From NCBI RefSeq assembly GCF_024758725.1, contig NZ_CP096972.1, forward strand, positions 416,001-480,000: a DNA stretch of 64,000 nt, given 5' to 3'. The position numbers and the translations under genes are program-made. The first letter of the stretch is position 1. Every line of letters starts with the position of its first letter. Source of the DNA: Sphingomonas sp. SUN039. Lineage in GTDB: Bacteria > Pseudomonadota > Alphaproteobacteria > Sphingomonadales > Sphingomonadaceae. Under the pieces are notes generated by a model that was not told the DNA's origin, ran no database searches, and worked only from the letters and a program-made list of their open reading frames with translations. Below are positions 1 through 64,000 of the stretch, one piece after another.

Positions 1-1
1 G

Positions 2-319
2 CGGGCGTGGCCAGTGGTGTCGATCACCGGTGTGGCGACGCCCGCCGATGTCGCGCTGCCGGTCGACAGCTATGCCATCGACATCGGGGCCGACGGTGTC
101 GGTCGGGTGCGGCTGACCACTGCCACGCCGCAACGGGTCAAGGTGACCTATCGCGCGGGTGCAGCGGCAAGCTGGGCCGAAATCGCCGAGCCGGTGCGCC
201 AGGCGATCGTCGAGCTGGTCGCGCACCGATATGAAGGGCGCGACCGCGCCGACGGCGGCGGGCTGCCCGATGGTGTCGTGGCCCTATGGCGCGCGGCGCG
301 CCGGATGGTGCTGGCATGA
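2..319 (+). CDS. GTA head-tail adaptor g6-like (5' truncated by window)
   Basis: The reading frame is open to the left edge, so the N-terminus lies outside the window; about 105 residues are visible. It ends with an ELVAHRYEGRD segment, a pattern typical of the helical end of phage head-tail connector/DNA-packaging proteins (phiE125 gp8 family), which sit between portal and tail. Position immediately before a DUF3168-type gene and the rest of a gene-transfer-agent tail cluster fits RcGTA g6 (adaptor). It overlaps the next gene by 4 bases. Family call is by position and general pattern, so moderate confidence. Confidence 0.6.
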   Translation, partial: RAWPVVSITGVATPADVALPVDSYAIDIGADGVGRVRLTTATPQRVKVTYRAGAAASWAEIAEPVRQAIVELVAHRYEGRDRADGGGLPDGVVALWRAARRMVLA

Positions 320-705
320 CGGCGGGCGAGGCGGTGCGTGCGGCGGTGGTCGCGGGGATGCTGGCGCGGGCAGAATTCACCGGGATCGATGGGTTACGCC
401 GCGAGACAGCAGCCAATGCGTTGCCACAGGCGCGGGTTGAAGCCGGGGTTTCGGGCGACTGGAGCACCAAAGACGCCGTGGGCCGCGAAGTGCGCGCGGT
501 GGCCACAATCCGGGTGGCGCGGGGACAGGCCATGCGCCTGCCGATGATGGTCGCGGCGGCGGAAAACGTCGGGACCGCGCTGTCGGGCGATCTGGGCGGC
601 TGGCAGGTCGGATCGGCTGTGCTGGTGCGCTCGCGCAGCTTCGATGCGCCCGACGGGACCAAAGCCGCAACGGTCGAACACCGTGTGCGGGTTTTGGCAG
701 CATAG
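316..705 (+). CDS. GTA tail terminator g8-like, DUF3168 family
   Basis: 129 residues starting at the ATG that overlaps the preceding stop. The layout (N-terminal helix, then alternating strands with GDWSTKDAVGREVR, and a final strand-rich section) resembles DUF3168 proteins, which form the tail-terminator ring that caps the tail tube. In RcGTA a stopper gene (g7) lies between g6 and g8; here none is visible, so either g7 is absent, highly diverged, or this protein covers that place. An in-frame upstream start at 286 exists but would overlap the previous gene by 34 bases and is disfavoured. Confidence 0.6.
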   Translation: MTAGEAVRAAVVAGMLARAEFTGIDGLRRETAANALPQARVEAGVSGDWSTKDAVGREVRAVATIRVARGQAMRLPMMVAAAENVGTALSGDLGGWQVGSAVLVRSRSFDAPDGTKAATVEHRVRVLAA

Positions 706-727
706 CTTTCAATCGAGGAGATCAATC

Positions 728-1135
728 ATGCCTGTGGAAAAAGGTTCGGCCTTCTTGCTGAAGGTCGGCAACGGCGCTGCGCCGGTCGTTTATGCGACTG
801 TGGCAGGGCTGCGGACGACGCAGCTCAGCATCAACGGCGAAAGCGTCGTCATCACCAACAAGGGGTCGGGCGGGTGGCGCGAGCTGCTGTCGGGCGCCGG
901 GGTGCGGTCGGTCAGTGTGGCGGGCGCGGGAGTCTTCACCGGTTCGGCGGCCGAAACGCGGTTGAAGGCGCGCGCGCTCGACGGGGTGCTCGAGGAGTGC
1001 GAGCTGAGCTTCGAAAGCGGCGAGCGGTTGCAGGGCAGGTTTCTGATCGCGCGGCTCGACTATTCGGGCGATTTCAACGGTGAGCGCAGCTATGCGGTCA
1101 GCCTTGAAAGCTCGGGCGCTTTGGTGTCGCTGTGA
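728..1135 (+). CDS. GTA major tail (tube) protein g9
   Basis: 135 residues, preceded by a clear cgaggag ribosome-binding site about 8 bases upstream of the ATG. The sequence begins MPVEKGSAFLLKVG and continues with TTQLSINGES and SGGWRELLSGAG, typical of the phage/GTA major tail tube family (TP901-1-like), the subunit that polymerises into the tail tube. Size matches RcGTA g9 (about 135 aa). It overlaps the next gene start by 4 bases (gtga), indicating translational coupling in the structural operon. Confidence 0.85.
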   Translation: MPVEKGSAFLLKVGNGAAPVVYATVAGLRTTQLSINGESVVITNKGSGGWRELLSGAGVRSVSVAGAGVFTGSAAETRLKARALDGVLEECELSFESGERLQGRFLIARLDYSGDFNGERSYAVSLESSGALVSL

Positions 1136-1440
1136 GTGCCAATACGGCGCGGGGCGAGGCGATGGTGCGGGTGGGCGGTGCGGAACTCGTCTTGCGACCG
1201 AGCTTTGCCGCGCTGGTCGCGGCAGAGGCGGAATTGGGGCCGCTGTTCGCGCTGGTCGAACGCGCGGCGTCGGGCGGGTTGAAGCTCGACGAGCTGGTCG
1301 CGCTGTTCTGGTACTGTCTGGCCGCGCGGCCCGAAGGGCTGACCCGGGAGGCGCTGGGCGAGGCGGTCGTCGGGCAGGGACTAAGCACCGTGACGCCCGC
1401 GCTGCGTGTTCTGCTCGGGCAGATATTGGGTGGACGGTGA
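1132..1440 (+). CDS. GTA tail assembly chaperone g10-like
   Basis: 102 residues from a GTG that overlaps the tube-protein stop. It contains ANTARGE then a short beta section and AALVAAEAELG, the layout of GTA tail-assembly chaperones (gene-transfer-agent family protein, Phage_TAC_11 type) that coat the tape measure before tube polymerisation. Location between tube (g9) and g10.1/tape measure supports the call. Overlaps the next CDS by 11 bases. Confidence 0.7.
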   Translation: MSANTARGEAMVRVGGAELVLRPSFAALVAAEAELGPLFALVERAASGGLKLDELVALFWYCLAARPEGLTREALGEAVVGQGLSTVTPALRVLLGQILGGR

Positions 1441-1630
1441 TCGTTTTGCGGCTGCGGCGGCGCGCCTCGCCGGTCTGACCGGTGCGGTCCTCGGCTGGCG
1501 ACCCGATGAGTTCTGGGCAGCGACGCCTGCCGAACTCGCCGCGATTTTCGACGCACTGGCACCGCCCGGTGCGGCACCGCCGACGCAGGGCGACCTGACC
1601 AGATTGAGGGAGCGATTTCCCGATGGATGA
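1430..1630 (+). CDS. GTA chaperone g10.1-like (Phage_TAC_6/DUF2376)
   Basis: 66 residues if started at the GTG at 1430 (an earlier in-frame GTG at 1406 would lengthen it by 8). The pattern AARLAGLTGAVLGWRPDEFW followed by TPAELAAI matches the small phage chaperone family TIGR02216/Phage_TAC_6 in which a conserved G-W-x-P-D-E-F-W motif precedes the last helix. In RcGTA this small ORF (g10.1) sits between g10 and the tape measure, as here. Ends with an 8-base overlap into the tape-measure gene. Confidence 0.75.
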   Translation: MDGDRFAAAAARLAGLTGAVLGWRPDEFWAATPAELAAIFDALAPPGAAPPTQGDLTRLRERFPDG

Positions 1631-2201
1631 GCTGAACGACAAGATCGTGTCGATCCGCGCCGACACATCCGCCTTTGCGCGCGATGTTGCCGTCATGCGC
1701 GCCGAGCTGGAAGGGCCGTTCGCCGCCGGTGCCGACCGCGCGGGACGCGCGATCGAGACCAGCCTGTTGCGCGCGATCCGCACGGGTAAGATCGGGTTCG
1801 ACGATCTGAAATCGGTCGCGCTGTCGGTGCTGGCCGAGATCGCGGCGAGCGCGATCCGCAGCGGCATCGGCGCGATCCTGGGCGGCGGCGGGCAGGCGCC
1901 GGGGCCGGGCGGGTTGCTGTCGCAGGTCGGCGGCATTTTGGGCGGGGTGCTCGGCCTGCCAGGGCGCGCGACCGGCGGGCCTGTAGGACCGGGCCATGCC
2001 TATGTCGTCGGCGAACGCGGGCCGGAGCTGTTCGTGCCGACGTCGAGCGGTTCGATTGCGACGGGCGGCAATATGGCGGCGCGCGAGGTGCGGGTTGCGC
2101 TGACGATCAACGCGCCGGCGGGCACCGCGCCCGAAATGCTGGCGCGCTCGTCGCGGCAGGTGGCACGCGCGGTGCGGTCGGCGCTGGTGGCGGTGGAGTA
2201 A
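1623..2201 (+). CDS. GTA tape measure protein g11
   Basis: 192 residues. The N-terminal half is helical; a glycine-rich hydrophobic middle (about 82-118) is followed by VVGERGPELFVP (about 128-139), the hallmark C-terminal motif of phage tape-measure proteins. RcGTA g11 is similarly short (about 219 aa), implying a short GTA-type tail. It determines tail length and is probably ejected with DNA. Starts inside the end of g10.1 (ATG at 1623). Followed by a 151-base gap that holds a large palindrome. Confidence 0.85.
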   Translation: MDELNDKIVSIRADTSAFARDVAVMRAELEGPFAAGADRAGRAIETSLLRAIRTGKIGFDDLKSVALSVLAEIAASAIRSGIGAILGGGGQAPGPGGLLSQVGGILGGVLGLPGRATGGPVGPGHAYVVGERGPELFVPTSSGSIATGGNMAAREVRVALTINAPAGTAPEMLARSSRQVARAVRSALVAVE

Positions 2202-2218
2202 ATCGCTGGAGGCGTATT

Positions 2219-2318
2219 CAAGAAAGAAGAAGGCGGTTTCACGCGAAGGCGCGAAGCCGCGAAGGGAGTGCACTTCTTTGCGGCTTCGCGCCTTCGCGTG
2301 AGACCTCCTCCTTTCTGT
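2219..2318. repeat. Palindromic intergenic element, family A (g11-g12 gap)
   Basis: Two 27-base arms (2238-2264 and 2276-2302) are near-perfect reverse complements built from repeated CGCGAAG units, with an 11-base loop; purine/pyrimidine-rich flanks extend the pairing to roughly 2219-2318. The core resembles the element inside folK at 25104-25175 (TTTCACGCG then tandem GCG-AG units), so these look like copies of one dispersed repeat family. It fills the only sizeable gap in this part of the GTA operon and could form a strong mRNA hairpin between g11 and g12. Confidence 0.8.
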
Positions 2319-2352
2319 TTTTTACTTTGGTGCCTGCGGCGCGGAGGAAATT

Positions 2353-4680
2353 ATGCCCTATTGGCTCGCCAATGCCGCGTCGCAGCAGCGGCAGACGTGG
2401 GTGAAAAGGTTCGATCCGGTTTATTGGACGGTCGATTTCCCGCGCCCGATGATGGCGGGGGTGACCACCAGCGGCCCGCACGGGCTGCGCGTCGATCTTT
2501 CCTTTTATCGCAGGGACGACCTCGCGGGGTTGATCTGGACGTCCGAGGACACGGTCGATCATCCGCTGCTGGCCTATGAGACGAACCGCGATTTTCGCCG
2601 GTGCCAGTTGCGGTTTCGCTGGCGGTCGTCGGGGGTGAAAGCGCTCGATGCGGTCAATGGCCCGGTGCTGACCATCGAGGGTCGCGATGCGGGTGGCGCG
2701 GCGAAGAGCTGGTACGTGCGGTTGTGGAACTATGCCGTGGGGACGCCGACCGATGCGGTCGTGAGTCTCGATTTCGGCGCGCTCGATGGCGGCTTCCTGC
2801 TGCCGGGCGAGGCTGATCCGGTTTGGGCGGGCGATGTGGACCGGATGTTCTTGTCGCTGGTGTCGGGGGATTACGACGGCACCGCAGCGAACCTCGCTGC
2901 GCCGGTCGAGGCCTGGGTGACGCTCGACGATATCGCGTGCGACGGGTCGGGATCGGTGCTGGCACTGGGCGACGTGCATGTGCCGCCGCATGGGCTGGGC
3001 ATCGCGACAGGGTATGACGATAGCTACAACGTCACGCCCGCGCGGCTGGTGCGGAATATCGTTGCGCTCGGGTATCGGGGCGCGGTCAACCACTATGTCG
3101 GGATGAGCCATTACTATCGGCTCGAAGCAATCGGCGGCGGGCATTACGTGTCGCTGACCGGTGGGGCACTCAATGGCCCGTGCGCGGCGTGGCATGCGGA
3201 CTGGGCGGCTCGGTTGAAAGCGGCGGGGTTGGGGCTGATCGTCTCGCTCAGCTACGAATTGTTCGACGCCAATTGCTGGAACGATTGGAAGCAGCGCGCG
3301 AGCAATGGCGATCCAGCACTGACCGGCTGGGTGCCGCCGTCGACCTTGCTGTCGCCTGCGCATGGCGGCGCGATGGCGTATTTGCAGGCAGTCGCGCGCG
3401 CTTTTGTGCAGATTGCAGTGAGCGCGGGCCATTCGCCGCGTTTCCAGATCGGCGAGCCATGGTGGTGGGTGATGCCGGACCATCGCATCTGTTTGTATGA
3501 CGATGCGGCGAAGGCCGCTCTCGGTGGCAGCCCGTTGGCGATCGACGATGTGCGCGGGTCGCTGAACGCAGCCAAGCGCGCGCTGCTCGATGCGGCGGGG
3601 GCGTTGCTCGCGGCATCGACAGCGGCGCTGCATGCGGCGGTGCGGGCGGATTATGCGGCGTGCGAGCGGTTGTTGCTCGCCTATCTGCCGACGGTGGCGG
3701 ACGAGGCGGCTCCCGAGGTCAAGCGCGCGAATTTGCCGGTCGGCTGGGCGTCGCCTGCGTTCGACGTGCTGCAACTCGAGGATTATGATTGGGTCACGAC
3801 CGGCAATCGCGGGGCGAGCGCGCGGGCGTGGGACGCGGCGACGGCGCGGCTCGGCTACTCCAAGGCGGGGCAGCATTATTTCAGCGGCTTCGTGCTGCGT
3901 CCCGAGGACGCGGCGCAATGGACCGAAATTGCTGCCGCTGCCGAGGAGCGCGCGCCGCAAGTCGCCGAAACATTCATCTGGGCGCTGCCGCAGGTGCTGC
4001 GAGATGGCTTTACGTATTTCCGTATCGGGGAGGACGATGTGACCGAATTCGACGAGGTCGATTTTCCGCTGGCGGTGGGCCGCGCGGCCAGTGTCGAGCC
4101 GGGGTTTTCGACGCAGGTCGTGACCACCGCCTCGGGCCATGAACAGCGCAACGCCGATTGGGCAAGCGCACGGATGCGCTATGATGCGGGGCCGGGGGTA
4201 CGGTCGGAAGCCGATCTGGCGACACTGATCGCGTTTTTTCGCGCAAGGCGTGGGGCGGCAAAGGCGTTCCGGTTTCGTGACCCGCTCGATCACTCGTCGA
4301 AGAATATGACGGGCGTGCCGGACGCGACCGACCAGCTGCTCGGCACCGGCGACGGCGTGCGAACAAGGTTCGCGCTGGTAAAGCGTTACGGCGACGGCGC
4401 GGACGCCGAAGTCCGCCCAATCACGCGGCCAGTGGCGGTGTCGGTGCGAGTGGCGGTCGGCGGGGTCGAGGCGGTGAGTGGCTGGACCTTGGGCGCGGGC
4501 GGGGTGGTGGACTTCGCGGTGGCGCCGGGCGCGGGCGCGACGGTGACGGCGGGCTATCTGTTCGACGTCCCAGTGCGCTTTGCCGAGGACCGGCTGGGGG
4601 TGTCGTTGGCGACGTTTATGGCGGGGGAGGTCGGGGCTGTTGAGCTGATCGAGGTGCGGGAAGTTGAGGTCAGCGACTGA
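2353..4680 (+). CDS. GTA distal tail protein g12 (DUF2460) with large N-terminal fusion
   Basis: 775 residues; ATG preceded by gaggaa. Residues about 566-775 match DUF2460/RcGTA g12: FDEVDFPLAVGR, QVVTTASGHEQRNADWA, RYDAGPGVRS, IAFFRARRGAAKAFRFRDPL. RcGTA g12 is only about 210 aa, so residues 1-565 are an extra module. That region has an N-terminal beta-rich part (1-200) and a section with GYDDSYNVTPARLVRNIVAL, NHYVGMSHYY and IGEPWWW that looks like a TIM-barrel carbohydrate-active domain, though I cannot name the family. It would place a putative glycan-binding or hydrolysing domain at the tail tip. The window's g15 is correspondingly short. Confidence 0.8.
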   Translation: MPYWLANAASQQRQTWVKRFDPVYWTVDFPRPMMAGVTTSGPHGLRVDLSFYRRDDLAGLIWTSEDTVDHPLLAYETNRDFRRCQLRFRWRSSGVKALDAVNGPVLTIEGRDAGGAAKSWYVRLWNYAVGTPTDAVVSLDFGALDGGFLLPGEADPVWAGDVDRMFLSLVSGDYDGTAANLAAPVEAWVTLDDIACDGSGSVLALGDVHVPPHGLGIATGYDDSYNVTPARLVRNIVALGYRGAVNHYVGMSHYYRLEAIGGGHYVSLTGGALNGPCAAWHADWAARLKAAGLGLIVSLSYELFDANCWNDWKQRASNGDPALTGWVPPSTLLSPAHGGAMAYLQAVARAFVQIAVSAGHSPRFQIGEPWWWVMPDHRICLYDDAAKAALGGSPLAIDDVRGSLNAAKRALLDAAGALLAASTAALHAAVRADYAACERLLLAYLPTVADEAAPEVKRANLPVGWASPAFDVLQLEDYDWVTTGNRGASARAWDAATARLGYSKAGQHYFSGFVLRPEDAAQWTEIAAAAEERAPQVAETFIWALPQVLRDGFTYFRIGEDDVTEFDEVDFPLAVGRAASVEPGFSTQVVTTASGHEQRNADWASARMRYDAGPGVRSEADLATLIAFFRARRGAAKAFRFRDPLDHSSKNMTGVPDATDQLLGTGDGVRTRFALVKRYGDGADAEVRPITRPVAVSVRVAVGGVEAVSGWTLGAGGVVDFAVAPGAGATVTAGYLFDVPVRFAEDRLGVSLATFMAGEVGAVELIEVREVEVSD

Positions 4681-4698
4681 TTTCGACGTTGATTGGCT

Positions 4699-4738
4699 GT
4701 CAACAAAAAGTTGACTTTCTGGCTCTATTATCTATCTT
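4699..4738 (+). promoter_or_regulatory. Predicted sigma70-type promoter with operator-like palindrome
   Basis: TTGACT (4711-4716) and TATCTT (4733-4738) are spaced by 16 bases. A perfect 6-base inverted repeat, GTCAAC-AAAAA-GTTGAC (4699-4715), overlaps the -35 box, so a dimeric repressor could block it. It lies just after g12 and ahead of a structured, terminator-ended stretch with no ORF of convincing quality. Confidence 0.5.
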
Positions 4739-4744
4739 ACAACA

Positions 4745-4885
4745 CACAAAGACGCTGGACTGAGAGGTGGGAACCGCCACCCCACACACTTCGGGTAACT
4801 GGAGTAGAGGCCTAGAGCCGAGAGATCGTGTTTGGCAACACGCTCATTCTGCGTCGAAGGGGAGTCGGAAACGGCTCCCCTTTTT
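4745..4885 (+). ncRNA. Candidate small RNA inside the GTA cluster
   Basis: About 140 bases between a predicted promoter and a rho-independent terminator. Local pairing is strong: GACGC (4751-4755) with GCGTC (4851-4855) closes the element; GGTGG (4766-4770) pairs with CCACC (4777-4781); CGTGTT (4827-4832) pairs with AACACG (4837-4842) over a TGGC loop; the terminator hairpin follows. It does not match riboswitch or housekeeping RNA patterns I know. It converges with, and ends at, the stop codon of the reverse-strand gene 4885-5307, so it could act on that mRNA or its read-through. Could instead be a short leader; no downstream ORF fits. Confidence 0.45.
4859..4885 (+). terminator. Rho-independent terminator
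   Basis: Nine-base-pair stem (4859-4867 with 4872-4880, one G-T pair) closed by a GAAA tetraloop and followed by five T residues at 4881-4885. It ends the candidate sRNA and also separates the convergent gene on the other strand. Confidence 0.85.
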
Positions 4886-5307
4886 CATATCGGTAAGACT
4901 GGGATCAGCGATTTTCGCAGGCGGCGTCGATCCACATCCTCCTGCTTGATCCGGTAAGCCGTTCGGACGTTGTAAGTGCCGAATTGGCTGACCGACAGTC
5001 CGATCGCGACAAGGACGTGCTCGTTGTCCGACGGTCCTGCGATGCGTCTCACAACATAGAAGTTCTCGCCGTGTTTTGGATCCTGTCCGGCGAAAGTCGG
5101 TGAACGGATAATTTCAGCGAAATTTTCCATTATCAACGCATAGTCATCGGCGTGATCGCGCGCGATGTGTTCGTGGCAAGCCTTGCTGACCCAGACATCA
5201 GCGGTTTCGAGTTCGGTTCCGAGCGCCCGATTGATCGGATCGACGACAAGCGTTCCGACCGAAAATGCTTTGAACGACTTCGACATCGGATCGAACTTAA
5301 TCGGCAT
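4885..5307 (-). CDS. BECR-fold nuclease-like protein inserted in GTA cluster
   Basis: 140 residues on the strand opposite to the GTA operon. After a variable N-terminus the sequence reads VWVSKACHEHIARDHADDY, an eIIrsP-type turn (EIIRSPTF), a conserved strand VLVAIGLS and a closing NVRTAYRIK. This order (HI..H helix, IP/SP turn, two strands, TAY) is that of phage-associated BECR (barnase/EndoU/colicin/RelE) nuclease-like domains such as the PBECR families. No signal peptide or membrane segment. It splits g12 from g13 and its 3' end meets the candidate sRNA. Role (cargo toxin, superinfection defence or neutral passenger) is inference; the assignment is pattern-based only. Confidence 0.45.
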   Translation of the reverse strand: MPIKFDPMSKSFKAFSVGTLVVDPINRALGTELETADVWVSKACHEHIARDHADDYALIMENFAEIIRSPTFAGQDPKHGENFYVVRRIAGPSDNEHVLVAIGLSVSQFGTYNVRTAYRIKQEDVDRRRLRKSLIPVLPI

Positions 5308-5343
5308 TTAGCTCGTCTGTCGAGCACTACGGTGGAGAGTAAA

Positions 5344-6159
5344 ATGCCCGACTGGTACGCCCAGCCGCTGACGACGCTTGCCTTTTTGTGGCGGGTCGAG
5401 CGGGCGGACGGGGTTGCACTTGGCTTTACGTCGCACGACCGCGATCTGACGCGCGACGGGTTTGTTTATCGCGCGGCACCGGGGATGGTGCCTTCTGCGA
5501 TCCGGCTGTCGGGCGGGTTCGAGGCGGACGATGTCGATCTCGACGGGGCGCTGACCTCGGGCGCTTTTACCGAGGACGATTTGCGCGCCGGGCGGTGGGA
5601 TGGGGCGCGGCTGGTGCTGAGTGCGGTCGATTGGGCGGACGCCGATGCCGAGGCGGTCGTGCTGGTGCGCGGGACGTTCGGGTCGGTCGCGTTGCGCGAC
5701 GGTTCGTTCAGCGTGGGTTTGCGCGGGGTGGCGAGCGCGTTCGATGCGGCGGTGGCGGAGGAGACTTCGCCGTCGTGCCGCGCGACGCTCGGCGACCGGC
5801 GCTGTCGGGTCGATCTGGCGGGGCGGCGGCATGGGCTGCGGGTTGTGGCAGTTGCGGGATCGGCGGTGACGCTCGAAACCGGCTTTGCCGACGGCATTTT
5901 TGCGGGCGGGTCGCTGCGCTGGATCGATGGGCCGCGTGCGGGAACAATCGAGCGGGTGCTGGCGTCGGCGGGGACGGGCGTGACCCTGGCCGAACCGGTT
6001 GTGGTGGCGTTGTCAGTTTCTGGGCCGGTCGCGGTCGAATTGGTCGAGGGCTGCGACCGGCAATTGGGCACCTGCCGCGACCGCTTTGCCAATGTCGCCA
6101 ATTTCCGGGGTGAGCCGCATCTGCCCGGCAACGATCTGTTGACCCGCTATGGGGGCTAG
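5344..6159 (+). CDS. GTA tail hub protein g13 (DUF2163, phage_BR0599)
   Basis: 271 residues from the ATG at 5344, preceded by ggagag. Opening LTTLAFLWRVERADG.ALGFTSHDRDL and the C-terminal four cysteines (C145, C154, C237, C244 in SCRATLGDRRC and GCDRQLGTC) match DUF2163/TIGR02218, the hub of GTA and siphophage tails. The cysteine set is consistent with an Fe-S cluster, as known for lambda gpL-type hub proteins. Overlaps the next gene by 11 bases. An upstream in-frame extension to 5152 would run through the divergent gene and is rejected. Confidence 0.88.
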   Translation: MPDWYAQPLTTLAFLWRVERADGVALGFTSHDRDLTRDGFVYRAAPGMVPSAIRLSGGFEADDVDLDGALTSGAFTEDDLRAGRWDGARLVLSAVDWADADAEAVVLVRGTFGSVALRDGSFSVGLRGVASAFDAAVAEETSPSCRATLGDRRCRVDLAGRRHGLRVVAVAGSAVTLETGFADGIFAGGSLRWIDGPRAGTIERVLASAGTGVTLAEPVVVALSVSGPVAVELVEGCDRQLGTCRDRFANVANFRGEPHLPGNDLLTRYGG

Positions 6160-6520
6160 AGTCGTCGCGCGCGCGCGCGCTGTGGTGGGGACGCCGTTCC
6201 GGTTGCACGGGCGCGATACGCGCGGTGTGGATTGTGTCGGGCTGGTCGCGCTGGCGTGGCGGCGGGGCGAGATCCCGAGCGGCTATGCGCTGCGGACATG
6301 CGATCCGGCATTCCTTGAAGGACCGCTGCGCGCGATGCGGTTCCGGCGGCGGCGCAAGGTCAAGCCGGGGGACATCTTCGTGCTGAACGCGGGACCGGCG
6401 CAGCTGCATCTTGGCATCTGGACCGGCGACAGCCTGATCCACGCCGATGCGGGGTTGCGTCGCGTGGTCGAAACGCCGGGGTGGCCGTGCTGGCCGGTGC
6501 TGAGCATGTGGGGGCGATAG
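6149..6520 (+). CDS. GTA cell-wall peptidase g14 (NlpC/P60)
   Basis: 123 residues. TPFRLHGRDTRGVDCVGLV carries the nucleophile Cys29 in the D-C-x-G-L setting of NlpC/P60 cysteine peptidases, and AQLHLGIW provides the catalytic His (about His87). In GTAs this tail-tip enzyme cuts peptidoglycan peptides during DNA delivery. Starts inside the g13 end and is followed 3 bases later by g15. Confidence 0.9.
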   Translation: MGARVVARARAVVGTPFRLHGRDTRGVDCVGLVALAWRRGEIPSGYALRTCDPAFLEGPLRAMRFRRRRKVKPGDIFVLNAGPAQLHLGIWTGDSLIHADAGLRRVVETPGWPCWPVLSMWGR

Positions 6521-6523
6521 GCG

Positions 6524-8683
6524 ATGGCAACGCTCATACTGACAGCGGTCGGCAGTGCACTCGGCGGACCGATCGGCGGCGCCATCGGCGCAATTGCCGG
6601 ACAGGCGATCGACCAGGCAGTGTTCAAGCCCGCCGCGCGGCAAGGGCCGCAGCTGACCGATCTGGCGGTGCAAACCTCGACCTATGGCGCGCAAATCCCG
6701 CAATTGTTCGGGCGCGTGCGCGTGGCGGGGACGGTGATCTGGGCAACCGACCTGATCGAGACCAAGAAGACGCAGAGCAACGGCAAGGGCAGGGCGGCGA
6801 CCGACACCTATAGCTATAGCGCGTCGTTCGCGGTGCTGCTGTCAGGACGGCGCATCGTGCGGGTCGAACGCATCTGGGCCGATGGCAAGCTGCTGCGCGG
6901 GTCGGCGGGTGATCTGAAGGTCGAGCTGGGCGCGTTGCGGATTCACGACGGCGACGCCGATCAGGTGGTCGATCCCTTGGTCGCTTCGGCGGAAGGGACC
7001 GATGCGAGTGCGTGGCGCGGGTCGGCCTATGCGGTGTTCGAAGGGCTGCAACTTGGCGATTATGGCAACCGTATTCCGTCGCTGTCGTTCGAAGTTGTGG
7101 CAGACGAGGGACCGGTCGCGGTCGGGGCGATGCTTGCCGAACTGGCGGGGGTGAGTGCCGAACCGGGGCCGGGCGTCACCGGTTTTGCCGCGACCGGTGG
7201 CAGCGTACGGGCCGTCGCCGAGGCGGTGCAACCTGCCTTTCCGATGATTTGCCGGGATGAAGGCGGAGCGCATCTTCGCTTTGCGCCGGTCGCGGGAGCG
7301 TCCGTGGCAGCGCTCGATTTGGGCGCGAGCACGACGGCGGGTCGTGTCGCGAAAGTTGCGCGCGACATTGCATCGCTCGATACGACGGCGGCGGCACTGA
7401 CCGTCGCCTATCTCGATCCGTCGCGCGATTATCAGGCAGGGCTGCAACGGGCGCGGCGCGAGGGACCGGGACTGCGCGACGAACGGGTCGATCTGCCCGC
7501 GACGCTGGATGCCGCTGCGGCCCATGCGATTGCCACGGGCGCGCTGGCGCGGCGCGGGATCGAGCGTCGGCGGGCCTCTGTATCGCTGCCGTGGCGGGCG
7601 ATGGCGGCGCGCCCCGGCGACCGGCTGAGCATCGAAGGCGAGGCCTGGCGCGTCACCGAGCTGAGGTTCGAGCGGATGACCGTGCAGCTCGATCTGGTAC
7701 GGACTGATGCGGCAGCGGCGAGCAACGCGGCGGTCGATCCGGGGCGCAATGTCGCGCAAGTCGACGCCGTGCACGGGCCGACGACCCTTCGGGTGCTGGA
7801 CTTGCCGCCGATGGCCGACACGCCGGTTACGGTCCCGGTTCTCGGCGTGGTTGCGGCGGGCGTGTCGCCGGGCTGGCGGCGGGCGTCACTGCTGGCGAGT
7901 GTCGATGATGGTGCGAGTTATACGCCGGTCGGGACGACGGCGCTGCCAGCGACGATGGGAACGACGGCAACGGTGCTGGCCGCGGGCCCGACAGGGTTGA
8001 TCGACCGGATCGACAGCGTCGAGATCGTATTGCTCAACGCCGCGATGACGCTGTCCGATGCCGATACCGCCGCGCTGCTCGCCGGAGCCAATCGCGCGAT
8101 GATCGGCGGCGAGGCGATCCAGTTCGGACGAGCCGCCCCGGTGTCGTCCGGGCGCTGGCGGCTGTCCGAACTGTGGCGCGGACGACGGGGGACAGAGGAC
8201 GCTGTCGCGACCCACGCGATCGGTACGCCGTTCGTGCTATTCGAGGAGGCGACGGCGCTGATCCTGCCCATGGCACAATCGGTGCCGGGGATACGCGTCA
8301 TGGCCTCTGGCATTGGCGACTCGGCACCTTGGCCGCTGGCGAGTTGTGCGACCGTGATGCGCGCCATTCGGCCCTTGTCGCCTGTTCGCCCGACGGCGAC
8401 CCGCTTGCCGTCGGGCGACACGGTCATCGGATGGACGCGACGGAGCCGGGCCGGTTGGGCATGGCGGGACGGCATCGAGGTACCGCTCGGCGAGGAGCGC
8501 GAGGCGTACCGAGTTAGCTGGGTGGGCGGCAGCGCGGAAACGAGCGAGCCGCTGTTCACCTACACGGCGGCGATGCGTGCCGCCGATATCGCTGGCGGGG
8601 CGACGGCCATGACTTTCACGATCTGCCAGTCGGGCGACGCGGCGCTTTCGCCGCCGCTCGGCTTCACCATCGATCCGATCTGA
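6524..8683 (+). CDS. GTA megatron/host-specificity protein g15 (short form)
   Basis: 719 residues. The N-terminus has a glycine-rich hydrophobic helix (SALGGPIGGAIGAIAGQAID) and then STYGAQIPQLFGRVRVAGTV, the invariant start of phage tail-tip proteins of the GTA g15/phage-tail_3 type; a Y-S-Y-S-A-S-F-A-V-L-L motif follows around residue 95. RcGTA g15 is about 1300 aa and contains a TIM-barrel-like domain that is absent here, which may connect with the additional module on g12. The protein forms the tail fibre base that contacts the host. Followed by a head-spike gene after 13 bases. Confidence 0.85.
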   Translation: MATLILTAVGSALGGPIGGAIGAIAGQAIDQAVFKPAARQGPQLTDLAVQTSTYGAQIPQLFGRVRVAGTVIWATDLIETKKTQSNGKGRAATDTYSYSASFAVLLSGRRIVRVERIWADGKLLRGSAGDLKVELGALRIHDGDADQVVDPLVASAEGTDASAWRGSAYAVFEGLQLGDYGNRIPSLSFEVVADEGPVAVGAMLAELAGVSAEPGPGVTGFAATGGSVRAVAEAVQPAFPMICRDEGGAHLRFAPVAGASVAALDLGASTTAGRVAKVARDIASLDTTAAALTVAYLDPSRDYQAGLQRARREGPGLRDERVDLPATLDAAAAHAIATGALARRGIERRRASVSLPWRAMAARPGDRLSIEGEAWRVTELRFERMTVQLDLVRTDAAAASNAAVDPGRNVAQVDAVHGPTTLRVLDLPPMADTPVTVPVLGVVAAGVSPGWRRASLLASVDDGASYTPVGTTALPATMGTTATVLAAGPTGLIDRIDSVEIVLLNAAMTLSDADTAALLAGANRAMIGGEAIQFGRAAPVSSGRWRLSELWRGRRGTEDAVATHAIGTPFVLFEEATALILPMAQSVPGIRVMASGIGDSAPWPLASCATVMRAIRPLSPVRPTATRLPSGDTVIGWTRRSRAGWAWRDGIEVPLGEEREAYRVSWVGGSAETSEPLFTYTAAMRAADIAGGATAMTFTICQSGDAALSPPLGFTIDPI

Positions 8684-8696
8684 CAGGGGAAAGGCA

Positions 8697-9197
8697 ATGA
8701 CACTCCAGACCGATCGCCTTGCGCTGCCATTACTGGCGACAGCGCAGGCGCAAAAGGAAATGACGCATAACGAGGCGTTGGCGCTGCTCGATGCCATTGT
8801 GCAGCCGGTGGTCGCCGCCGTCTCGCCCGCCAGCGTACCTACCGCACCTGTGCCCGGACAGGGGTGGATCGTCGGCCTGTCGCCCACCGGCGCCTGGTCG
8901 GGGCATGCCGGAGCGCTCGCCGTGTGGACGTCGGGCGGCTGGCGGTTCGTGGCGCCGTTCGAGGGTATGGTCGTGTGGAGCGCTGCCGACGCCATGCCGT
9001 TCAGGCGAACGGCAGCGGGGTGGATCGGCGGTGCGCTCACCGGCAGGACGCTGACGCTCGATGGCCTGCAAGTGATCGGCGCGCGCCTCGGGGCAATTGC
9101 CGGTCCCGTCGGCGGCGCGGTGATCGACTCGGAGGCGCGGTCGTCTGTCCTGGCCATTCTCGCTGCCCTGCGCACCCACGGGCTTATTGCGATTTAG
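8697..9197 (+). CDS. DUF2793 protein, GTA head-spike-like
   Basis: 166 residues starting MTLQTDRLALPLLATAQAQKE, which with HNEAL and GWIVG/W.SGHAGALAVW.. is the diagnostic DUF2793 layout. In Rhodobacter, DUF2793 occurs in GhsA, a head-spike protein that binds host capsule; in sphingomonads the gene commonly closes the GTA cluster, as here. Coupled to g15 by close spacing with a gggg-aaggcaatg start region. A later part (about 90-166) is variable and may carry receptor specificity. Confidence 0.8.
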   Translation: MTLQTDRLALPLLATAQAQKEMTHNEALALLDAIVQPVVAAVSPASVPTAPVPGQGWIVGLSPTGAWSGHAGALAVWTSGGWRFVAPFEGMVVWSAADAMPFRRTAAGWIGGALTGRTLTLDGLQVIGARLGAIAGPVGGAVIDSEARSSVLAILAALRTHGLIAI

Positions 9198-9386
9198 CGC
9201 GCCGGACCACGAATATCGGGAACCTTTGCGAGGATCGATGGTTACGCCCCCCGTTCCAGTCGGCATTACCTGTGACTTGTGCGACATTTCGGCAACAATT
9301 TGACCGATTTGGGCGCTTGCACCGCAGCACTGCTTTGGCTAGGGCATTCAACGCTGTCCATCGTGACAAACGGAAAGGGGATTTTT

Positions 9387-10502
9387 ATGCGGAAGCTTGC
9401 CATTGCCATGGCGCTTGCCTCCACCGCGATTGCGGGCCCGGCGCTCGCTCGCGACAAAGCCTGGTACATCGGGGTCGAAGGCGGTGCCGCGATCGTCGAA
9501 GATATCAGCTTCGACATCGGTACCACGGTCGGTGCCGCCAAGGCCGACATCAAGAACGCGTATGATGTCGACGGCATCATCGGCTACGACTTCGGTGCGT
9601 TCCGCCTCGAAGCCGAAGTGGGCTACAAGGAAGCCAAGAACGACGCGTACACCAGCACGCTGGCGACGTATCGTGCGCCGGGCGCCGCGAACGCCGGGGC
9701 CGGTACCGGACCGATGTCCGGTAAGACTTCGGTTCTCAGCTTCATGATGAACGGCTTGCTCGATTTCGGCGACGATTCGGGTGTCAGCGGTTTCGTCGGC
9801 GGCGGTGTCGGTGTTGCCCGCGTGAAGTATTCGAACTGGTCGATCAATCCGAACGGGGCGTTCATGAACGACTCGGATACGGGCTTTGCCTATCAGGTGC
9901 TGGCCGGTGTTCGTGCGCCGCTCAGCGACCACGTCGATGTGGGCTTGAAGTATCGCTTCTTCAACGCCGATGGCGTCGATACGATCGATGCGCTGGGCCG
10001 TGCGAACCGTTCGCGCTTCCGTTCGCACTCGATCCTCGGGAGCCTGATCTACAACTTCGGCGAACCGGCGGCTCCGCCGCCCCCGCCGCCTCCCCCGCCG
10101 CCGCCCCCCCCGCCGCCGGAGCCTGCTCCGCCGCCGCCGATGGCGACACCCTGCACTCCCGGACCGTTCATCGTGTTCTTCGAGTGGGACAAGTCGGACA
10201 TCACGCCTGAGGCTGCCAGCATCCTCGACGGCGCGGTTGCCAACTACGCCAATTGCGGCTCGGCACAGGTCGAACTTCGCGGCTACACCGACACGTCGGG
10301 TACGCCCAAGTACAACCTGGGTCTCTCGCAGCGTCGTGCCGACGGTGTCAGCGCGTACATGCAGTCGAAGGGTATCTCGGGCGGTGTCATCACCACCAAG
10401 GCGCTCGGCGAAACCAACCTGCGTGTGCAGACCGCCGATGGCGTTCGCGAACTGCAGAATCGTCGCGTGGAAATCATGTATGGCGCTGGCGCCGGCATGT
10501 AA
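9387..10502 (+). CDS. OmpA-family outer membrane protein
   Basis: 371 residues. A signal peptide (residues 1-22, ending ALA-RD) precedes an eight-strand beta-barrel region (about 23-230) with alternating hydrophobic strands such as WYIGVEGGAA. A proline-only linker of more than a dozen residues (about 232-252) joins it to the periplasmic OmpA C-domain (about 256-371), which shows FFEWDKSDITPEA, ELRGYTDTSGT, LSQRRADGV and ELQNRRVEIMY for peptidoglycan binding. Expression is probably high: own leader, an aaagggg ribosome-binding site and a strong terminator. Monocistronic. Confidence 0.92.
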   Translation: MRKLAIAMALASTAIAGPALARDKAWYIGVEGGAAIVEDISFDIGTTVGAAKADIKNAYDVDGIIGYDFGAFRLEAEVGYKEAKNDAYTSTLATYRAPGAANAGAGTGPMSGKTSVLSFMMNGLLDFGDDSGVSGFVGGGVGVARVKYSNWSINPNGAFMNDSDTGFAYQVLAGVRAPLSDHVDVGLKYRFFNADGVDTIDALGRANRSRFRSHSILGSLIYNFGEPAAPPPPPPPPPPPPPPPEPAPPPPMATPCTPGPFIVFFEWDKSDITPEAASILDGAVANYANCGSAQVELRGYTDTSGTPKYNLGLSQRRADGVSAYMQSKGISGGVITTKALGETNLRVQTADGVRELQNRRVEIMYGAGAGM

Positions 10503-10535
10503 GCCACTCCGGTCCGCAAGGATTGGAAACGAAGG

Positions 10536-10562
10536 GGGCCGGTCGAAAGACCGGCCCTTTTT
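10536..10562 (+). terminator. Rho-independent terminator of the ompA-like gene
   Basis: Perfect 9-base stem (10536-10544 with 10549-10557) closed by GAAA and followed by five T residues. Confidence 0.92.
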
Positions 10563-10642
10563 CGTTGGACGGCATAGGCTGGCCTGGCCGCCATCGCGTA
10601 ATAATCTTGCGCTTCCCGCCTGACGCCGCGTAGGGGCGCGGC

Positions 10643-11737
10643 ATGACTGCACCGCTCCCCAAATCATGGATCATGGATATCGCGCCCTATATTCCCGGTC
10701 GCTCGACCGGCGAGGGCGATGTGCCTGTGACCAAACTCTCGTCGAACGAGAATCCGCTTGGTACGTCGCGTGAGGCCGCAGACGCCTTTGCCGCGCACCG
10801 CGACGACTTGTCGCGTTATCCCGACGCCAGTGCCCATCGTCTGCGCGAGGCCATTGCCGCGCATCACGACCTCGATCCGGAGCGGGTGATCTATGGGACC
10901 GGCTCGGACGAATTGCTGCACCTGGTCGCTGGAGCTTATGCCGGCGCCGGCGACGAGGTGATCTATGTCCGCTATGGCTTTGCCGTATACGACATCGCCG
11001 CGCGTCGCGTCGGCGCGACGCCGGTTGTGGCGCCGGACAGCGAGTATGGCACCGATGTCGATGCGATCCTGGCCTGCGTGAACGAGCGTACGCGGATCAT
11101 CTATGTCGCCAATCCGAACAACCCGACCGGTACTTACACGCCGCGCAGCGAAATTGCGCGGCTCCATGCGGCGCTGCCAGGGCACATCATGCTTGTCCTC
11201 GACCAGGCCTATGCCGAGTACCTCGAAGCGGATGAGGATGATGGCGGGCTCGAACTTGCGCGCACCGCTGCCAATGTCGTCGTGACGCGCACCTTTTCTA
11301 AAATTCATGGTCTGGCGGCCGAGCGCATCGGCTGGGGCTATGGGCCGGTTGAGGCGATTGCGGCGATGCATCGCATTCGTGCCCCGTTTTGCTGCACCAC
11401 GGCGGGGCAGGAAGCTGCAATTGCTGCACTAGGTGCCGCCGATTTCATTACGGCCAGCCGCGACGAAAATGCGCGCTGGCGGGCCTGGTTCAGCGACGAA
11501 ATCGCGAAGCTGGGTAACGCGGGCTTGCGCGCCGTGCCGTCGAAGGCGAATTTCGTGCTGGTGCTGTTCGAAGGCGCGCTGAGCGCCGAAGCGGCGTATC
11601 ACGCGCTGATGCAGCGCGGCTTTATCGTGCGCTGGGTGCCGGGACAGGGTCTGCCGCAGGGGTTGCGGATGACCATCGGCACCGAGGCCGAAACGCGCGG
11701 CCTGATTGCGGCGCTGCGCGAGGTGGTCGAGGCGTAG
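10643..11737 (+). CDS. hisC: Histidinol-phosphate aminotransferase
   Basis: 364 residues, PLP-dependent class I/II aminotransferase. KLSSNENPLG near residue 30, YPNNPTG-type ANPNNPTG around 157, DQAYAEY, and the PLP lysine in TFSKIHGLAAERIGW (Lys220) are all present, plus the R-M/T-I-G-T end. It converts imidazole-acetol phosphate and glutamate to histidinol phosphate; in alphaproteobacteria such stand-alone HisC proteins also serve tyrosine/phenylalanine synthesis. Not in a his operon here, which leaves the aromatic role open. Confidence 0.88.
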   Translation: MTAPLPKSWIMDIAPYIPGRSTGEGDVPVTKLSSNENPLGTSREAADAFAAHRDDLSRYPDASAHRLREAIAAHHDLDPERVIYGTGSDELLHLVAGAYAGAGDEVIYVRYGFAVYDIAARRVGATPVVAPDSEYGTDVDAILACVNERTRIIYVANPNNPTGTYTPRSEIARLHAALPGHIMLVLDQAYAEYLEADEDDGGLELARTAANVVVTRTFSKIHGLAAERIGWGYGPVEAIAAMHRIRAPFCCTTAGQEAAIAALGAADFITASRDENARWRAWFSDEIAKLGNAGLRAVPSKANFVLVLFEGALSAEAAYHALMQRGFIVRWVPGQGLPQGLRMTIGTEAETRGLIAALREVVEA

Positions 11738-11826
11738 GCGGTAGCACGATCGCCGCCGTTTCCGTTGATGACGGATAGAGATTGGCAGTCTAGGCTCTTC
11801 CTCGAGCGAGGGGGGCCGGAGAGCCG

Positions 11827-14800
11827 ATGACCGATACTGCGACGATACCCGCACCGAAGACGCTGCCGCTGGTCGGCAACCTCCACCAGATTCCCAAGGC
11901 CGGGTTGATCGGGCACTTGCTCGGCGTATCCAAGGATTTCGTCGATCCCGGCATTTTCAAGCTGCGCTTCGGCAGCCGTGTTGGCATTTTCGTGACGCAT
12001 CCCGATCTGGTCGCCGAACTGTGCGACGAAACGCGCTTCCGCAAAATCCCCGGACCCGGCCTGCGCGTCGTTCGTAAATTTGCCGGAGACGGGCTATTCA
12101 CGGCGTTCAGTGAGGAAGCGAACTGGGGCAAGGCGCACCGTATCCTGCTGCCCGCGTTCAGCCAGCGGTCGATGCGCGGCTATTACGACCTGATCCTCGA
12201 GGTCTGCGACAAGCTCGTCGCCAAATGGACGCGATTGGCAGGCGAGGACATCCTCGTCGCTGACGATATGACGCGGCTGACGCTCGACAGCATTGCCATT
12301 GCGGGGTTCGGGCACCGCTTCGAAAGTTTCGAGCACGACGAACTCGACCCGTTCCTGCTGTCGCTGGGCGAAGCGCTGGGCGAGGCGCTGAACGTGATCA
12401 CGCGGTTGCCGATCCAGCAAAAGTTCGCCAAAAAATCGACCGCGCAGTTCAACGCCGACATTGGGACAATGAACACACTGGTCGACGACGTGATCGCGCA
12501 GCGCCGCGCCAATCCGACCGATGCGAAAGATCTGCTCAACCTGATGCTGACCGCCGTCGATCCCGAAACCGGCGAGGGGCTGGACGACCTCAACATCCGC
12601 TATCAGGTGCTGACGTTCCTGATCGCCGGGCACGAGACGACATCGGGGCTGTTGACCTTTGCGTTCATGGAGTTGCTCAAGGCCCCGGCGGTGCTCGCCC
12701 AGGCCTATGCGGAGGTCGACCGCGTGCTGCCGGGCGATACGCGCCCTGCGTACGAGCATCTCGCGCATCTGAAAGTCATCGAGCGCATCGTCAAGGAGAC
12801 GCAGCGGCTGTGGCCGACCGCGCCAGCCTTTTCGGTCGGGCCGCATGAAGACCAGGTGATCGGCGGCAAGTGGAAGCTCCGCAAGGACCGCCCGGTCAAT
12901 ATCTATGCGCCGGGCCTGCAACGCCATCCCAGCGCATGGGACGCGCCCGAAGAGTTCGATATCGACCGCTGGCTGCCCGATGCCGAGGCCGAACATCATC
13001 CGCACGCCTATAAGCCGTTCGGAAACGGCGCGCGCGCCTGCATCGGGCGGCAATTCGCGCTGGTCGAGGCCAAGCTCGCGATCGCGATGATCCTCCAGAA
13101 ATTCGCGATCGCCGACCGGCGCGGTTACCGCATGACGCTCAAGGAATCGCTGTCGATCAAACCCGACGATTTCTGGATGCGGGTGCGGATGCGGAAACCC
13201 GGCGAGCGGCTGACCGTCGCCGAACCGGTCCGGATCGAGAGCGGAACCGGCGACATCGGCTCGGCAGCGGGCGCCGGGCAGCGGCTGTCGGTGATCTATG
13301 GCACATCGCTCGGCACCGCCCGCGACATTGCCGAGGAAATCGTCGAGCGCGCCAGCAACGACGGGTTCGAGGCGCGCGCCATTTCGATGGATGAGGCGCT
13401 GAACACGTTGCCCGAGGACCGGGTGATCGTGGCGGTGACTGCCACGTATAACGGCCGCGCGCCCGACAGTGCGCTCGCCGCCGAGGCCGCCATCGACGCA
13501 GGGCAATTCGCCGAGGCCAAATGGCCAGAAACGCGGTTTGCGGTGCTCGGCATCGGCAACTCGCAATGGCCGAACTATCAGGCCTTCCCGAAAAAAATCG
13601 ATGCCGCATTCGAGGCGACCGGCGCGCAGCGGCTGTGCCCGCGCGGCGAAGCCAATGGCGATGGCGATTTCGACGGCGGGGTCGCCGCGTTCCTGAAAGA
13701 CCTGTGGGCGGCGCTCGGCAGCAAGGGCGAGGCGGTCAAGGCCTCTGGCCTGTCGTTACAGGTTGTCGACGGGCGCGACGCGCGTGCCGCCGTGCTGCCC
13801 GATCAAGCAGTCGAAATGGAAATCGTCCGCAACGACGAACTGATCCGGCCCGCCGATGGCCTGTGGGACTTTGCACAGGAACCGCCGCGCGGCTCGACGC
13901 GGTTTATCACGGTCAAGCTGCCCGAGGGGCAGGTCTATGCGGCGGGCGACCATATCGCGGTCTATGCGCGCAACCGGAAGGAGCATGTCGATCTCGCCAT
14001 CGAACGGCTCGGCGTGCCCGGTGCCATGCAGGTGGTGCCGTCGGGGTCGAGCGGGAGATTCCGCCATCTGCCGATAGGACGCACGGTGACAGTGCGGCAG
14101 TTGCTCACCGACTTCGTCGAGATCCAGGATCCGATACCGCGCCGCGCGCTCGATGTGGTGGTGGCACAAACGCGCTGTCCGAATACGAAGGCCGAGCTGG
14201 CGAAGCTGGCGGACGATGCTGCGTGGCAGGCGGAAGTCGCCGAAAAAAGGCTGACGCTCCTTGGGCTGCTGGTAAAGTATCCTGCTGCCGAACTCAGCCT
14301 CGACAGTTTCGTCGAACTGTCGTCGGCGGTCGCGCCGCGCTTCTATTCGATTGCCTCCTCACCGCTCGAGAGCCCCGACGCCTGCGATTTGATCGTCGGC
14401 ACGGTGCAGGCACCCGCCTGGTCGGGGGTCGGCACGCATCAGGGTTTTGCCTCGACCCACATGCGCGACCTCGGAGTCGGCGAGCACATCTTCGCCTATT
14501 TGCGTCGGCCCAACCCGCCGTTCGCGCCGCCGCAGGACGGGGCGGTGCCGCTGGTGCTGATCGGCCCCGGCACCGGCTTCGCCCCCTTACGCGGGTTCAT
14601 CCAGGAACGCGCCGCGCTCAACGCAACTGCGCCGTGTCATTTGTTCTTCGGCGCGCGGCATCCCGATCACGACTGGCTGTGCCGCGACGAAATGGAGCGC
14701 TGGGCCGCCGACGGGGTGATCGACCTGCACATAGCCTATTCGCAGGTGCCGGGGCATCCGCACCGCTATGTCCAGGACGCGATCTGGGCCGCGCGCGATG

Positions 14801-15000
14801 GGGTGTGGGACGTGGTGCAAAAGGGCGGCCAGATTTTCCTGTGCGGCGACGGGCGATTCATGGCTCCGGCGGTGCGCGACACGCTGATCCGCATCCATGC
14901 GGACAAGACCGGTGGGGATCACCTTGCAGGCTCGACCTGGCTCGAGGGGCTGATCGAGGACGGCGTGTATCATCAGGACGTGTTCGGGTTCGGGAAATAG
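11827..15000 (+). CDS. Self-sufficient cytochrome P450/NADPH-P450 reductase fusion (CYP102-like)
   Basis: 1057 residues, close to P450 BM3 (1049). Heme domain (about 1-460): I-helix AGHETTSG, K-helix ETQRLWPTAP, heme loop FGNGARACIGRQFAL with Cys405. Flavodoxin-like FMN domain from about 485 (VIYGTSLGTARDIAEEI). FAD/NADPH reductase: RFYSIASSP near 836, GPGTGFAPLRGFI near 912, and FLCGDGRFMAPAV near the end. Predicted cytosolic fatty-acid (or related) subterminal hydroxylase using NADPH alone. A ggagag site precedes the ATG. No BM3R1-type repressor is adjacent. Next gene starts 11 bases downstream, possibly coupled. Confidence 0.93.
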   Translation: MTDTATIPAPKTLPLVGNLHQIPKAGLIGHLLGVSKDFVDPGIFKLRFGSRVGIFVTHPDLVAELCDETRFRKIPGPGLRVVRKFAGDGLFTAFSEEANWGKAHRILLPAFSQRSMRGYYDLILEVCDKLVAKWTRLAGEDILVADDMTRLTLDSIAIAGFGHRFESFEHDELDPFLLSLGEALGEALNVITRLPIQQKFAKKSTAQFNADIGTMNTLVDDVIAQRRANPTDAKDLLNLMLTAVDPETGEGLDDLNIRYQVLTFLIAGHETTSGLLTFAFMELLKAPAVLAQAYAEVDRVLPGDTRPAYEHLAHLKVIERIVKETQRLWPTAPAFSVGPHEDQVIGGKWKLRKDRPVNIYAPGLQRHPSAWDAPEEFDIDRWLPDAEAEHHPHAYKPFGNGARACIGRQFALVEAKLAIAMILQKFAIADRRGYRMTLKESLSIKPDDFWMRVRMRKPGERLTVAEPVRIESGTGDIGSAAGAGQRLSVIYGTSLGTARDIAEEIVERASNDGFEARAISMDEALNTLPEDRVIVAVTATYNGRAPDSALAAEAAIDAGQFAEAKWPETRFAVLGIGNSQWPNYQAFPKKIDAAFEATGAQRLCPRGEANGDGDFDGGVAAFLKDLWAALGSKGEAVKASGLSLQVVDGRDARAAVLPDQAVEMEIVRNDELIRPADGLWDFAQEPPRGSTRFITVKLPEGQVYAAGDHIAVYARNRKEHVDLAIERLGVPGAMQVVPSGSSGRFRHLPIGRTVTVRQLLTDFVEIQDPIPRRALDVVVAQTRCPNTKAELAKLADDAAWQAEVAEKRLTLLGLLVKYPAAELSLDSFVELSSAVAPRFYSIASSPLESPDACDLIVGTVQAPAWSGVGTHQGFASTHMRDLGVGEHIFAYLRRPNPPFAPPQDGAVPLVLIGPGTGFAPLRGFIQERAALNATAPCHLFFGARHPDHDWLCRDEMERWAADGVIDLHIAYSQVPGHPHRYVQDAIWAARDGVWDVVQKGGQIFLCGDGRFMAPAVRDTLIRIHADKTGGDHLAGSTWLEGLIEDGVYHQDVFGFGK

Positions 15001-15011
15001 GGGAAGCTGTC

Positions 15012-16412
15012 TTGAGTTCGCTGTTTCGCAAGAAAATCATCGTCCTCGGCGACGATCAGCCCGAGCATCACCGGCTCGCGCGCACGCTGTCTTGGCCGCA
15101 TCTGGTCGCGCTCGGCGTTGGCGCGATCGTGGGCACCGGTATCCTGACGCTGATCGGCGTCGGTGCAGGCCTTGCCGGTCCGTCGGTGATCCTGTCCTTT
15201 GCCATTGCAGGCGGAATCTGTGCGTGCGCGGCGCTGGCCTATGCCGAAATGGCAACGATGATGCCCGCATCGGGCAGCGCCTATACCTATAGCTATGCGG
15301 TGCTGGGCGAGATCATTGCCTGGGTGATCGGCTGGAGCCTGATCCTCGAATATTCGCTGGTTGTCTCCACTGTCGCGGTCGGCTGGTCCGGCTATGCTGC
15401 ACCGTTGCTGCACGCGACCTTCGGCTTTCCGATGGTTCTCGCACAGGGGCCCGAACTGGGCGGGATCGTCAACCTGCCTGCGGTGTTCATTATCGCCGTC
15501 GTCGCAGGGCTGCTCTGCATCGGCACGCGCGAAAGCGCGACGCTGAATGCGCTGCTCGTGGTCGTGAAGCTGATCGCACTGGCCGTATTCGTCGCGGTCG
15601 CCTTGCCGCATTTCAACGGCGCAAACCTCGAACCGTTCATGCCCTATGGCTTCCCCAAGGCGCTTGCCGCCGACGGCGTCGAGCGCGGGGTGATGGCGGC
15701 GGCAGCGATCATCTTCTTCGCGTTCTACGGATTCGATGCAATTTCGACGGCGGCGGAAGAGACGAAAAATCCCGGGCGCGACCTGTCCATCGGTATTGTC
15801 GGATCGATGCTGGCGTGCGTGGCGATCTATATGGCGGTCGCGGTGACGGCGGTCGGCGCGCTGTCTTACACGCGCTTCGCCGGTAGCCCTGAACCGCTGG
15901 CACTCATCCTGCGCGAAATCGGGCAGGGCGGGGCGGCGACCTTCCTAGCAGCCTCAGCCGTGATTGCGCTGCCGACGGTGCTGCTGGCGTTCTTTTACGG
16001 TCAGAGCCGTATTTTCTTCGTGATGGCGCGCGACGGCCTGCTTCCCGCCAGCCTTGCGCGCGTATCGGCGCGCGGCACGCCGGTGCGGATCACGCTGATG
16101 ACTGCTGCCATCGTTGCGGTGCTGGCAGGGCTGTTGCCGCTCGGCGAGATCGCGGCACTCGCCAATGCGGGTACGCTGGCTGCGTTTGTTGCCGTCTGCG
16201 TCTGTCTGGTCGTGCTGCGTCGCCGTGCGCCCGACGCGCTGCGGCCGTTCACGGTGCCATTGGGCGTTCCGGTGGCGGTCGCAGGGGCGCTCGGGTGTCT
16301 CTATCTGTTCGCCAGCCTGCCGAGCCGGACCCAGCTCTATTTTCTGATCTGGAACGCCGTCGGACTGGCGGTGTATTTCCTGTGGGCACGTCGCCACGCT
16401 GTTGCTGTTTGA
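15012..16412 (+). CDS. APC-family amino acid permease
   Basis: 466 residues from a TTG start preceded by ggggaag. GVGAIVGTGILTLIGVGAG in the first helix is the APC/cationic amino-acid transporter signature; FFAFYGFDAISTAAEETKNPGRD (read in two parts) marks TM6 and the following loop. Around 12-13 hydrophobic segments. Imports amino acids in exchange or with protons; the substrate cannot be set from sequence, though the CAT/YhdG branch is favoured. The TTG start is set by ribosome-binding site; no ATG lies near the N-terminus. Confidence 0.85.
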   Translation: MSSLFRKKIIVLGDDQPEHHRLARTLSWPHLVALGVGAIVGTGILTLIGVGAGLAGPSVILSFAIAGGICACAALAYAEMATMMPASGSAYTYSYAVLGEIIAWVIGWSLILEYSLVVSTVAVGWSGYAAPLLHATFGFPMVLAQGPELGGIVNLPAVFIIAVVAGLLCIGTRESATLNALLVVVKLIALAVFVAVALPHFNGANLEPFMPYGFPKALAADGVERGVMAAAAIIFFAFYGFDAISTAAEETKNPGRDLSIGIVGSMLACVAIYMAVAVTAVGALSYTRFAGSPEPLALILREIGQGGAATFLAASAVIALPTVLLAFFYGQSRIFFVMARDGLLPASLARVSARGTPVRITLMTAAIVAVLAGLLPLGEIAALANAGTLAAFVAVCVCLVVLRRRAPDALRPFTVPLGVPVAVAGALGCLYLFASLPSRTQLYFLIWNAVGLAVYFLWARRHAVAV

Positions 16413-16520
16413 GCGCCTCGCAACAGGACAATCCGGCACCATTCGCACTCTTGCCGCGCGCGGCAAACCGGTCCAGCATGCCATCCGACACCGCGCCATA
16501 GAGCGCATGGGGAGAGCCGG

Positions 16521-18026
16521 ATGCAACAGCTGAGCGGGCAGGACGCCAGTTTCGTCTACATGGAAACGCCGACGACGCCGATGCACATCGGATCGGTCGG
16601 TATCTACGACCCGTCGACGGCACCGAACGGCTTTGTGCGGTTCAAGGACATCCTGCAGTTCATCGAGAGCCGGTTGGGCGGCGCGAAGTCGTTCCGCGAA
16701 CGTCTGGTGCGGGTGCCGTTCGACATCGACCACCCCTATTGGATCCAGGATCCCGATTTCGACATCGAATATCACGTCCGGCACATTGCGCTGCCGTCGC
16801 CCGGCGACTGGCGGCAATTGTGCATCCAGGTTGCGCGGCTGCATTCGCGCCCGATGGACCTGACCAAGCCGCTGTGGGAATTCGTGATCGTCGAGGGGCT
16901 CGACAATATTCCGGGCCTGCCGAAGGGTTGCTTTGCGCTGGTCGCAAAGGTCCATCACGCCGCCATCGACGGCATGTCAGGTGTCGAAATGTCGGCGGCG
17001 GTCCACGATCTGTCGCCCGACAAGTCGAACCGTTTCCCCGAGGAAGAATGGAAGCCCGACAGCAAGCCCGGCATCGCCGACCTTCTCATCAGCGGCTATT
17101 TTAACGCGCTGCGCCAGCCGCAGAAGTACCTCGAGACGGTGGCGCGCTCGGTGCCCGGCATCGCGCGGTTGGCGAGCGAACTGACCAAGGGCGATCTGTC
17201 GATTGCGGGCGCGCGGGTGCCGCCAAAGACGCGCTTCAATGCCAAGGTGTCGTCGCACCGGGTGTTCGACGGGGTGCCGTTCCCGCTCGACGATGTGCGT
17301 GCAATCAAGGAAGCATTGCCGGGCGCGACGGTCAACGACGCGATCCTCGCCATTATCGGCGGCGGCCTTCGTATCTATCTCGAGGGCAAGGGCGAACTGC
17401 CCGAGGCAAATTTGACCGCGATGGCCCCGATTTCGGTGCGGCAGGAGAATGAGAAGGCGGCGCTCGGCAATCTGGTTTCGGCGATGGTCGTGAGTCTGGG
17501 CACGCACATCGCTGATCCGATGGAACGGCTCGCGCATATCCACGCCGATGCGGTGAATTCGAAGGGGCTGACCAACGCCGTCGGCGCGCGGACGCTGACC
17601 GATTATTCGCAGCTAATCCCGAGCGGCCTCGCGGGCCTTGGCGCACGGCTCTACACGCGGCTCGGCGTCGCCAATGCAACCGCGCCGGTGTTCAATGTCG
17701 TCGCAACTAATGTGCCGGGCAGCCGGGTGCCGCTGTATTTTGCCGGCGCGAAAATGGTCAAGATGTACGGGCTGGGTCCGATCTTCGACTCGATGGGGCT
17801 CATCAACACCATTTATTCCTATGTCGACGAGATCGCGATCAGCTTTACCTGCGACCGCGACATGATGCCCGATCCCGATGCCTATGCGGCTGCGCTACGC
17901 CAGTCGTTCGGCGAGTTGCTCGCTGCGGCCAAGGCCGGACCGGCGGCTGCGCCCAAGCCCAAGGCCGCAGCAAAGAGAGCAGCAAAGTCCACCGCGAAAT
18001 CCCGCAAGATCAAGGAGACAGCATGA
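16521..18026 (+). CDS. Wax ester synthase/diacylglycerol acyltransferase (WS/DGAT)
   Basis: 501 residues. Starts MQQLSGQDASFVYMETPTTP, typical of WS/DGAT (PF03007), and carries the catalytic HHAAIDG at 145-151 (HHxxxDG). The C-terminal DUF1298 half includes NVVATNVPGS and GPIFDSMGL motifs. A lysine/alanine-rich tail (about 475-501) may bind membranes or lipid bodies. The enzyme transfers acyl-CoA to alcohols or diacylglycerol to make neutral storage lipid. Translationally coupled (ATGA) to a phasin gene, and near PHA synthase genes, so the region looks like a storage-inclusion locus. Confidence 0.92.
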   Translation: MQQLSGQDASFVYMETPTTPMHIGSVGIYDPSTAPNGFVRFKDILQFIESRLGGAKSFRERLVRVPFDIDHPYWIQDPDFDIEYHVRHIALPSPGDWRQLCIQVARLHSRPMDLTKPLWEFVIVEGLDNIPGLPKGCFALVAKVHHAAIDGMSGVEMSAAVHDLSPDKSNRFPEEEWKPDSKPGIADLLISGYFNALRQPQKYLETVARSVPGIARLASELTKGDLSIAGARVPPKTRFNAKVSSHRVFDGVPFPLDDVRAIKEALPGATVNDAILAIIGGGLRIYLEGKGELPEANLTAMAPISVRQENEKAALGNLVSAMVVSLGTHIADPMERLAHIHADAVNSKGLTNAVGARTLTDYSQLIPSGLAGLGARLYTRLGVANATAPVFNVVATNVPGSRVPLYFAGAKMVKMYGLGPIFDSMGLINTIYSYVDEIAISFTCDRDMMPDPDAYAAALRQSFGELLAAAKAGPAAAPKPKAAAKRAAKSTAKSRKIKETA

Positions 18027-18355
18027 TGGCCAAGGGCGAGAAAATGAGCGAAAAGGCCGCAGAGAGCGTCAAAAAAGCAGGCAAGTCGCTCAAGGATGCG
18101 GCGACCAACGCTGCGGGCAATGCCGCCGCGCTTAACAACAAGGTGATCGACCACGCTGAGGCAAACACCCGCGCCGCATTTGCCGCGATGCGTTCGGCAG
18201 CGAGCGTCAAATCGGTGAGCGATCTCGCCAAAATCCAGACTGACTATGTCAAGGAACAGGGTGCCCGGTCGATGACTCAGGTCAAGGAAGTCGGCGACCT
18301 GATCGCGCAATTCGGACGCGACGCGATGGCAGCTTGGCGGCCGGGTAAGGACTAA
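18023..18355 (+). CDS. Phasin-family granule protein
   Basis: 110 residues, lysine-rich amphipathic N-terminus, then helix AAFAAMRSAASVKSVSDLAKIQTDYVK (in the middle) and ending QFGRDAMAAWRPG. This is the phasin 2 pattern (PF09361): long amphipathic helix that coats polyhydroxyalkanoate or lipid granules. Overlaps the WS/DGAT stop by 4 bases and would be co-translated with it. No signal peptide. Confidence 0.8.
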   Translation: MMAKGEKMSEKAAESVKKAGKSLKDAATNAAGNAAALNNKVIDHAEANTRAAFAAMRSAASVKSVSDLAKIQTDYVKEQGARSMTQVKEVGDLIAQFGRDAMAAWRPGKD

Positions 18356-18364
18356 ACCAATCAT

Positions 18365-18459
18365 GCCGTCATGCTGAACTTGTTTCAGCATCCACCCTTC
18401 AACATGCACGGCTGTTTTGGCGGATGGGTGGACCCTGAAACAAGTTCGGGGTGACGGCA
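18365..18459. repeat. Palindromic intergenic repeat, family B
   Basis: Arms 18365-18397 and 18426-18459 are largely reverse complements centred on CTGAACTTGTTTCAG versus CTGAAACAAGTTC, with a 28-base loop. It sits exactly between two convergent genes, where such elements often act as bidirectional terminators. The type (GTCATGCTGAACTTGTTTCAG) is one I associate with dispersed repeats in sphingomonads and relatives. Confidence 0.8.
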
Positions 18460-18471
18460 GCCCTGATATTC

Positions 18472-19266
18472 TCAGTGAACCTTGTGCCCCGATGACGGGT
18501 ACAGGATCGCTTTCAGCCCCTTGCGCTCGAACGGCTTCCACTCGCCCTCCGCCTGCGCCAACCGGTCGGCTACTGCGTAGAGCACTGTGCCATTGACCCC
18601 CAGCCCGCAATGGCTGCCGGCAACTTCGATATTGTCGGTCGTCGCGGTTTCGGGTTCGAGGCAATTCTGCCACGCAACGATGCCGTCGTATTTCGAGAAA
18701 ATCGCGGTCGAGGGCACCGGTGGCGCCAACTCGCTTTCGTGCAATTGGCGCTGCGTGTCTTCGTCCTTGAGCCGTTGCCCGGTCATCCACTCATAGGCTT
18801 TCCAGACATTGGTCGCGCGCGGATCCCCAGCGAAGGGGGAGCCGAGCGTGATAACCTGCCGCACCAGATCGGGACGGCGGCGCGAGAGCTGACGGGCGAG
18901 TATGCCGCCCAAGCTCCAGCCAACGAGGCTGACTTTCTTGCCGGTCTTCGCGTAAATCGCTTCGAGGCGAGCAATCAGCTTCTCGCCTTCCCAGCCGATT
19001 GCCTTCGGACCGAGGTTGCGGCCCAGTTCCCAGGCGTGCGCGTCATAACCGAGCTGGCGCAGATAACGCCGCAGCACGGTCGTCGACAGGTCGGTCGTCG
19101 TGAAGCCGGGCAGTACCATCACCGGATGGCCGTCACCGCGTGGCGCGCTCAGCAGGAGGGGTGCCGCCACCGGAAGCGTCCCAAATTCGAAAACCGCGCG
19201 CCCGAGTTCGGTCAGCGCCAGCAATTTCGACGGCGGTGCAATCGGCTCATGTGTCTGTGCTTGCAC
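18472..19266 (-). CDS. Alpha/beta hydrolase, lipase/PHB depolymerase-like
   Basis: 264 residues from a GTG with an agaagg site eight bases upstream; the longer frame to 19443 has no such site. VMVLPGFTTTD forms the oxyanion loop, GWSLGG carries nucleophile Ser118 and GSHCGLGVN the catalytic His region. No signal peptide, so intracellular. Near PhaC/PhaE, WS/DGAT and phasin genes, it may release storage polymer or lipid, but this is inferred from position; a general esterase role is equally possible. Confidence 0.7.
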   Translation of the reverse strand: MQAQTHEPIAPPSKLLALTELGRAVFEFGTLPVAAPLLLSAPRGDGHPVMVLPGFTTTDLSTTVLRRYLRQLGYDAHAWELGRNLGPKAIGWEGEKLIARLEAIYAKTGKKVSLVGWSLGGILARQLSRRRPDLVRQVITLGSPFAGDPRATNVWKAYEWMTGQRLKDEDTQRQLHESELAPPVPSTAIFSKYDGIVAWQNCLEPETATTDNIEVAGSHCGLGVNGTVLYAVADRLAQAEGEWKPFERKGLKAILYPSSGHKVH

Positions 19267-19402
19267 GTAAAAATCCTTCTCGCGAACGGTCGCGGCTCTA
19301 TTGGCTTGCGTACCTAACGCGCATCCTGCCCGAAAGGGCGCGCTTGTCGAGCGTTTTGTTGTGCAACCGATCGCTTGCAGCATTTGCAAGCAGCAATGGT
19401 GG

Positions 19403-19969
19403 TCAGACCAGCGCTTCGCGCCGTGCATCGCCGCGCCCGACATCGAGCGACAATATGGCGAGGTCGTGCAACGCGCCGTCGCGCCCCTTCACCTGATCGC
19501 GCAACATCGCCTCGCCACGAAATCCGGCTTCCTCGAACAAGGTGATCGCGCCGCGCTGGTCGGGGGTCATGCGGGCCATCAATTTGGTCGCGCCGCCCTC
19601 GCGCGCGAGCTCGATGCTGGCGTCGAGCAACGCGCGGCCGAGCCCCTTGCCGCGCATCGTCGCCGACACCAGCAGCCGTACCTCGGCGACATGCGGCGAC
19701 CAGCCGAGCGGATCGCGCACGATGGCGGTCGTCGCCACCACCGTGTCCACGCCGTCGATCATGGCAGTGGCGACAAGACTGTCGATTTCGCCGGCGTTCA
19801 CGGCGTCGGTCCACGCTTCGATCACACGGGCATGCTTGATGTCGCGGCTGAGGAACAGCAAGTCATGTTCGGGCAGCGATGCAGCAAACTCCGCCACGCC
19901 GGTCGCATCCGCGCGCGCGAACGGACGAATGCTGACCCAGATGCCGCCGCAGTCGAGTGTCGTCGTCAT
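19403..19969 (-). CDS. GNAT-family N-acetyltransferase
   Basis: 188 residues from the ATG overlapping the PhaC stop (ATGA). VRLLVSATMRGKGLGRALL is the acetyl-CoA binding R-G-K-G-L-G motif A, and ITLFEEAGF the motif B. Substrate unknown: such small GNATs modify proteins, amino acids or small molecules. It shares an operon with phaE/phaC by overlap, though there is no obvious biochemical link to PHA. Confidence 0.8.
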   Translation of the reverse strand: MTTTLDCGGIWVSIRPFARADATGVAEFAASLPEHDLLFLSRDIKHARVIEAWTDAVNAGEIDSLVATAMIDGVDTVVATTAIVRDPLGWSPHVAEVRLLVSATMRGKGLGRALLDASIELAREGGATKLMARMTPDQRGAITLFEEAGFRGEAMLRDQVKGRDGALHDLAILSLDVGRGDARREALV

Positions 19970-21033
19970 GTACTGCGTTCCCCCAGCCAGCGGTCGATCT
20001 GCGGCCATAGCCGTTTGATGGCATTGCCGCCCGCGACCAGGCTGACGTGCCCGCCCTTCAGGACGACCGCCTGCTTGTCGGTCGAGCCGACCATATCGAT
20101 CAGCGGTTCGGACGCGGCAGCGGGGACAATATGGTCGTGTTCGGCGGTCACATGCAGGAAGGGCACGGTGATCCGCGACAGGTCGACGTCGCGCCCGCCG
20201 ACGGTCATCGTGCGGTTCATCAGCGCGTTGTCCCACATCAGTTGCTTGGTCGTCTGGCGGAAATACTCGCCCGCCAGCGGCAGCATATCGGCGCTCCAGC
20301 GGTCGAACATGCGGTAAGATTTAACGAATTCGTCGTTCCAGAGGTTGTCCCACAGCCGGATATTGCCCGCGACGCGCTGGCCGGGGCGCAGCATATCGAA
20401 CGAGGTATAGAGCATCTCGGCCGGACAATTGCCGAGCGTATCGACGAGCCGGTCGACGTCGAAAAACCGCTTGTCCGACCATGCCTGGAACAGCGGCATA
20501 CCCTCGAAATTTACCGGAGTCGTGAACGTCACGAGGTTCTTGAGATTGTCGCCCGCGTAGAGGCTCGCCCACAGGATCGACAGCACGCCGCCGAAGCAAT
20601 AGCCGACAACCGAAAGGTCGGGCTCGCCGGTGACCTCGGCAACCTTGGCCACGCATTGCGGCAGGAAATCGCCGACATAGTCTTCCATGCCCAAGTGCTT
20701 CTCGTCGGGGCGCGGGGCTTCCCAATCGACCATGAACACGTCGAAGCCCTGTTTCAGCAGGAATTCGACGAAGCTCTGGCCCGGCACCATGTCGAAAATA
20801 TAGCCGCGGTTGGTCGTCGCCATGACGAGCATGACGGGGACGCGGTACACGTCGTCCACCAGCGGCTTGTAGTGATAAAAGCGCAGGGGCCCGCGCGCGA
20901 TCAACGTCTCTTTGGCGCTCGCCCCCAGCACCGGCGCGGACGAAGCAAAATACTCCAGCCCCTTGATGTTGCGCAGCATGGCGCGTTCGAATTCGACCCG
21001 CGATTGTTCGAGCAGGTCGGGCGCGTCGCTCAT
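19966..21033 (-). CDS. phaC: Class III poly(3-hydroxyalkanoate) synthase PhaC
   Basis: 355 residues, the usual class III size. Lipase-like box GYCFGG with Cys146 as nucleophile, HVTAEHDHIVPA supplying the catalytic Asp, and LKGGHVSLVAG the His. It polymerises (R)-3-hydroxyacyl-CoA at the granule surface. The start overlaps the stop of the short phaE-like gene (TGATG), so the two subunits are co-translated, as usual for class III PhaC-PhaE pairs. Confidence 0.88.
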   Translation of the reverse strand: MSDAPDLLEQSRVEFERAMLRNIKGLEYFASSAPVLGASAKETLIARGPLRFYHYKPLVDDVYRVPVMLVMATTNRGYIFDMVPGQSFVEFLLKQGFDVFMVDWEAPRPDEKHLGMEDYVGDFLPQCVAKVAEVTGEPDLSVVGYCFGGVLSILWASLYAGDNLKNLVTFTTPVNFEGMPLFQAWSDKRFFDVDRLVDTLGNCPAEMLYTSFDMLRPGQRVAGNIRLWDNLWNDEFVKSYRMFDRWSADMLPLAGEYFRQTTKQLMWDNALMNRTMTVGGRDVDLSRITVPFLHVTAEHDHIVPAAASEPLIDMVGSTDKQAVVLKGGHVSLVAGGNAIKRLWPQIDRWLGERST

Positions 21034-21371
21034 CAGGCTGCCGGCTTGCGCCCGCGTGTCGGCTTGGGTGTGGCGGGGGCCGTGTTGCCGCCCCCGGCCT
21101 CGATCCGCGCCAATGCCGCTTCGATCCGCGTCAGCCGTTCGCCCAGCGCCTCGATCTCGCCCTTGCTCGGCATGTTGGCGGCGCTCAGCACCTTCGCCAT
21201 GGCATCCTGCACCGCGTTCTGGACCTGCAGGCCCGCCGCCGTCGCAGAATGCATCGCCTGTGCCGCTTCCGGGCGGGCGAGAAACTTGCTGCCGTATTCG
21301 TTCGCCAGCCTTTCCCACTGGTTCACCGCGTCGCGGAACATGGCCATCGGATCGACAGGGGTCTGGGTCAT
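21033..21371 (-). CDS. phaE: Short PhaE-like PHA synthase subunit
   Basis: 112 residues with DAVNQWERLANEYG in the N-terminal helix and ALGERLTRIEAALARIE in a terminal coiled-coil, followed by a Pro/Lys-rich tail. PhaE subunits share an end segment of this type but are usually about 300-370 aa, so this is much shorter. Assignment depends on overlap with class III phaC and on the helical pattern. It could instead be a distinct granule-associated partner. Confidence 0.6.
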   Translation of the reverse strand: MTQTPVDPMAMFRDAVNQWERLANEYGSKFLARPEAAQAMHSATAAGLQVQNAVQDAMAKVLSAANMPSKGEIEALGERLTRIEAALARIEAGGGNTAPATPKPTRGRKPAA

Positions 21372-21425
21372 TCTGCAATCGTCGTGCCGAAAGCGGCCGT
21401 GGTCAACCCCTGCCGCCGTCGCCCC

Positions 21426-21503
21426 CTATCTGAATACGAACAGATAGAGCAGGATGATGACCGGGATCGGAATACCGATCAGCCAGAGCAAGATACCCTT
21501 CAA
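21426..21503 (-). CDS. 25-residue hydrophobic small protein
   Basis: A TTG-started ORF encoding a basic residue (Lys2) then one hydrophobic helix IPIPVIILLYLFVF and stop. A ggag motif lies 8 bases upstream of the start. Single-span, Pro-containing membrane microproteins of this style occur in sphingomonads, but I know no function. Too short for standard ORF finding. It lies between the B12 membrane protein and phaE, all on the same strand. Confidence 0.4.
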   Translation of the reverse strand: MKGILLWLIGIPIPVIILLYLFVFR

Positions 21504-21579
21504 GGCGAATACTCCCGCAAGGCCGGGCGATCCGGCGTTACGGCAGGGTAACGAAGAAGCGGCGTGCAGGTTCCGCCGG

Positions 21580-22113
21580 TCAGGCGCGGGCGGCGATCTG
21601 CGTGCCGAACTGTGCGGGCAACGTGCGGGTCAACAGGGCACGCAGGCCGAGCAGCGCCGCGAACCAGATCGCATCGTTCAGCGCGACGCCGCCGATGATC
21701 GCGGGCGAGAAGGTATCGGTTCCGCCGAAGCCCAGCGCACCGACGTAGATCGCGGCCTCATACGTCACGAATGCTGCGGCCAATGCTGCGACTGCCGCTA
21801 CAGGCTGCGTCAACCGGGCAAGCACGGTCCGGGCCGCGACGAAGCCGAGGAGGGCGCCGATCCCGAGCGAAATGCCGAGCGCAACCGTGGGGACGTCTTG
21901 CGGATAGTTCATCAGCGTGAAGCCGACGATCTGGTTGGCAGACCAAGTGGCCACCACCAGCGCCGCGCCGCGCCGCAGGTCGAGCGTCATCGCGGCAATC
22001 GTCGCCATGGCAGCAAAGGGGAAGACGCAGGCGAAGAACCAGCTCCCGAAAATTGCGCTTGCGCCGAGCACGGCAGTCCAGAGCAGTGCAGCGGTGGCGG
22101 TTTGCTTGGTCAT
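21580..22113 (-). CDS. Integral membrane protein in the B12-uptake locus
   Basis: 177 residues with five to six hydrophobic segments and few charged loops; no named domain is recognised. It lies 55 bases downstream of btuB on the same strand and is probably in the same riboswitch-controlled transcript. By location it may be an inner-membrane part of cobalamin or cobalt uptake (for instance an ECF S-like component); the sequence does not prove this. Confidence 0.6.
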   Translation of the reverse strand: MTKQTATAALLWTAVLGASAIFGSWFFACVFPFAAMATIAAMTLDLRRGAALVVATWSANQIVGFTLMNYPQDVPTVALGISLGIGALLGFVAARTVLARLTQPVAAVAALAAAFVTYEAAIYVGALGFGGTDTFSPAIIGGVALNDAIWFAALLGLRALLTRTLPAQFGTQIAARA

Positions 22114-22168
22114 CGTTTTAGTCCCCTGTTACCGGGCAACGTAGCAGCGCTGCCCGGTTTCGCCAATC

Positions 22169-24097
22169 TTACAGTTTCACCCGCACCCCGACATGCGCGT
22201 TGCGGCCATTGACTCCGTATCCCGACACCGTTTCGTATCGGGTATCGGTCAGATTTTCGACGCGGCCATAGAGTTCGAACCGCTCGCCCAGCGACACCGA
22301 CGCGCGCAGACTCAGCAACGTGTAACCGTCGAGGCTGGTCGGCGAAAACGTCTGGTAATCGCTGTCGCGGCTGTCGCTGACGGTCTGCACGCTCGCGCCC
22401 AGCCGCAGCCAGTCGTGCGGGGTCCAGTCGAGATTGGCGTTGACGCTGTGCTGCGGGCGGCGGAGCAAAACCGTGTCGGTCAGCCGGTTCTTCGCATCGG
22501 TGTAGGTGTAATTGGCATTCAGCACCAACGTCCGCGACGGGCGCAGCTCGACGAACGTCTCGAACCCCTGCGCGCGGGTGCGGGCGGTGTTGACATAGAC
22601 GCCATTCGGTCGCGCTGCCGTGGTGGTGAAATCGATCTGGTTTGTCGTGTCGCGGTGGAACAAGGTCGCGCCGATCTTCAGCGTCCCCTCGACCAGGCTC
22701 TGTTCGACGCCCAGATCGTAGCTTTGCGCAGTTTCGGGGCTGAGTGTCGTCGTGCCGTAAAAGCCATAGAGCTGGTAGAGCGTCGGGGCCTTGAACCCTT
22801 CGCCATAGCTCGCGCGCAGCACCGTGCCGCTGCCGATCCGCCATGCCGCGTTCGCGCTGAACGTCGCTTTGGTGCCATAGGTGCGGTGATCGTCGACGCG
22901 GACGCCGCCGGTGAGGGTCAGCGCCGCGACCGGGTTGGCGATCAGTTGGGCGTAGCCGCTGGTGACGCCGGTGCGATAGGTTGTCGTCGCATCGCTGAAG
23001 CGCGAATTTTCGTGTTCGACGCCGAATACCGCGCGCAGCCAGCCTGAAACGGTTGCATCGCCCTGATACTCGAACCGCTCGCTGCGGCCCTTGAATCGGG
23101 ACGCCGTCGCCGTCGCGCTGGAATAGCTCGCGCGATTTGTGTCCGAAATCGTGAAGGCCAGCCGGTTCTTCAGCGCCCCGCCGAACAGCGCCGCGTTGAG
23201 CCCGGCATAGCCGAACGCCTGCTTCGTCGTGCTGAACCCGGTCGTGTCCGCAAAGGCGAAGAACGGCGGCGGGAAGCCGTCGAAGCCGACCTTGCTGTCG
23301 GCATAATTGCCGCGCAGGTCGAGCGTTACGCTGTCGGCAAGGTCGATCTCGACGCGGCCGTTGGCGGCGTATTGGCGATAGCCATCGCGCTCGGTGCCCA
23401 GCTTGAACGCCGAAATCCCGTCGTCGTCGAAATACCCGCCGCCGAACGACGCGCGGACGGGGCCGAAACCGCCGCGCACATTGCCGACGAGCTTCTTGGC
23501 GTTGCTGTACCCGTATTCGGCATTCAGCGCCGCGCTGAACCCGCCGGATGGGGGGGCAGTGACGATATTGACGACCCCGCCGATGGCCTGACTACCCCAG
23601 GGGACCGAATTCGGCCCGCGCAGCACTTCGATCCGCTCGATGTTGCCCGCCAGCAGATTGCCGAAATCGAATCCGCCGCCGGTCGCCGACACATCGTTGA
23701 CGCGCACACCGTCGAGCAGGACGAGCGTCTGATCGCCCTCCGCCCCGCGAATGCGGACCGCGGTTGGCTGTCCTGCGCCGCCGTTACGGCTGACGGTGAT
23801 GCCAGGGGTGGTGGAAAGAAGGTCGGCGACGGAGGTGGTTTGGCGGGATTCGATTTGGGTGCGGTTCAACGACGTGATCGACAGGCCCGTTTCGTTTCTG
23901 AGCTGAGCTACGCGCGTCGCGGTGACGGTGATATCGGTGGATTTGCAGCTGACTGCCGGGAATACGCTTCCGTCACCAAGATCGACCTCTCGCTCGACAC
24001 CCGGCCCGCAACGCGCAGGGAGACTGGTATTGTCTTGCGCGAACGCGGCGGCAGGGAGCAGCGCAATCGCTGCGGCGGCAATTTTGAAACGGGACAC
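22169..24097 (-). CDS. btuB: TonB-dependent cobalamin receptor BtuB
   Basis: About 642 residues from a GTG with gaggagaa just upstream (an ATG at 24124 is in frame but lacks such a site). Signal peptide MSRFKIAAAAIALLPAAAFA-Q, plug domain with SVADLLSTTPGITV, GQPTAVRIRGAEGDQTLVLLDGV (split here), IEVLRGPNSVPWGSQAIGGVVNIVT-type end, then a 22-strand barrel ending NAHVGVRVKL. Outer-membrane uptake of vitamin B12, powered by TonB. The cobalamin riboswitch directly upstream makes the substrate assignment firm. Confidence 0.93.
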   Translation of the reverse strand: MSRFKIAAAAIALLPAAAFAQDNTSLPARCGPGVEREVDLGDGSVFPAVSCKSTDITVTATRVAQLRNETGLSITSLNRTQIESRQTTSVADLLSTTPGITVSRNGGAGQPTAVRIRGAEGDQTLVLLDGVRVNDVSATGGGFDFGNLLAGNIERIEVLRGPNSVPWGSQAIGGVVNIVTAPPSGGFSAALNAEYGYSNAKKLVGNVRGGFGPVRASFGGGYFDDDGISAFKLGTERDGYRQYAANGRVEIDLADSVTLDLRGNYADSKVGFDGFPPPFFAFADTTGFSTTKQAFGYAGLNAALFGGALKNRLAFTISDTNRASYSSATATASRFKGRSERFEYQGDATVSGWLRAVFGVEHENSRFSDATTTYRTGVTSGYAQLIANPVAALTLTGGVRVDDHRTYGTKATFSANAAWRIGSGTVLRASYGEGFKAPTLYQLYGFYGTTTLSPETAQSYDLGVEQSLVEGTLKIGATLFHRDTTNQIDFTTTAARPNGVYVNTARTRAQGFETFVELRPSRTLVLNANYTYTDAKNRLTDTVLLRRPQHSVNANLDWTPHDWLRLGASVQTVSDSRDSDYQTFSPTSLDGYTLLSLRASVSLGERFELYGRVENLTDTRYETVSGYGVNGRNAHVGVRVKL

Positions 24098-24191
24098 GGG
24101 TCTTCTCCTCGAACGTAACAACACACGATTGTCGTCACGCGAGGGTGCTCCCCCGATCGCCCGCGTCTTCCCGCACGGACAAAGGACCGAC

Positions 24192-24399
24192 CGCGACAGG
24201 CAGGTCTCCTGGCTCCCGGGTCGCTGCGCTCTCCTACCTTCCCAGACATTTCGTGGGTGGATCGAACCGCCAACAATGTTGGCTACGATCCACCTCGCCC
24301 AGTGGTGTGCGAGGAGAGAACTCGCCGGTCACAGTTGCGGGAACAGCACCGGGTTTGCACCGGCTTCCCTTTTGATCCCTCTCGGGAACCTGTCACGGG
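24192..24399 (-). promoter_or_regulatory. Cobalamin riboswitch upstream of btuB
   Basis: On the reverse strand the order is GACAGGT (P1), GGGAAGCCGGTGCAAA, CCGGTGCTGTTCCCGCAACTGTGA (the B12-box core, read in two parts) and the closing AGCCAGGAGACCTGCCTGTC. This is the canonical AdoCbl riboswitch. The variable region contains a long hairpin (about 24259-24292) around AACATTGTTGG. It ends about 95 bases before the btuB start and represses btuB when B12 is plentiful. Confidence 0.95.
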
Positions 24400-24432
24400 C
24401 GTGGCGGGTAGCCGGTGTTGCAGTGCAGCGCA

Positions 24433-24615
24433 ACCTTCTTCCCTCTCCCTCTGGGGAGAGGGCGACACGCGCGAAGCGCGGCGGGGTGAGGGGACACGGT
24501 GTCATGTGGGAGGCGCGTCGCGGCAAAGCCGCGCCGTCGGTCGATAGCCCTGCGGGCTTCGCCGTCCGCGCTCGGGGCCAGTGTGCAATAGCTGCGCTAT
24601 TGCAGCGCGGCCCCT
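24433..24615. repeat. GC-rich repeat/hairpin region between riboswitch and tRNA-Lys
   Basis: No gene found. Contains CCCTCTCCCTCTGGGGAGAGGG (24434-24455 area), a common CTCTCCC-GGGAGAG dispersed repeat, and a nested hairpin GGGGCC (24574-24579) with GGCCCC (24610-24615) enclosing GCAATAG-CTGC-GCTATTGC. The last could stop transcription after tRNA-Lys although there is no T tract. Confidence 0.5.
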
Positions 24616-24622
24616 TCGCAAT

Positions 24623-24698
24623 GGTGGGCTCGCCGGGATTCGAACCCGGGACCTACAGATTAAAAGTCCGTTGCTCTACCGACTGAGCTACGAGCCCC
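24623..24698 (-). tRNA. tRNA-Lys (anticodon TTT)
   Basis: 76 bases including encoded CCA. Acceptor GGGCTCG/CGAGCCC, D-arm GCTC..GAGC, anticodon stem-loop CGGACTTTTAATCTG giving TTT, and T-loop GGTTCGAATCC are all intact. Confidence 0.97.
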
Positions 24699-24717
24699 AT
24701 TTCCGAGAGCGCGTCCC

Positions 24718-25275
24718 CTATGAGCGAGGGCGTCGGCGGTCAAGACGCGCGAGCAGGTGTCTTGCCGCAAGATTTGTAACGGGGTCGCGCCAGTCCGGCG
24801 CTACTTCGACCAGCGGCGCAAGCACGAACCGGCGTTCACGGAACGCGGGGTGCGGAATGCTCAATGTCCGCGTTGCCCATATCCCGCCCGACCAGCCGAT
24901 AATGTCGAGGTCGAGCACCCGGTCACCCCAGCGGCGGCCCGGACGGCGACCGTGCGCGCGCTCGATGGACTTGAAGAGGGCAAGTAGCGCGGGCGGGGCG
25001 AGGTCGCTCTCGATCAGCGCTACGGCATTGGCGTAACGCCGCTTGCCGGGGCCGAGCGGCGAGGACGAAACCACGCGCGACAGCGCAATAAGCCTTTTTT
25101 CTTCCTCCGCTTCTCCGCGTCTCCGCGTGAAAAAAGAAGGGTCGGTTTCACGCGGAGACGCGGAGATGCGGAGAGGGGAATCGCCCGCCATTAGCAGCGC
25201 AAGCAAGCGCTCTTGCGATCCGAAACGGCTGCGCCGATTGCTTCCCAGAGCGATGAGATAAGTTTGCGCGCCCAC
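24718..25275 (-). CDS. folK: 6-Hydroxymethyl-7,8-dihydropterin pyrophosphokinase with embedded palindrome
   Basis: 185 residues from GTG 25275. TYLIALGSNR at the start, RYANAVALIES, and WGDRVLDLDIIGW with two catalytic Asp residues identify FolK, which makes the pyrophosphorylated pterin used by FolP in folate synthesis. Residues about 34-57 (SASPRETDPSFFTRRRGEAE region) are encoded by a palindromic repeat (25104-25175) lying in frame between the first helix and second strand, adding about 25 residues to that loop relative to family members. Divergent from the UDG gene, only 23 bases apart. Confidence 0.87.
   Translation of the reverse strand: MGAQTYLIALGSNRRSRFGSQERLLALLMAGDSPLRISASPRETDPSFFTRRRGEAEEEKRLIALSRVVSSSPLGPGKRRYANAVALIESDLAPPALLALFKSIERAHGRRPGRRWGDRVLDLDIIGWSGGIWATRTLSIPHPAFRERRFVLAPLVEVAPDWRDPVTNLAARHLLARLDRRRPRS
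25104..25175. repeat. Palindromic element, family A, in frame inside folK
   Basis: Arms 25104-25132 and 25146-25175 are reverse complements with only one or two differences, built of CTCCGCG/CGCGGAG units. Core resembles the intergenic palindrome at 2238-2302. Length keeps the folK frame open, so a protein-coding gene tolerates it. Confidence 0.85.
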
Positions 25276-25298
25276 GCGCCTGTGCTTAGGCGAGTGGC

Positions 25299-25958
25299 AT
25301 GTTCCCCGTAAGCCCCATCCCCGAAACCGAACCGCCGCGCGATTGTCCGCTGTGCCCGCGCCTCGTGGCCTATCGCCACGCGTGTCAGGCTGAATTCCCG
25401 AGATGGTGGAACGCGCCGGTGCAGGCGTTTGGCGACCCGAACGCATGGCTTGCCATCGTCGGCCTCGCCCCCGGCAAGCACGGCGCGAACCGCACCGGGC
25501 GGCCGTTCACCGGCGATGCGTCGGGGCCGCTGCTTTATGAAACGCTCGCCAAATTCGGGCTGGCGGAGGTGCTGTATGCGGCGAAGGTCGACGACGGGCT
25601 GGCGCTGAACGGCGCGATGATCGTCAACGCGGTCAAATGCCTGCCGCCCGAAAACAAGCCGACGCCCGAGGAAATCCGCACTTGCCGCCCCTTCCTCGAA
25701 ACCCAACTGGCGGCGCTGCCCAATGTCCGCGTCGTCGTGGCACTCGGCCAGATCGCGCACCAGTCGGCGGTGAAGGCGATGGGTGGGCGGCTGCCCAAGG
25801 CGCGGTTCGCGCATCTGGCCGAACACCGCATGCCCGACGGTCGCGTGCTGATCGACAGCTATCACTGCTCGCGGTACAACCAGAATACGGGCCGCCTGAC
25901 GCGCGAAATGTTCGAGGCGGTGTTTGAGCGGGCTGTTACTTTTGGGGCACAAATCTGA
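25299..25958 (+). CDS. Family 5 uracil-DNA glycosylase
   Basis: 219 residues. CPLCPRL near the N-terminus and later cysteines fit the 4Fe-4S ligands; GLAPGKHGANRTGRPFTG is motif 1 of type 5 (UDGb) and SYHCSRYNQNTGR is motif 2. Removes uracil and other deaminated bases from DNA. Starts 23 bases from the divergent folK start. Last codons overlap the convergent lipoprotein gene by about 23 bases. Confidence 0.9.
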   Translation: MFPVSPIPETEPPRDCPLCPRLVAYRHACQAEFPRWWNAPVQAFGDPNAWLAIVGLAPGKHGANRTGRPFTGDASGPLLYETLAKFGLAEVLYAAKVDDGLALNGAMIVNAVKCLPPENKPTPEEIRTCRPFLETQLAALPNVRVVVALGQIAHQSAVKAMGGRLPKARFAHLAEHRMPDGRVLIDSYHCSRYNQNTGRLTREMFEAVFERAVTFGAQI

Positions 25959-26226
25959 TTTTTTTGATGCCGGAACGCTGCGAGACGTAGATGAACTCGC
26001 TTATGCAGCGATACGGCATATCTCGCGCAGTGCGAAGCTCGACATTTTTTACACTCGGCTGCTTCAGCACCAATTCTGAAGCGAATTTGGCCGATGTAAC
26101 ATAGCCATCTCCAAGCCTGAGTTCGCACGAATTATCGGCGACAATTCGCCAATCATTTAACTCGACCACGACAGGCGCGTGCGTGCATCCAGCCAACATT
26201 AAGGCTGAGAGCATCGCCCGTTTCAT
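25936..26226 (-). CDS. Small lipoprotein with ExbD/TolR-like periplasmic domain
   Basis: 96 residues. Lipoprotein signal MKRAMLSALMLAGC with lipobox LAGC (Cys14). The remaining domain ends KQPSVKNVELRTARDMPYR, then EFIYVSQRSGIKKIRFV, which resembles the C-terminal periplasmic domain of ExbD/TolR (conserved aD..vpy....v...a..aGi..i.fv). Unlike ExbD it lacks the transmembrane helix and has a lipid anchor instead. Start overlaps the aguB stop, so it is translated with it. Function unknown. Confidence 0.55.
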   Translation of the reverse strand: MKRAMLSALMLAGCTHAPVVVELNDWRIVADNSCELRLGDGYVTSAKFASELVLKQPSVKNVELRTARDMPYRCISEFIYVSQRSGIKKIRFVPQK

Positions 26227-27074
26227 CAAACATCCTCCACCAGCCGCCCGTAAAGGTCGGGCCGCCGGTCCCTGAAGAACCCGAACGCCGCGCGGTTTTT
26301 CGCGGCTTCGGCCAAATCGAATTCCGCGACCAGCACGCCGCTCTCCGCCGCGCCGTACTCCGCGACCAGATCGCCGCGTTCGTTGGCGATGAAGCTGTGG
26401 CCGTAGAAGGTCTGGTCCCCCTCGCGTCCGATGCGGTTGCTTGCCACCACCGGCACGACGTTCGACACCGCATGGCCGACCATCGCGCGCCGCCATAGCC
26501 GCGAGGTGTCGAGCTCCTCCGCTTCGGGCTCGTCGCCGATGGCGGTCGGGAACATCAATATGTCCGCGCCCATCAGCATCAGCGCGCGCGCGGTTTCGGG
26601 ATACCATTGGTCCCAGCAGATGCCGATGCCGATGCGCCCGTAGCGCGTGTCCCACACCTTGAACCCGGTGTTGCCGGGGCGGAAATAGAATTTCTCGCTA
26701 TAGCCCGGTCCGTCGGGGATGTGGCTCTTACGGTAGACGCCCATGACGTCGCCCGCATCGTCGATCATCGCGAGGCTGTTGTAATAATGCTGCCCGTCGC
26801 GCTCGAAGAAGCTGGTCGGGATATAGACCTGCAGCTCCTTGGCGAGCGCCTGCATCGCGACCACGCTCGGGTGCTCGGCGGTCGCCGCGGCGGTCGCGAA
26901 CGGATCGAGCTCCTGCACCTTGCAGAAATACGGCCCCTCGAACAGTTCGGGCGGCAGGATGATCTTCGCGCCATGCTGCGCGGCCTCGCGGACATGCGCC
27001 TCGACGGTGGCGAGGTTAGCGGCGAGCGGGCCGGGGAGGGCGCACTGGATCGCAGCGACAGTGATCTTGGTCAT
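26226..27074 (-). CDS. aguB: N-carbamoylputrescine amidase
   Basis: 282 residues, nitrilase superfamily. Glu-Lys-Cys triad visible in PPELFEGPYFC (Glu), YRKSHIPDGPGY (Lys) and GIGICWDQWYPE (Cys). The H-I-P-D-G-P-G-Y and ICWDQWYPE signatures are specific for AguB. It hydrolyses N-carbamoylputrescine to putrescine, CO2 and ammonia. The agmatine deiminase gene lies upstream on the same strand, across a palindromic repeat. Confidence 0.93.
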   Translation of the reverse strand: MTKITVAAIQCALPGPLAANLATVEAHVREAAQHGAKIILPPELFEGPYFCKVQELDPFATAAATAEHPSVVAMQALAKELQVYIPTSFFERDGQHYYNSLAMIDDAGDVMGVYRKSHIPDGPGYSEKFYFRPGNTGFKVWDTRYGRIGIGICWDQWYPETARALMLMGADILMFPTAIGDEPEAEELDTSRLWRRAMVGHAVSNVVPVVASNRIGREGDQTFYGHSFIANERGDLVAEYGAAESGVLVAEFDLAEAAKNRAAFGFFRDRRPDLYGRLVEDV

Positions 27075-27097
27075 TTTGTCCTCGCGTCGCCGCTCTC

Positions 27098-27194
27098 AAC
27101 GCCGACTTGGCTGAGCTTGTCGAAGCCTCTTCCTTCTTCTTCGGCACTGCGGAAAGAAGAAAAGCCCTTCGACAAGCTCAGGGAAGTCGGCGTT
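27098..27194. repeat. Palindromic repeat, family C, between aguB and aguA
   Basis: Arms around 27098-27142 and 27152-27194 pair through AACGCCGACTTGGCTGAGC and CTCAGGGAAGTCGGCGTT, with the core GAGCTTGTCGAAG/CTTCGACAAGCTC. The same core recurs after topA (48060-48133), so it is a dispersed family. It divides aguA from aguB and could modulate their relative expression. Confidence 0.85.
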
Positions 27195-27213
27195 GCGGTC
27201 CCTGCGCTTTCCT

Positions 27214-28185
27214 TCACACCGGCACCTGCTGCGAAATACAATGGAAACTCCCCCCGCCGGTCAGGATATGGTCGGTGGGCAGCCCGACGACAACACGGTC
27301 GGGGAAATAGGGTTTGAGCGCGTTCACTGCCGCGTCGTCGTTCGCCGCGCCGTGCACCGGCACCACCACCGCCGCATTGCCGATGTAGAAATTCATGTAG
27401 CTCGCCGCCGCGACTTCGCCGTCGAGTTCGATGCGGCCGGGGGAGGGCATCGGCACGACGGTCACGCCGAAGCCCTTCGCTCGTGCCCAGGCGTCTGCAT
27501 AGATATCGGCATTGGGATCGTCCGGGCCGTCGGGCTCGGGGATCGCGACCACGCCCGGCGCAACGAACCGCGCGAGGTTATCGACATGGCCGTCGGTGTG
27601 GTCGCCCTTCAGCCCCTCGCCGAGCCACAGCACGCGCTCGATGCCAAGGCTCAGTTTCAGTTCGGCCTCGATGTCGTCGCGGGTCATGTAAGGGTTGCGG
27701 TTGGGGTTGAGCAGGCATTGTTCGGTCGTCACCAGCAACCCCGCGCCGTCGACATCGATCGCGCCCCCTTCGAGGATCATGTGGCGCGGCTCGCGGGGGA
27801 GCGCGGCGCTCGCTGCGAGCAGCCCGCCGAGCGCATCGTCGAGCGGGGAGGGGTATTTGCCGCCCCATCCGTTGCCGCGATAGTCGAGCGCGATCCGCGC
27901 GCCGTCGCGGTTCAGCACCAGCGGCCCGGTATCACGCAGCCAGATGTCGAAGAACGGCATCAGCAGGATTTGCGCGCCCGGTGCCAGCACGACCGCGCGG
28001 TCGGCGGCCTCGTTCGCGCAGACCAGCCGCACCTGTTCGCCCTTGCCATCGGCGTGAACCGCACGCGCAAACGCCGCAACCTGCTCCTGCGCGCCGTCGA
28101 GGTCGTCGAGCCACAGGTCGGGCGCGCTGGGGAAGCCGATCCACACCGCCTCATGCGGGGACCATTCGGGGGGAAAGTGGGTCAT
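27214..28185 (-). CDS. aguA: Agmatine deiminase
   Basis: 323 residues. WSPHEAVWIGFPS, FFDIWLRDTGPL, LEGGAIDVDG, DHTDGHVDNLARF and the C-terminal nucleophile in GGGSFHCISQQ (Cys near residue 318) define agmatine/peptidyl-arginine deiminases (PF04371). Converts agmatine to N-carbamoylputrescine; with AguB this gives an arginine decarboxylase-dependent putrescine route. Confidence 0.93.
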   Translation of the reverse strand: MTHFPPEWSPHEAVWIGFPSAPDLWLDDLDGAQEQVAAFARAVHADGKGEQVRLVCANEAADRAVVLAPGAQILLMPFFDIWLRDTGPLVLNRDGARIALDYRGNGWGGKYPSPLDDALGGLLAASAALPREPRHMILEGGAIDVDGAGLLVTTEQCLLNPNRNPYMTRDDIEAELKLSLGIERVLWLGEGLKGDHTDGHVDNLARFVAPGVVAIPEPDGPDDPNADIYADAWARAKGFGVTVVPMPSPGRIELDGEVAAASYMNFYIGNAAVVVPVHGAANDDAAVNALKPYFPDRVVVGLPTDHILTGGGSFHCISQQVPV

Positions 28186-28201
28186 GGACCGGCCCTTAGC
28201 T

Positions 28202-28321
28202 TACCCCTTCCACCAAGTGGAAGGGGCGGCGGAGCGCGGCGAAGCCGGGAAAGGCACGAACGCCACCGGTTCAGGCCTTTCCCGATGCCTCGCATCGCCC
28301 CTTCCACACAGTGGAAGGGGT
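28202..28321. repeat. Paired CCCCTTCCAC hairpins, family D
   Basis: Two copies of CCCCTTCCAC-NNN-GTGGAAGGGG (28204-28226 and 28298-28320) flank an inner inverted repeat (CCGGGAAAGGC against GCCTTTCCCG). Fills the aguA to M28-peptidase gap. Each hairpin is perfect. Confidence 0.85.
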
Positions 28322-28328
28322 TTGTCGC

Positions 28329-29969
28329 CTACTTCCCCGCGCGGCTCTTGTCGCGGATCGCGCGATATTGCGACGTTGCCACCCAGTTCGGCCACGCCTT
28401 GCCGTCCGCCAGCTCGCGACCGATGCCGTAGTACATCGTCAAATCCTGCACCGCGCCGCCCCAGTTCCAGTCGGCGCGATATTCGTCCTGCGGCTTGTGG
28501 TAGCGGTTGGTGGTATAGTCCTCCGCCGCCGCGCGCCCTGCAGCGGTGCCGCCGTTCACCAGGTCTTCGCCGCTCTCGGCATAAAGCATCGGCACGCCGA
28601 GCTTGGCCAGGCTGAAGTGGTCCGAGCGGAAGTAATAGCCTTTCTCGGGATCGGTATCGAGCGAGATGGTGCGCCCGCCCGCCTTTGCCCAGCGCGTCAC
28701 ATAGCCATCGAGTTCGGAGAGGCCCGGGCCCACGACCTTCACATCGCGCACCGGGCCGACAACGTTGAGTCCGTCCATATTGACCCCGCCGACGGTGCGC
28801 CCGAGCGGATAGACCGGGTTTTTCGCGTAATAGTCCGAACCCAGCAGCCCGCTTTCCTCCGCCGTCACCGCGAGGAAGATTTGCGACCGCGCGGCGGGGC
28901 CTGCCTTGGCCTGCATTTCGGCCATGGCGATCAGGCCCGCCGTCCCGCTCGCATTGTCGACCGCGCCATTGCAGATGCCGTCGCCCTTGACCGGAAGGCA
29001 GCGGCCGAGATGGTCCCAATGCGCCGAATACAGGACGTATTCGTTGGGCCGCACCTTGCCGGGCAGGATGCCGACCACGTTCTTCGACATCTGGCGCTTG
29101 ATACCGTTGGTCATCGACATGCTCATCGTCGAGCCGAGCGGGACGGGCGCGAAGCCCTTGGCCTTGGCCGCGGTGCGGAGCAGGTCGAAATCCTGACCCG
29201 CCTGGGCGAACACCCGCCGCGCGCCGTCGAGCGTCATCCAGCCGATCGCCGCGCTGTCGGACATATGATTGTCCTTCGCGTCGAGGCCGAGGCGCGGCTT
29301 GGCCCAGGACGAGACGACCACGCCGAAGCCATAAGCGGCCGGTTCGGTATCGTGGACGATGATCGCCGCCGCCGCACCCTGCCGCGCGGCTTCCTCATAT
29401 TTGTACGTCCAGCGCCCGTAATAGGTCATCGCGCGCCCGCCGAAGGGGCCGTCCAATGTCTTGGTCTCCCAGTCGGGATCGTTGATCAGGATGACGACGG
29501 TCTTTCCTTTGACGTCGAGGCCCGCATAATCGTTCCAGCCGAGTTCGGGCGCGGTAATGCCGTAGCCGACGAAGACGACCTCGCTGTTCTTGATGTCGAC
29601 GTTCGGCACCAGCCGCGACGTGCCGATCACCATGTCGGTCTTGTAGGCGAGCGCCAGCGGCGGCTTGCCATCGACCGTGAAGGTCAGCGGGGTGGGGTTC
29701 GCCGAGACCTCGGCCATCGGCACGTCCTGCGTCCACGACCCCTTGTTGCCGGGTTTCAGCCCCGCCGCCTTCATGCGGGCGACGATATAGGCGATCGTCT
29801 TGGCTTCCTCCGGCGACGTAGGTGCGCGACCGGCATAGGCGTCCGACGACAGGATGCGCGTGACGTCCTTCAGTGTCTGGACCGGGACGGTCGGGGCCTT
29901 GCCTGACGGGGCGGCAAGGGCGGACGTCGACGCGAGCAGCGCCAGCGATACGAGCATGAAACGGGGCAA
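28329..29969 (-). CDS. Secreted M28-family aminopeptidase
   Basis: 546 residues from a TTG sited 7 bases after a perfect aggagg; an ATG at 29957 is too far from it. Signal peptide LVSLALLASTSALAA. PA-domain insert (about 140-260) then M28 zinc ligands in SAHWDHLG, DNASGTAGL, AVTAEESGLLGS, NMDGLN and YHKPQDEY. Periplasmic or secreted di-zinc aminopeptidase for peptide use. Divergent from a serine peptidase gene. Confidence 0.9.
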   Translation of the reverse strand: MPRFMLVSLALLASTSALAAPSGKAPTVPVQTLKDVTRILSSDAYAGRAPTSPEEAKTIAYIVARMKAAGLKPGNKGSWTQDVPMAEVSANPTPLTFTVDGKPPLALAYKTDMVIGTSRLVPNVDIKNSEVVFVGYGITAPELGWNDYAGLDVKGKTVVILINDPDWETKTLDGPFGGRAMTYYGRWTYKYEEAARQGAAAAIIVHDTEPAAYGFGVVVSSWAKPRLGLDAKDNHMSDSAAIGWMTLDGARRVFAQAGQDFDLLRTAAKAKGFAPVPLGSTMSMSMTNGIKRQMSKNVVGILPGKVRPNEYVLYSAHWDHLGRCLPVKGDGICNGAVDNASGTAGLIAMAEMQAKAGPAARSQIFLAVTAEESGLLGSDYYAKNPVYPLGRTVGGVNMDGLNVVGPVRDVKVVGPGLSELDGYVTRWAKAGGRTISLDTDPEKGYYFRSDHFSLAKLGVPMLYAESGEDLVNGGTAAGRAAAEDYTTNRYHKPQDEYRADWNWGGAVQDLTMYYGIGRELADGKAWPNWVATSQYRAIRDKSRAGK

Positions 29970-30097
29970 GGGCGAACCTCCTGAAATCGGTTGATTGCCC
30001 CCTTGTGACAAAGGCTTGGCGCATCGGCAATGGCGGTTGACAGGGGGCAGGCGACCGCGCGACGATGACGCAAATCTTGCGACACGGGGAGCGGGCG

Positions 30098-32065
30098 ATG
30101 AATCGGGTTTGGGGAATATGTGCGGTGCTGGTGGCGACCCCGGCAGTCGCACAGACCGATCCGGCGGTGGCTTTCGGTGCCCGCGAATCGATCTCATCCG
30201 TCGCGCTATCGCCCGACGGGACGCGCATCGCCTTTGTCACGCCCGACAAGACGAAGGGCAGTGCGCTGTACTTCACCGACGTGGCGGGTACGCAAAAGCC
30301 GCTGCGGACTCTGGTCGCCACGGGCGAGCCCGAACATCTGGGGCGGTGCAACTGGGCGTCGAATACGCGCGTGGTGTGTCAGGTCTATTCTATCCAGAAT
30401 GAGGGAGGTGTGCCGACCACGGGCTCGCGCATGGTCGGCATCAATTTCGACGGCACCAATGTGAAGATGATCTCCAAGCGCGACACCTCGAACCAGATCA
30501 TGCTGTCCTATTTCGGCGGGGATGTGATCGACTGGATGCCCGGAAAGGACGGGTCGGTCCTGCTGACCCGCGTTGTCATTCCAAAGATAGGTGCCGATGT
30601 GCAAGCGATCGGCGGCAGCATCGACGGTGTCGCTGTCGAACGTGTAGACACCGAAAGCCTGGCCAGCGAACGGGTGGTCAAGCCGGTCAAATCCGCGCTG
30701 GAATTTATTACCGACGGACGCGGGGCCGTCCGCATGATGGGCGTCCTGCCCAGCGGCGGGGGCTATGGCTACGACCTGCGCTATGTCGATTACAAGTTCC
30801 GGCGGCAGGGCAAGACCGATTGGGAAGCGTTCGGGCGGCTGGAACGTGTGACCGACGAGGGATTCAATCCCATTGCGGTCGATGGCGTCGCCGACGAGGC
30901 CTATGGCTTCGTTCGCAAGGACGGACGAATGGCGATTTTCAAGCGCGCGCTCGACGGATCGAGCCGCGAAGACCTGGTCTTTGCGCGGCCCGATGTCGAC
31001 ATCGACGGCCTGATGCGGCTGGGTCGTGCACAGCGCATCGTCGGCGTGACCTTTGCCACCGAGCGGCGGCAGGCCGTCTATTTCGATCCGGGCCTGGCCA
31101 AGCTGGCGGCGGGCCTCGCCAAGGCCCTGCCCAAAACGCCGCTGATCAATTTCATGGGGGCAAGCGACGACGAACAAAAGCTGTTGATCTGGGCCGGTGC
31201 CGATAACGATCCCGGACGCTACTTTCTATTCGACAAGGCGACCAAGCAGCTGAAACCGCTGCTGCTCAGCCGTTCCGAACTTTCCGCAGTTCCGCTCGCG
31301 ACGGTGAAGGCGGTGCAGGTCAAGGCGGCGGACGGCACCCTCGTGCCCGGATATCTGACCTTGCCGCCGGGGTCGGACGGCAAGAAGCTGCCCGCCATTG
31401 TCATGCCGCACGGCGGGCCCGGTGCACGCGACGAATGGGGCTTCGACTGGCTGTCGCAATATTATGCCAACCGCGGTTATGCCGTGCTCCAGCCCAATTT
31501 CCGCGGCTCTACCGGCTATGGCGACAGCTGGTTCCAGAACAACGGGTTCAAATCATGGAAAGCCGCAATCGGCGACGTCAACGACGCGGGTCGCTGGCTG
31601 GTGTCTGAGGGGATCGCCGATCCGGCCAAGCTCGCCATCGTCGGCTGGTCCTATGGCGGCTATGCCGCATTGCAATCGGGGGTGACGGCACCGGGTCTGT
31701 TCAAGGCAATTGTCGCGATTGCACCGGTAACCGACCTCGCTTCGCTGAAACGCGATCTCAAGGAATATTCGGGTGAAGACATGGCCCGCGATTTCATCGG
31801 TTCGGGTCCGCACATTGTCGAGGGTTCGCCGGCACAGAATGCCGCCAGAATTTCCGCACCGGTCCTGCTCGCCCATGGCGATCTCGACCAGAATGTGCCG
31901 GTTTCGGCGAGCAAGCTGATGAACGAGCGGTTGAAAGCGGCAAACAAGTCGGTCGAATTCATCCTGTATCCCGGGCTGCAACACAGCCTGATCGATTCGG
32001 GCGTGCGCGCAGACTTGCTGCGGCGAAGCGACGCCTTTTTGAGGACCAGCATGGGGATGAAATAA
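30098..32065 (+). CDS. Prolyl oligopeptidase-family (S9) peptidase
   Basis: 655 residues from the ATG with ggggag upstream. Signal peptide NRVWGICAVLVATPAVAQ, a seven-bladed beta-propeller starting SVALSPDGTRIAF, then the alpha/beta hydrolase with GWSYGGYAAL (Ser nucleophile), HGDLDQNVPVS (Asp) and YPGLQHSL (His). Exported serine peptidase acting on short, often proline-containing peptides; probably cooperates with the divergent M28 enzyme. Confidence 0.9.
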   Translation: MNRVWGICAVLVATPAVAQTDPAVAFGARESISSVALSPDGTRIAFVTPDKTKGSALYFTDVAGTQKPLRTLVATGEPEHLGRCNWASNTRVVCQVYSIQNEGGVPTTGSRMVGINFDGTNVKMISKRDTSNQIMLSYFGGDVIDWMPGKDGSVLLTRVVIPKIGADVQAIGGSIDGVAVERVDTESLASERVVKPVKSALEFITDGRGAVRMMGVLPSGGGYGYDLRYVDYKFRRQGKTDWEAFGRLERVTDEGFNPIAVDGVADEAYGFVRKDGRMAIFKRALDGSSREDLVFARPDVDIDGLMRLGRAQRIVGVTFATERRQAVYFDPGLAKLAAGLAKALPKTPLINFMGASDDEQKLLIWAGADNDPGRYFLFDKATKQLKPLLLSRSELSAVPLATVKAVQVKAADGTLVPGYLTLPPGSDGKKLPAIVMPHGGPGARDEWGFDWLSQYYANRGYAVLQPNFRGSTGYGDSWFQNNGFKSWKAAIGDVNDAGRWLVSEGIADPAKLAIVGWSYGGYAALQSGVTAPGLFKAIVAIAPVTDLASLKRDLKEYSGEDMARDFIGSGPHIVEGSPAQNAARISAPVLLAHGDLDQNVPVSASKLMNERLKAANKSVEFILYPGLQHSLIDSGVRADLLRRSDAFLRTSMGMK

Positions 32066-32097
32066 AAAAGGCGGCCATTGCGGGCCGCCCTTTTTTT
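32064..32097. terminator. Bidirectional terminator between S9 peptidase and rpsD
   Basis: GGCGGCC (32070-32076) pairs with GGCCGCC (32083-32089), with an A run on the left and seven T residues on the right, so it can end transcription from both sides. Confidence 0.9.
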
Positions 32098-32117
32098 GTC
32101 TGGTGCCGACCGAGGGA

Positions 32118-32732
32118 TCAGCGCGAATAGAACTCGACGACGAGGTTCGGTTCCATCTTCACCGGATACGGCACTTCGTCCAGCGTCGGGACGCGGTTGA
32201 AGGTCGCTTTCGCGGTGCCCTCGATCACGACATATTCGGGGATGTCGCGCTCGGGCAGGCTCTGGGCTTCCATAACCAGCGCCATTTCCTGCGCCTTGTT
32301 GCCTAGCGTGATCTCGTCGCCGACGTCGCAGCGGCGCGACGCGACATTGCACTTCACCCCGTTGACGCGGATGTGGCCGTGCGAAACCAGCTGGCGCGCG
32401 GCGAAGATCGTCGGCGCGAACTTGGCGCGATAGACGATCATGTCGAGGCGACGCTCGAGCAGGCCGATGAGGTTCTGCGACGTATCGCCCTTCATCCGCG
32501 CGGCCTCGACATACTGCTTCTTGAACTGCTTTTCGGTGACTTCGCCGTAATAGCCCTTCAGCTTCTGCTTGGCTTTCAGCTGCAGGCCATAGTCGCTGAC
32601 CTTGCTCTTGCGGCGCTGGCCGTGCTGGCCGGGGCCGTATTCGCGCTTGTTGACAGGCGATTTGGGGCGGCCCCAGATGTTCTCGCCCATACGCCGGTCG
32701 AGTTTGTGCTTCGCGCTTTGACGCTTCGACAT
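32118..32732 (-). CDS. rpsD: 30S ribosomal protein S4
   Basis: 204 residues, normal length. [30 protein letters not shown], the S4 domain [14 protein letters not shown] through [10 protein letters not shown], and the end VEFYSR. Primary 16S rRNA-binding protein and translational fidelity factor. In alphaproteobacteria rpsD stands alone, as here. The upstream 150 bases contain no gene. Confidence 0.98.
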
Positions 32733-32883
32733 AAGTCATCCTTCAATTGCGTGCCCTTGTCGGGCTGTTAGTTGCCTGGGTCCGCGCTACGTCGATCTGG
32801 AGGGACCGGGCAGGACCACCGCTTCACCAGGCGTGCGGGGTCAATTGCGAAGCGCGCGCCTATGGCGGGGGAAGGGGCTTTGG

Positions 32884-34014
32884 TCAACCCTTCGGTCGCG
32901 GTGTCACCAGCGCGCCGATCATCCCGCGCAGGGTGCGGACCTCGTAGGTGCTCCAGCCGGGCTTGGTCAGCAGCGAGCGGACCATGCGTTTGGTCGTCGG
33001 CACCTTGTCCGGCGGGAAGTAGAATCCGGCATGGTCGAGTGCGGCGTCGATCTGGAGCACCAGCCCTTCGAGTTCGTCCTGCGGCGCGGGCGGTTCGGTC
33101 GCGACCTTGGGCGGTTGCGACAGGCTCGCGCCCTTCGACCATTCATAGGCGACGAGAATAACCGCCTGCGCGAGGTTGAGCGAACCGAACTGGGGGTTGA
33201 TCGGCACGGTCAGGATCGTGCGGGCGAGTGCGACATCATCGGTTTCGAGGCCTGCGCGTTCCGGCCCGAACAGGATCGCCGAGCGTTCGGGTGCGGCGCG
33301 AACGAGCAAAGCCGCCTCTGCGGGGTCGACGACCGGCTTGGTCACGCCGCGCTTACGGACAGTGGTTGCATAGACATGCGCGCAATCGGCGACGGCATCG
33401 GCAACGGTTTCGTAGAGTCTGGCATCGCGGATGACACTATCCGCACCCGAAGCGGCGGGTCCGGCATCGGGGTTCGGCCAACCATCGCGCGGCGATACGA
33501 GGCGCAGGTCGGTCAGCCCGAAATTGAGCATCGCGCGCGCCGCCTTGCCGATGTTTTCCGCGAGCTGGGGGCGGACGAGGACGATGGCGGGCTGGGGAGA
33601 CGTCGTGGCCGCAGATTGCTCTTCGCCGAGCGTTAGCGAGGTGCTCCGCCGAGCGTTAGCGAGGTTCTCTCCCACCACATTCTCGCTGGCGCTCGAAGGA
33701 GCACCTCGCTGGCGCTCGGCGAAGAGCTTTCTTTCGGCGGGCTTGCGCGAGAAAAATTTGAAGCGTTCGGTGTTGCCCGCGAGGAAGGCTTCTTTCTTGG
33801 TGCGCGACCAGCCCTTGAGAACGCGCTCAGCTTCTCGTGCCTGTGCGCGCTCTTCGAATGCTTCGGACCAGACAAGCTCAACAGGACGCCGCGAGTAGGT
33901 GTAGCCGCGCACCACCCCTTCTTGATGATGCCAAACCCGTGCGTCGAGGTCCGCAGTTTCACCAACGTAATACGTCCCGTCCGCACAGCGCAGCATATAC
34001 GTCCAGAAACTCAC
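32884..34014 (-). CDS. GIY-YIG nuclease domain fused to TrmJ-type tRNA methyltransferase
   Basis: 376 residues. Residues 1-95 form a GIY-YIG domain of the UPF0213/YhbQ style ([23 protein letters not shown] and [17 protein letters not shown] in parts). Residues about 140-376 form SpoU-family TrmJ ([48 protein letters not shown]), the tRNA Cm32/Um32 methyltransferase. The linker, residues about 96-132, is entirely encoded by a nested palindrome (33618-33727). Overlaps the nrdR stop by 4 bases. A GTG pair at residues 113-114 could restart a separate TrmJ. Both domains are normally separate proteins. Confidence 0.85.
33618..33727. repeat. Nested palindrome inside the GIY-YIG/TrmJ gene
   Basis: Outer arms 33618-33647 and 33698-33727 are 30 bases long with two mismatches; inner arms (33648-33670 with 33679-33697) repeat the same GAGCG..AGCGAG unit. 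Built from four copies of one unit in alternating orientation, like a BIME. It lies in frame and supplies the inter-domain linker. Confidence 0.88.
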
Positions 34015-34502
34015 CCGTCCCCCATTGGCAGCACGGGATGGTTGGGATCCGCCACTTCCCTCACGCTCCCCGCAAACTCCTCGAAATCGCGCGCCTCTGC
34101 GAAGTCCTTATAGACGCTCGCAAACCGGATGTACGCGACGCTGTCGAGGCGTTTGAGCGCCTCCATCGCCAGCGCGCCGATCTGCGCGGTGGTGATTTCC
34201 TGTTCGCCGAGCGTCTCCAACTGCCGCTGGATGCCCGACACCATCTGGTCGATTTGCCCGCCCGTCACCGGGCGCTTGCGACAGGCGAGCGCAACCGACC
34301 GCGCCAGCTTGTCGCGTTCGAACGTCTCGCGCCGCCCCTCGCTTTTCAGCACGGTCAATTCGCGCAGCTGGATGCGCTCGAACGTCGTGAAGCGCGCACC
34401 GCACCCTTCGCACTGCCGCCGCCGCCGGATCGCTGCGCCGTCTTCGGTCGGGCGCGAGTCCTTTACCTGCGAATCGTCATGGGCGCAGAAGGGGCAGCGC
34501 AC
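34011..34502 (-). CDS. nrdR: Transcriptional repressor NrdR
   Basis: 163 residues. Zinc ribbon [18 protein letters not shown] with [12 protein letters not shown], then the ATP-cone domain ([20 protein letters not shown]). Senses ATP/dATP and represses ribonucleotide reductase genes. Placed downstream of glyA/rpiB and upstream of trmJ, a common alphaproteobacterial order, interrupted here by a small membrane-protein gene. Confidence 0.96.
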
Positions 34503-34508
34503 GCGGTT

Positions 34509-34772
34509 CTACGCGTCCTTGCGCTGCGACTGGCGCCACGCGGCATAGGCACCGCCGATCACCGCGCCGGTAAGGATCGAAAACGGCAGGATCACGCCCG
34601 CGACCACGCCGATGGCGGCACCGCCTGCGACCTTGGCCGCCTTCGATCCGCCCATCAGGTCGCCGGTGTCGTCGATGACAGCGTCGAGCGTCTCGACGAT
34701 TTTCGTGCCGACGGATTTTGCGTCGCTCGCGGTCGGTTCGGGCTTCAGCGTGTCGTTTTCGGTCGGGTCCAT
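34509..34772 (-). CDS. Small membrane protein, unknown
   Basis: 87 residues from ATG 34772 with aaggag 8 bases upstream. Acidic soluble N-terminus (DPTENDTLKPEPTAS), helix, then a glycine/alanine-rich hydrophobic span (AKVAGGAAIGVVAGVILPF through GGAYAAW) and basic end. It may be a helical hairpin membrane protein. No family recognised. Its own promoter appears just upstream. Confidence 0.6.
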   Translation of the reverse strand: MDPTENDTLKPEPTASDAKSVGTKIVETLDAVIDDTGDLMGGSKAAKVAGGAAIGVVAGVILPFSILTGAVIGGAYAAWRQSQRKDA

Positions 34773-34802
34773 GGCTTTCACTCCTTGGGTTGTGGAGCAA
34801 CT

Positions 34803-34831
34803 GTTATAGTAATCTAATACACCTCGTTCAA
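34803..34831 (-). promoter_or_regulatory. Predicted sigma70 promoter for the small membrane protein/nrdR unit
   Basis: On the reverse strand TTGAAC (34831-34826) and TATAAC (34808-34803) are separated by exactly 17 bases, in a short AT-rich gap after glyA. Downstream start lies 31 bases away. The -35 overlaps the glyA stop. Confidence 0.6.
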
Positions 34832-36147
34832 GAGAGCGTCGGATAGATCGGGAAACGTCCGCACAACTCGGTCACTTCGCGCGCCACCCGCGCTTCGATC
34901 TGGGCGTCGCCCGCTTCGCCGTTCTTGCGGAGACCCTCGACGACATCGGCGATCCATACGCCGATCTGACGGAACTCGGCGGGGCCGAAACCGCGCGTCG
35001 TACCCGCCGGCGACCCGAGCCGCAGCCCGGAGGTCAAGGTCGCCTTCTCGGTATCGAACGGAATGTTGTTCTTGTTGCAGGTGATTGCAGCGCGGTCGAG
35101 CGCATGCTCGGCATGTTTGCCCTTGGCTTGTTTGGGCCGCAGGTCGACGAGCATCGAGTGATTGTCGGTGCCCCCCGATACGATGTCGAGGCCTTGCTCT
35201 TCCAGACTGGCCGCGAGCGCCTTGGCATTTTCGACCACGGCACGCGCATAGTGCTTGAACTCGGGGGTCATCGCATCGGCGAAGCACACGGCCTTGGCCG
35301 CGATGACGTGCATCAGCGGCCCGCCCTGAAGCCCCGGGAAGATCGCCGAGTTGAACTTCTTCGCTAGTGCTTCGTCGTTAGTCAGTATGATGCCCGAGCG
35401 CGGGCCGCGCAGCGATTTGTGCGTCGTCGATGTTGTCACATGCGCGTGCGGGATCGGCGACGAATGTGCGCCGCCCGCGACCAGCCCCGAGATGTGCGAC
35501 ATATCGACCATAAGCACTGCGCCGACTTCATCGGCAATTGCGCGGAAGCCCGCCCAGTCCCATTCGCGCGAATAGGCGGTGCCGCCCGCGATGATGAGCT
35601 TGGGCCGGTTCTCGCGCGCGATTCGTGCGACTTCGCCCATGTCGATGCGGCAGTCGTCCTGGCGTACGGTGTACGGAATCGGCTTGAACCACTTGCCGCT
35701 CATGTTGACCGGCGACCCGTGGGTCAGATGGCCCCCGGCGGCGAGGTCGAGGCCCATGAAGCTGTCGCCGGGCTGGAGCAGCGCCAGAAACACCGCCTGG
35801 TTCATCTGGCTACCGCTGTTGGGCTGGACGTTGGCGAAATTGCACCCGAACAATTTCTTGGCGCGCTCGATCGCGATCGTCTCGATCTCGTCGACATATT
35901 CGCAGCCGCCATAATAGCGCTTGCCCGGATAGCCCTCGGCATATTTGTTGGTCAGCACCGATCCGGTCGCCTCGAGCACGGCGAGGCTGGTGATGTTCTC
36001 CGACGCGATCAGCTCGATCTTGTCGCGCTGGCGGCCGAGTTCCTTGCCGATCCAGCCCGCGATTTCGGGGTCCGCCTCGGCGAGACCGCGCGTGAAGAAT
36101 CCGTCCGAATGCATGTCATGGGCGGCGGAAAGGGGCTGGCTGCTCAT
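34828..36147 (-). CDS. glyA: Serine hydroxymethyltransferase
   Basis: 439 residues. [54 protein letters not shown] and the PLP-lysine segment [14 protein letters not shown] are all intact. Interconverts serine and glycine with tetrahydrofolate as the one-carbon carrier. Follows rpiB closely (9 bases). Confidence 0.97.
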
Positions 36148-36156
36148 GCGGGTTCC

Positions 36157-36618
36157 TTAGGCGAGCGTTGGCTGGGACAATTTGGCGACGCGTCCGACAT
36201 GGCGGTCGCCGGCAAAGGGCGTGGCGATGAAAGTGGCGAGCGCATCCTTGGCGGTATCTGGACCGATCAGACGCGCGCCGAACGCGATGACATTGGCGTC
36301 GTTATGCTCGCGGGCCAAGCGCGCCGACAGCGTGTCGGACACCAGCGCACAGCGCGCCGCGGGGTTGCGGTTGACCGCAATGGATATCCCGATGCCCGAG
36401 CCGCAGACCGCGACCCCGAACGCCGCGTCGCCCGACGCGATGCTAGACGCGAGCTTATACCCATAGTCGGGATAATCGACCGAGGCGGTGTCGTGCGGAC
36501 CGAGGTCGGCCACTTCATGCCCCTGCATCCGCAGCCAGTCCGCCAGCATCGTCCGCATCTCGAACCCGGCGTGGTCGGAAGCGAGCGCAATTGCGAGCGG
36601 GGCGGGGCGGGCGGTCAT
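36157..36618 (-). CDS. rpiB: Ribose-5-phosphate isomerase B
   Basis: 153 residues. IALASDHAGFEMR, DYPDYGYKLA, and GVAVCGSGIGISIAVNR with its conserved active Cys; REHNDANVIAFGAR follows. Pentose phosphate pathway isomerase. First gene of the rpiB-glyA unit. Divergent from a lipoprotein gene. Confidence 0.95.
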   Translation of the reverse strand: MTARPAPLAIALASDHAGFEMRTMLADWLRMQGHEVADLGPHDTASVDYPDYGYKLASSIASGDAAFGVAVCGSGIGISIAVNRNPAARCALVSDTLSARLAREHNDANVIAFGARLIGPDTAKDALATFIATPFAGDRHVGRVAKLSQPTLA

Positions 36619-36709
36619 TGCAACTGCCCTCTAGGCAGACTGTGCAATGATTGCCACCCGCTTTGCGGAGAAGTTGACCGCTGCATTCAATCTGTCCAAT
36701 CTGTCGAAC

Positions 36710-36949
36710 ATGAAAATTTACATCATCGCTGCACCGCTCCTGGCCCTTGCCGCTTGCGGATCTCCCCCGCCCCAGAACAACGTCCAGGATGTTGCCGCCA
36801 ACAACATGATCGCCGACGATGTGACCGAGGTGCAGGATGACAGCGCCACCGCTCCCCCGGCCGAAAGCACCGCGCCCGTGCCGGTCCAGAGCAGCGAACA
36901 GGACCGCAAGGACGAAGAGGCCGCCAAAAAGGATCGTGGCGAACAATAG
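36710..36949 (+). CDS. Small lipoprotein, unknown
   Basis: 79 residues. Signal KIYIIAAPLLALAACGS with lipobox LAAC; the mature part is low-complexity and charged (NNVQDVAANN, DDSATAPPAES, EEAAKKDRGEQ). No domain recognised. An upstream in-frame ATG at 36647 exists but gives a poor N-terminus. Confidence 0.65.
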   Translation: MKIYIIAAPLLALAACGSPPPQNNVQDVAANNMIADDVTEVQDDSATAPPAESTAPVPVQSSEQDRKDEEAAKKDRGEQ

Positions 36950-36976
36950 GCGCAGCGCGGACTGCGGCTTGCGAAA

Positions 36977-36994
36977 CCGTCACGGCGGCGTCAC
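36977..36994 (+). promoter_or_regulatory. Candidate PHO box upstream of btaA
   Basis: CCGTCAC-GGCG-GCGTCAC: two 7-base half-sites at 11-base period, the PhoB arrangement (consensus CTGTCAT-N4-CTGTCAT). CATAGT about 10 bases downstream could be the -10. It would couple betaine-lipid synthesis to phosphate limitation. Confidence 0.55.
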
Positions 36995-37044
36995 AGCGCG
37001 GACATAGTCGCGCCATGCGCGAGCGCCCTGGAGACCCGACCCCG

Positions 37045-38286
37045 ATGTCCTCGACCGTTACGACCAAGGCACCGCGCAACGCCGCCGTGCAAAAGGCCGT
37101 CCACCAGCATGAGGCCGCATCGAAAGCGGGGTTGCTCGAGCGCGCTTTCACCTTCGCATTCCGGGGTCTGGTCTATGCCCAGATCTGGGAAGACCCCGTC
37201 GTCGATATGGAAGCGCTGGCGATTACGCCCGACAGTCATATCGTCACGATCGCCAGCGGCGGGTGCAATGTGCTGAGCTACCTGACCGCCGATCCGAAGG
37301 CGATCACCGCAGTCGATCTCAACACCGCGCATGTCGCATACAACAAGCTCAAGATTGCGGCTGTCCGCCACTTGCCGGATTACGACGCGCTCTACCGCTT
37401 CTTCGGCGCGGCGGACAGTAAGGCAAATCTTGCCGCTTACCGCCAGTTTCTGCGTCCCCACCTCGACGAACCGACACGCCGCTATTGGGAGGGCCGCGAT
37501 ATGGTCGGGCGGCGGCGGATCGGCGGATTCGCGAAGAATATCTACAAGCGCGGGCTGCTCGGCAATTTTATCGGCACCGCCCATTTGCTCGGCAAGCTGT
37601 ACGGCATCGACCTAAAGGAAGTGCTCGACGCCGGATCGGTCGAGGAGCAGCGCCGCATTTTCGAGACGCGGCTGGCCCCGGTGTTCGACAAGAAATTCGT
37701 GCGGTGGTTGATCGACCAGCCGGCTTCGCTGTTCGGCCTCGGCATTCCGCCTGCGCAGTACGAAGCGCTGGCCGGGGACAGTCCCAACGGCATCCGTGCG
37801 GTGCTGAAGGAACGGCTCGAAAAGCTCGCCTGCGATTTCGATGTGAAGGACAATTATTTCGCGCAACAGGCATTCGGGCGGCGCTACGAACGCGGCGCGG
37901 GTGCCTCGCTGCCCCCGTATCTCGAACCGGCGAATTACGACGCGGTGAAGGGGCGCATCGACCGCGTCGAGATGCTCCACGCCAATTTCATCGAGCATCT
38001 GGCGTCGCTGCCCGCTGCGAGCCGCGACCGCTACATTCTGCTCGACGCGCAGGACTGGATGACTGACGAATTGCTGACGTCGCTGTGGAGCGAGATCACG
38101 CGCACGGCGAAACCGGGTGCGCGGGTCCTGTTCCGCACGGCCGCAGCGCCGACCTTGCTGCCGGGACGGGTGCCCGACGCGATTCTGGATCGCTGGGATT
38201 ATCGCGCGGCGGAGTCGCTCGATTTTACGAAGCGGGATCGTTCGTCGATCTACGGCGGTGTGCACTTGTACGTGCTGAAGGGCTGA
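37045..38286 (+). CDS. btaA: Diacylglycerol 3-amino-3-carboxypropyltransferase (BtaA, DUF3419)
   Basis: 413 residues if started at ATG 37045 (ggagac upstream, and downstream of the predicted transcription start); ATG 37015 is the alternative. RGLVYAQIWEDPVVD, IASGGCNVLSYL, AVDLNTAHVAYNKLK and the second half LLDAQDWM match BtaA. It moves the aminocarboxypropyl group of S-adenosylmethionine onto diacylglycerol, the first step to the betaine lipid DGTS. BtaB follows after 1 base. Confidence 0.9.
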   Translation: MSSTVTTKAPRNAAVQKAVHQHEAASKAGLLERAFTFAFRGLVYAQIWEDPVVDMEALAITPDSHIVTIASGGCNVLSYLTADPKAITAVDLNTAHVAYNKLKIAAVRHLPDYDALYRFFGAADSKANLAAYRQFLRPHLDEPTRRYWEGRDMVGRRRIGGFAKNIYKRGLLGNFIGTAHLLGKLYGIDLKEVLDAGSVEEQRRIFETRLAPVFDKKFVRWLIDQPASLFGLGIPPAQYEALAGDSPNGIRAVLKERLEKLACDFDVKDNYFAQQAFGRRYERGAGASLPPYLEPANYDAVKGRIDRVEMLHANFIEHLASLPAASRDRYILLDAQDWMTDELLTSLWSEITRTAKPGARVLFRTAAAPTLLPGRVPDAILDRWDYRAAESLDFTKRDRSSIYGGVHLYVLKG

Positions 38287-38287
38287 C

Positions 38288-38911
38288 GTGGCCGATACCA
38301 AGGCGCGGATGGATGCGATCTACGCGCGCCAGCGGCATTTCTACGATCTGACGCGCAAATATTACCTGCTCGGCCGTGACCGGTTGATTGCGCGATTGGA
38401 CGTGCCGTCGGGCGGGACCGTGCTCGAGGTTGGCTGCGGCACCGGGCGCAACCTGATCGCTGTTGCGAAGCGCTATCCGGCAGCAAAACTCTACGGCCTC
38501 GACATCAGCGAGGAAATGTTGACCACCGCTCGCGCCAGCGTCACCCGCGCCGGATTGTCTGATCGGATCGTGCTGCAACAGGCCGATGCGACCGATTTCG
38601 ATGCCGCTGCGTTGTTCGGCGCGGCAACTTTCGACCGTGTGTTGTTCAGCTATACCCTGTCGATGATCCCCGACTGGCAGGCTGCGTTGCGTCAAGGCGC
38701 GAGCGTCACCGGCGGCGCTCTGCACCTCATCGATTTCGGCCAGTTCGAACGGCTGCCGGGGTGGTTCGGACGCGGCATGAAAGCGTGGCTCACGAAGTTC
38801 GATGTCGAGCCGCGTGCCGGACTGTTCGATTTCCTGAAGTCGCTCGATCCCACCTTTGCATGCCGCCCGCTGTTTCGCGGTTATGCATGGAGCGGGGAGT
38901 TGCGGCGATGA
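38288..38911 (+). CDS. btaB: Diacylglycerylhomoserine N-methyltransferase (BtaB)
   Basis: 207 residues from GTG. ARQRHFYDLTRKYYLLGRD then a Rossmann methyltransferase: VLEVGCGTGRNLI, GLDISEEML, and FSYTLSMIPDW. The combination with adjacent btaA identifies the N-trimethylating enzyme that completes DGTS. The pair replaces phospholipids when phosphate is scarce. Confidence 0.9.
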   Translation: MADTKARMDAIYARQRHFYDLTRKYYLLGRDRLIARLDVPSGGTVLEVGCGTGRNLIAVAKRYPAAKLYGLDISEEMLTTARASVTRAGLSDRIVLQQADATDFDAAALFGAATFDRVLFSYTLSMIPDWQAALRQGASVTGGALHLIDFGQFERLPGWFGRGMKAWLTKFDVEPRAGLFDFLKSLDPTFACRPLFRGYAWSGELRR

Positions 38912-39351
38912 GCGCAGCACCGTTGCCCCGCATGGCTGCCGTTCTCGGTCTGGCTGGGTTGCTGCCACAGATCGCCGCAGTTTTGGCCACGTTCAGCGAG
39001 GCTGATCGCTTCATCGGTCTTGCGGCAGGATATTTCTATGCGGCCCTGATTCTCAGCTTTCTCGGCGGTTTGTGGTGGGGCGTGGCGGCGAGCCGGAAGG
39101 AGGCACCGGAATGGCTTTACGTCGCCGCAGTTGCGCCGAGCCTGATCGCGTTCGCCAGCGGCATTCCTTGGATGAACGGAACGACATGGCCGGGGCCGTC
39201 CCTGGTGCTCCTCGGAATTGCACTGTTGCTATCGATTTTGGTCGATCGTGCGTTGTTTCAGCTGGGGCTGATCGACAAAAACCTGCTTGGATTGCGTCTC
39301 ATTCTCTCACCGGGGCTTGGAGCATTGACCCTGCTGCTTGCGACCCGTTAG
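38908..39351 (+). CDS. DUF3429 membrane protein
   Basis: 147 residues with five predicted membrane segments. PRMAAVLGLAGLLPQ, FLGGLWWGVA, and a VLLGIAL helix are typical of DUF3429. Start overlaps the btaB stop (ATGA), so it is part of the betaine-lipid operon; function unknown but a membrane-lipid role is plausible. Confidence 0.8.
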   Translation: MSAAPLPRMAAVLGLAGLLPQIAAVLATFSEADRFIGLAAGYFYAALILSFLGGLWWGVAASRKEAPEWLYVAAVAPSLIAFASGIPWMNGTTWPGPSLVLLGIALLLSILVDRALFQLGLIDKNLLGLRLILSPGLGALTLLLATR

Positions 39352-39513
39352 CGCGTGTCGACATCGCGAAAAGAGACTTTACGCTAGAGCGATCACTGTC
39401 GCCACACACCGAGCTGTGCGACCACCGTTCCCCGGCAGCGGCTATGGCCCGCCGCATCAAGCTACCCCAGATTCGACGACAGGCAGTCTGTCGCCGCGCT
39501 TGGCCGTTTTGCG

Positions 39514-40683
39514 TCAGGGCGTCGCGGCCTTGATGATGTCGTCGAGATAGGCTTCGGCATAGTCGACGCGGAGTTCGCACCAGAGCAGCTTGTGGTCGGA
39601 CATCTGGTTTTTGCGATAGGTGTCGGCAAAATAGGCGATCTGTTTGTCGCGCGGTCGCGGCTGCTTCTTGCTGTCGATGGCCATGATCGGCGGCTTGACC
39701 GTATCGACGTAAAAGGCCGCATCCTCGTCGCGGTAGACATGTTTGAGCATGTCGAAGACGCCGCTTTTGACGACCTTGAAACCGGGATGTGCCGATTTGA
39801 CCGCAATCTGGTCGTAATGCTTGGTCCCGTCGAGGTTGCTGGGGTTGGTCTTGGTTGCCGCGACGAAACCTGCTGCTTCGAGGGCCTTCATCGTCTCGTG
39901 CTCGGGTGAGATGATGTTGAAATCGCCGAGCAGGATATAGTTGGAGTCCCAGCGCGCATCCTCGGGCCGCGTCCATTTGCGCGCCTTGGCTTGCCTGACC
40001 ATGGCATCGCCTTCGTCCTGCTGACGGTCGGCGAGGAACTGTGCGAGCTTCTCGATTTCATCCTTGCGCTGCGCGAGTCCCGCAGCGCCCTCGCCGAAGA
40101 AGATGTGGACCGTGCACAGTTTGAACCGGAGCCAGGAACAGCGGAACGAGACCGAAAAGGGCGTGCGGGCGAACTGCACTTTCGAGCCGGTTCCAGCCGT
40201 CGCGCCGGGGGCAACGATTTCCTGACCGTCGGGCAGCACGATTTCGCCGGTCTCCTTGCAGAACTGCACCTTCGACCTGCGGTAGAGAAAGGCGAGGCGT
40301 TCGTTGTTTCCCGGCCCATGGTCGGACGCCTTGCCACCGGTGGTATCAGTGACGAGATAGTCCCACTCGTTGCCCAGATGGTCCTCGAGCAATTCCTGAA
40401 ACTTGCTCAGGTCGCGATTGACCTCCTGAACCGCGACCAGGTCGAACGCGTCGATGATCTCGGCGATGTACAACATCGATTCGGGGGTGCGGTCGTAACC
40501 GCCGCCATCGCCGAAATGCATGATGTTCCACGTGGCGAGGCGCAGGCTGTGTTCGCTCGTCTCGCCATGGACCTCGGCGCGGAGGGCGGCCTTCAGCGCG
40601 CGCAGCCGTTCGGCGGCAAACTTCTGATATACCGGGTTCTGGCGGAAGCTCTCTTTCCAGCGCAACGATTTGATGATCGCCAT
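39514..40683 (-). CDS. Endonuclease/exonuclease/phosphatase-fold hydrolase
   Basis: 389 residues. EEP-fold motifs: RLATWNIMHFG, DLVAVQEVNRDL, NYILLGDFNIISP, YDQIAV and MSDHKLLWCEL. No signal peptide. The fold covers DNases, phosphatases and sphingomyelinase-like enzymes, so the substrate is uncertain. Stands alone; 162 bases downstream hold no gene. Confidence 0.8.
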   Translation of the reverse strand: MAIIKSLRWKESFRQNPVYQKFAAERLRALKAALRAEVHGETSEHSLRLATWNIMHFGDGGGYDRTPESMLYIAEIIDAFDLVAVQEVNRDLSKFQELLEDHLGNEWDYLVTDTTGGKASDHGPGNNERLAFLYRRSKVQFCKETGEIVLPDGQEIVAPGATAGTGSKVQFARTPFSVSFRCSWLRFKLCTVHIFFGEGAAGLAQRKDEIEKLAQFLADRQQDEGDAMVRQAKARKWTRPEDARWDSNYILLGDFNIISPEHETMKALEAAGFVAATKTNPSNLDGTKHYDQIAVKSAHPGFKVVKSGVFDMLKHVYRDEDAAFYVDTVKPPIMAIDSKKQPRPRDKQIAYFADTYRKNQMSDHKLLWCELRVDYAEAYLDDIIKAATP

Positions 40684-40707
40684 GGTCGTCCCCCCGATAC
40701 GGTTTGC

Positions 40708-41922
40708 TCAGGCCGCTTTGCGCAACTCCATCCGTCCCCAGATTTCACTGAGCGCGCCGGTCAGCTCTTGCATCATTTCTGTCGTATGCGCCGGCCCTGG
40801 CGTGAAGCGCAGGCGCTCGGTGCCGCGCGGGACCGTGGGGTAGTTGATCGGCTGAACGTACACGCCGTATTCGGCGAGCAGGATATCGCTGATCCGCTTG
40901 GCCTTGACCGGATCGCCGACCATCAGCGGGACGATGTGGGTGACGGTGTCCATGACCGGCAGACCTGCCTCGGCAAACAGGCGCTTGAGCGTCGCTGCGG
41001 CGGCCTGTTGCGCGTCGCGCTCTTCGCTCGACGCCTTCAGGTGGCGTACGCTCGCCAGCACGCCCGCGACAAGCACCGGCGACAGGCTGGTCGTGAAGAT
41101 GAACCCCGGCGCGTATGAGCGGATCACGTCGACAATGTCGCGCGACGCGGCGATATAGCCGCCCATCACGCCGAACGCCTTGCCCAGCGTCCCCTCGATG
41201 ATCGTCACCCGGTCGGCAACGGCGTCGCGCTCGCTGATCCCGCCGCCGCGTGCGCCGTACATGCCGACGGCGTGGACTTCGTCGAGGTAGGTCAGCGCGT
41301 TATACTTGTCGGCGAGGTCGCAGATGGCGGCGATCGGCGCAACATCGCCGTCCATCGAATAGACGCTCTCGAAGGCGATCAGCTTCGGCGTGTCGGCGTC
41401 CTCGGCGGCGAGCAATTCCTCGAGGTGTGCAAGATCGTTGTGCCGCCAGACCCGCTTTTCGCAGCCCGAGTTGCGGATGCCCGCGATCATGCTCGCGTGG
41501 TTGAGTTCGTCCGAAAAGACGACACAACCGGGCAGGATCTTGCCCAGCGTCGCCAGCGTTGCCTCGTTCGAGACATAGCCACTGGTAAACAGCAGCGCGC
41601 CGTCCTTGCCGTGGAGATCGGCGAGCTCGGCCTCGAGATCGACATGATAGTGCGTGTTGCCGCCGATGTTGCGCGTGCCGCCGGAGCCTGCGCCGACGTC
41701 GTGCAACGCTTCCTCCATCGCCGCGACGACCTTGGGATGCTGGCCCATCGCGAGATAATCGTTCGAGCACCAAACGGTGACCTGTTTCGGCCCGTTGTGT
41801 CCGGCAAAACAGCGTGCGTTGGGATAGCTGCCCTTGTTCCGCAAAATGTCGATGAAGACGCGGTAGCGGCCCTCGGCGTGCAGCCGATCGATAGCCTGGG
41901 CGAAGACGCGGTTATAATCCAT
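40708..41922 (-). CDS. hemA: 5-Aminolevulinate synthase
   Basis: 404 residues from the ATG beginning [64 protein letters not shown], and the PLP lysine in [16 protein letters not shown]. Condenses glycine and succinyl-CoA as the committed step of haem synthesis by the Shemin path, typical of alphaproteobacteria. The gene's extended frame to 42072 lacks support. Confidence 0.96.
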
Positions 41923-42010
41923 CGGGGCGGGCGAATAATCGGACTCGGGCGGCGGTGCCAGTGCGAACGTCTCGCAACTGAGCCGAATGCACTGCTGTTT
42001 CCCGATCGAA

Positions 42011-42090
42011 GACGAGGGACTTCTTCGAGCGAAGTCGAGAAGTTGCCCCGGTGGCAAGAGCCTCGACTTCACTCGGCAGTGCCCCTCGTA
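42011..42090. repeat. Imperfect palindrome upstream of hemA
   Basis: Arms 42011-42047 and 42053-42090 pair through GAGGGAC..GAAGTCGAG and CTCGACTTC..GCCCCTC with several mismatches. Located between hemA and murI; similar in style to repeat families A-D but with its own core. Confidence 0.65.
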
Positions 42091-42107
42091 TTCGCTCGGG
42101 GAAGAAG

Positions 42108-42905
42108 TTAGAGCTGCACCAATTCGGGAAATCCCCGCGCGGCAAACGCCGGAGCGAGCGTCCGCGCCGCATCATCCAGCCGTGTCACCACGGCCACGCC
42201 CGGCCGTGCGGTGTCGGGCCAGTCCTGCCCCGCTGTCAGATGCGCGATTCGCCGCGCGATGCCCGGTCCGCCATCGACGAAGCGCACCGGGTGCGGGACT
42301 GCGGCGGCCAGTTCTTCGGCGAGCAGCGGGAAATGGGTACAGGCCAGTACCACCGTGTCGATACTGCCCCCGTGCGGCCCGTCGAACAGGCCTGCAATCG
42401 CGGCGCGAACCTCCGCAACCGCAACCGGTTCGCCGCGCAGTTTCGCTTCTGCGAGCACGACCAGCGCCGCCGATCCGTGCCGCACCACGGTGCAGTCGCT
42501 GGCAAATTCCGCCGAGAGCCGGTCGACATAGGGTTGCCGCACCGTCGCATCGGTCCCCAGCACCCCGATAACGCGGGTCGTCGATGCCTCCGCAGCGGAT
42601 TTGATCGCGGGAACGGTACCGACCACCGGCACGTCGAGCGCGCCGCGCACCGCCGACAGCGCAATCGTCGAGGCGGTGTTGCACGCCACCACCACCAGCC
42701 GAGGCCGGTATCGCTCGACCAGCCGCCCAAGCAGCGCGGGCACCCGCGCCGCGATCTCGGCCTCGCTCTTCGTGCCATAGGGAAACCCGGCCGTGTCCGC
42801 CGCGTAGACGAACTGCGCGGTCGGCAGCAGCGCGCGGGTCGGCGCGACCACCGACAGTCCACCGACGCCCGAGTCGAAGAACAAAATGGGTGACGCCGTT
42901 TCCAT
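42108..42905 (-). CDS. murI: Glutamate racemase
   Basis: 265 residues. [32 protein letters not shown] (Cys1) and [10 protein letters not shown] (Cys2). Supplies D-glutamate for peptidoglycan. Divergent from plsY. Confidence 0.95.
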
Positions 42906-43031
42906 TGCTCGCCCCTTAGCGTGGCTTTACGCCGACGAAAACGCCCGGTCTCAATGACATGAAATTGTTGCGCGTGCGACTGCGGTCTTTATGTTACAAA
43001 TACTTGGGCGCAGCGGCGGGGAATTGAACAC

Positions 43032-43643
43032 GTGAACGCAGTGTGGATCGCTCCGGCGACGGCCTTGCTGCTGGGCTATCTGCTCGGCGCGATTCCGTTC
43101 GGCCTCATTCTGACGCGGATGGCGGGCGGCGGCGATCTGCGCGCGGTCGGATCGGGCAATATCGGCGCGACCAATGTGCTGCGGACGGGGCGCAAGGGGC
43201 TGGCGGCGGCGACGTTGTTGCTCGACGGCGCGAAGGGCGCGGCGGCGGTGCTGCTCGCCCAATATATCAATCCCGATTACGGCGCGTTGGGTGCGGCAGG
43301 GGCGTTTTTCGGCCACTGCTATCCGATCTGGCTGGGGTTCAAGGGCGGCAAGGGGGTTGCGACCTATGCGGGCATAGCGCTGGCGCTGCTCTGGCCGGTC
43401 GGGCTGGTCTATGCCGGTGCTTGGATCGCGGTGCTGGCGATCACCCGCTACTCGTCGCTTGGCGGTATGCTCGCCGCCCTTGCCGCGCCGGTCGCGGCAG
43501 CCTGGTGGGGGGCGTTCGAGACAACGGCGTTGTTCATCGCGCTGACGCTCGTGGTGTTGTGGAAGCACCGCGACAACATCGCGCGGCTGCTGGCGGGGAC
43601 CGAGCCGCGCGTCGGGCAAAAGAGCCAGCCGGTTGGCGACTGA
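43032..43643 (+). CDS. plsY: Acyl-phosphate glycerol-3-phosphate acyltransferase
   Basis: 203 residues from GTG. LLGYLLGAIPFGLI, GSGNIGATNVLRTGRKG, FGHCYPIWLGFKGGKGVAT and ALWKHRDNI-type TLVVLWKHRDNI are the PlsY motifs across five membrane segments. First step of phosphatidic acid synthesis using acyl-phosphate. The next gene overlaps by 11 bases; plsY-dprA-topA is a common alphaproteobacterial order. Confidence 0.96.
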   Translation: MNAVWIAPATALLLGYLLGAIPFGLILTRMAGGGDLRAVGSGNIGATNVLRTGRKGLAAATLLLDGAKGAAAVLLAQYINPDYGALGAAGAFFGHCYPIWLGFKGGKGVATYAGIALALLWPVGLVYAGAWIAVLAITRYSSLGGMLAALAAPVAAAWWGAFETTALFIALTLVVLWKHRDNIARLLAGTEPRVGQKSQPVGD

Positions 43644-44715
43644 CAGCGCGGCGCGCGACAAGCTCCGCCTGATCCGCTCGGCCAATATCGGGCCGGTCAC
43701 CTATTTTCAGTTGATCGCGCGGTTCGGCAGCGCGGCGGCGGCGCTCGAGGCCATCCCCAATCTCGCCGCGCGAGGCGGCGGGCGCGCGCCGCAGATCGCC
43801 AGCCTGTCCGATGTGGAGGCGGAAATGCGCGCGGTCGAACGGCTCGGTGCGCGGTATCTGTTCGTTGGCGAGGGGCTGTATCCGCCCTTGCTCGCCGAGC
43901 TCGACACCGCTCCGCCTGCGCTGATCGTGCGCGGTCGGCTCGATCTGCTCGACCGCCCGACCATTGCGATCGTCGGCGCGCGCAATGCGAGCGCCGCCGC
44001 CTGCCGCTTCGCGCGCGGCCTCGCGCACGACCTGACCGGCGAAGGGGTACTCGTCGTTTCGGGGTTGGCACGCGGCATCGACACGGCCGCGCATCAGGGA
44101 TCGGTCGATGCGGGCACCGTCGGTGTTATCGCCAGCGGCATCGACATCGCCTTCCCGCCCGAAAACGCCGAGCTGCAGGACCGCATCGCGCGTGACGGTG
44201 TGTTGATCGCCGAACAGCCGCCGGGGCGCGAGCCGCTCGCGCGGCACTTTCCCTCGCGCAACCGGATTATCGCGGGGATGGCGCTGGGGACGGTGGTGAT
44301 CGAGGCCGCGCCGAAATCGGGCAGCCTCATCACCGCCCGGCTCGCGAACGAGGCAGGCCGCGAAGTCATGGCCGTCCCCGGCAGCCCGCTCGACCCGCGC
44401 GCGCAGGGCTGCAACGCCTTGATCCGCGAAGGCGCGACATTGGTGCAGAACGCCGCCGATGTGCTGGAGGCGATCCGCCCGATGAGCTCGCAAGTGCGCG
44501 CGCCCGTGGACCGCTGGCGCGCGGGACCGGTCGATGTGGAGGCAGACGACGCGGCCCGCCGCGCGATTACCGACTTGCTGGGACACACACCGGTCGCAGT
44601 CGACGAACTCGTCCGCCAATCGGGCGCGCATCCGGCGGTCGTGGCGACCGTGTTGCTTGAACTCGAACTCGCGGGCAGGGTTACGCGTCACGCGGGCGGG
44701 CGGGTCAGCGAATAA
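43633..44715 (+). CDS. dprA: DNA processing protein DprA
   Basis: 360 residues from TTG overlapping plsY. IAIVGARNASAAACRFARGL, VVSGLARGIDTAAHQGS, FPSRNRIIAGMA and KSGSLITARLANEAGREVMAVPG (in parts) define the Rossmann DprA core; a winged-helix DML1-like end follows. Binds ssDNA and loads RecA in natural transformation; also needed for GTA uptake in Rhodobacter, which is relevant given the GTA cluster here. Confidence 0.95.
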   Translation: MATDSAARDKLRLIRSANIGPVTYFQLIARFGSAAAALEAIPNLAARGGGRAPQIASLSDVEAEMRAVERLGARYLFVGEGLYPPLLAELDTAPPALIVRGRLDLLDRPTIAIVGARNASAAACRFARGLAHDLTGEGVLVVSGLARGIDTAAHQGSVDAGTVGVIASGIDIAFPPENAELQDRIARDGVLIAEQPPGREPLARHFPSRNRIIAGMALGTVVIEAAPKSGSLITARLANEAGREVMAVPGSPLDPRAQGCNALIREGATLVQNAADVLEAIRPMSSQVRAPVDRWRAGPVDVEADDAARRAITDLLGHTPVAVDELVRQSGAHPAVVATVLLELELAGRVTRHAGGRVSE

Positions 44716-45078
44716 CTAGTTTACCGAATGGGTCATTCTGGCTCCGCCTAGCGTCCCGTGTCCATTGATGATTATCTTTGGCGGTCTCGGGTTCGGCATC
44801 GCACTTCCCGATCGAGAGATGTTCGGCAATTGCGCAATGGAGACGCCGCTGCACAGTGAAATCTGCAGTTGGATCTGCGCTCTCAAAGCATTCGAAATGG
44901 CGGGACCCGATGCCAGATAGTCTTGAAGCGCTTTGACGCACATCGCGCGATCACCTGCCCTCGCGGCAGCATACCCTCGCGCATACATCTCGGCGGGCGT
45001 CTCCGAAAATGCTTGTCTTGGCATCGTTAGTGCGACGGCCGCCAAGAACGTCATCCAGACAGGTTTGATCAGCGTCAT
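44716..45078 (-). CDS. Secreted small protein, unknown
   Basis: 120 residues. Signal peptide with WMTFLAAVALTMPRQAFS. Mature part has a TPAEMYARGYAAARAGDRAMC repeat-like helix pair (TPR/Sel1-like) and a Pro-rich end. Unknown function. Overlaps the following membrane protein gene by 4 bases. The pair lies against the direction of dprA and topA, between them. Confidence 0.55.
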   Translation of the reverse strand: MTLIKPVWMTFLAAVALTMPRQAFSETPAEMYARGYAAARAGDRAMCVKALQDYLASGPAISNALRAQIQLQISLCSGVSIAQLPNISRSGSAMPNPRPPKIIINGHGTLGGARMTHSVN

Positions 45079-45416
45079 TTCGGTGCTGCCTCCGGAATCA
45101 CGACGGGAATGGCAGTATTTGTTGCCTCCGCAACAGGTGAGCTAACCGCGTCCATCCCGGGCTCGCTGGAATATTGCACACCCTTGAAAATAGAGAAGCA
45201 TATGACAGCAGCGCCAAAAAGCGCGAAAAACACACCAGGTGCTGCGCCGGACAACTTGAGTTCGAGCAGATTTGCTTTTGCTGAGAATTCACCCGCAGCC
45301 GTTGCCTTGTCCGCCAGAAAGAGACGAAATCCCATGTACGCCAATGCAACGCCCGCGATCAAAATCGCAATTTTATACACGATAAGATAGGTGAACACGT
45401 CGATATCGGACTGCAT
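45075..45416 (-). CDS. Two-span membrane protein, unknown
   Basis: 113 residues. N-terminal helix YLIVYKIAILIAGVALAYMGF and second helix APGVFFALFGAAVICFSIF, followed by a polar tail. No domain identified. With the exported protein downstream it forms a two-gene unit of slightly lower GC than its neighbours, set between dprA and topA. Confidence 0.55.
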   Translation of the reverse strand: MQSDIDVFTYLIVYKIAILIAGVALAYMGFRLFLADKATAAGEFSAKANLLELKLSGAAPGVFFALFGAAVICFSIFKGVQYSSEPGMDAVSSPVAEATNTAIPVVIPEAAPK

Positions 45417-45540
45417 GTCAGCTTACCCCCTAGCGGCGATCATATACTGCACCACCAGTGACAACAAGATATCCGTCACCGCTTGACGCTGCCCAATTCC
45501 CCCCGCCACCCTCGCGCGTACGTATGAGGGGCACCCACGC

Positions 45541-48054
45541 TTGAAAAATCTGGTCATCGTCGAATCGCCTGCCAAGGCCAAAACCATCGAGGGATATCTG
45601 GGCAAGGACTACAAAGTTCTCGCCAGTTACGGCCATGTCCGCGACCTGCCGCCCAAGGACGGGTCGGTGAACCCCGATGAAGGGTTCGCGATGGAATGGG
45701 AAAACTACGCCGACAAGGCCAAGCAGCTGAAGGCGATCACCGATGCGGCGAAGGGGGCCGACAGACTGATCCTCGCGACCGACCCCGACCGCGAGGGCGA
45801 GGCGATCAGCTGGCATGTGCGCGAGGTGCTGGCGAAGAAAAAGGCGCTGCCCCGCGACGTGAAGCGCGTCACCTTCAACGCGATTACCAAGCCTGCCGTG
45901 TTGAGCGCGATGGCGGCTCCGCGCGAGCTCGATAACGACCTGATCGACGCCTATCGCGCGCGCCGCGCATTGGACTATCTGGTTGGCTTCACGCTGTCGC
46001 CGGTCCTGTGGCGCAAATTGCCCGGGGCCAAGTCTGCAGGGCGGGTCCAGTCGGTCACGCTCAGGATGATCGTCGATCGCGAGCGCGAGATCGAGGCATT
46101 TCGCGCGCAGGAATACTGGTCGGTGATCGCCGATCTGGAACATGACGGGGCGCCGTTCGAGGCGCGGCTGGTGCGCTGGCGCGGCGACAAGGTCGACAAG
46201 ATGACGCTCGGCAATGCGAGCGATGCCGAGGCCGCGAAAACGGCTGTCGAAGGCGGACGTTTCGCGGTTGCCAGCGTCGAGACCAAGCCGCTGACGCGCA
46301 ACCCCGCGCCGCCGTTCACGACCTCGACCCTGCAACAGGAGGCGGCGCGCAAGCTGGGCTTCTCGGCGAGCCATACGATGCGGCTCGCCCAGGGTCTCTA
46401 CGAGGACGGCGCGATCACCTATATGCGGACCGACGGCGTGCAGATGGACGGCAGCGCGATCACGGCGGCGCGGGGCGCAATCGCGAACCGCTATGATGCG
46501 AGCTATGTGCCCGACAAGCCGCGCCACTATACCGCCAAGGCGAAGAACGCGCAGGAAGCGCATGAGGCGATCCGTCCGACCGATTTCGGCCGCGACCGCG
46601 CCGGTTCGGGCGATCATGCGCGGCTGTACGATCTGGTCTGGAAGCGCGCGATGGCAAGCCAGATGGCGTCGGCGCGGCTCGAACGCACGACGGTCGAACT
46701 GGCCGATGGCACCGGCCAGCACGGGCTGCGCGCGACGGGGCAGGTCGTGATCTTTCCCGGCTATCTCGCGCTGTACGAAGAGGGCCGCGACGATACCGGC
46801 GACGATGACGGCCGCCTGCCGCGCCTCAAATCGGGCGATGCCCCCGCGAAAAAAGGTGTGCGTGCCGACCAGCATTTCACTCAGCCGCCACCGCGCTATT
46901 CGGAAGCCACATTGGTTAAGCGGATGGAGGAACTCGGTATCGGGCGGCCCTCGACCTATGCGTCTATCTTGCAGACGCTGAAGGACCGCGACTACGTCTC
47001 CACCGACAAGAACCGCTTTACCCCGAATGAGAGCGGGCGGCTGGTCACGGCGTTCCTCGAACGCTTTTTCGAACGCTATGTCAGTTACGATTACACGGCC
47101 GGGCTGGAGGAAAGCCTCGACGATGTGTCGGGCGGGCGCGAGGGCTGGCAGGCGGTGCTCGAAGCATTCTGGCGCGATTTCAAGCCGAAGACTGCCGAGG
47201 TCATGGAAACCAAGCCGTCCGATGTTACGGTCGCGCTCGACGAATATCTGTCGCCGTTCCTGTTTCCGGCGAAGGAAGACGGCACCGATCCGCGTATCTG
47301 CCCGAATTGCGGGACCGGGCGGCTGGCACTGCGCGGCGGGCGGTTCGGGGCGTTCGTCGCGTGCTCGAACTATCCCGACTGCAAATACACCCGCAAGTTC
47401 GCGCAAGGCGGGTCGGCGGAGGCCGAGAATGGCGGCAGCGATGCGGTGCTGGGAACCGATCCGGTAAGCGGACTCGAGGTCGCGAAGAAGTCCGGGCGCT
47501 TCGGTCCCTATGTCCAGCTGGGCGATGGCAAGGACGCCAAGCGGTCGTCGATTCCCAAGGATGCGGGCGAACTCGACCTCGAACTGGCTCTCAAGCTGCT
47601 CAGCCTGCCGCGCGAAGTCGGCGTGCATCCCGAGAGCGGCGAGAAGATCATGGCGAGCATCGGTCGCTATGGCCCGTACCTCCAGCACAACGGCAAATAT
47701 GCGCGGCTGACCTCGACCGCGGAAGTGTTCGAGACGGGCATGAATGCCGCCGTGGTGAAACTGGCCGAAGCGGCGGCGAACGGCGGGCGTCCGGCGCGGG
47801 GGAGCACGGCCCCGTTGAAAGTCCTGGGCGCACACCCGCGCACCGAGCTTGAGATCAAGCTGATGGCGGGACGCTATGGTCCCTATGTCACCGACGGCAC
47901 GACCAACGCGACGGTGCCGAAATCGGTGGAGCCGGAGGCGCTGACGCTTGAGGAAGCGGCGCAGTTAATCGACACGCGCGCGGCGGCGGCACCGGCGAAG
48001 AAGGGCAAGAAGAAAGCGGCACCGAAGAAGAAGGCGGCGGTGAAGAAGAAGTAA
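45541..48054 (+). CDS. topA: DNA topoisomerase I
   Basis: 837 residues from TTG. TOPRIM: VIVESPAKAKTIEGYLG and ATDPDREGEAI; active Tyr294 in ITYMRTDGV; later AHEAIRPTDF; zinc-ribbon repeat CPNCGTGRLALRGGRFGAF..CSNYPDCKY; two C-terminal toprim-C repeats and a lysine-rich tail. Relaxes negatively supercoiled DNA. A family C palindrome directly follows the stop codon. Confidence 0.96.
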   Translation: MKNLVIVESPAKAKTIEGYLGKDYKVLASYGHVRDLPPKDGSVNPDEGFAMEWENYADKAKQLKAITDAAKGADRLILATDPDREGEAISWHVREVLAKKKALPRDVKRVTFNAITKPAVLSAMAAPRELDNDLIDAYRARRALDYLVGFTLSPVLWRKLPGAKSAGRVQSVTLRMIVDREREIEAFRAQEYWSVIADLEHDGAPFEARLVRWRGDKVDKMTLGNASDAEAAKTAVEGGRFAVASVETKPLTRNPAPPFTTSTLQQEAARKLGFSASHTMRLAQGLYEDGAITYMRTDGVQMDGSAITAARGAIANRYDASYVPDKPRHYTAKAKNAQEAHEAIRPTDFGRDRAGSGDHARLYDLVWKRAMASQMASARLERTTVELADGTGQHGLRATGQVVIFPGYLALYEEGRDDTGDDDGRLPRLKSGDAPAKKGVRADQHFTQPPPRYSEATLVKRMEELGIGRPSTYASILQTLKDRDYVSTDKNRFTPNESGRLVTAFLERFFERYVSYDYTAGLEESLDDVSGGREGWQAVLEAFWRDFKPKTAEVMETKPSDVTVALDEYLSPFLFPAKEDGTDPRICPNCGTGRLALRGGRFGAFVACSNYPDCKYTRKFAQGGSAEAENGGSDAVLGTDPVSGLEVAKKSGRFGPYVQLGDGKDAKRSSIPKDAGELDLELALKLLSLPREVGVHPESGEKIMASIGRYGPYLQHNGKYARLTSTAEVFETGMNAAVVKLAEAAANGGRPARGSTAPLKVLGAHPRTELEIKLMAGRYGPYVTDGTTNATVPKSVEPEALTLEEAAQLIDTRAAAAPAKKGKKKAAPKKKAAVKKK

Positions 48055-48059
48055 GGAAA

Positions 48060-48133
48060 GGGCTTCGACAAGCTCAGCCAAGTCGGCTTGGGAGATCGTC
48101 TCTCGTCCGATTTGGCTGAGCTTGTCGAAGCCC
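48060..48133. repeat. Palindromic repeat, family C, after topA
   Basis: Arms 48060-48086 and 48107-48133 are near-perfect inverted copies of GGGCTTCGACAAGCTCAGCC; same core as 27098-27194. Lies between convergent topA and the SeqA-like gene and could end both transcripts. Confidence 0.88.
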
Positions 48134-48146
48134 CTGCCTTCTCAGC

Positions 48147-48665
48147 CTACCCCTCGATCACCCGCATATCCTCGCCGTAGCTATACCCCGCCAGTCGCGC
48201 CGCGACCGTCAGCCGCGCGACGATCTGCGCGCGCGAGACATTCGTATCAACAAACCATTGCGGTGCAATTTCATGAGCGTGCTCGTGCGCCAGATGCGGC
48301 GCAGTAACGAACAGCGCCTCCGCCGAGGGCGCAACCCAGCGCCGTCGTGTACTGCCCTCGTTGGCAAGGAGTTGCAGCAACGATGCCTTATGCCGGGTCA
48401 ACGCCGTCAATATAACCAGATAGGCATCACGTAGGTTAAAAACGTCCTGCTCGCGCCCGAACAGCGTGACCCGGACGCGACCGCGCTTGCGCGGTGCCCC
48501 ACGGGCGAGCAGCGCCGCACGCCCGGCCGTCCGCGCCCGCTGCCCTGATCGCGTCGCCAGCGCCCGGCGGATGATCGCGTCGTGGCTCTCGCCGAACGAC
48601 AGTCGCTGCGCCTCGATCGCCTTATAGGTAGCCAAGCTCAGCGAAACATTGGTCAATCCAGACAT
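48147..48665 (-). CDS. SeqA-like DNA-binding protein
   Basis: 172 residues (E. coli SeqA is 181). N-terminus TNVSLSLATYKAIEAQRLSFGESHDAIIRRAL resembles the SeqA multimerisation/ribbon-helix start (…IGESASDILRRML). The C-terminal part shows YLVILTALTRHKASLL, GSTRRRWVAP and PQWFVDTNVSRAQIV in the same order as SeqA's FMLLLSTLY, GRTRVYFA and PYWVITNTNTGRK. The DNA-contacting TNTNTGRK is altered (VDTNVSRAQ). Function (DNA methylation-sensing or other regulation) not proven. Convergent with topA. Confidence 0.45.
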   Translation of the reverse strand: MSGLTNVSLSLATYKAIEAQRLSFGESHDAIIRRALATRSGQRARTAGRAALLARGAPRKRGRVRVTLFGREQDVFNLRDAYLVILTALTRHKASLLQLLANEGSTRRRWVAPSAEALFVTAPHLAHEHAHEIAPQWFVDTNVSRAQIVARLTVAARLAGYSYGEDMRVIEG

Positions 48666-48738
48666 TTACGGTCCCCCTGCTAACGGGCCGCTTGTAAGGC
48701 GTTAACACTTATAAGCCGTTAACGCCGAAATGGCGTAA

Positions 48739-49491
48739 TCAGGCACCGCAGGTCGAGCAGCCAGGATCCTTGGGCATGCGGATCGTCCGCATCGACGGGG
48801 TCAGGCCATCGATGATGTGCAGTTTGCCGGTTGCAGGTTCACCGAATGGGACAATCGCGCGGATCGCCTCGAGTGCGGCCATACTGCCGACCATGCCGGT
48901 CATCGCGCCCAGCACGCCGTCCTCGGCGCAGGTATCGCAATCATCGGCGTCGAAGGCGTCGCCGACATAGCAGCGATAGCACGGCGCGTCGGCTAGCCAG
49001 CCGGTAAAGGTGCCGACCTGTCCGTGGAACTGCCCGATGGCGGCGGAGACAAGGGGGATGTGCAACCGCCACGCCGTATCGGCGACGGTCAGGCGGGTCG
49101 CAAAGCTGTCGGTCCCATCGACGACGACATCGTGTCCGGCCAGCAAGGTGTCGGCACTGGCCGCTTCGATCCGCTGCACCACCGGCGTCACGGTGGCGAA
49201 GGGATTGAGGTCGAACAGCCGCCGTGCCGCCAGTAATGCCTTGGGCGAGCCGACATCGCCGGTCGTGTAGAGCACCTGCCGCTGAAGGTTCGACGCGCTG
49301 ACGACATCGTCATCGACCACGGTCAGCGCGCCGACGCCTGCCGCCGCGAGATATTGCAGCACCGGCACCCCGATTCCGCCCGCACCGACCACCGCCACGC
49401 GGCTCCCGCGCAGCTTCATCTGCCCCGCCCCGCCGATCTCGCGCAGGACGATGTGGCGGGCGTAGCGGGTCAGTTCGTCGTCGGTGAGCAC
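48739..49491 (-). CDS. MoeB/ThiF-type adenylyltransferase
   Basis: 250 residues. RYARHIVLREIGGAGQ, VVGAGGIGVPVLQYLAAAGVG (ATP loop), NLQRQVLYTTGDVG, DGTDSFATR and two CxxC-type zinc pairs (CYRCYVGDAF; CSTCGA at the end). Adenylates the C-terminus of MoaD/ThiS-type carriers. Downstream of dut on the same strand with a 1-base gap; the short form lacks a rhodanese domain. Confidence 0.88.
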   Translation of the reverse strand: MLTDDELTRYARHIVLREIGGAGQMKLRGSRVAVVGAGGIGVPVLQYLAAAGVGALTVVDDDVVSASNLQRQVLYTTGDVGSPKALLAARRLFDLNPFATVTPVVQRIEAASADTLLAGHDVVVDGTDSFATRLTVADTAWRLHIPLVSAAIGQFHGQVGTFTGWLADAPCYRCYVGDAFDADDCDTCAEDGVLGAMTGMVGSMAALEAIRAIVPFGEPATGKLHIIDGLTPSMRTIRMPKDPGCSTCGA

Positions 49492-49492
49492 G

Positions 49493-49945
49493 CTATTTGG
49501 TGCCCGTCGATCCGAACCCGCCCGCGCCGCGCGCGGTATCGTCGAGGCCGTCGACCTCCTGCAAAGTCGCGCGCTGGACGGGGGCAGGGACCAGCTGGGC
49601 TATGCGGTCGCCGCGCCGGATTTCGAACGGTTCGCTGCCGAGGTTGGCGAGGATGACCTTCACTTCGCCGCGATAGTCGCTGTCGATCGTGCCGGGCGTG
49701 TTGAGGCAGGTGATGCCGTGCTTGAGCGCCAGCCCCGAGCGCGGGCGGACCTGCACCTCATATCCGGCCGGGATCGCCATCGCGAACCCCGTCGCGACCG
49801 CATGGCGCGCGCCGGGAGCGAGAGTGAGGTCTTCGGCGGCGACAATGTCCATGCCCGCCGCGCTGTCGGTGGCGTAGGCGGGGAGGGGGAGGTCGGTGCC
49901 GTGGGGGAGGCGGAGAAGGGGGATGGTGATTTCAGGCAAGGGCAT
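49493..49945 (-). CDS. dut: dUTP diphosphatase
   Basis: 150 residues. The five dUTPase motifs are present: [41 protein letters not shown] and GGFGSTG. Hydrolyses dUTP to dUMP. Overlaps the coaB end by 14 bases, a typical coaBC-dut unit. Confidence 0.95.
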
Positions 49946-50558
49946 CGACGATCCTTTGAGCGAGGCGGGCCGCAACCTCCTCCTTCGACATTTCCGCCCA
50001 GCTTTCAACGCCATCCGCTGTCACCACATGCACGGTGTTCGCGGCACCCCCCATCACGTCGCCCGAGACGTCGTTGGCGACGATCCAGTCACATCCCTTA
50101 CGCGCCAGTTTCGCCTGCGCGTTCGCCACCACATTTTCGGTTTCGGCGGCGAATCCGATTAGCAGGCGCGGGCGCTGCGGGCTGCGCGCCAGACCGCTGA
50201 GGATGTCGGGGTTTTCGACGAGGTGCAGGACGGGCGGGGTGCCGCTGCCGTCCTTCTTGATCTTTTGCCCCGCGCTTTCGACGCGCCAGTCGGCAACGGC
50301 AGCGACGAGGATTGCGGCATCGGCGGGGCGCGCGGCCTCGACGGCGGCGGCCATTTCGCGCGCGGTTTCGACGTCGATGCGGGTGACGCCTTGCGGGGTG
50401 GGAAGCGTCACCGGCCCGGCGACAAGCGTTACCTGCGCGCCCTTCGCCGCGAGCGCGGCGGCGATGGCGAACCCCTGTTTCCCCGACGAGCGGTTGGCGA
50501 TGTAGCGCACCGGGTCGATCGGCTCATGCGTGGGGCCGGCGGTGACGATGATGTGCAA
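49932..50558 (-). CDS. coaB: Phosphopantothenate-cysteine ligase (CoaB half)
   Basis: 208 residues from [30 protein letters not shown] (in parts) and [29 protein letters not shown] are the DFP/CoaB motifs. It is in the same frame as the upstream coaC and separated only by a TGA and one codon, so it is half of an otherwise continuous coaBC. The TTG would be used by coupling (start 3 bases after the stop). Confidence 0.88.
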
Positions 50559-50561
50559 CGG

Positions 50562-51104
50562 TCAGCCCGCGAGTTGCGACAGGATCGCGGCGTAAATCGC
50601 CTCCGGCTCGGGTAGCCGCCCCGGCCCGTATTCGCCGCACGCCATCGGCCCTTCGTCAGGCTCCAGCACGGTCAGCTCATCCGCCCGCAATTGCGCCACA
50701 TTGCGGCGAGTCGCGGCATGTTCCCACATCCGCACGTTCATCGCGGGCGCGACGAGCACGGGCTTGTCGGTCGCCAGCAACAACGTGGTCGCGAGGTCGT
50801 CGGCAATGCCCGCTGCCATCTTCGCCATCAGGTCGGCGGTTGCGGGCGCCACGACGACCAGATCGGCCTCGCGGCTCAGCTGGATATGGCCCATCTCGGC
50901 CTCGTCCTTCAGATCCCAGAGCGAGGTGTGCACCGGCTGCTCGCTGAGAGCCGCCAGTGTCATCGGCGTGATGAACTGCGCGCCGCCGGGAGTCAGGACG
51001 CAGCGCACGCTGCCCCCGCCTTTGCGGATCAGCCGCACCAGCTCGCATGACTTGTACGCCGCAATCCCGCCGCCGACGATGAGGAGGATGCGCGGGGCGG
51101 TCAT
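50562..51104 (-). CDS. coaC: Phosphopantothenoylcysteine decarboxylase (CoaC half)
   Basis: 180 residues. ILLIVGGGIAAYKSCELVRL, VVVAPATADLMAKMAAGIADDL, and APAMNVRMWEHAATRRN with the flavin-binding and catalytic pattern of the HFCD family. Normally fused to CoaB in one chain of about 400 aa; here the chain stops at TGA (50562-50564). Overlaps the upstream nucleotidyltransferase stop by 4 bases. Confidence 0.9.
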   Translation of the reverse strand: MTAPRILLIVGGGIAAYKSCELVRLIRKGGGSVRCVLTPGGAQFITPMTLAALSEQPVHTSLWDLKDEAEMGHIQLSREADLVVVAPATADLMAKMAAGIADDLATTLLLATDKPVLVAPAMNVRMWEHAATRRNVAQLRADELTVLEPDEGPMACGEYGPGRLPEPEAIYAAILSQLAG

Positions 51105-51919
51105 CGAAAAGCCTCATTCGCCAGCCGTCGAAACACCTCTGCGCCCACACGTTTGGCTTCGGTCGACGGCAGCGGTGCCCGACCCGCCGCTTCATGAGCG
51201 CGCTCGAACTCACTGGCGATGATCGCCGAAATCGGTTCCGGTAACAACGTGTTTCCCAGTTCCCGCGTCACGGCCTTGCGTGCCACCAAATCAACGATGA
51301 TCGCCGCGACATCTGGCGGCACATCGGCTTCGGCAACGAGATCGGGCAAATGCATCGGCGGCACCTTAGCATCGGGGTGCATCCGCAACCAGCGCAGGGC
51401 CATTGCGGGGCGCAGCGCGTAGAACAGCTTCTTCGCCGGAAACGGCGTCTCGTCCGAAAAATAGGTTCGCCGCTGCCGTTCGCCGAGGTGGAGATAGTGG
51501 CGGACAATGGCCGTCCGGTGGGTATGCGCGTTGCCCAGCGCGATCAGCGCATCCCGCGCCGAGGCATCGCCCTCATACCAGATCGGCGACATCAGCCACT
51601 CGAGTACGACGGCATTGCCTTTAAGTAGCAGGCGGATCGCCTTGCCCAACTCCCAGCCATTCAGATCAATCTCATCGACAAGCGGCGTTTCGATGACATC
51701 GCGCAGCGGCCAAGGAGACAGGTAATCTTCCGGACGTCGAACGAAGATGAAACGGCAGTCGTAATCGCTGTCGGGCGAGGGAAATCCCCACGCCCGACTA
51801 CCACTCTCGATAGCGATCAGGATCGACACCTTGTCATCGCGGCGGATCGTTGCCAGCCGACGATCGATCTCGGCGACTCTTTCTGTCGCGAGTCCGGCTG
51901 CGAGCGAACGAAGCGCCAT
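51101..51919 (-). CDS. Predicted nucleotidyltransferase, COG3541/RlaP-like
   Basis: 272 residues. IAIESGSRAWGFPSPDSDYD is the pol-beta-type GS-x-D-x-D nucleotidyl-transfer motif; FIFVRRPEDYL and a long helical C-terminal part follow. This family (YcgL/RlaP) is linked with RNA repair but its substrate is not settled. It overlaps coaC by 4 bases, between ubiB and coaC, where I would not expect it. Confidence 0.75.
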   Translation of the reverse strand: MALRSLAAGLATERVAEIDRRLATIRRDDKVSILIAIESGSRAWGFPSPDSDYDCRFIFVRRPEDYLSPWPLRDVIETPLVDEIDLNGWELGKAIRLLLKGNAVVLEWLMSPIWYEGDASARDALIALGNAHTHRTAIVRHYLHLGERQRRTYFSDETPFPAKKLFYALRPAMALRWLRMHPDAKVPPMHLPDLVAEADVPPDVAAIIVDLVARKAVTRELGNTLLPEPISAIIASEFERAHEAAGRAPLPSTEAKRVGAEVFRRLANEAFR

Positions 51920-51923
51920 TACT

Positions 51924-53459
51924 CTAGCCTAGCCAGTGCATCACGCCCGCGCCAGCCGCGCCTGCGACCAGCGCCACAGCGACATAGCCCAGCCACCCCC
52001 AGCCGAAGCGCACCGGCTCGACCGGCGCCAGCGGCGGCGCCGGGGGCGCGCCGCCCTTGACCGGGTAAGCCGCCTCGATGCGGCGGACGAGGTCGGGCAG
52101 GCGGGCGAGCGTGCGGATGTCCTCGACCATCCGGTCGGCGAGCAGCGCTTCCGGTCCCAATTCGCCGCGCAGCCAGTTGCGCACCACGGGCTCGGCGACT
52201 TCCCACATGTTGATGTCGGGATCGAGGCCGGTCGCGACGCCTTCGACCATCACCATCGTCTTTTGCAGCAACAGCAGATGCGGCTGGGTCACCATGTCGA
52301 AATCGCGGGTGATCGCGAACAGGCTGTCGAGCATGTTGCCGACCGACATGTCCTTGACCGGCTGGCCGCGCATCGGTTCGCCGACGCTGCGCAGCGCGGT
52401 CGCGAATTCGGCGACATTATGGTGCGCGGGGACGTATTGCGCCTCGAAATGGATTTCGGCGACGCGGCGGTAGTTGCCGGTAATCAGGCCGAACAGGATT
52501 TCGGCGAGCCACTGCCGCGCGCGCCGGTCGATCCGCCCCATGATGCCGAAATCGATGGCGATGAGGTCGCCGTCCGGGGCGACCATCAGGTTCCCCTGAT
52601 GCATGTCGGCGTGGAAGAAGCCCTCGGCAATCGCCTGACGCAGGAAGCCGCGCACGAGCGTATGGGCAAGCGCCCGTCGGTCGTGCCCGGCGGCGTCGAT
52701 GGCGGCGACGTCCGACAGCTTGATCCCGTCGATCCATTCGAGCGTCAGCACGGTGCGCGACGTACGCTTCCAGTCGATGGTCGGCACGCGGAACCCGGGC
52801 TCGGCGGTCAGCCCCTCGGCAAGTTCGGAGGCGGAGGCCGCCTCGCGCCGGAGGTCCAGCTCGCGCAGCGTCCATTGGCGGAAGGTCGCAATGGTCAGGC
52901 GCGGGCGCAGGCGCGCGAATTCGCCGCCGATTTCTTCGAGTTGCGCGGCAGCCCATTCATAGGTTTCGAGGGCAGCGGCGAATTCGGCCTCGACGCCGGG
53001 GCGCACGACCTTGACCGCAACCGTGACGCCTTCGGTCGTGACCGCGCGGTGGACCTGCGCGATGGAGGCCGCCCCGACAGGCGTTTCCTCGATGCTGGCG
53101 AACACCTCGTCGACCGGGCGGGCGAGACCGCGCTCGATGGCGGCCTTGATGACCGGGTAGGGCAGCGCGGGCAGCCGGTCCTGCAGGCGCAGCAGGTCGT
53201 GCGCCGCTTCCTCGCCGACCAGATCTGGCCGCGTGGCGAGGGCTTGGCCCAGCTTGATCGCGGCGGGGCCGCATGCCTGAAACGCCTCGGCATATTGCGG
53301 CACTTTGGGCACGCTGGCCCCGAAGCGCGCAATACGGATCAGGCGCTTGACCGGCGGCGGGGTCATCGGATCGCGCTCGATCCCCGCCAGCGCGCCATGC
53401 CGCGCCAGCGTCCGCAGCCATTTCATCAGCCGCCACAAATGCGTTGCCGGGCGGGTCAA
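51924..53459 (-). CDS. ubiB: UbiB-family kinase-like ubiquinone biosynthesis protein
   Basis: 511 residues. KxGQ motif in IKLGQALATRPD, A-rich loop near PVGAASIAQVHRA, HADMHQGNLMV (catalytic loop) and IDFGIMGRID; two C-terminal membrane helices. ATPase/kinase-fold protein needed for coenzyme Q synthesis and lipid transport to the Coq enzymes. Overlaps ubiE by 4 bases. Confidence 0.95.
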   Translation of the reverse strand: MTRPATHLWRLMKWLRTLARHGALAGIERDPMTPPPVKRLIRIARFGASVPKVPQYAEAFQACGPAAIKLGQALATRPDLVGEEAAHDLLRLQDRLPALPYPVIKAAIERGLARPVDEVFASIEETPVGAASIAQVHRAVTTEGVTVAVKVVRPGVEAEFAAALETYEWAAAQLEEIGGEFARLRPRLTIATFRQWTLRELDLRREAASASELAEGLTAEPGFRVPTIDWKRTSRTVLTLEWIDGIKLSDVAAIDAAGHDRRALAHTLVRGFLRQAIAEGFFHADMHQGNLMVAPDGDLIAIDFGIMGRIDRRARQWLAEILFGLITGNYRRVAEIHFEAQYVPAHHNVAEFATALRSVGEPMRGQPVKDMSVGNMLDSLFAITRDFDMVTQPHLLLLQKTMVMVEGVATGLDPDINMWEVAEPVVRNWLRGELGPEALLADRMVEDIRTLARLPDLVRRIEAAYPVKGGAPPAPPLAPVEPVRFGWGWLGYVAVALVAGAAGAGVMHWLG

Positions 53460-54196
53460 ATCTTCCAGCCGCTGTGGATCGCCACCAGCCCGCCCAGCAT
53501 CGGCTCGACATTGGTCTGCACGAAGCCCGCATCGCCGATCATCGCCTCAAACGTCGGCATATCGGGGAAGCGCCGGATCGATTCGATCAGATAGCGATAG
53601 CTATCCTCGTCGCCCGCAATCATCCCGCCGATCTTGGGGACCAGCCGGTGCGAATAGGCATCGTAAACCTCGCCGAAGCCCGGCCACAGGGTCGTCGAGA
53701 ACTCGAGGCAAAAGAACCGCCCGCCGCGTTTCAGCACGCGGTGCGCCTCGCGCAGGGCTTTCGGGATGTCGGTCACGTTCCGGATGCCGAAGGCGATTGT
53801 GTAGGCGTCGAAGCTCTTGTCCTCGAACTGCAGCGTCTCGGCGTTCGCTTCGGTCCACACCAGCCCGTCGATGCCGCGATCCGCCGCGCGGTCGATGCCG
53901 ACGCCCAGCATGTCGGGGTTGATGTCGGCAACGGTGATATGCGCGTCGCCGCCCGCTGCCGCGTCCATGCGGAAGGCGATATCGCCGGTGCCGCCTGCCA
54001 TATCGAGGATGAACTCGCCTGCGCGGGGTTTCACGCGGCGGACGAAGCGGTCCTTCCATAGCCGGTGCATCCCGCCCGACATCGCGTCGTTCATCCGGTC
54101 GTAGTTGCGCGCGACGCTGGTGAAGACCTGACCCACCCGCGCGGTCTTTTCGGTGGGGGCAATGTCTTCATAGCCGAAGGAAACTGTTTCGCTCAT
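53456..54196 (-). CDS. ubiE: Ubiquinone/menaquinone C-methyltransferase
   Basis: 246 residues. VFTSVARNYDRMNDAMSGG, ILDMAGGTGDIAFRM, ADINPDML, and FGIRNVTDIPKALRE, AHRVLKRGGRF are the UbiE signatures. SAM-dependent methylation of the demethoxyubiquinone ring. First gene of the ubiE-ubiB unit. In relatives it is often next to mutM; here the Fic module intervenes. Confidence 0.96.
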   Translation of the reverse strand: MSETVSFGYEDIAPTEKTARVGQVFTSVARNYDRMNDAMSGGMHRLWKDRFVRRVKPRAGEFILDMAGGTGDIAFRMDAAAGGDAHITVADINPDMLGVGIDRAADRGIDGLVWTEANAETLQFEDKSFDAYTIAFGIRNVTDIPKALREAHRVLKRGGRFFCLEFSTTLWPGFGEVYDAYSHRLVPKIGGMIAGDEDSYRYLIESIRRFPDMPTFEAMIGDAGFVQTNVEPMLGGLVAIHSGWKI

Positions 54197-54253
54197 GGAG
54201 CACGCCTCTAGCGGGGACTATGACGTGCCGCAAACTGGGTTCCGATCAGAACC

Positions 54254-54865
54254 TTACGGGCGAACCTGGTTACCCTGTTCTTGCAGGAGCTCTTCAAGCA
54301 ATGCGTGCAACGGTCGCAAATTTGGCGTACCTTTTTCGGCAGAATCTGTCGCTGTTTCAAGAGCTTGTATATAGTCCGGGCGCCGTTTCCGTATCAATTC
54401 CGGAAGGATGGGATTGCCGTCTATCCATTTACCGAGCTTCATACAGAGTATAAAATAGCATGCCGCGCGGGCTGTCCGCCCATTTCCGTTAACAAAGGGA
54501 TGAATATGGTTGAGCTTCCACAGAACAAAGGCCGACAGAAAGACAGGATCGACAATTTCCCACTTCCTATTCACCTCGTCGATGAACATGTGCATCAGTG
54601 CGGGGACTTGGTAATGAGGTGGGGGTTCGTATTTGCCGACCCTGACGCCGCAGGGTCTAAGTTGACCAGCTGATGCGTGCAAACATGATATGGAATGGTG
54701 GTTCAGCGACAGAAAAAATTCGAGCGACACCATGTCGCGTTGCAGCGCCAAAGAGGCGTTCACGAACGACCGCAAAAACGTATATTGGCGATCAAGATTC
54801 TCAATCGCCAAATTCTGGTATGCGGGGTTTTGCTCGTCCCTACCGACCAAATCGTAAATGTACAT
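54254..54865 (-). CDS. Fic-domain protein (putative AMPylating toxin)
   Basis: 203 residues. The Fic active-site loop HPFVNGNGRTAR at 122-133 is complete (HPFx[D/E/N]GNGRxxR), with VLWKLNH just before. No obvious inhibitory (S/T)xxxE(G/N) helix within the protein. Likely transfers AMP (or other nucleotide moieties) to a Ser/Thr/Tyr of a target protein. It sits 4 bases downstream of a small gene, and AT-rich codon use contrasts with the flanking ubiE and mutM, suggesting horizontal transfer. Confidence 0.85.
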   Translation of the reverse strand: MYIYDLVGRDEQNPAYQNLAIENLDRQYTFLRSFVNASLALQRDMVSLEFFLSLNHHSISCLHASAGQLRPCGVRVGKYEPPPHYQVPALMHMFIDEVNRKWEIVDPVFLSAFVLWKLNHIHPFVNGNGRTARAACYFILCMKLGKWIDGNPILPELIRKRRPDYIQALETATDSAEKGTPNLRPLHALLEELLQEQGNQVRP

Positions 54866-54869
54866 ACGA

Positions 54870-55106
54870 CTAGGTTGCAGAACCTTCCAGTTCAGTCAAT
54901 CGTGCATAAACCTTGTCGCGTGTTACTTCGCTGCTTCCCGGCAGGTTTCCATAAATATAGGATACTCTTTCTGCCAAAAGGTCAGCTCGGGTTGCTGGCT
55001 TTCTCGGTGTAAGCAGGGTTTCAAGAATCTGCGGTTTGGTAGCGATGCTTTCAGGTATCATTCCGCTTACCCCCAATTTTGTGTCTGCAACGCCAACAAT
55101 GGACAT
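54870..55106 (-). CDS. Small upstream partner of Fic (putative antitoxin)
   Basis: 78 residues with an excellent GGAGG site 5-6 bases before the ATG. Helical, no recognised motif; the class I antitoxin motif (S/T)xxxE(G/N) is not clearly present (RLTELEG is near but mis-spaced). Position before fic and tight coupling suggest an antitoxin or accessory. Low GC. Confidence 0.5.
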   Translation of the reverse strand: MSIVGVADTKLGVSGMIPESIATKPQILETLLTPRKPATRADLLAERVSYIYGNLPGSSEVTRDKVYARLTELEGSAT

Positions 55107-55141
55107 GATCGCCTCCTGACGTCAATGGCAGGTTAATGTTC

Positions 55142-55169
55142 TATATATGTTCCAAGCCGACTATGTCAA
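55142..55169 (-). promoter_or_regulatory. Consensus promoter of the Fic module
   Basis: Reverse strand TTGACA (55169-55164), 16-base spacer, TATATA (55147-55142). Direct TGTTC repeats flank the -10 and may bind an autoregulator. Close to the perfect sigma70 consensus, unlike neighbouring chromosomal genes. Confidence 0.6.
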
Positions 55170-55329
55170 GGTCTAGAGGCAAGCAATACAATCGGTCGTT
55201 GGATAGGCCTAACGCATACCAGATGCTGAGGTTTCGGGACATTGGTAAGTTTTCATCATGTGCAGAAATGCGTTGGTACCACCGCAGCTCGCGCTTGACC
55301 GCCGATGGCGCACGCGTCAGCGAACCGAT

Positions 55330-56145
55330 ATGCCCGAGCTTCCCGAAGTCGAAACCACCGTGCGCGGCCTGCGGCCCTTTCTTGAGGGACAGGTGCTGGC
55401 CTCGGTCGAGGCGCGCCGTCCCGATCTGCGCCGTGCCTTTCCAGTCGATCTGCGGCAGCGGTTGACGGGCGCGCGGGTGACGGTGCTGTCACGTCGCGCG
55501 AAATACGGGATCGTCGAGACCGATCGCGGCGATGCGATGGTGTTTCACCTCGGCATGTCGGGGCGTTGGCGGGTCGATCCCGAAGAGATCGGGACGCACG
55601 ACCATCTGGTGCTCGAAACCGGGTCGGGCCACCGGCTGACGCTCAACGATGCGCGGCGGTTCGGGTCGGTCGATCTGGTGGCGCGCGATGCGCTCGAGGC
55701 GTGGCCACCGTTTGCGGCGCTGGGGCCGGAACCGCTCGGGCCTGAGCTGACAGGCGCGTATCTGGCGCGGGTGCTCGAAGGACGCATGGCCACGATCAAG
55801 GCGATGCTCCTCGACCAGCGAATCGTTGCGGGGCTGGGCAACATCTATGTGTGCGAGGCGCTCAACCTGACCGGTATTGGTCCACGCAAACCCGCCGGAC
55901 AGGTACCGCGCCAACGCCTCGATGCGCTGGTCGAGGCGATCCGGGGCGTCCTGCTCGCGGCTATCGAGGCGGGCGGATCGACCCTGCGAGATTATGCTCG
56001 CCCCGACGGCCAGCTCGGCTATTTCGCCAAGCAATGGCGCGTCTATGGCCGCGAAGGCGAGGCGTGTCCGTGCGGCAAGGGGAAGGTGGTCCGGCTGATC
56101 GACAGCGGGCGTTCGACCTTTTCGTGTCCTGCCTGTCAGCGATAG
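55330..56145 (+). CDS. mutM: Formamidopyrimidine-DNA glycosylase
   Basis: 271 residues from ATG 55330 (catalytic Pro1-Glu2 after Met removal: MPELPEVETTVRGL). AKYGIVETDRG, FHLGMSGRW, MLLDQRIVAGLGNIYVCEAL, and the zinc finger CPCGKGKV..CPACQR. Removes 8-oxoguanine. The in-frame upstream extension to 55258 is rejected because Pro2 must be N-terminal. Confidence 0.97.
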   Translation: MPELPEVETTVRGLRPFLEGQVLASVEARRPDLRRAFPVDLRQRLTGARVTVLSRRAKYGIVETDRGDAMVFHLGMSGRWRVDPEEIGTHDHLVLETGSGHRLTLNDARRFGSVDLVARDALEAWPPFAALGPEPLGPELTGAYLARVLEGRMATIKAMLLDQRIVAGLGNIYVCEALNLTGIGPRKPAGQVPRQRLDALVEAIRGVLLAAIEAGGSTLRDYARPDGQLGYFAKQWRVYGREGEACPCGKGKVVRLIDSGRSTFSCPACQR

Positions 56146-56214
56146 GTTGACCGACAGCACCCTCGTGGCTATGGGCCGCGCCTTCATTCCGAACACAGAT
56201 TTATCGAGGACTTC

Positions 56215-56478
56215 ATGGCGAATACGCCCCAGGCTAAAAAGCGCATCCGGCGCAACGACCGTCGCGCCGAAGTAAATGGCGCGCGGGTCGGTCGCATTCG
56301 TACCTTTGTGAAGAAGGTCGAGCTGGCGCTGGTCGCCGGTGACAAGGGTGCAGCGGCAGCGGCACTGGCCGCCGCGCAGCCCGAAATTGCGCGTGGCGTT
56401 GCCAAGGGCGTGATGCACAAGAACACCGCGTCGCGGAAGTTCGCGCGCCTGACAAAGCGGGTCGCGGCGCTCGCCTGA
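56215..56478 (+). CDS. rpsT: 30S ribosomal protein S20
   Basis: 87 residues. [50 protein letters not shown]. Binds the bottom of 16S rRNA. Separately terminated, upstream of dnaA. Confidence 0.97.
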
Positions 56479-56516
56479 ATATCGCCGTCCCGATACGGGA
56501 CGAGAGGGATTCGAAG

Positions 56517-56549
56517 GCCCCGCCGGTCACCCGACCGGCGGGGCTTTTT
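56517..56549 (+). terminator. Rho-independent terminator of rpsT
   Basis: 12-base perfect stem (56517-56528 with 56533-56544), ACCC loop and five T residues. Confidence 0.93.
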
Positions 56550-56905
56550 ACGTTGCAAATCGATGACGGAAAAAAGTCAGGGATTCCCGCGATTCGGGCG
56601 GTTCACATTCGGTTACACTCGCGAAAAATGGCGTAAAACAGCCACTTGACCCGAATTTGGCGCAATTCCGTGAGTCCTGCGCGTCAACCGATATATTTCA
56701 TTTTTTTTAAGGCTGCATGGCTTGCGCGGCCCCGCATCGGCGCTCAAAAAAGTCGGCGAGGGACGACGCGACTCACCCGTCGCGACCAGCACCAGTGTCG
56801 AAGTTCGCAGAAATAAACGGCTTTTCTGCGTTCGGGACTTGTGTGCTGTGCGCGTGGCGATTCGGGTCCGATCCCAAGGCATGCGGGACGGAGAGGCGGG
56901 GAAAA
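56550..56905 (+). other. rpsT-dnaA intergenic region
   Basis: About 355 bases with no convincing gene; an ORF in the dnaA frame extends back to 56717 but has no start site support. Upstream half is AT-richer and includes TTGACCC and a T8 run (56698-56709). I see no close match to the DnaA box TTATCCACA, so it is more likely the dnaA leader than a replication origin. Confidence 0.5.
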
Positions 56906-58279
56906 TTGGCGTCGGGGGATGATCTGGACAGCGTTATCGAGGATCGCGCGGCGGCGGTCTGGCCGACGATCCGCGACGGTCTGCGTCGCGATATCGGCGC
57001 GCGCAGTTTCGACCAGTGGCTCGGGCGCACCCGTTACGACGGCTTTTGCAAGGTCGACCGCACCGTGGCGCTCGCGCTCCCGTCCGCGTTCATGGCCAAT
57101 TGGGTGCAAAAGAATTTTGCCGACCGGCTGAATCTGGCCTGGCGCACGGCGCTGCCCGATGTCACCGGGGTCCGCATCCTCGCCGACGATGGCGATGTTG
57201 TTCAGAATTTCACGGCGGCGGCCGCCGTTGCCGAAACGCCCGCCGCAGCGGTCGAACCTGCCTTCCGCTTCGACCCGCGTCTGACGTTCGACAATTTCCT
57301 TGTCGGCGACAGCAACCGTATCGCGCACAATGCCGCGCGCGCGATTGCCGAGGGCGGGCCGATGCGGTTCAACCCGCTGTTCGTGCATGGGCCGACGGGG
57401 CAGGGCAAGACGCATCTGCTTCATGCCATCGGCCACGGCTATATGGCGCGCAAACCGCACGCCCGCGTGCTGTACATGTCGGCGGAACGGTTCATGATCG
57501 ATTTCGTCCATGCCATGCGGACCAAGGATACGCTGGCGTTCAAGGCGCGGCTGCGCTCGGTCGACCTGCTCATGATCGACGATTTCCAGTTCATCGCGGG
57601 CAAGGAAACGACGCAGGAGGAATTCCTCTATACCGTCGACGAACTGATGCGCGGCGGGCGTCGCCTGATCATCAGCGCCGACCGGTCGCCGCACGAGTTG
57701 GACGGCATCGAGGGGCGCATCCTCTCGCGCCTGACGCAGGGCCTCGTCGTCGATATCCAGCCCGCCGACTATGCGCTGCGCCGCGCCATCGTCGAGGCCA
57801 AGGCGAATGCCATGCCGCAGGCGATTCCGCCGCTGGTCCGCGACCTGCTGGCCGCGCGCATCGCCTCGAACATCCGCGAACTCGAAGGCGGCCTCAACCG
57901 GCTCGTCGCCTATGCTGCGTTGAACGACCGCCCCATCGACGAGGCATTTGCCGAGGACACGCTGGCCGACATGTTCCGCGCGGGGCGGCGGCGCGTGACG
58001 ATCGACGAAATCCAGAAGCGCGTATCGGACCATTTCAAGATCCGTCAGGCCGAAATGGTGTCGGCAAGGCGTGCCCGCGTGGTCGCAAGGCCCCGCCAGA
58101 TCGCGATGTATTTGTCGAAGCAATTGACCCCGCGGTCATTGCCCGAAATCGGGCGCCGCTTCGGCGGGCGCGACCACACCACGGTCATCCATGCGGTCAA
58201 GCAGATCGAAAAGCTCCGCGCGGCGGACACCGAGATCGACGCCGACGTGCGGTTGCTGCTTCGAAGCCTCGAAGGCTAA
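56906..58279 (+). CDS. dnaA: Chromosomal replication initiator DnaA
   Basis: 457 residues from the TTG (MASGDDLDSV) after aggcgggg. Domain I (1-75), linker, AAA+ with NPLFVHGPTGQGKTHLLHAI (Walker A), LLMIDDFQFIAG (Walker B), and domain IV GRRFGGRDHTTVIHAV. Opens oriC and loads the helicase. Overlaps the convergent DUF4136 gene by 4 bases. Confidence 0.96.
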   Translation: MASGDDLDSVIEDRAAAVWPTIRDGLRRDIGARSFDQWLGRTRYDGFCKVDRTVALALPSAFMANWVQKNFADRLNLAWRTALPDVTGVRILADDGDVVQNFTAAAAVAETPAAAVEPAFRFDPRLTFDNFLVGDSNRIAHNAARAIAEGGPMRFNPLFVHGPTGQGKTHLLHAIGHGYMARKPHARVLYMSAERFMIDFVHAMRTKDTLAFKARLRSVDLLMIDDFQFIAGKETTQEEFLYTVDELMRGGRRLIISADRSPHELDGIEGRILSRLTQGLVVDIQPADYALRRAIVEAKANAMPQAIPPLVRDLLAARIASNIRELEGGLNRLVAYAALNDRPIDEAFAEDTLADMFRAGRRRVTIDEIQKRVSDHFKIRQAEMVSARRARVVARPRQIAMYLSKQLTPRSLPEIGRRFGGRDHTTVIHAVKQIEKLRAADTEIDADVRLLLRSLEG

Positions 58280-58956
58280 CGCTTCTGCCGCTCCGGCGGC
58301 GCCACCGTAATCCGCACCGTCTGGCCGCTGTTCCCCGGGAACCCGGTAAACATCGCTTCGATCAGGTTCGGCACCAACGTCGTCAGGTCGTTGTCCGAAG
58401 ACATCGCTTTCGCCGTCCCCTCGAACACGCGCTCGCGGCTGCCCTTGCGCTCGATCTTCATCGTCAGTTCGGACTGGTAGACGGTGTAGCTTTCGACCTC
58501 GTCGTAGCGCGATCCGTAGAGGAACGGATCGTCATAGCCATAGATCCAGGCGCGGCGACCGAAGCCCCAATAGGGTCGATACGGCCCCCAGCCGTTCGAA
58601 TAGCCAAAGCGCGGGCCATAGCCTGCCCCGAAGCCGCCCGGCCCGAACCCCGGCACGGACCGCACCCGGTCGCGCCCCTTGTCGACGCCATAGTCGAGCC
58701 GCACGACGAGGTTCGCGTCCCCCGGCGCAACCGCTCGCGTATAGCCATAGCCTGCCAGCCGCTGTGCTACCGTGTTCGCATATTGCGCGAACTCCAGACT
58801 GTTATCGAGCCGCGGGTTCTCGGCGATAATGGCAAACGTCTGACCCTGTGGCGCGGGCAGTTGCTGAAAGCGCGAAACCTGCGCCTGAAACGGCGCGGCG
58901 CACCCGGCAAGGGCAAGGAGTGCGGCGGGGGCGAGAGCGGTGAGAAAGCGGTTCAT
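58276..58956 (-). CDS. DUF4136 lipoprotein
   Basis: 226 residues. Lipobox LALAGC (RFLTALAPAALLALAGC). FAIIAENPRLDNSLEF and an end domain VPNLIEAMFTGFPGNSG match DUF4136. A Gly/Tyr/Pro-rich middle (about 105-145) is low complexity. Membrane-anchored, function unknown. Start 58956 has agaggg just upstream. Confidence 0.8.
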   Translation of the reverse strand: MNRFLTALAPAALLALAGCAAPFQAQVSRFQQLPAPQGQTFAIIAENPRLDNSLEFAQYANTVAQRLAGYGYTRAVAPGDANLVVRLDYGVDKGRDRVRSVPGFGPGGFGAGYGPRFGYSNGWGPYRPYWGFGRRAWIYGYDDPFLYGSRYDEVESYTVYQSELTMKIERKGSRERVFEGTAKAMSSDNDLTTLVPNLIEAMFTGFPGNSGQTVRITVAPPERQKR

Positions 58957-59036
58957 GGCGACCCTCTTATCATAAGTCGACCGGATGTGGTCGATCTGCG
59001 TTGAACGGGTGGTGAACGCGTGGACCGCGCGCAAGT

Positions 59037-60386
59037 TCAAGCGGTGCTGACGAGCCGGTAGCCGACTGCGGGTTCGTTCAGGATAAGTCTCGGATGCGAC
59101 GGGTCGACCTCGAGCTTTTGCCTGAGGGTGCGGACCGCAACGCGCAGATAGTCGATATGGTCGACCTGCGCCGGGCCCCAGACCGCACGCAACAGGTGCG
59201 CGTGGCTCAACACGCGCCCGGCATGTTTCGCCAGTTCGGCGAGCACCGCATATTCCTTCGGCGTCAGGTGGATGGTTATGCCATCCCGCGATACCGCGCG
59301 GCTGCGGAGATCGACGACAACATCGCCGAAATTCAGCGGATCGTGGTCCGGGCCGGGGCCGAGATCGGCAAGCGATTCGATGTAGCGGTCGAGTTTCACT
59401 GTTTCGGCGGCGACCTCGGCGACGAGCGTTTTGTCGGCTGTCCCCTCGCGACGCAAGGCGCGCGCGGCCGCCCCGATGGCGTTCAAGCGCGGCTTGATGT
59501 CCGCGCCGATCGAGCCGAGCAGCACCGACCGCATCCGGTCGCGTTCACGCAGCGCCACTACCTCGCGCGCTTCGCGCTCGACTGCGGCGCGTGCCATCGC
59601 CAGCGCAATCTGGTCGAGCAGGCTGCCGAGCAGCGGCAGTTGGTCGTTGGCGACGGGGGAGAGGCCATCGTCGCGCGCCAGCCCCACGGCGGCCAAAATG
59701 GCACTATCCGATGTTACCGGGCGAAACTGCCAGTCGGCCAGGTTCAGACGTTTAACGCCACGACCTACCGGATCGCCGCTGCTGAGCGCCACGCCGGCCG
59801 CCGCGATATCGCTGGGCGCCAGCGAGGCGATCCCCGGTGCCCCGGCAATGCACACGGGCGCTTCGGGCGGCCCTGCCATCATGACTGCGTTGCACCCGAA
59901 CAGGCGGGCGAGATCGTCGACGCTGACGGCAGAAATGCCGTCCCGGTCGGTGCACGAGAGCAGGCGGCGCGCGAACCCGGCAATCGCCGCATTGCGCGCC
60001 GCATGTGCCGCCGCGATCCGGGCCTGCTCGCGCAGGCGCGCCGCAAGCTGGCTGGTGACGACTGCGACCACAAAGAGGACGACGACCGTGACGATATCCG
60101 CCGGACGATCGATCCGCAGCGTATGATAAGGCGCGGTGAACCAGTAATTATACGCGAGTGCAGACGCCACGGCAGCAGCGAGCGCAGGCCGCAATCCTGC
60201 ATAGATTGCCGCTGCGAGCACAGCGGGAATGTAGAGCAGCACGACGGGCTCAGCACCCCATCGCTCCGAAACGAGCAAGCCGGCAAGGGTTGCCACGGCG
60301 ACAGCCAACAGCGCTGCGGCATAGCGCGTGATCGACACCGACAGCGCAGGTGTGTCGCCCCTCAGGGTCGTGGCATGGTGTTCCAT
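59037..60386 (-). CDS. One-piece KdpD-like sensor fused to KdpE-type winged helix
   Basis: 449 residues from ATG 60386. Four membrane helices (about 22-40, 46-64, 66-82, 96-115) with YNYWFTAPYHTLRIDRPADI (80-99) match KdpD's DUF4118. A GAF-like region (about 135-275) follows. DHp-like helices (284-345) read LLGSIGADIKPRL where KdpD has SHDLRTPL, so the phospho-accepting His is Ala295. No HATPase and no receiver domain follow; residues 353-447 are an OmpR/KdpE winged helix (LTPKEYAVLAELAKHAGRV, VAVRTLRQKLEVDP, NEPAVGYRLV). Divergent from kup; an inverted repeat lies in the kup promoter. Apparent one-component membrane-bound potassium regulator. Confidence 0.85.
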   Translation of the reverse strand: MEHHATTLRGDTPALSVSITRYAAALLAVAVATLAGLLVSERWGAEPVVLLYIPAVLAAAIYAGLRPALAAAVASALAYNYWFTAPYHTLRIDRPADIVTVVVLFVVAVVTSQLAARLREQARIAAAHAARNAAIAGFARRLLSCTDRDGISAVSVDDLARLFGCNAVMMAGPPEAPVCIAGAPGIASLAPSDIAAAGVALSSGDPVGRGVKRLNLADWQFRPVTSDSAILAAVGLARDDGLSPVANDQLPLLGSLLDQIALAMARAAVEREAREVVALRERDRMRSVLLGSIGADIKPRLNAIGAAARALRREGTADKTLVAEVAAETVKLDRYIESLADLGPGPDHDPLNFGDVVVDLRSRAVSRDGITIHLTPKEYAVLAELAKHAGRVLSHAHLLRAVWGPAQVDHIDYLRVAVRTLRQKLEVDPSHPRLILNEPAVGYRLVSTA

Positions 60387-60436
60387 GCGCCCAAAATGAA
60401 CTTGCCTGGCCCTTTCGTCGAGGGGGTCGGGAAGTT

Positions 60437-60465
60437 TTGCATGTGATTCCACATGGAATTTTAAT
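60437..60465 (+). promoter_or_regulatory. Predicted kup promoter with inverted repeat in the spacer
   Basis: TTGCAT (60437-60442), 17-base spacer, TTTAAT (60460-60465). ATTCC-ACAT-GGAAT (60446-60459) fills the spacer, a fitting site for a dimeric regulator. ATG of kup lies at 60490. Confidence 0.5.
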
Positions 60466-60489
60466 GCGGTTCGGCACCATTGCGCGGCG

Positions 60490-62406
60490 ATGGAAAACAC
60501 CAAAACTCTACCGCCTGCTGCCGAGAGCGCGACGGATTCGCATTCGCCTCAAGGCAGCACTTCGGCCCTTACGCTCGGCGCGCTCGGCGTCGTGTTCGGC
60601 GATATCGGAACGAGCCCGCTCTATGCCCTGCAGGCGACACTCGACCCGCGCTACCATCTCGGGGTCAACGTGACCGACCTCTACGGTATCGTCAGCCTGA
60701 TCTTCTGGTCGTTCGTCTTCGTCGTCACGGTGAAATACGTCTTCATCGTCATGCGCTGCGATAATCACGGCGAGGGCGGCAGCCTTGCGCTCTATGCGCT
60801 GATCAAGCGCATGCTGGGCGCGGCGGCACCGAAAGGCTGGCTGCTGATCTTCGCCTTGTTTGCGACCGCGCTATTCTATGCGGACGCGATGCTCACCCCC
60901 GCGATTTCGGTGATCTCTGCCGTCGAAGGTTTGGGCGTCGTCAGCTCGGCATTCCAGCCCTATATCGTCTGGATCGCCCTCTCGATCCTGATCGGACTGT
61001 TCGCAATCCAGCGTCACGGCACCCACCGCGTCGGACGATTCTTCGGCCCGGTCATGCTGGTCTATTTCGCGACCATTGCGGCGATGGGCGTGGTCCATAT
61101 CGTCGATTATCCGCAAGTGCTCGGTGCCCTTAGCCCGGTGCACCTGTGGGGCTTTTTCGCCGCGCATCCTTTTTATTCGTTCCTGTCGCTTGGCGCGGTG
61201 GTCTATGCCGTGACCGGGGCCGAAGCCCTTTATGCTGATATGGGCCATTTCGGTCGCAAGCCGATCACGCTCGCCTGGCTGTCGATCGCCATGCCTGCGC
61301 TTATGCTCAATTATATGGGGCAGGCGGCCATGCTGCTCCGCAACCCTGCGTTTGCCGACAATCCGTTCTTTCATATGGTGCCGCCGTCGCTGACCATCCC
61401 GCTGCTCGTCATCGCGACACTGGCCACGATCATCGCCAGCCAGGCGGTAATCTCGGGCGCGTTCTCGGTCACCCAGCAAGCGATCCAGCTCGGCTTCATC
61501 CCGCGCATGCAAATTCTCCACACCTCGTCGCAGGCGAAAGGCCAGATCTATCTGCCGGTGATCAACTGGGCACTGGCAACGATGGTCGCGCTGCTTGTCG
61601 TCACCTTCCAGCATTCCGCCGCAATGTTGCCTGCCTATGGACTCGCCGTGGTGGGCACGATGCTGATCACGACCCTGATGCAGTATATCGTGGTGTTCCG
61701 CATCTGGCGTGCGCCGCTGTGGCGCGGGGCGATCGGCTTTGCGACCTTCATCACCGTCGATCTCCTCTTCCTCGCCTCGGGCTTTGCCAAATTGTTCGAG
61801 GGTGCCTGGTTCCCCATCCTGATGGGCCTCGTCATCTTCACCCTGCTGACGACCTGGGCAAAGGGGCGGCGGATCATGCGCGACCGGCTCGACGAAGGGG
61901 CAATGCCGCTCTCGGCGTTCATCGCCTCGGCCGCCGAGTCGGTGCACCGCGTGCGCGGCACATCGGTGTTCATGTCGGCAACGCCGGACAGCATCCCCGC
62001 CGCTCTGCTCCACAATCTGAAGCACAACCAGGTGCTGCACGAACGGATCATCCTGTTGACGGTGCAGGTGGCAGGCGTGCCGCACGTCGAGCCCGATGCC
62101 CGCTCGGAAGTCACCGTGCTTGGCGATGGCTTCTTCCGCGTCGTGCTCCGCTACGGATTCATGGAGGAAATCGACATCCCGCGCGATCTCGCCGGTATTT
62201 CGACCTGCGGCGAACCGTTCAACATGATGGCGACGAGCTTCTTCCTCGGTCGTCAGAAGCTGATCGCGTCGAAGCAACGACCGGGCATGGCGTTGTGGCG
62301 CGAACAGCTGTTCGCCTGGATGTCGAAGAACAGCGAAAGCGCGATGGAGTTCTTCAAGCTGCCGACCAACCGCGTCGTCGAACTCGGCAGCCAGGTGCAG
62401 ATCTAG
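60490..62406 (+). CDS. kup: Low-affinity potassium uptake protein Kup
   Basis: 638 residues, about 12 membrane helices then a C-terminal cytosolic domain. [18 protein letters not shown] and [27 protein letters not shown] and [10 protein letters not shown] are KUP/HAK signatures. Proton-coupled K+ uptake. Divergent from the Kdp-like regulator. Confidence 0.95.
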
Positions 62407-63413
62407 CGACCCGAAACCAGCCCCAGCGCATCGTATGCCGCCGCCAGCGTCGGCGCGGCCAGTGCCCCCGCGCGCGTTGCGCCGTCGATCAAAATCGCAT
62501 CGATTTCCGGCGACCTGCGCAGCCCTAAATACCGCTCGCGGATTGGGCTAAGTGCCACCACCAGCCGCTCCGCCAGCGCCGCCTTGAACGGGCCGAAATT
62601 CGCGCCGCCGTATTCCGCCAGCACTGCATCGGCGCTGCGGTCGTCAAGCGCGGCCATGATCGTGATCAGGTTCTTCGCCTCGGGTCGACCCTCCAGCCCC
62701 GCGACGTCGCCCGGCAGCGGCTCGGGGTCGGTCTTTGCCTTGCGAATCTTTTGCGCGATCGTGTCGGCGTCGTCGGTCAGATTTACCCGGCTCATGTCGC
62801 TCGGGTCGGACTTCGACATTTTCGCGCTGCCGTCGCGCAAGGACATGATCCGCGCGGCCGCGGGCGGGATGGTCGGTTCGGGCAGGGTGAACACCTCGCG
62901 GCCCGTATCGGCATTGAACTTGACCGCGATGTCGCGCGCCAGTTCCAGATGCTGTTTCTGGTCGTCGCCGACCGGCACATGCGTCGTCTGGTAGAGCAGC
63001 ACGTCGGCCGCCTGCAGCACCGGGTAGTCGAACAGCGCGACACTGGCACCGTCGCGGTTCTTGCCCGCCTTGTCCTTCCACTGCGTCATCCGGTTCAACC
63101 AGCCCATCCGCGCGGTGCCGTTGAGCAGCCAGCACAATTCCGCATGTGCCGGTACGCGAGCCTGATTAAAAAGAACCGACTTGGTGCTATCGATGCCGCA
63201 GGCGACGAGCGCGGCGGCCATATCGGTCAGCGCGTCGCGCCTCGCCTCGCGGGTCATATGGTCCGACAGCGAGTGAAGATCGGCGAGGAAATACAGGCTC
63301 TGCCCGCCCTTGGCCGCGACCTCGTCCTGCATCCGCACCCAGTTGCGGATCGCGCCGAGGTAGTTGCCGAGGTGGAGGTTGCCGGTGGGCTGAATGCCCG
63401 AAAGGACGCGCAT
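62403..63413 (-). CDS. trpS: Tryptophanyl-tRNA synthetase
   Basis: 336 residues from ATG 63413. [18 protein letters not shown] (HIGH region), [35 protein letters not shown] and MSKSDPSD (KMSKS). Cytosolic aminoacylation. Overlaps the end of kup (convergent) by 4 bases; murJ lies 5 bases upstream on the same strand. Confidence 0.97.
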
Positions 63414-63418
63414 GGGGA

Positions 63419-64000
63419 TCAGGCTTTCCGTGTGAACTGGCGGCGAAGTTCGCCGAGACTGGCCCCGCCGAGCAGCAGGACGGCGACGCCATAGACCGCG
63501 CCGCCGATGCCGCAAAGCGCGACGAGTGCGGTGACCCGCTCCTGCCAGCCGCCCGCCATAAAGGGATCGAGCCACGGGTTGAGCGCGAACAGCGCTGCAC
63601 CCATTGCGGTGCTGGCGGCGATGATGCGGAGCGCCTTTGCCTTGAACCGTGCGTCGAGCTGCAAATGGTTGCGGCGGTGCAGCCAGGCATAGAGCAGCGC
63701 GAAATTGACCCAGGCGGCGAGGGCGGTCGACAGGGCGATTCCGGTAAAGCCCGCGTCGAGGACCAGCACCGACAACAGATTGCCCGCCAAATTGACCAGC
63801 ATCGAGACGACCGCGAGCCGCACCGGCGTTTTGGTGTCCTGCCGCGCGTAAAAGCCCGGGGTCAGCACCTTGATCAGCACATAGGCGGGCACGCCGAGCG
63901 AGAAGGCGGCGAGTGCGCCCGATGCACCCAGCGTATCGGCGGCGGTGAACGCGCCATGCTGGAACACGCCGCGCACCAAGGGGGTCGCGGAGACGACCAG
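63419..64000 (-). CDS. murJ: Lipid II flippase MurJ (N-terminal part outside window)
   Basis: Frame runs off the right edge; about 193 C-terminal residues are visible. [23 protein letters not shown]-like [26 protein letters not shown] (read in parts) and several membrane helices match MviN/MurJ. Flips lipid II for peptidoglycan. Operon with trpS is typical. Confidence 0.93.

Follow-up and report, generated by a model that had tools for sequence, protein, structure and literature searches.

A KdpD-KdpE hybrid beside kup: a probable two-component system turned membrane-tethered one-component regulator

A gene of Sphingomonas sp. SUN039 encodes in a single chain the membrane and GAF parts of a KdpD-type sensor kinase and the DNA-binding winged helix of a KdpE-type response regulator, and lies divergently next to kup, the gene of a K+ uptake protein (Table 1). 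It was analyzed within a stretch of 64,000 nucleotides (contig NZ_CP096972.1, positions 416,001 to 480,000, forward strand), hereafter the window. Twenty-eight loci with this architecture were found, 27 of them intact and all in one family. Comparison of sequences and structures establishes the hybrid architecture, the loss of the phosphotransfer domains, the membership in a single clade, the pairing with kup and the presence of a KdpE-type DNA element. The hybrid is best explained, with a probability of roughly three in four, as a phosphorylation-free, membrane-tethered descendant of KdpD/KdpE that activates kup and probably also its own gene. An earlier note on this DNA had proposed that a KdpD/KdpE system has become a single membrane-tethered regulator next to kup that works without phosphotransfer, and this core claim is supported by the domain composition, the intact reading frames and the link to kup.

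Table 1. Features of the hybrid locus (positions in the window).
Feature	Position	Strand	Remarks
Hybrid regulator gene, 449 aa	59037..60386	-	DUF4118, GAF, DHp-like hairpin, KdpE winged helix
KdpE-type winged helix, residues 349-447	59046..59342	-	
DHp-like helical hairpin, residues 247-341, without phospho-acceptor His	59364..59648	-	AlphaFold helices 247-314 and 319-341
Ala295 codon, His site of the DHp-like hairpin	59502..59504	-	
GAF domain, KdpD type, residues 131-274	59565..59996	-	
DUF4118 membrane domain, residues 22-126, containing YNYWFTAPYHTL	60009..60323	-	Pfam E 3.8e-29
Putative -10 of hybrid gene, CATTTT	60393..60398	-	6 nt before ATG; proposed function
Putative -35 of hybrid gene, TCGACG	60416..60421	-	proposed function
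Putative operator, direct repeat of 11-bp period ATTCCACATGGAATTTTAATGC, consensus AATCCACATGGAATCTTTATGC	60446..60467	+	28/28 loci
Putative -10 of kup, CATTGC	60478..60483	+	CA invariant in 28/28, 11 bp after operator core; proposed function
kup (K+ uptake protein), divergent neighbour	60490..62406	+	K_trans E 2.1e-173

Domain architecture and pairing with kup

According to domain searches and the AlphaFold model, the DNA-binding domain and the membrane helices belong to one chain. The protein begins about 20 residues ahead of DUF4118, and none of the N-terminal KdpD domains gave a Pfam match in it. Residues of the DUF4118 part match the solved membrane segment of E. coli KdpD (2ksf) by sequence comparison (E 2.2e-6). 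The E. coli segment shares Pro and Thr of the AP..T motif with the hybrids, P86 being present in 27/27 and T89 in 25/27 aligned members; K+-binding residues of KdpD were not found among the open-access papers listed in a search for them. The OmpR type of the winged helix is confirmed by both sequence and structure matches, and the winged helices of ToxR and CadC are found among the structure or sequence matches of the hybrid. The structure-alignment rows (VIA-align) mainly test residues 346-449 and the GAF part. The initial observation of a DUF4118 sensor and an OmpR/KdpE winged helix in one gene beside kup is confirmed by domain searches and recurs in the 28 loci.

The neighboring kup passes TIGR00794 with 561.1 bits (cut-off 539.6), and a divergent kup adjoins the hybrid in 28/28 loci, with one contig (L033) ending within kup. 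The orthologues are thus linked to K+ transport, as had been expected. By tblastn (E 1e-8), nine other neighbours from the window were found in 0/24 regions of 10-20 kb from other hybrid genomes, which indicates that the pair was kept while its surroundings were not. Farther away in the window, a Fic/DOC-family gene (54254-54865, minus strand) lies in a stretch of lower G+C content (0.49-0.57) and is perhaps a late insertion between genes that we take to be ubiE and mutM.

All 25 hybrid genomes harbor a further kup elsewhere, and one of them (G464) has two. In the kup tree, the 28 adjacent kups fall into two far-apart clades with 23 and 5 members, respectively, and the hybrids next to the five (window, L032, L033, L092 and L098) are spread over the hybrid tree. 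On this tree, the type of the adjoining kup changes at least three times, and a model with a single clade is rejected (AU p 3.8e-9). Apparently, kup was repeatedly swapped for a different paralogue, with regulator and operator remaining in place.

KdpA was not found in the single-contig SUN039 genome, in which the hybrid adjoins kup and not kdpFABC; two of the 25 hybrid genomes searched contain KdpA (G149 and G350), in neither case beside the hybrid. Lack of kdpFABC was considered as a driver of the collapse and rejected, as genomes with and without the hybrid do not differ significantly in the absence of kdpA (1/12 vs. 50/187, p 0.30).

The intergenic element and the two promoters

All 28 loci contain the consensus of the putative operator between hybrid and kup, and none deviates from it at more than two positions of the 18-mer core. 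The information content is 1.1-2.0 bits in the 22 columns of the element, as compared to 0.06-0.47 bits in the 19 columns upstream. A genome-wide search covered the 199 genomes of the family, and with them 12 of the 25 hybrid genomes. With at most two mismatches allowed, every one of these 12 contained the 18-mer a single time; it was also present in 5/187 others, which have no kup within the 2.4-3 kb fetched; the reversed 18-mer gave no match in the 199 genomes. For the association of 18-mer and hybrid, Fisher's test gives p 1e-15, relatedness being ignored.

The earlier note had read the element as an inverted repeat, ATTCC-N4-GGAAT. This operator was set aside, because the dyad does not include a second conserved block, CTTTATGC, and because unfused loci possess direct repeats. 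The preferred reading of the element is a direct repeat of KdpE type with 11-bp period (CCACATG/CTTTATG). It shares the 6-5-6 geometry with the E. coli KdpE sites, TTTATA and TTTACA at a distance of 5 bp, as these are given in PMC3264566. A partial dyad (TCCA-CA-TGGA) remains inside the element and is not explained away, so that another factor or binding mode is possible.

Among the unfused relatives, YTTAYR-N5-YTTAYR is found once each upstream of kup in L049-L052, which encode short KdpD/KdpE pairs, and upstream of kdpA in L056 and L057, with an expectation of 0-0.025 per locus (200 simulations); it is absent from L101. A weight matrix of the hybrid sites scores 16.0, 23.5 and 18.4 upstream of kup in L050, L051 and L052, respectively, 15.7 upstream of kdpA in L056, and 2.9 in L049 (p 0.007). 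For orientation, shuffle maxima average -4 to -7 and the hybrid elements themselves reach 32-43; L057 and the second kup of the SUN039 genome are at chance level. Most simply, the operator would be an inherited, altered KdpE site.

At kup, no -35 is conserved upstream of the operator in the 28 loci. Hence, the operator seems to replace the -35 of kup instead of filling the spacer between -35 and -10, where the earlier note had placed the repeat. An in-frame kup start follows 23-24 bp after the core in 26/28 loci and 27 bp after it in L089, and L093 has no ATG, GTG or TTG at this place. The operator centre would fall near -33, as in PhoB-type sites.

At the hybrid gene, 24/28 loci share TCGAC(N), followed at a distance of 17 bp by a hexamer and, 6-7 nt farther on (10 in L046), by a start codon; the hexamer starts with CA in 23 of these 24. 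L032, L033 and L099 display TTGGC(T/G) at the position of TCGAC(N), and L096 has TCGACG and no start codon at the usual distance. The distance from operator to this -35 is 16 bp in four loci, 26-28 bp in 13, 37 bp in one and 48-51 bp in 10, which corresponds to helical phase. None of 5000 random draws was as periodic as the 24 loci, relatedness being ignored, and the best-fit period is near 11 rather than 10.5. The spacing classes changed at least five times on the tree of 27 hybrids, and shared ancestry accounts for the phasing in part. With the hybrid ATG taken as transcription start, the operator centres of the 24 loci lie at -60.5 to -61.5, -70.5 to -72.5, -81.5 and -92.5 to -97.5, close to the positions typical of class I activation. 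Both putative -10 elements are weak. Between 60387 and 60489 of the window, each of the divergent start codons stands 6 nt after a CANNNN hexamer, and both mRNAs may therefore be leaderless. No RNA element was detected by Rfam at gathering scores in window positions 58000-64000.

From this promoter geometry, we infer that the hybrid activates kup. Alternatively, the same protein on the same operator could act as a repressor that blocks RNA polymerase while bound and frees kup upon K+ starvation. Such a membrane-tethered repressor is conceivable, given that the gonococcal protein Rsp is reported to repress pilA (PMC10269533), and inspection by eye suggests a -35/-10 pair, TTGCAT-N17-TTTAAT, flanking the operator of the window. 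However, this -35 falls into the poorly conserved upstream columns, whereas the CA downstream of the operator is invariant, and the related sites in unfused loci resemble KdpE sites, KdpE acting as an activator in E. coli. Repression is thus considered unlikely.

Distribution, selection and origin of the fusion

A full-length hybrid is encoded in 12/199 genomes of the family, SUN039 included. An order-level sample of 396 genomes contained 20 hybrids, 13 of them new and all in the same family, with 0/83 in genomes of other families. Three more loci were retrieved from genome contigs of Sphingomonadaceae (two, near-identical) and of Novosphingobium sp. MW5 (L034). The samples of class (385) and phylum (398) gave no full-length match outside the family at a cut-off of E 1e-60, and no hybrid was found in viral contigs. 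The best 15 of 932 plasmid records with a match show two pieces over about 2 kb, like separate kdpD and kdpE. Altogether, the 25 hybrid genomes span 15 genera, as judged by genus codes.

In Novosphingobium sp. MW5, the hybrid (L034:4001-5241) is broken by two frameshifts, due to either decay or sequencing error, next to an operator with an exact 18-mer match and a kup that gives one uninterrupted match. This locus is included in the operator and kup counts and left out of the hybrid protein trees and the 27-member alignment, in which L088-L100 were aligned from the start of the tblastn match, with the start codon not mapped. Genome G467 encodes a sensor-only relative that ends after the GAF part (L101:10861-11688, minus strand, start codon guessed), with kdpA, kdpD and kdpE nearby and no kup within the fetched 18 kb.

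The 27 aligned members all contain DUF4118 and Trans_reg_C, while GAF_3 was matched in 13 and HisKA in eight, the window protein not being among the latter (E 0.01). At the same threshold, HATPase and receiver were matched in 0/27, which speaks against the hidden domains that had been named beforehand as a possible refutation. The hybrid might hence be regarded as a decaying two-component remnant without any regulatory role left. Besides the loss of the catalytic parts, the sensor-only relative and the frameshifted MW5 gene would fit this idea, as would Rsp, which appears to have no role in pilE transcription (PMC6528607). Yet dN is below dS in two close pairs, L032-L033 (0.022 and 0.389, dN/dS about 0.06) and L041-L042 (0.125 and 0.642, about 0.19), which points to purifying selection on the hybrid; the pairs of the window with L038 and L032 were discarded for dS above 1.4. 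Furthermore, mean conservation amounts to 0.84 in the winged helix, and both the element, set in a near-random upstream flank, and the adjoining kup persist in every locus. Decay is accordingly improbable.

Alternatively, the hybrid could still take part in a phosphorelay, with another kinase acting on the DHp-like hairpin. The residue at the His site is Glu in 11 members, Gln in seven, Asp in five, and Ala, Thr, Arg and His in one each. The earlier assignment of Ala295 to this position holds, although Ala is restricted to the window protein. The single hybrid with the DHp His (L098:4596-5891, minus strand, no ATPase found) belongs to G464, the genome with three kup. This member and the eight HisKA matches are in line with a relay. 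The other 26 members lack the His, however, no receiver was matched, and the DNA-binding part is directly fused, so that there is very little room for a phosphorelay. An assembly or frameshift artefact of ordinary kdpDE, which the earlier note had considered, is excluded for practical purposes by 26 other intact members with the same junction from other genomes and by the lack of KdpA in the single-contig genome.

As for the origin of the hybrid, the sensor-part tree (60 rows, without L056, L101 and the repeats L025, L081, L083 and L084 of genomes already included) unites the 27 hybrids in one clade (100/100). By these sequences, the sensor part is sister to that of an unfused kup-linked pair, with the short KdpD of G003 as sister row (97/91). 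In G003, kup is divergent from the short KdpD, which is followed by KdpE. The pair is complete (HisKA, HATPase_c, receiver and Trans_reg_C), the genome lacks KdpA, and its kup is sister to the 23-member clade of adjacent kups (98/89). In the winged-helix tree (96 columns, without L025, L081, L083 and L084), a branch of weaker support (82/79) separates the hybrids from the other rows. The G003 KdpE groups there with L050 and L051 and not with the hybrids, so the sister relation finds no confirmation in the DNA-binding half.

When the family genomes were searched, most of the matches to KdpD ran up to hybrid residues 342-345 and most of those to KdpE started at 345-354 (450-aa numbering), which indicates a junction with almost no linker. 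The matched sensor and winged-helix parts are 21 bp apart in the window, a value set by the choice of queries, as compared to 881 bp in L049, and one deletion would suffice to bridge the difference. Probably, a kup-linked short-KdpD/KdpE system was the ancestor, in which a fusion attached the winged helix of KdpE directly behind the DHp hairpin of KdpD, with loss of ATPase and receiver. In L050, L051 and L052, kup, short kdpD and kdpE share one orientation. KdpE-type sites precede kup in these loci, as a pair 33 bp apart in L050 and L051, and the arrangement looks like a two-component system dedicated to kup.

Proposed signalling and comparison with known systems

The K+ sites of E. coli KdpD have been proposed in its membrane and GAF domains (PMC11018627), both of which are kept in the hybrid. 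These parts may hence still read K+ or turgor. With ATPase and receiver missing and the His present in 1/27 members, the signal most simply passes by conformation via the hairpin, which would hold the hybrid as a dimer and transmit the change mechanically to two winged helices. Bound as a head-to-tail pair to the direct repeat, these could bring RNA polymerase to kup, the operator standing in for the -35 in a PhoB-like manner, and, in helical phase, also to the regulator's own promoter in a class I manner. Activation of both genes would be expected at low K+ or low turgor. The hybrid probably occupies one site in the DNA and thereby controls the adjacent kup. For binding of the target promoter from within the membrane, the conservation of the element provides indirect support. 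The entire scheme, i. e. a KdpD-type K+ sensor without phosphotransfer in which the hairpin couples mechanically to two KdpE winged helices on one genomic site that switch kup and the hybrid gene, is favored with somewhat less confidence than the descent and activating role given at the outset.

The kup transporter is often treated as constitutive, and the hybrid is probably a dedicated regulator for it. Two-component systems are usually described as an outgrowth of one-component ones. Here, the reverse step is visible together with sister lineage, operator and target, in a protein under selection in 15 genera. The system also isolates one question, namely whether the membrane/GAF/DHp module of KdpD can signal without its kinase. 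If the proposal is true, the path from two components to one could be replayed stepwise, because unfused sister pair, fusion product and inherited operator are all preserved.

The hybrid is related to KdpD/KdpE in its membrane domain, GAF fold, DHp-like helices and winged helix. It differs in being one chain, in which neither the N-terminal KdpD/Usp domains nor ATPase and receiver were matched; in the window protein, the His is lost, and the neighbour is kup instead of kdpFABC. The kup-linked short KdpD/KdpE pairs (G003, G127, G035 and G075; L049-L052) share with the hybrid the kup neighbour and related sites upstream of it, in G003 also the divergent layout. They differ in consisting of two proteins, with HisKA and HATPase confirmed in the two that were scanned, G003 and G127. 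In G127, G035 and G075, kup and the pair have one common orientation, unlike in the hybrid loci. Among the open-access papers listed in literature searches, none dealt with a DUF4118/winged-helix fusion or a kup-linked KdpDE.

ToxR and CadC resemble the hybrid in having an OmpR-type winged helix on a membrane protein. They carry it N-terminally, followed by one membrane helix and a periplasmic sensor, whereas the hybrid comprises four helices, a cytosolic GAF part and hairpin, and then a C-terminal winged helix. Closer in kind is Rsp of Neisseria gonorrhoeae, a PilS-PilR chimera in which the membrane part of PilS and the DNA-binding part of PilR form a collapsed two-component system in one membrane protein, and such proteins have been suggested to stem from two-component systems (PMC10269533). 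By the definition given there, a hybrid transmembrane regulator retains a recognizable receiver, HATPase_c or HisKA domain; of these, HisKA was matched in 8/27 members (E 0.01), the window protein not included. Rsp derives from other families, is reported as a pilA repressor (PMC10269533), and no series of inherited operators is mentioned for it in the accessible portions of PMC10269533 and PMC6528607. Gonococcal Rsp is the nearest precedent, and the Kdp case comes with better evidence that the product is used.
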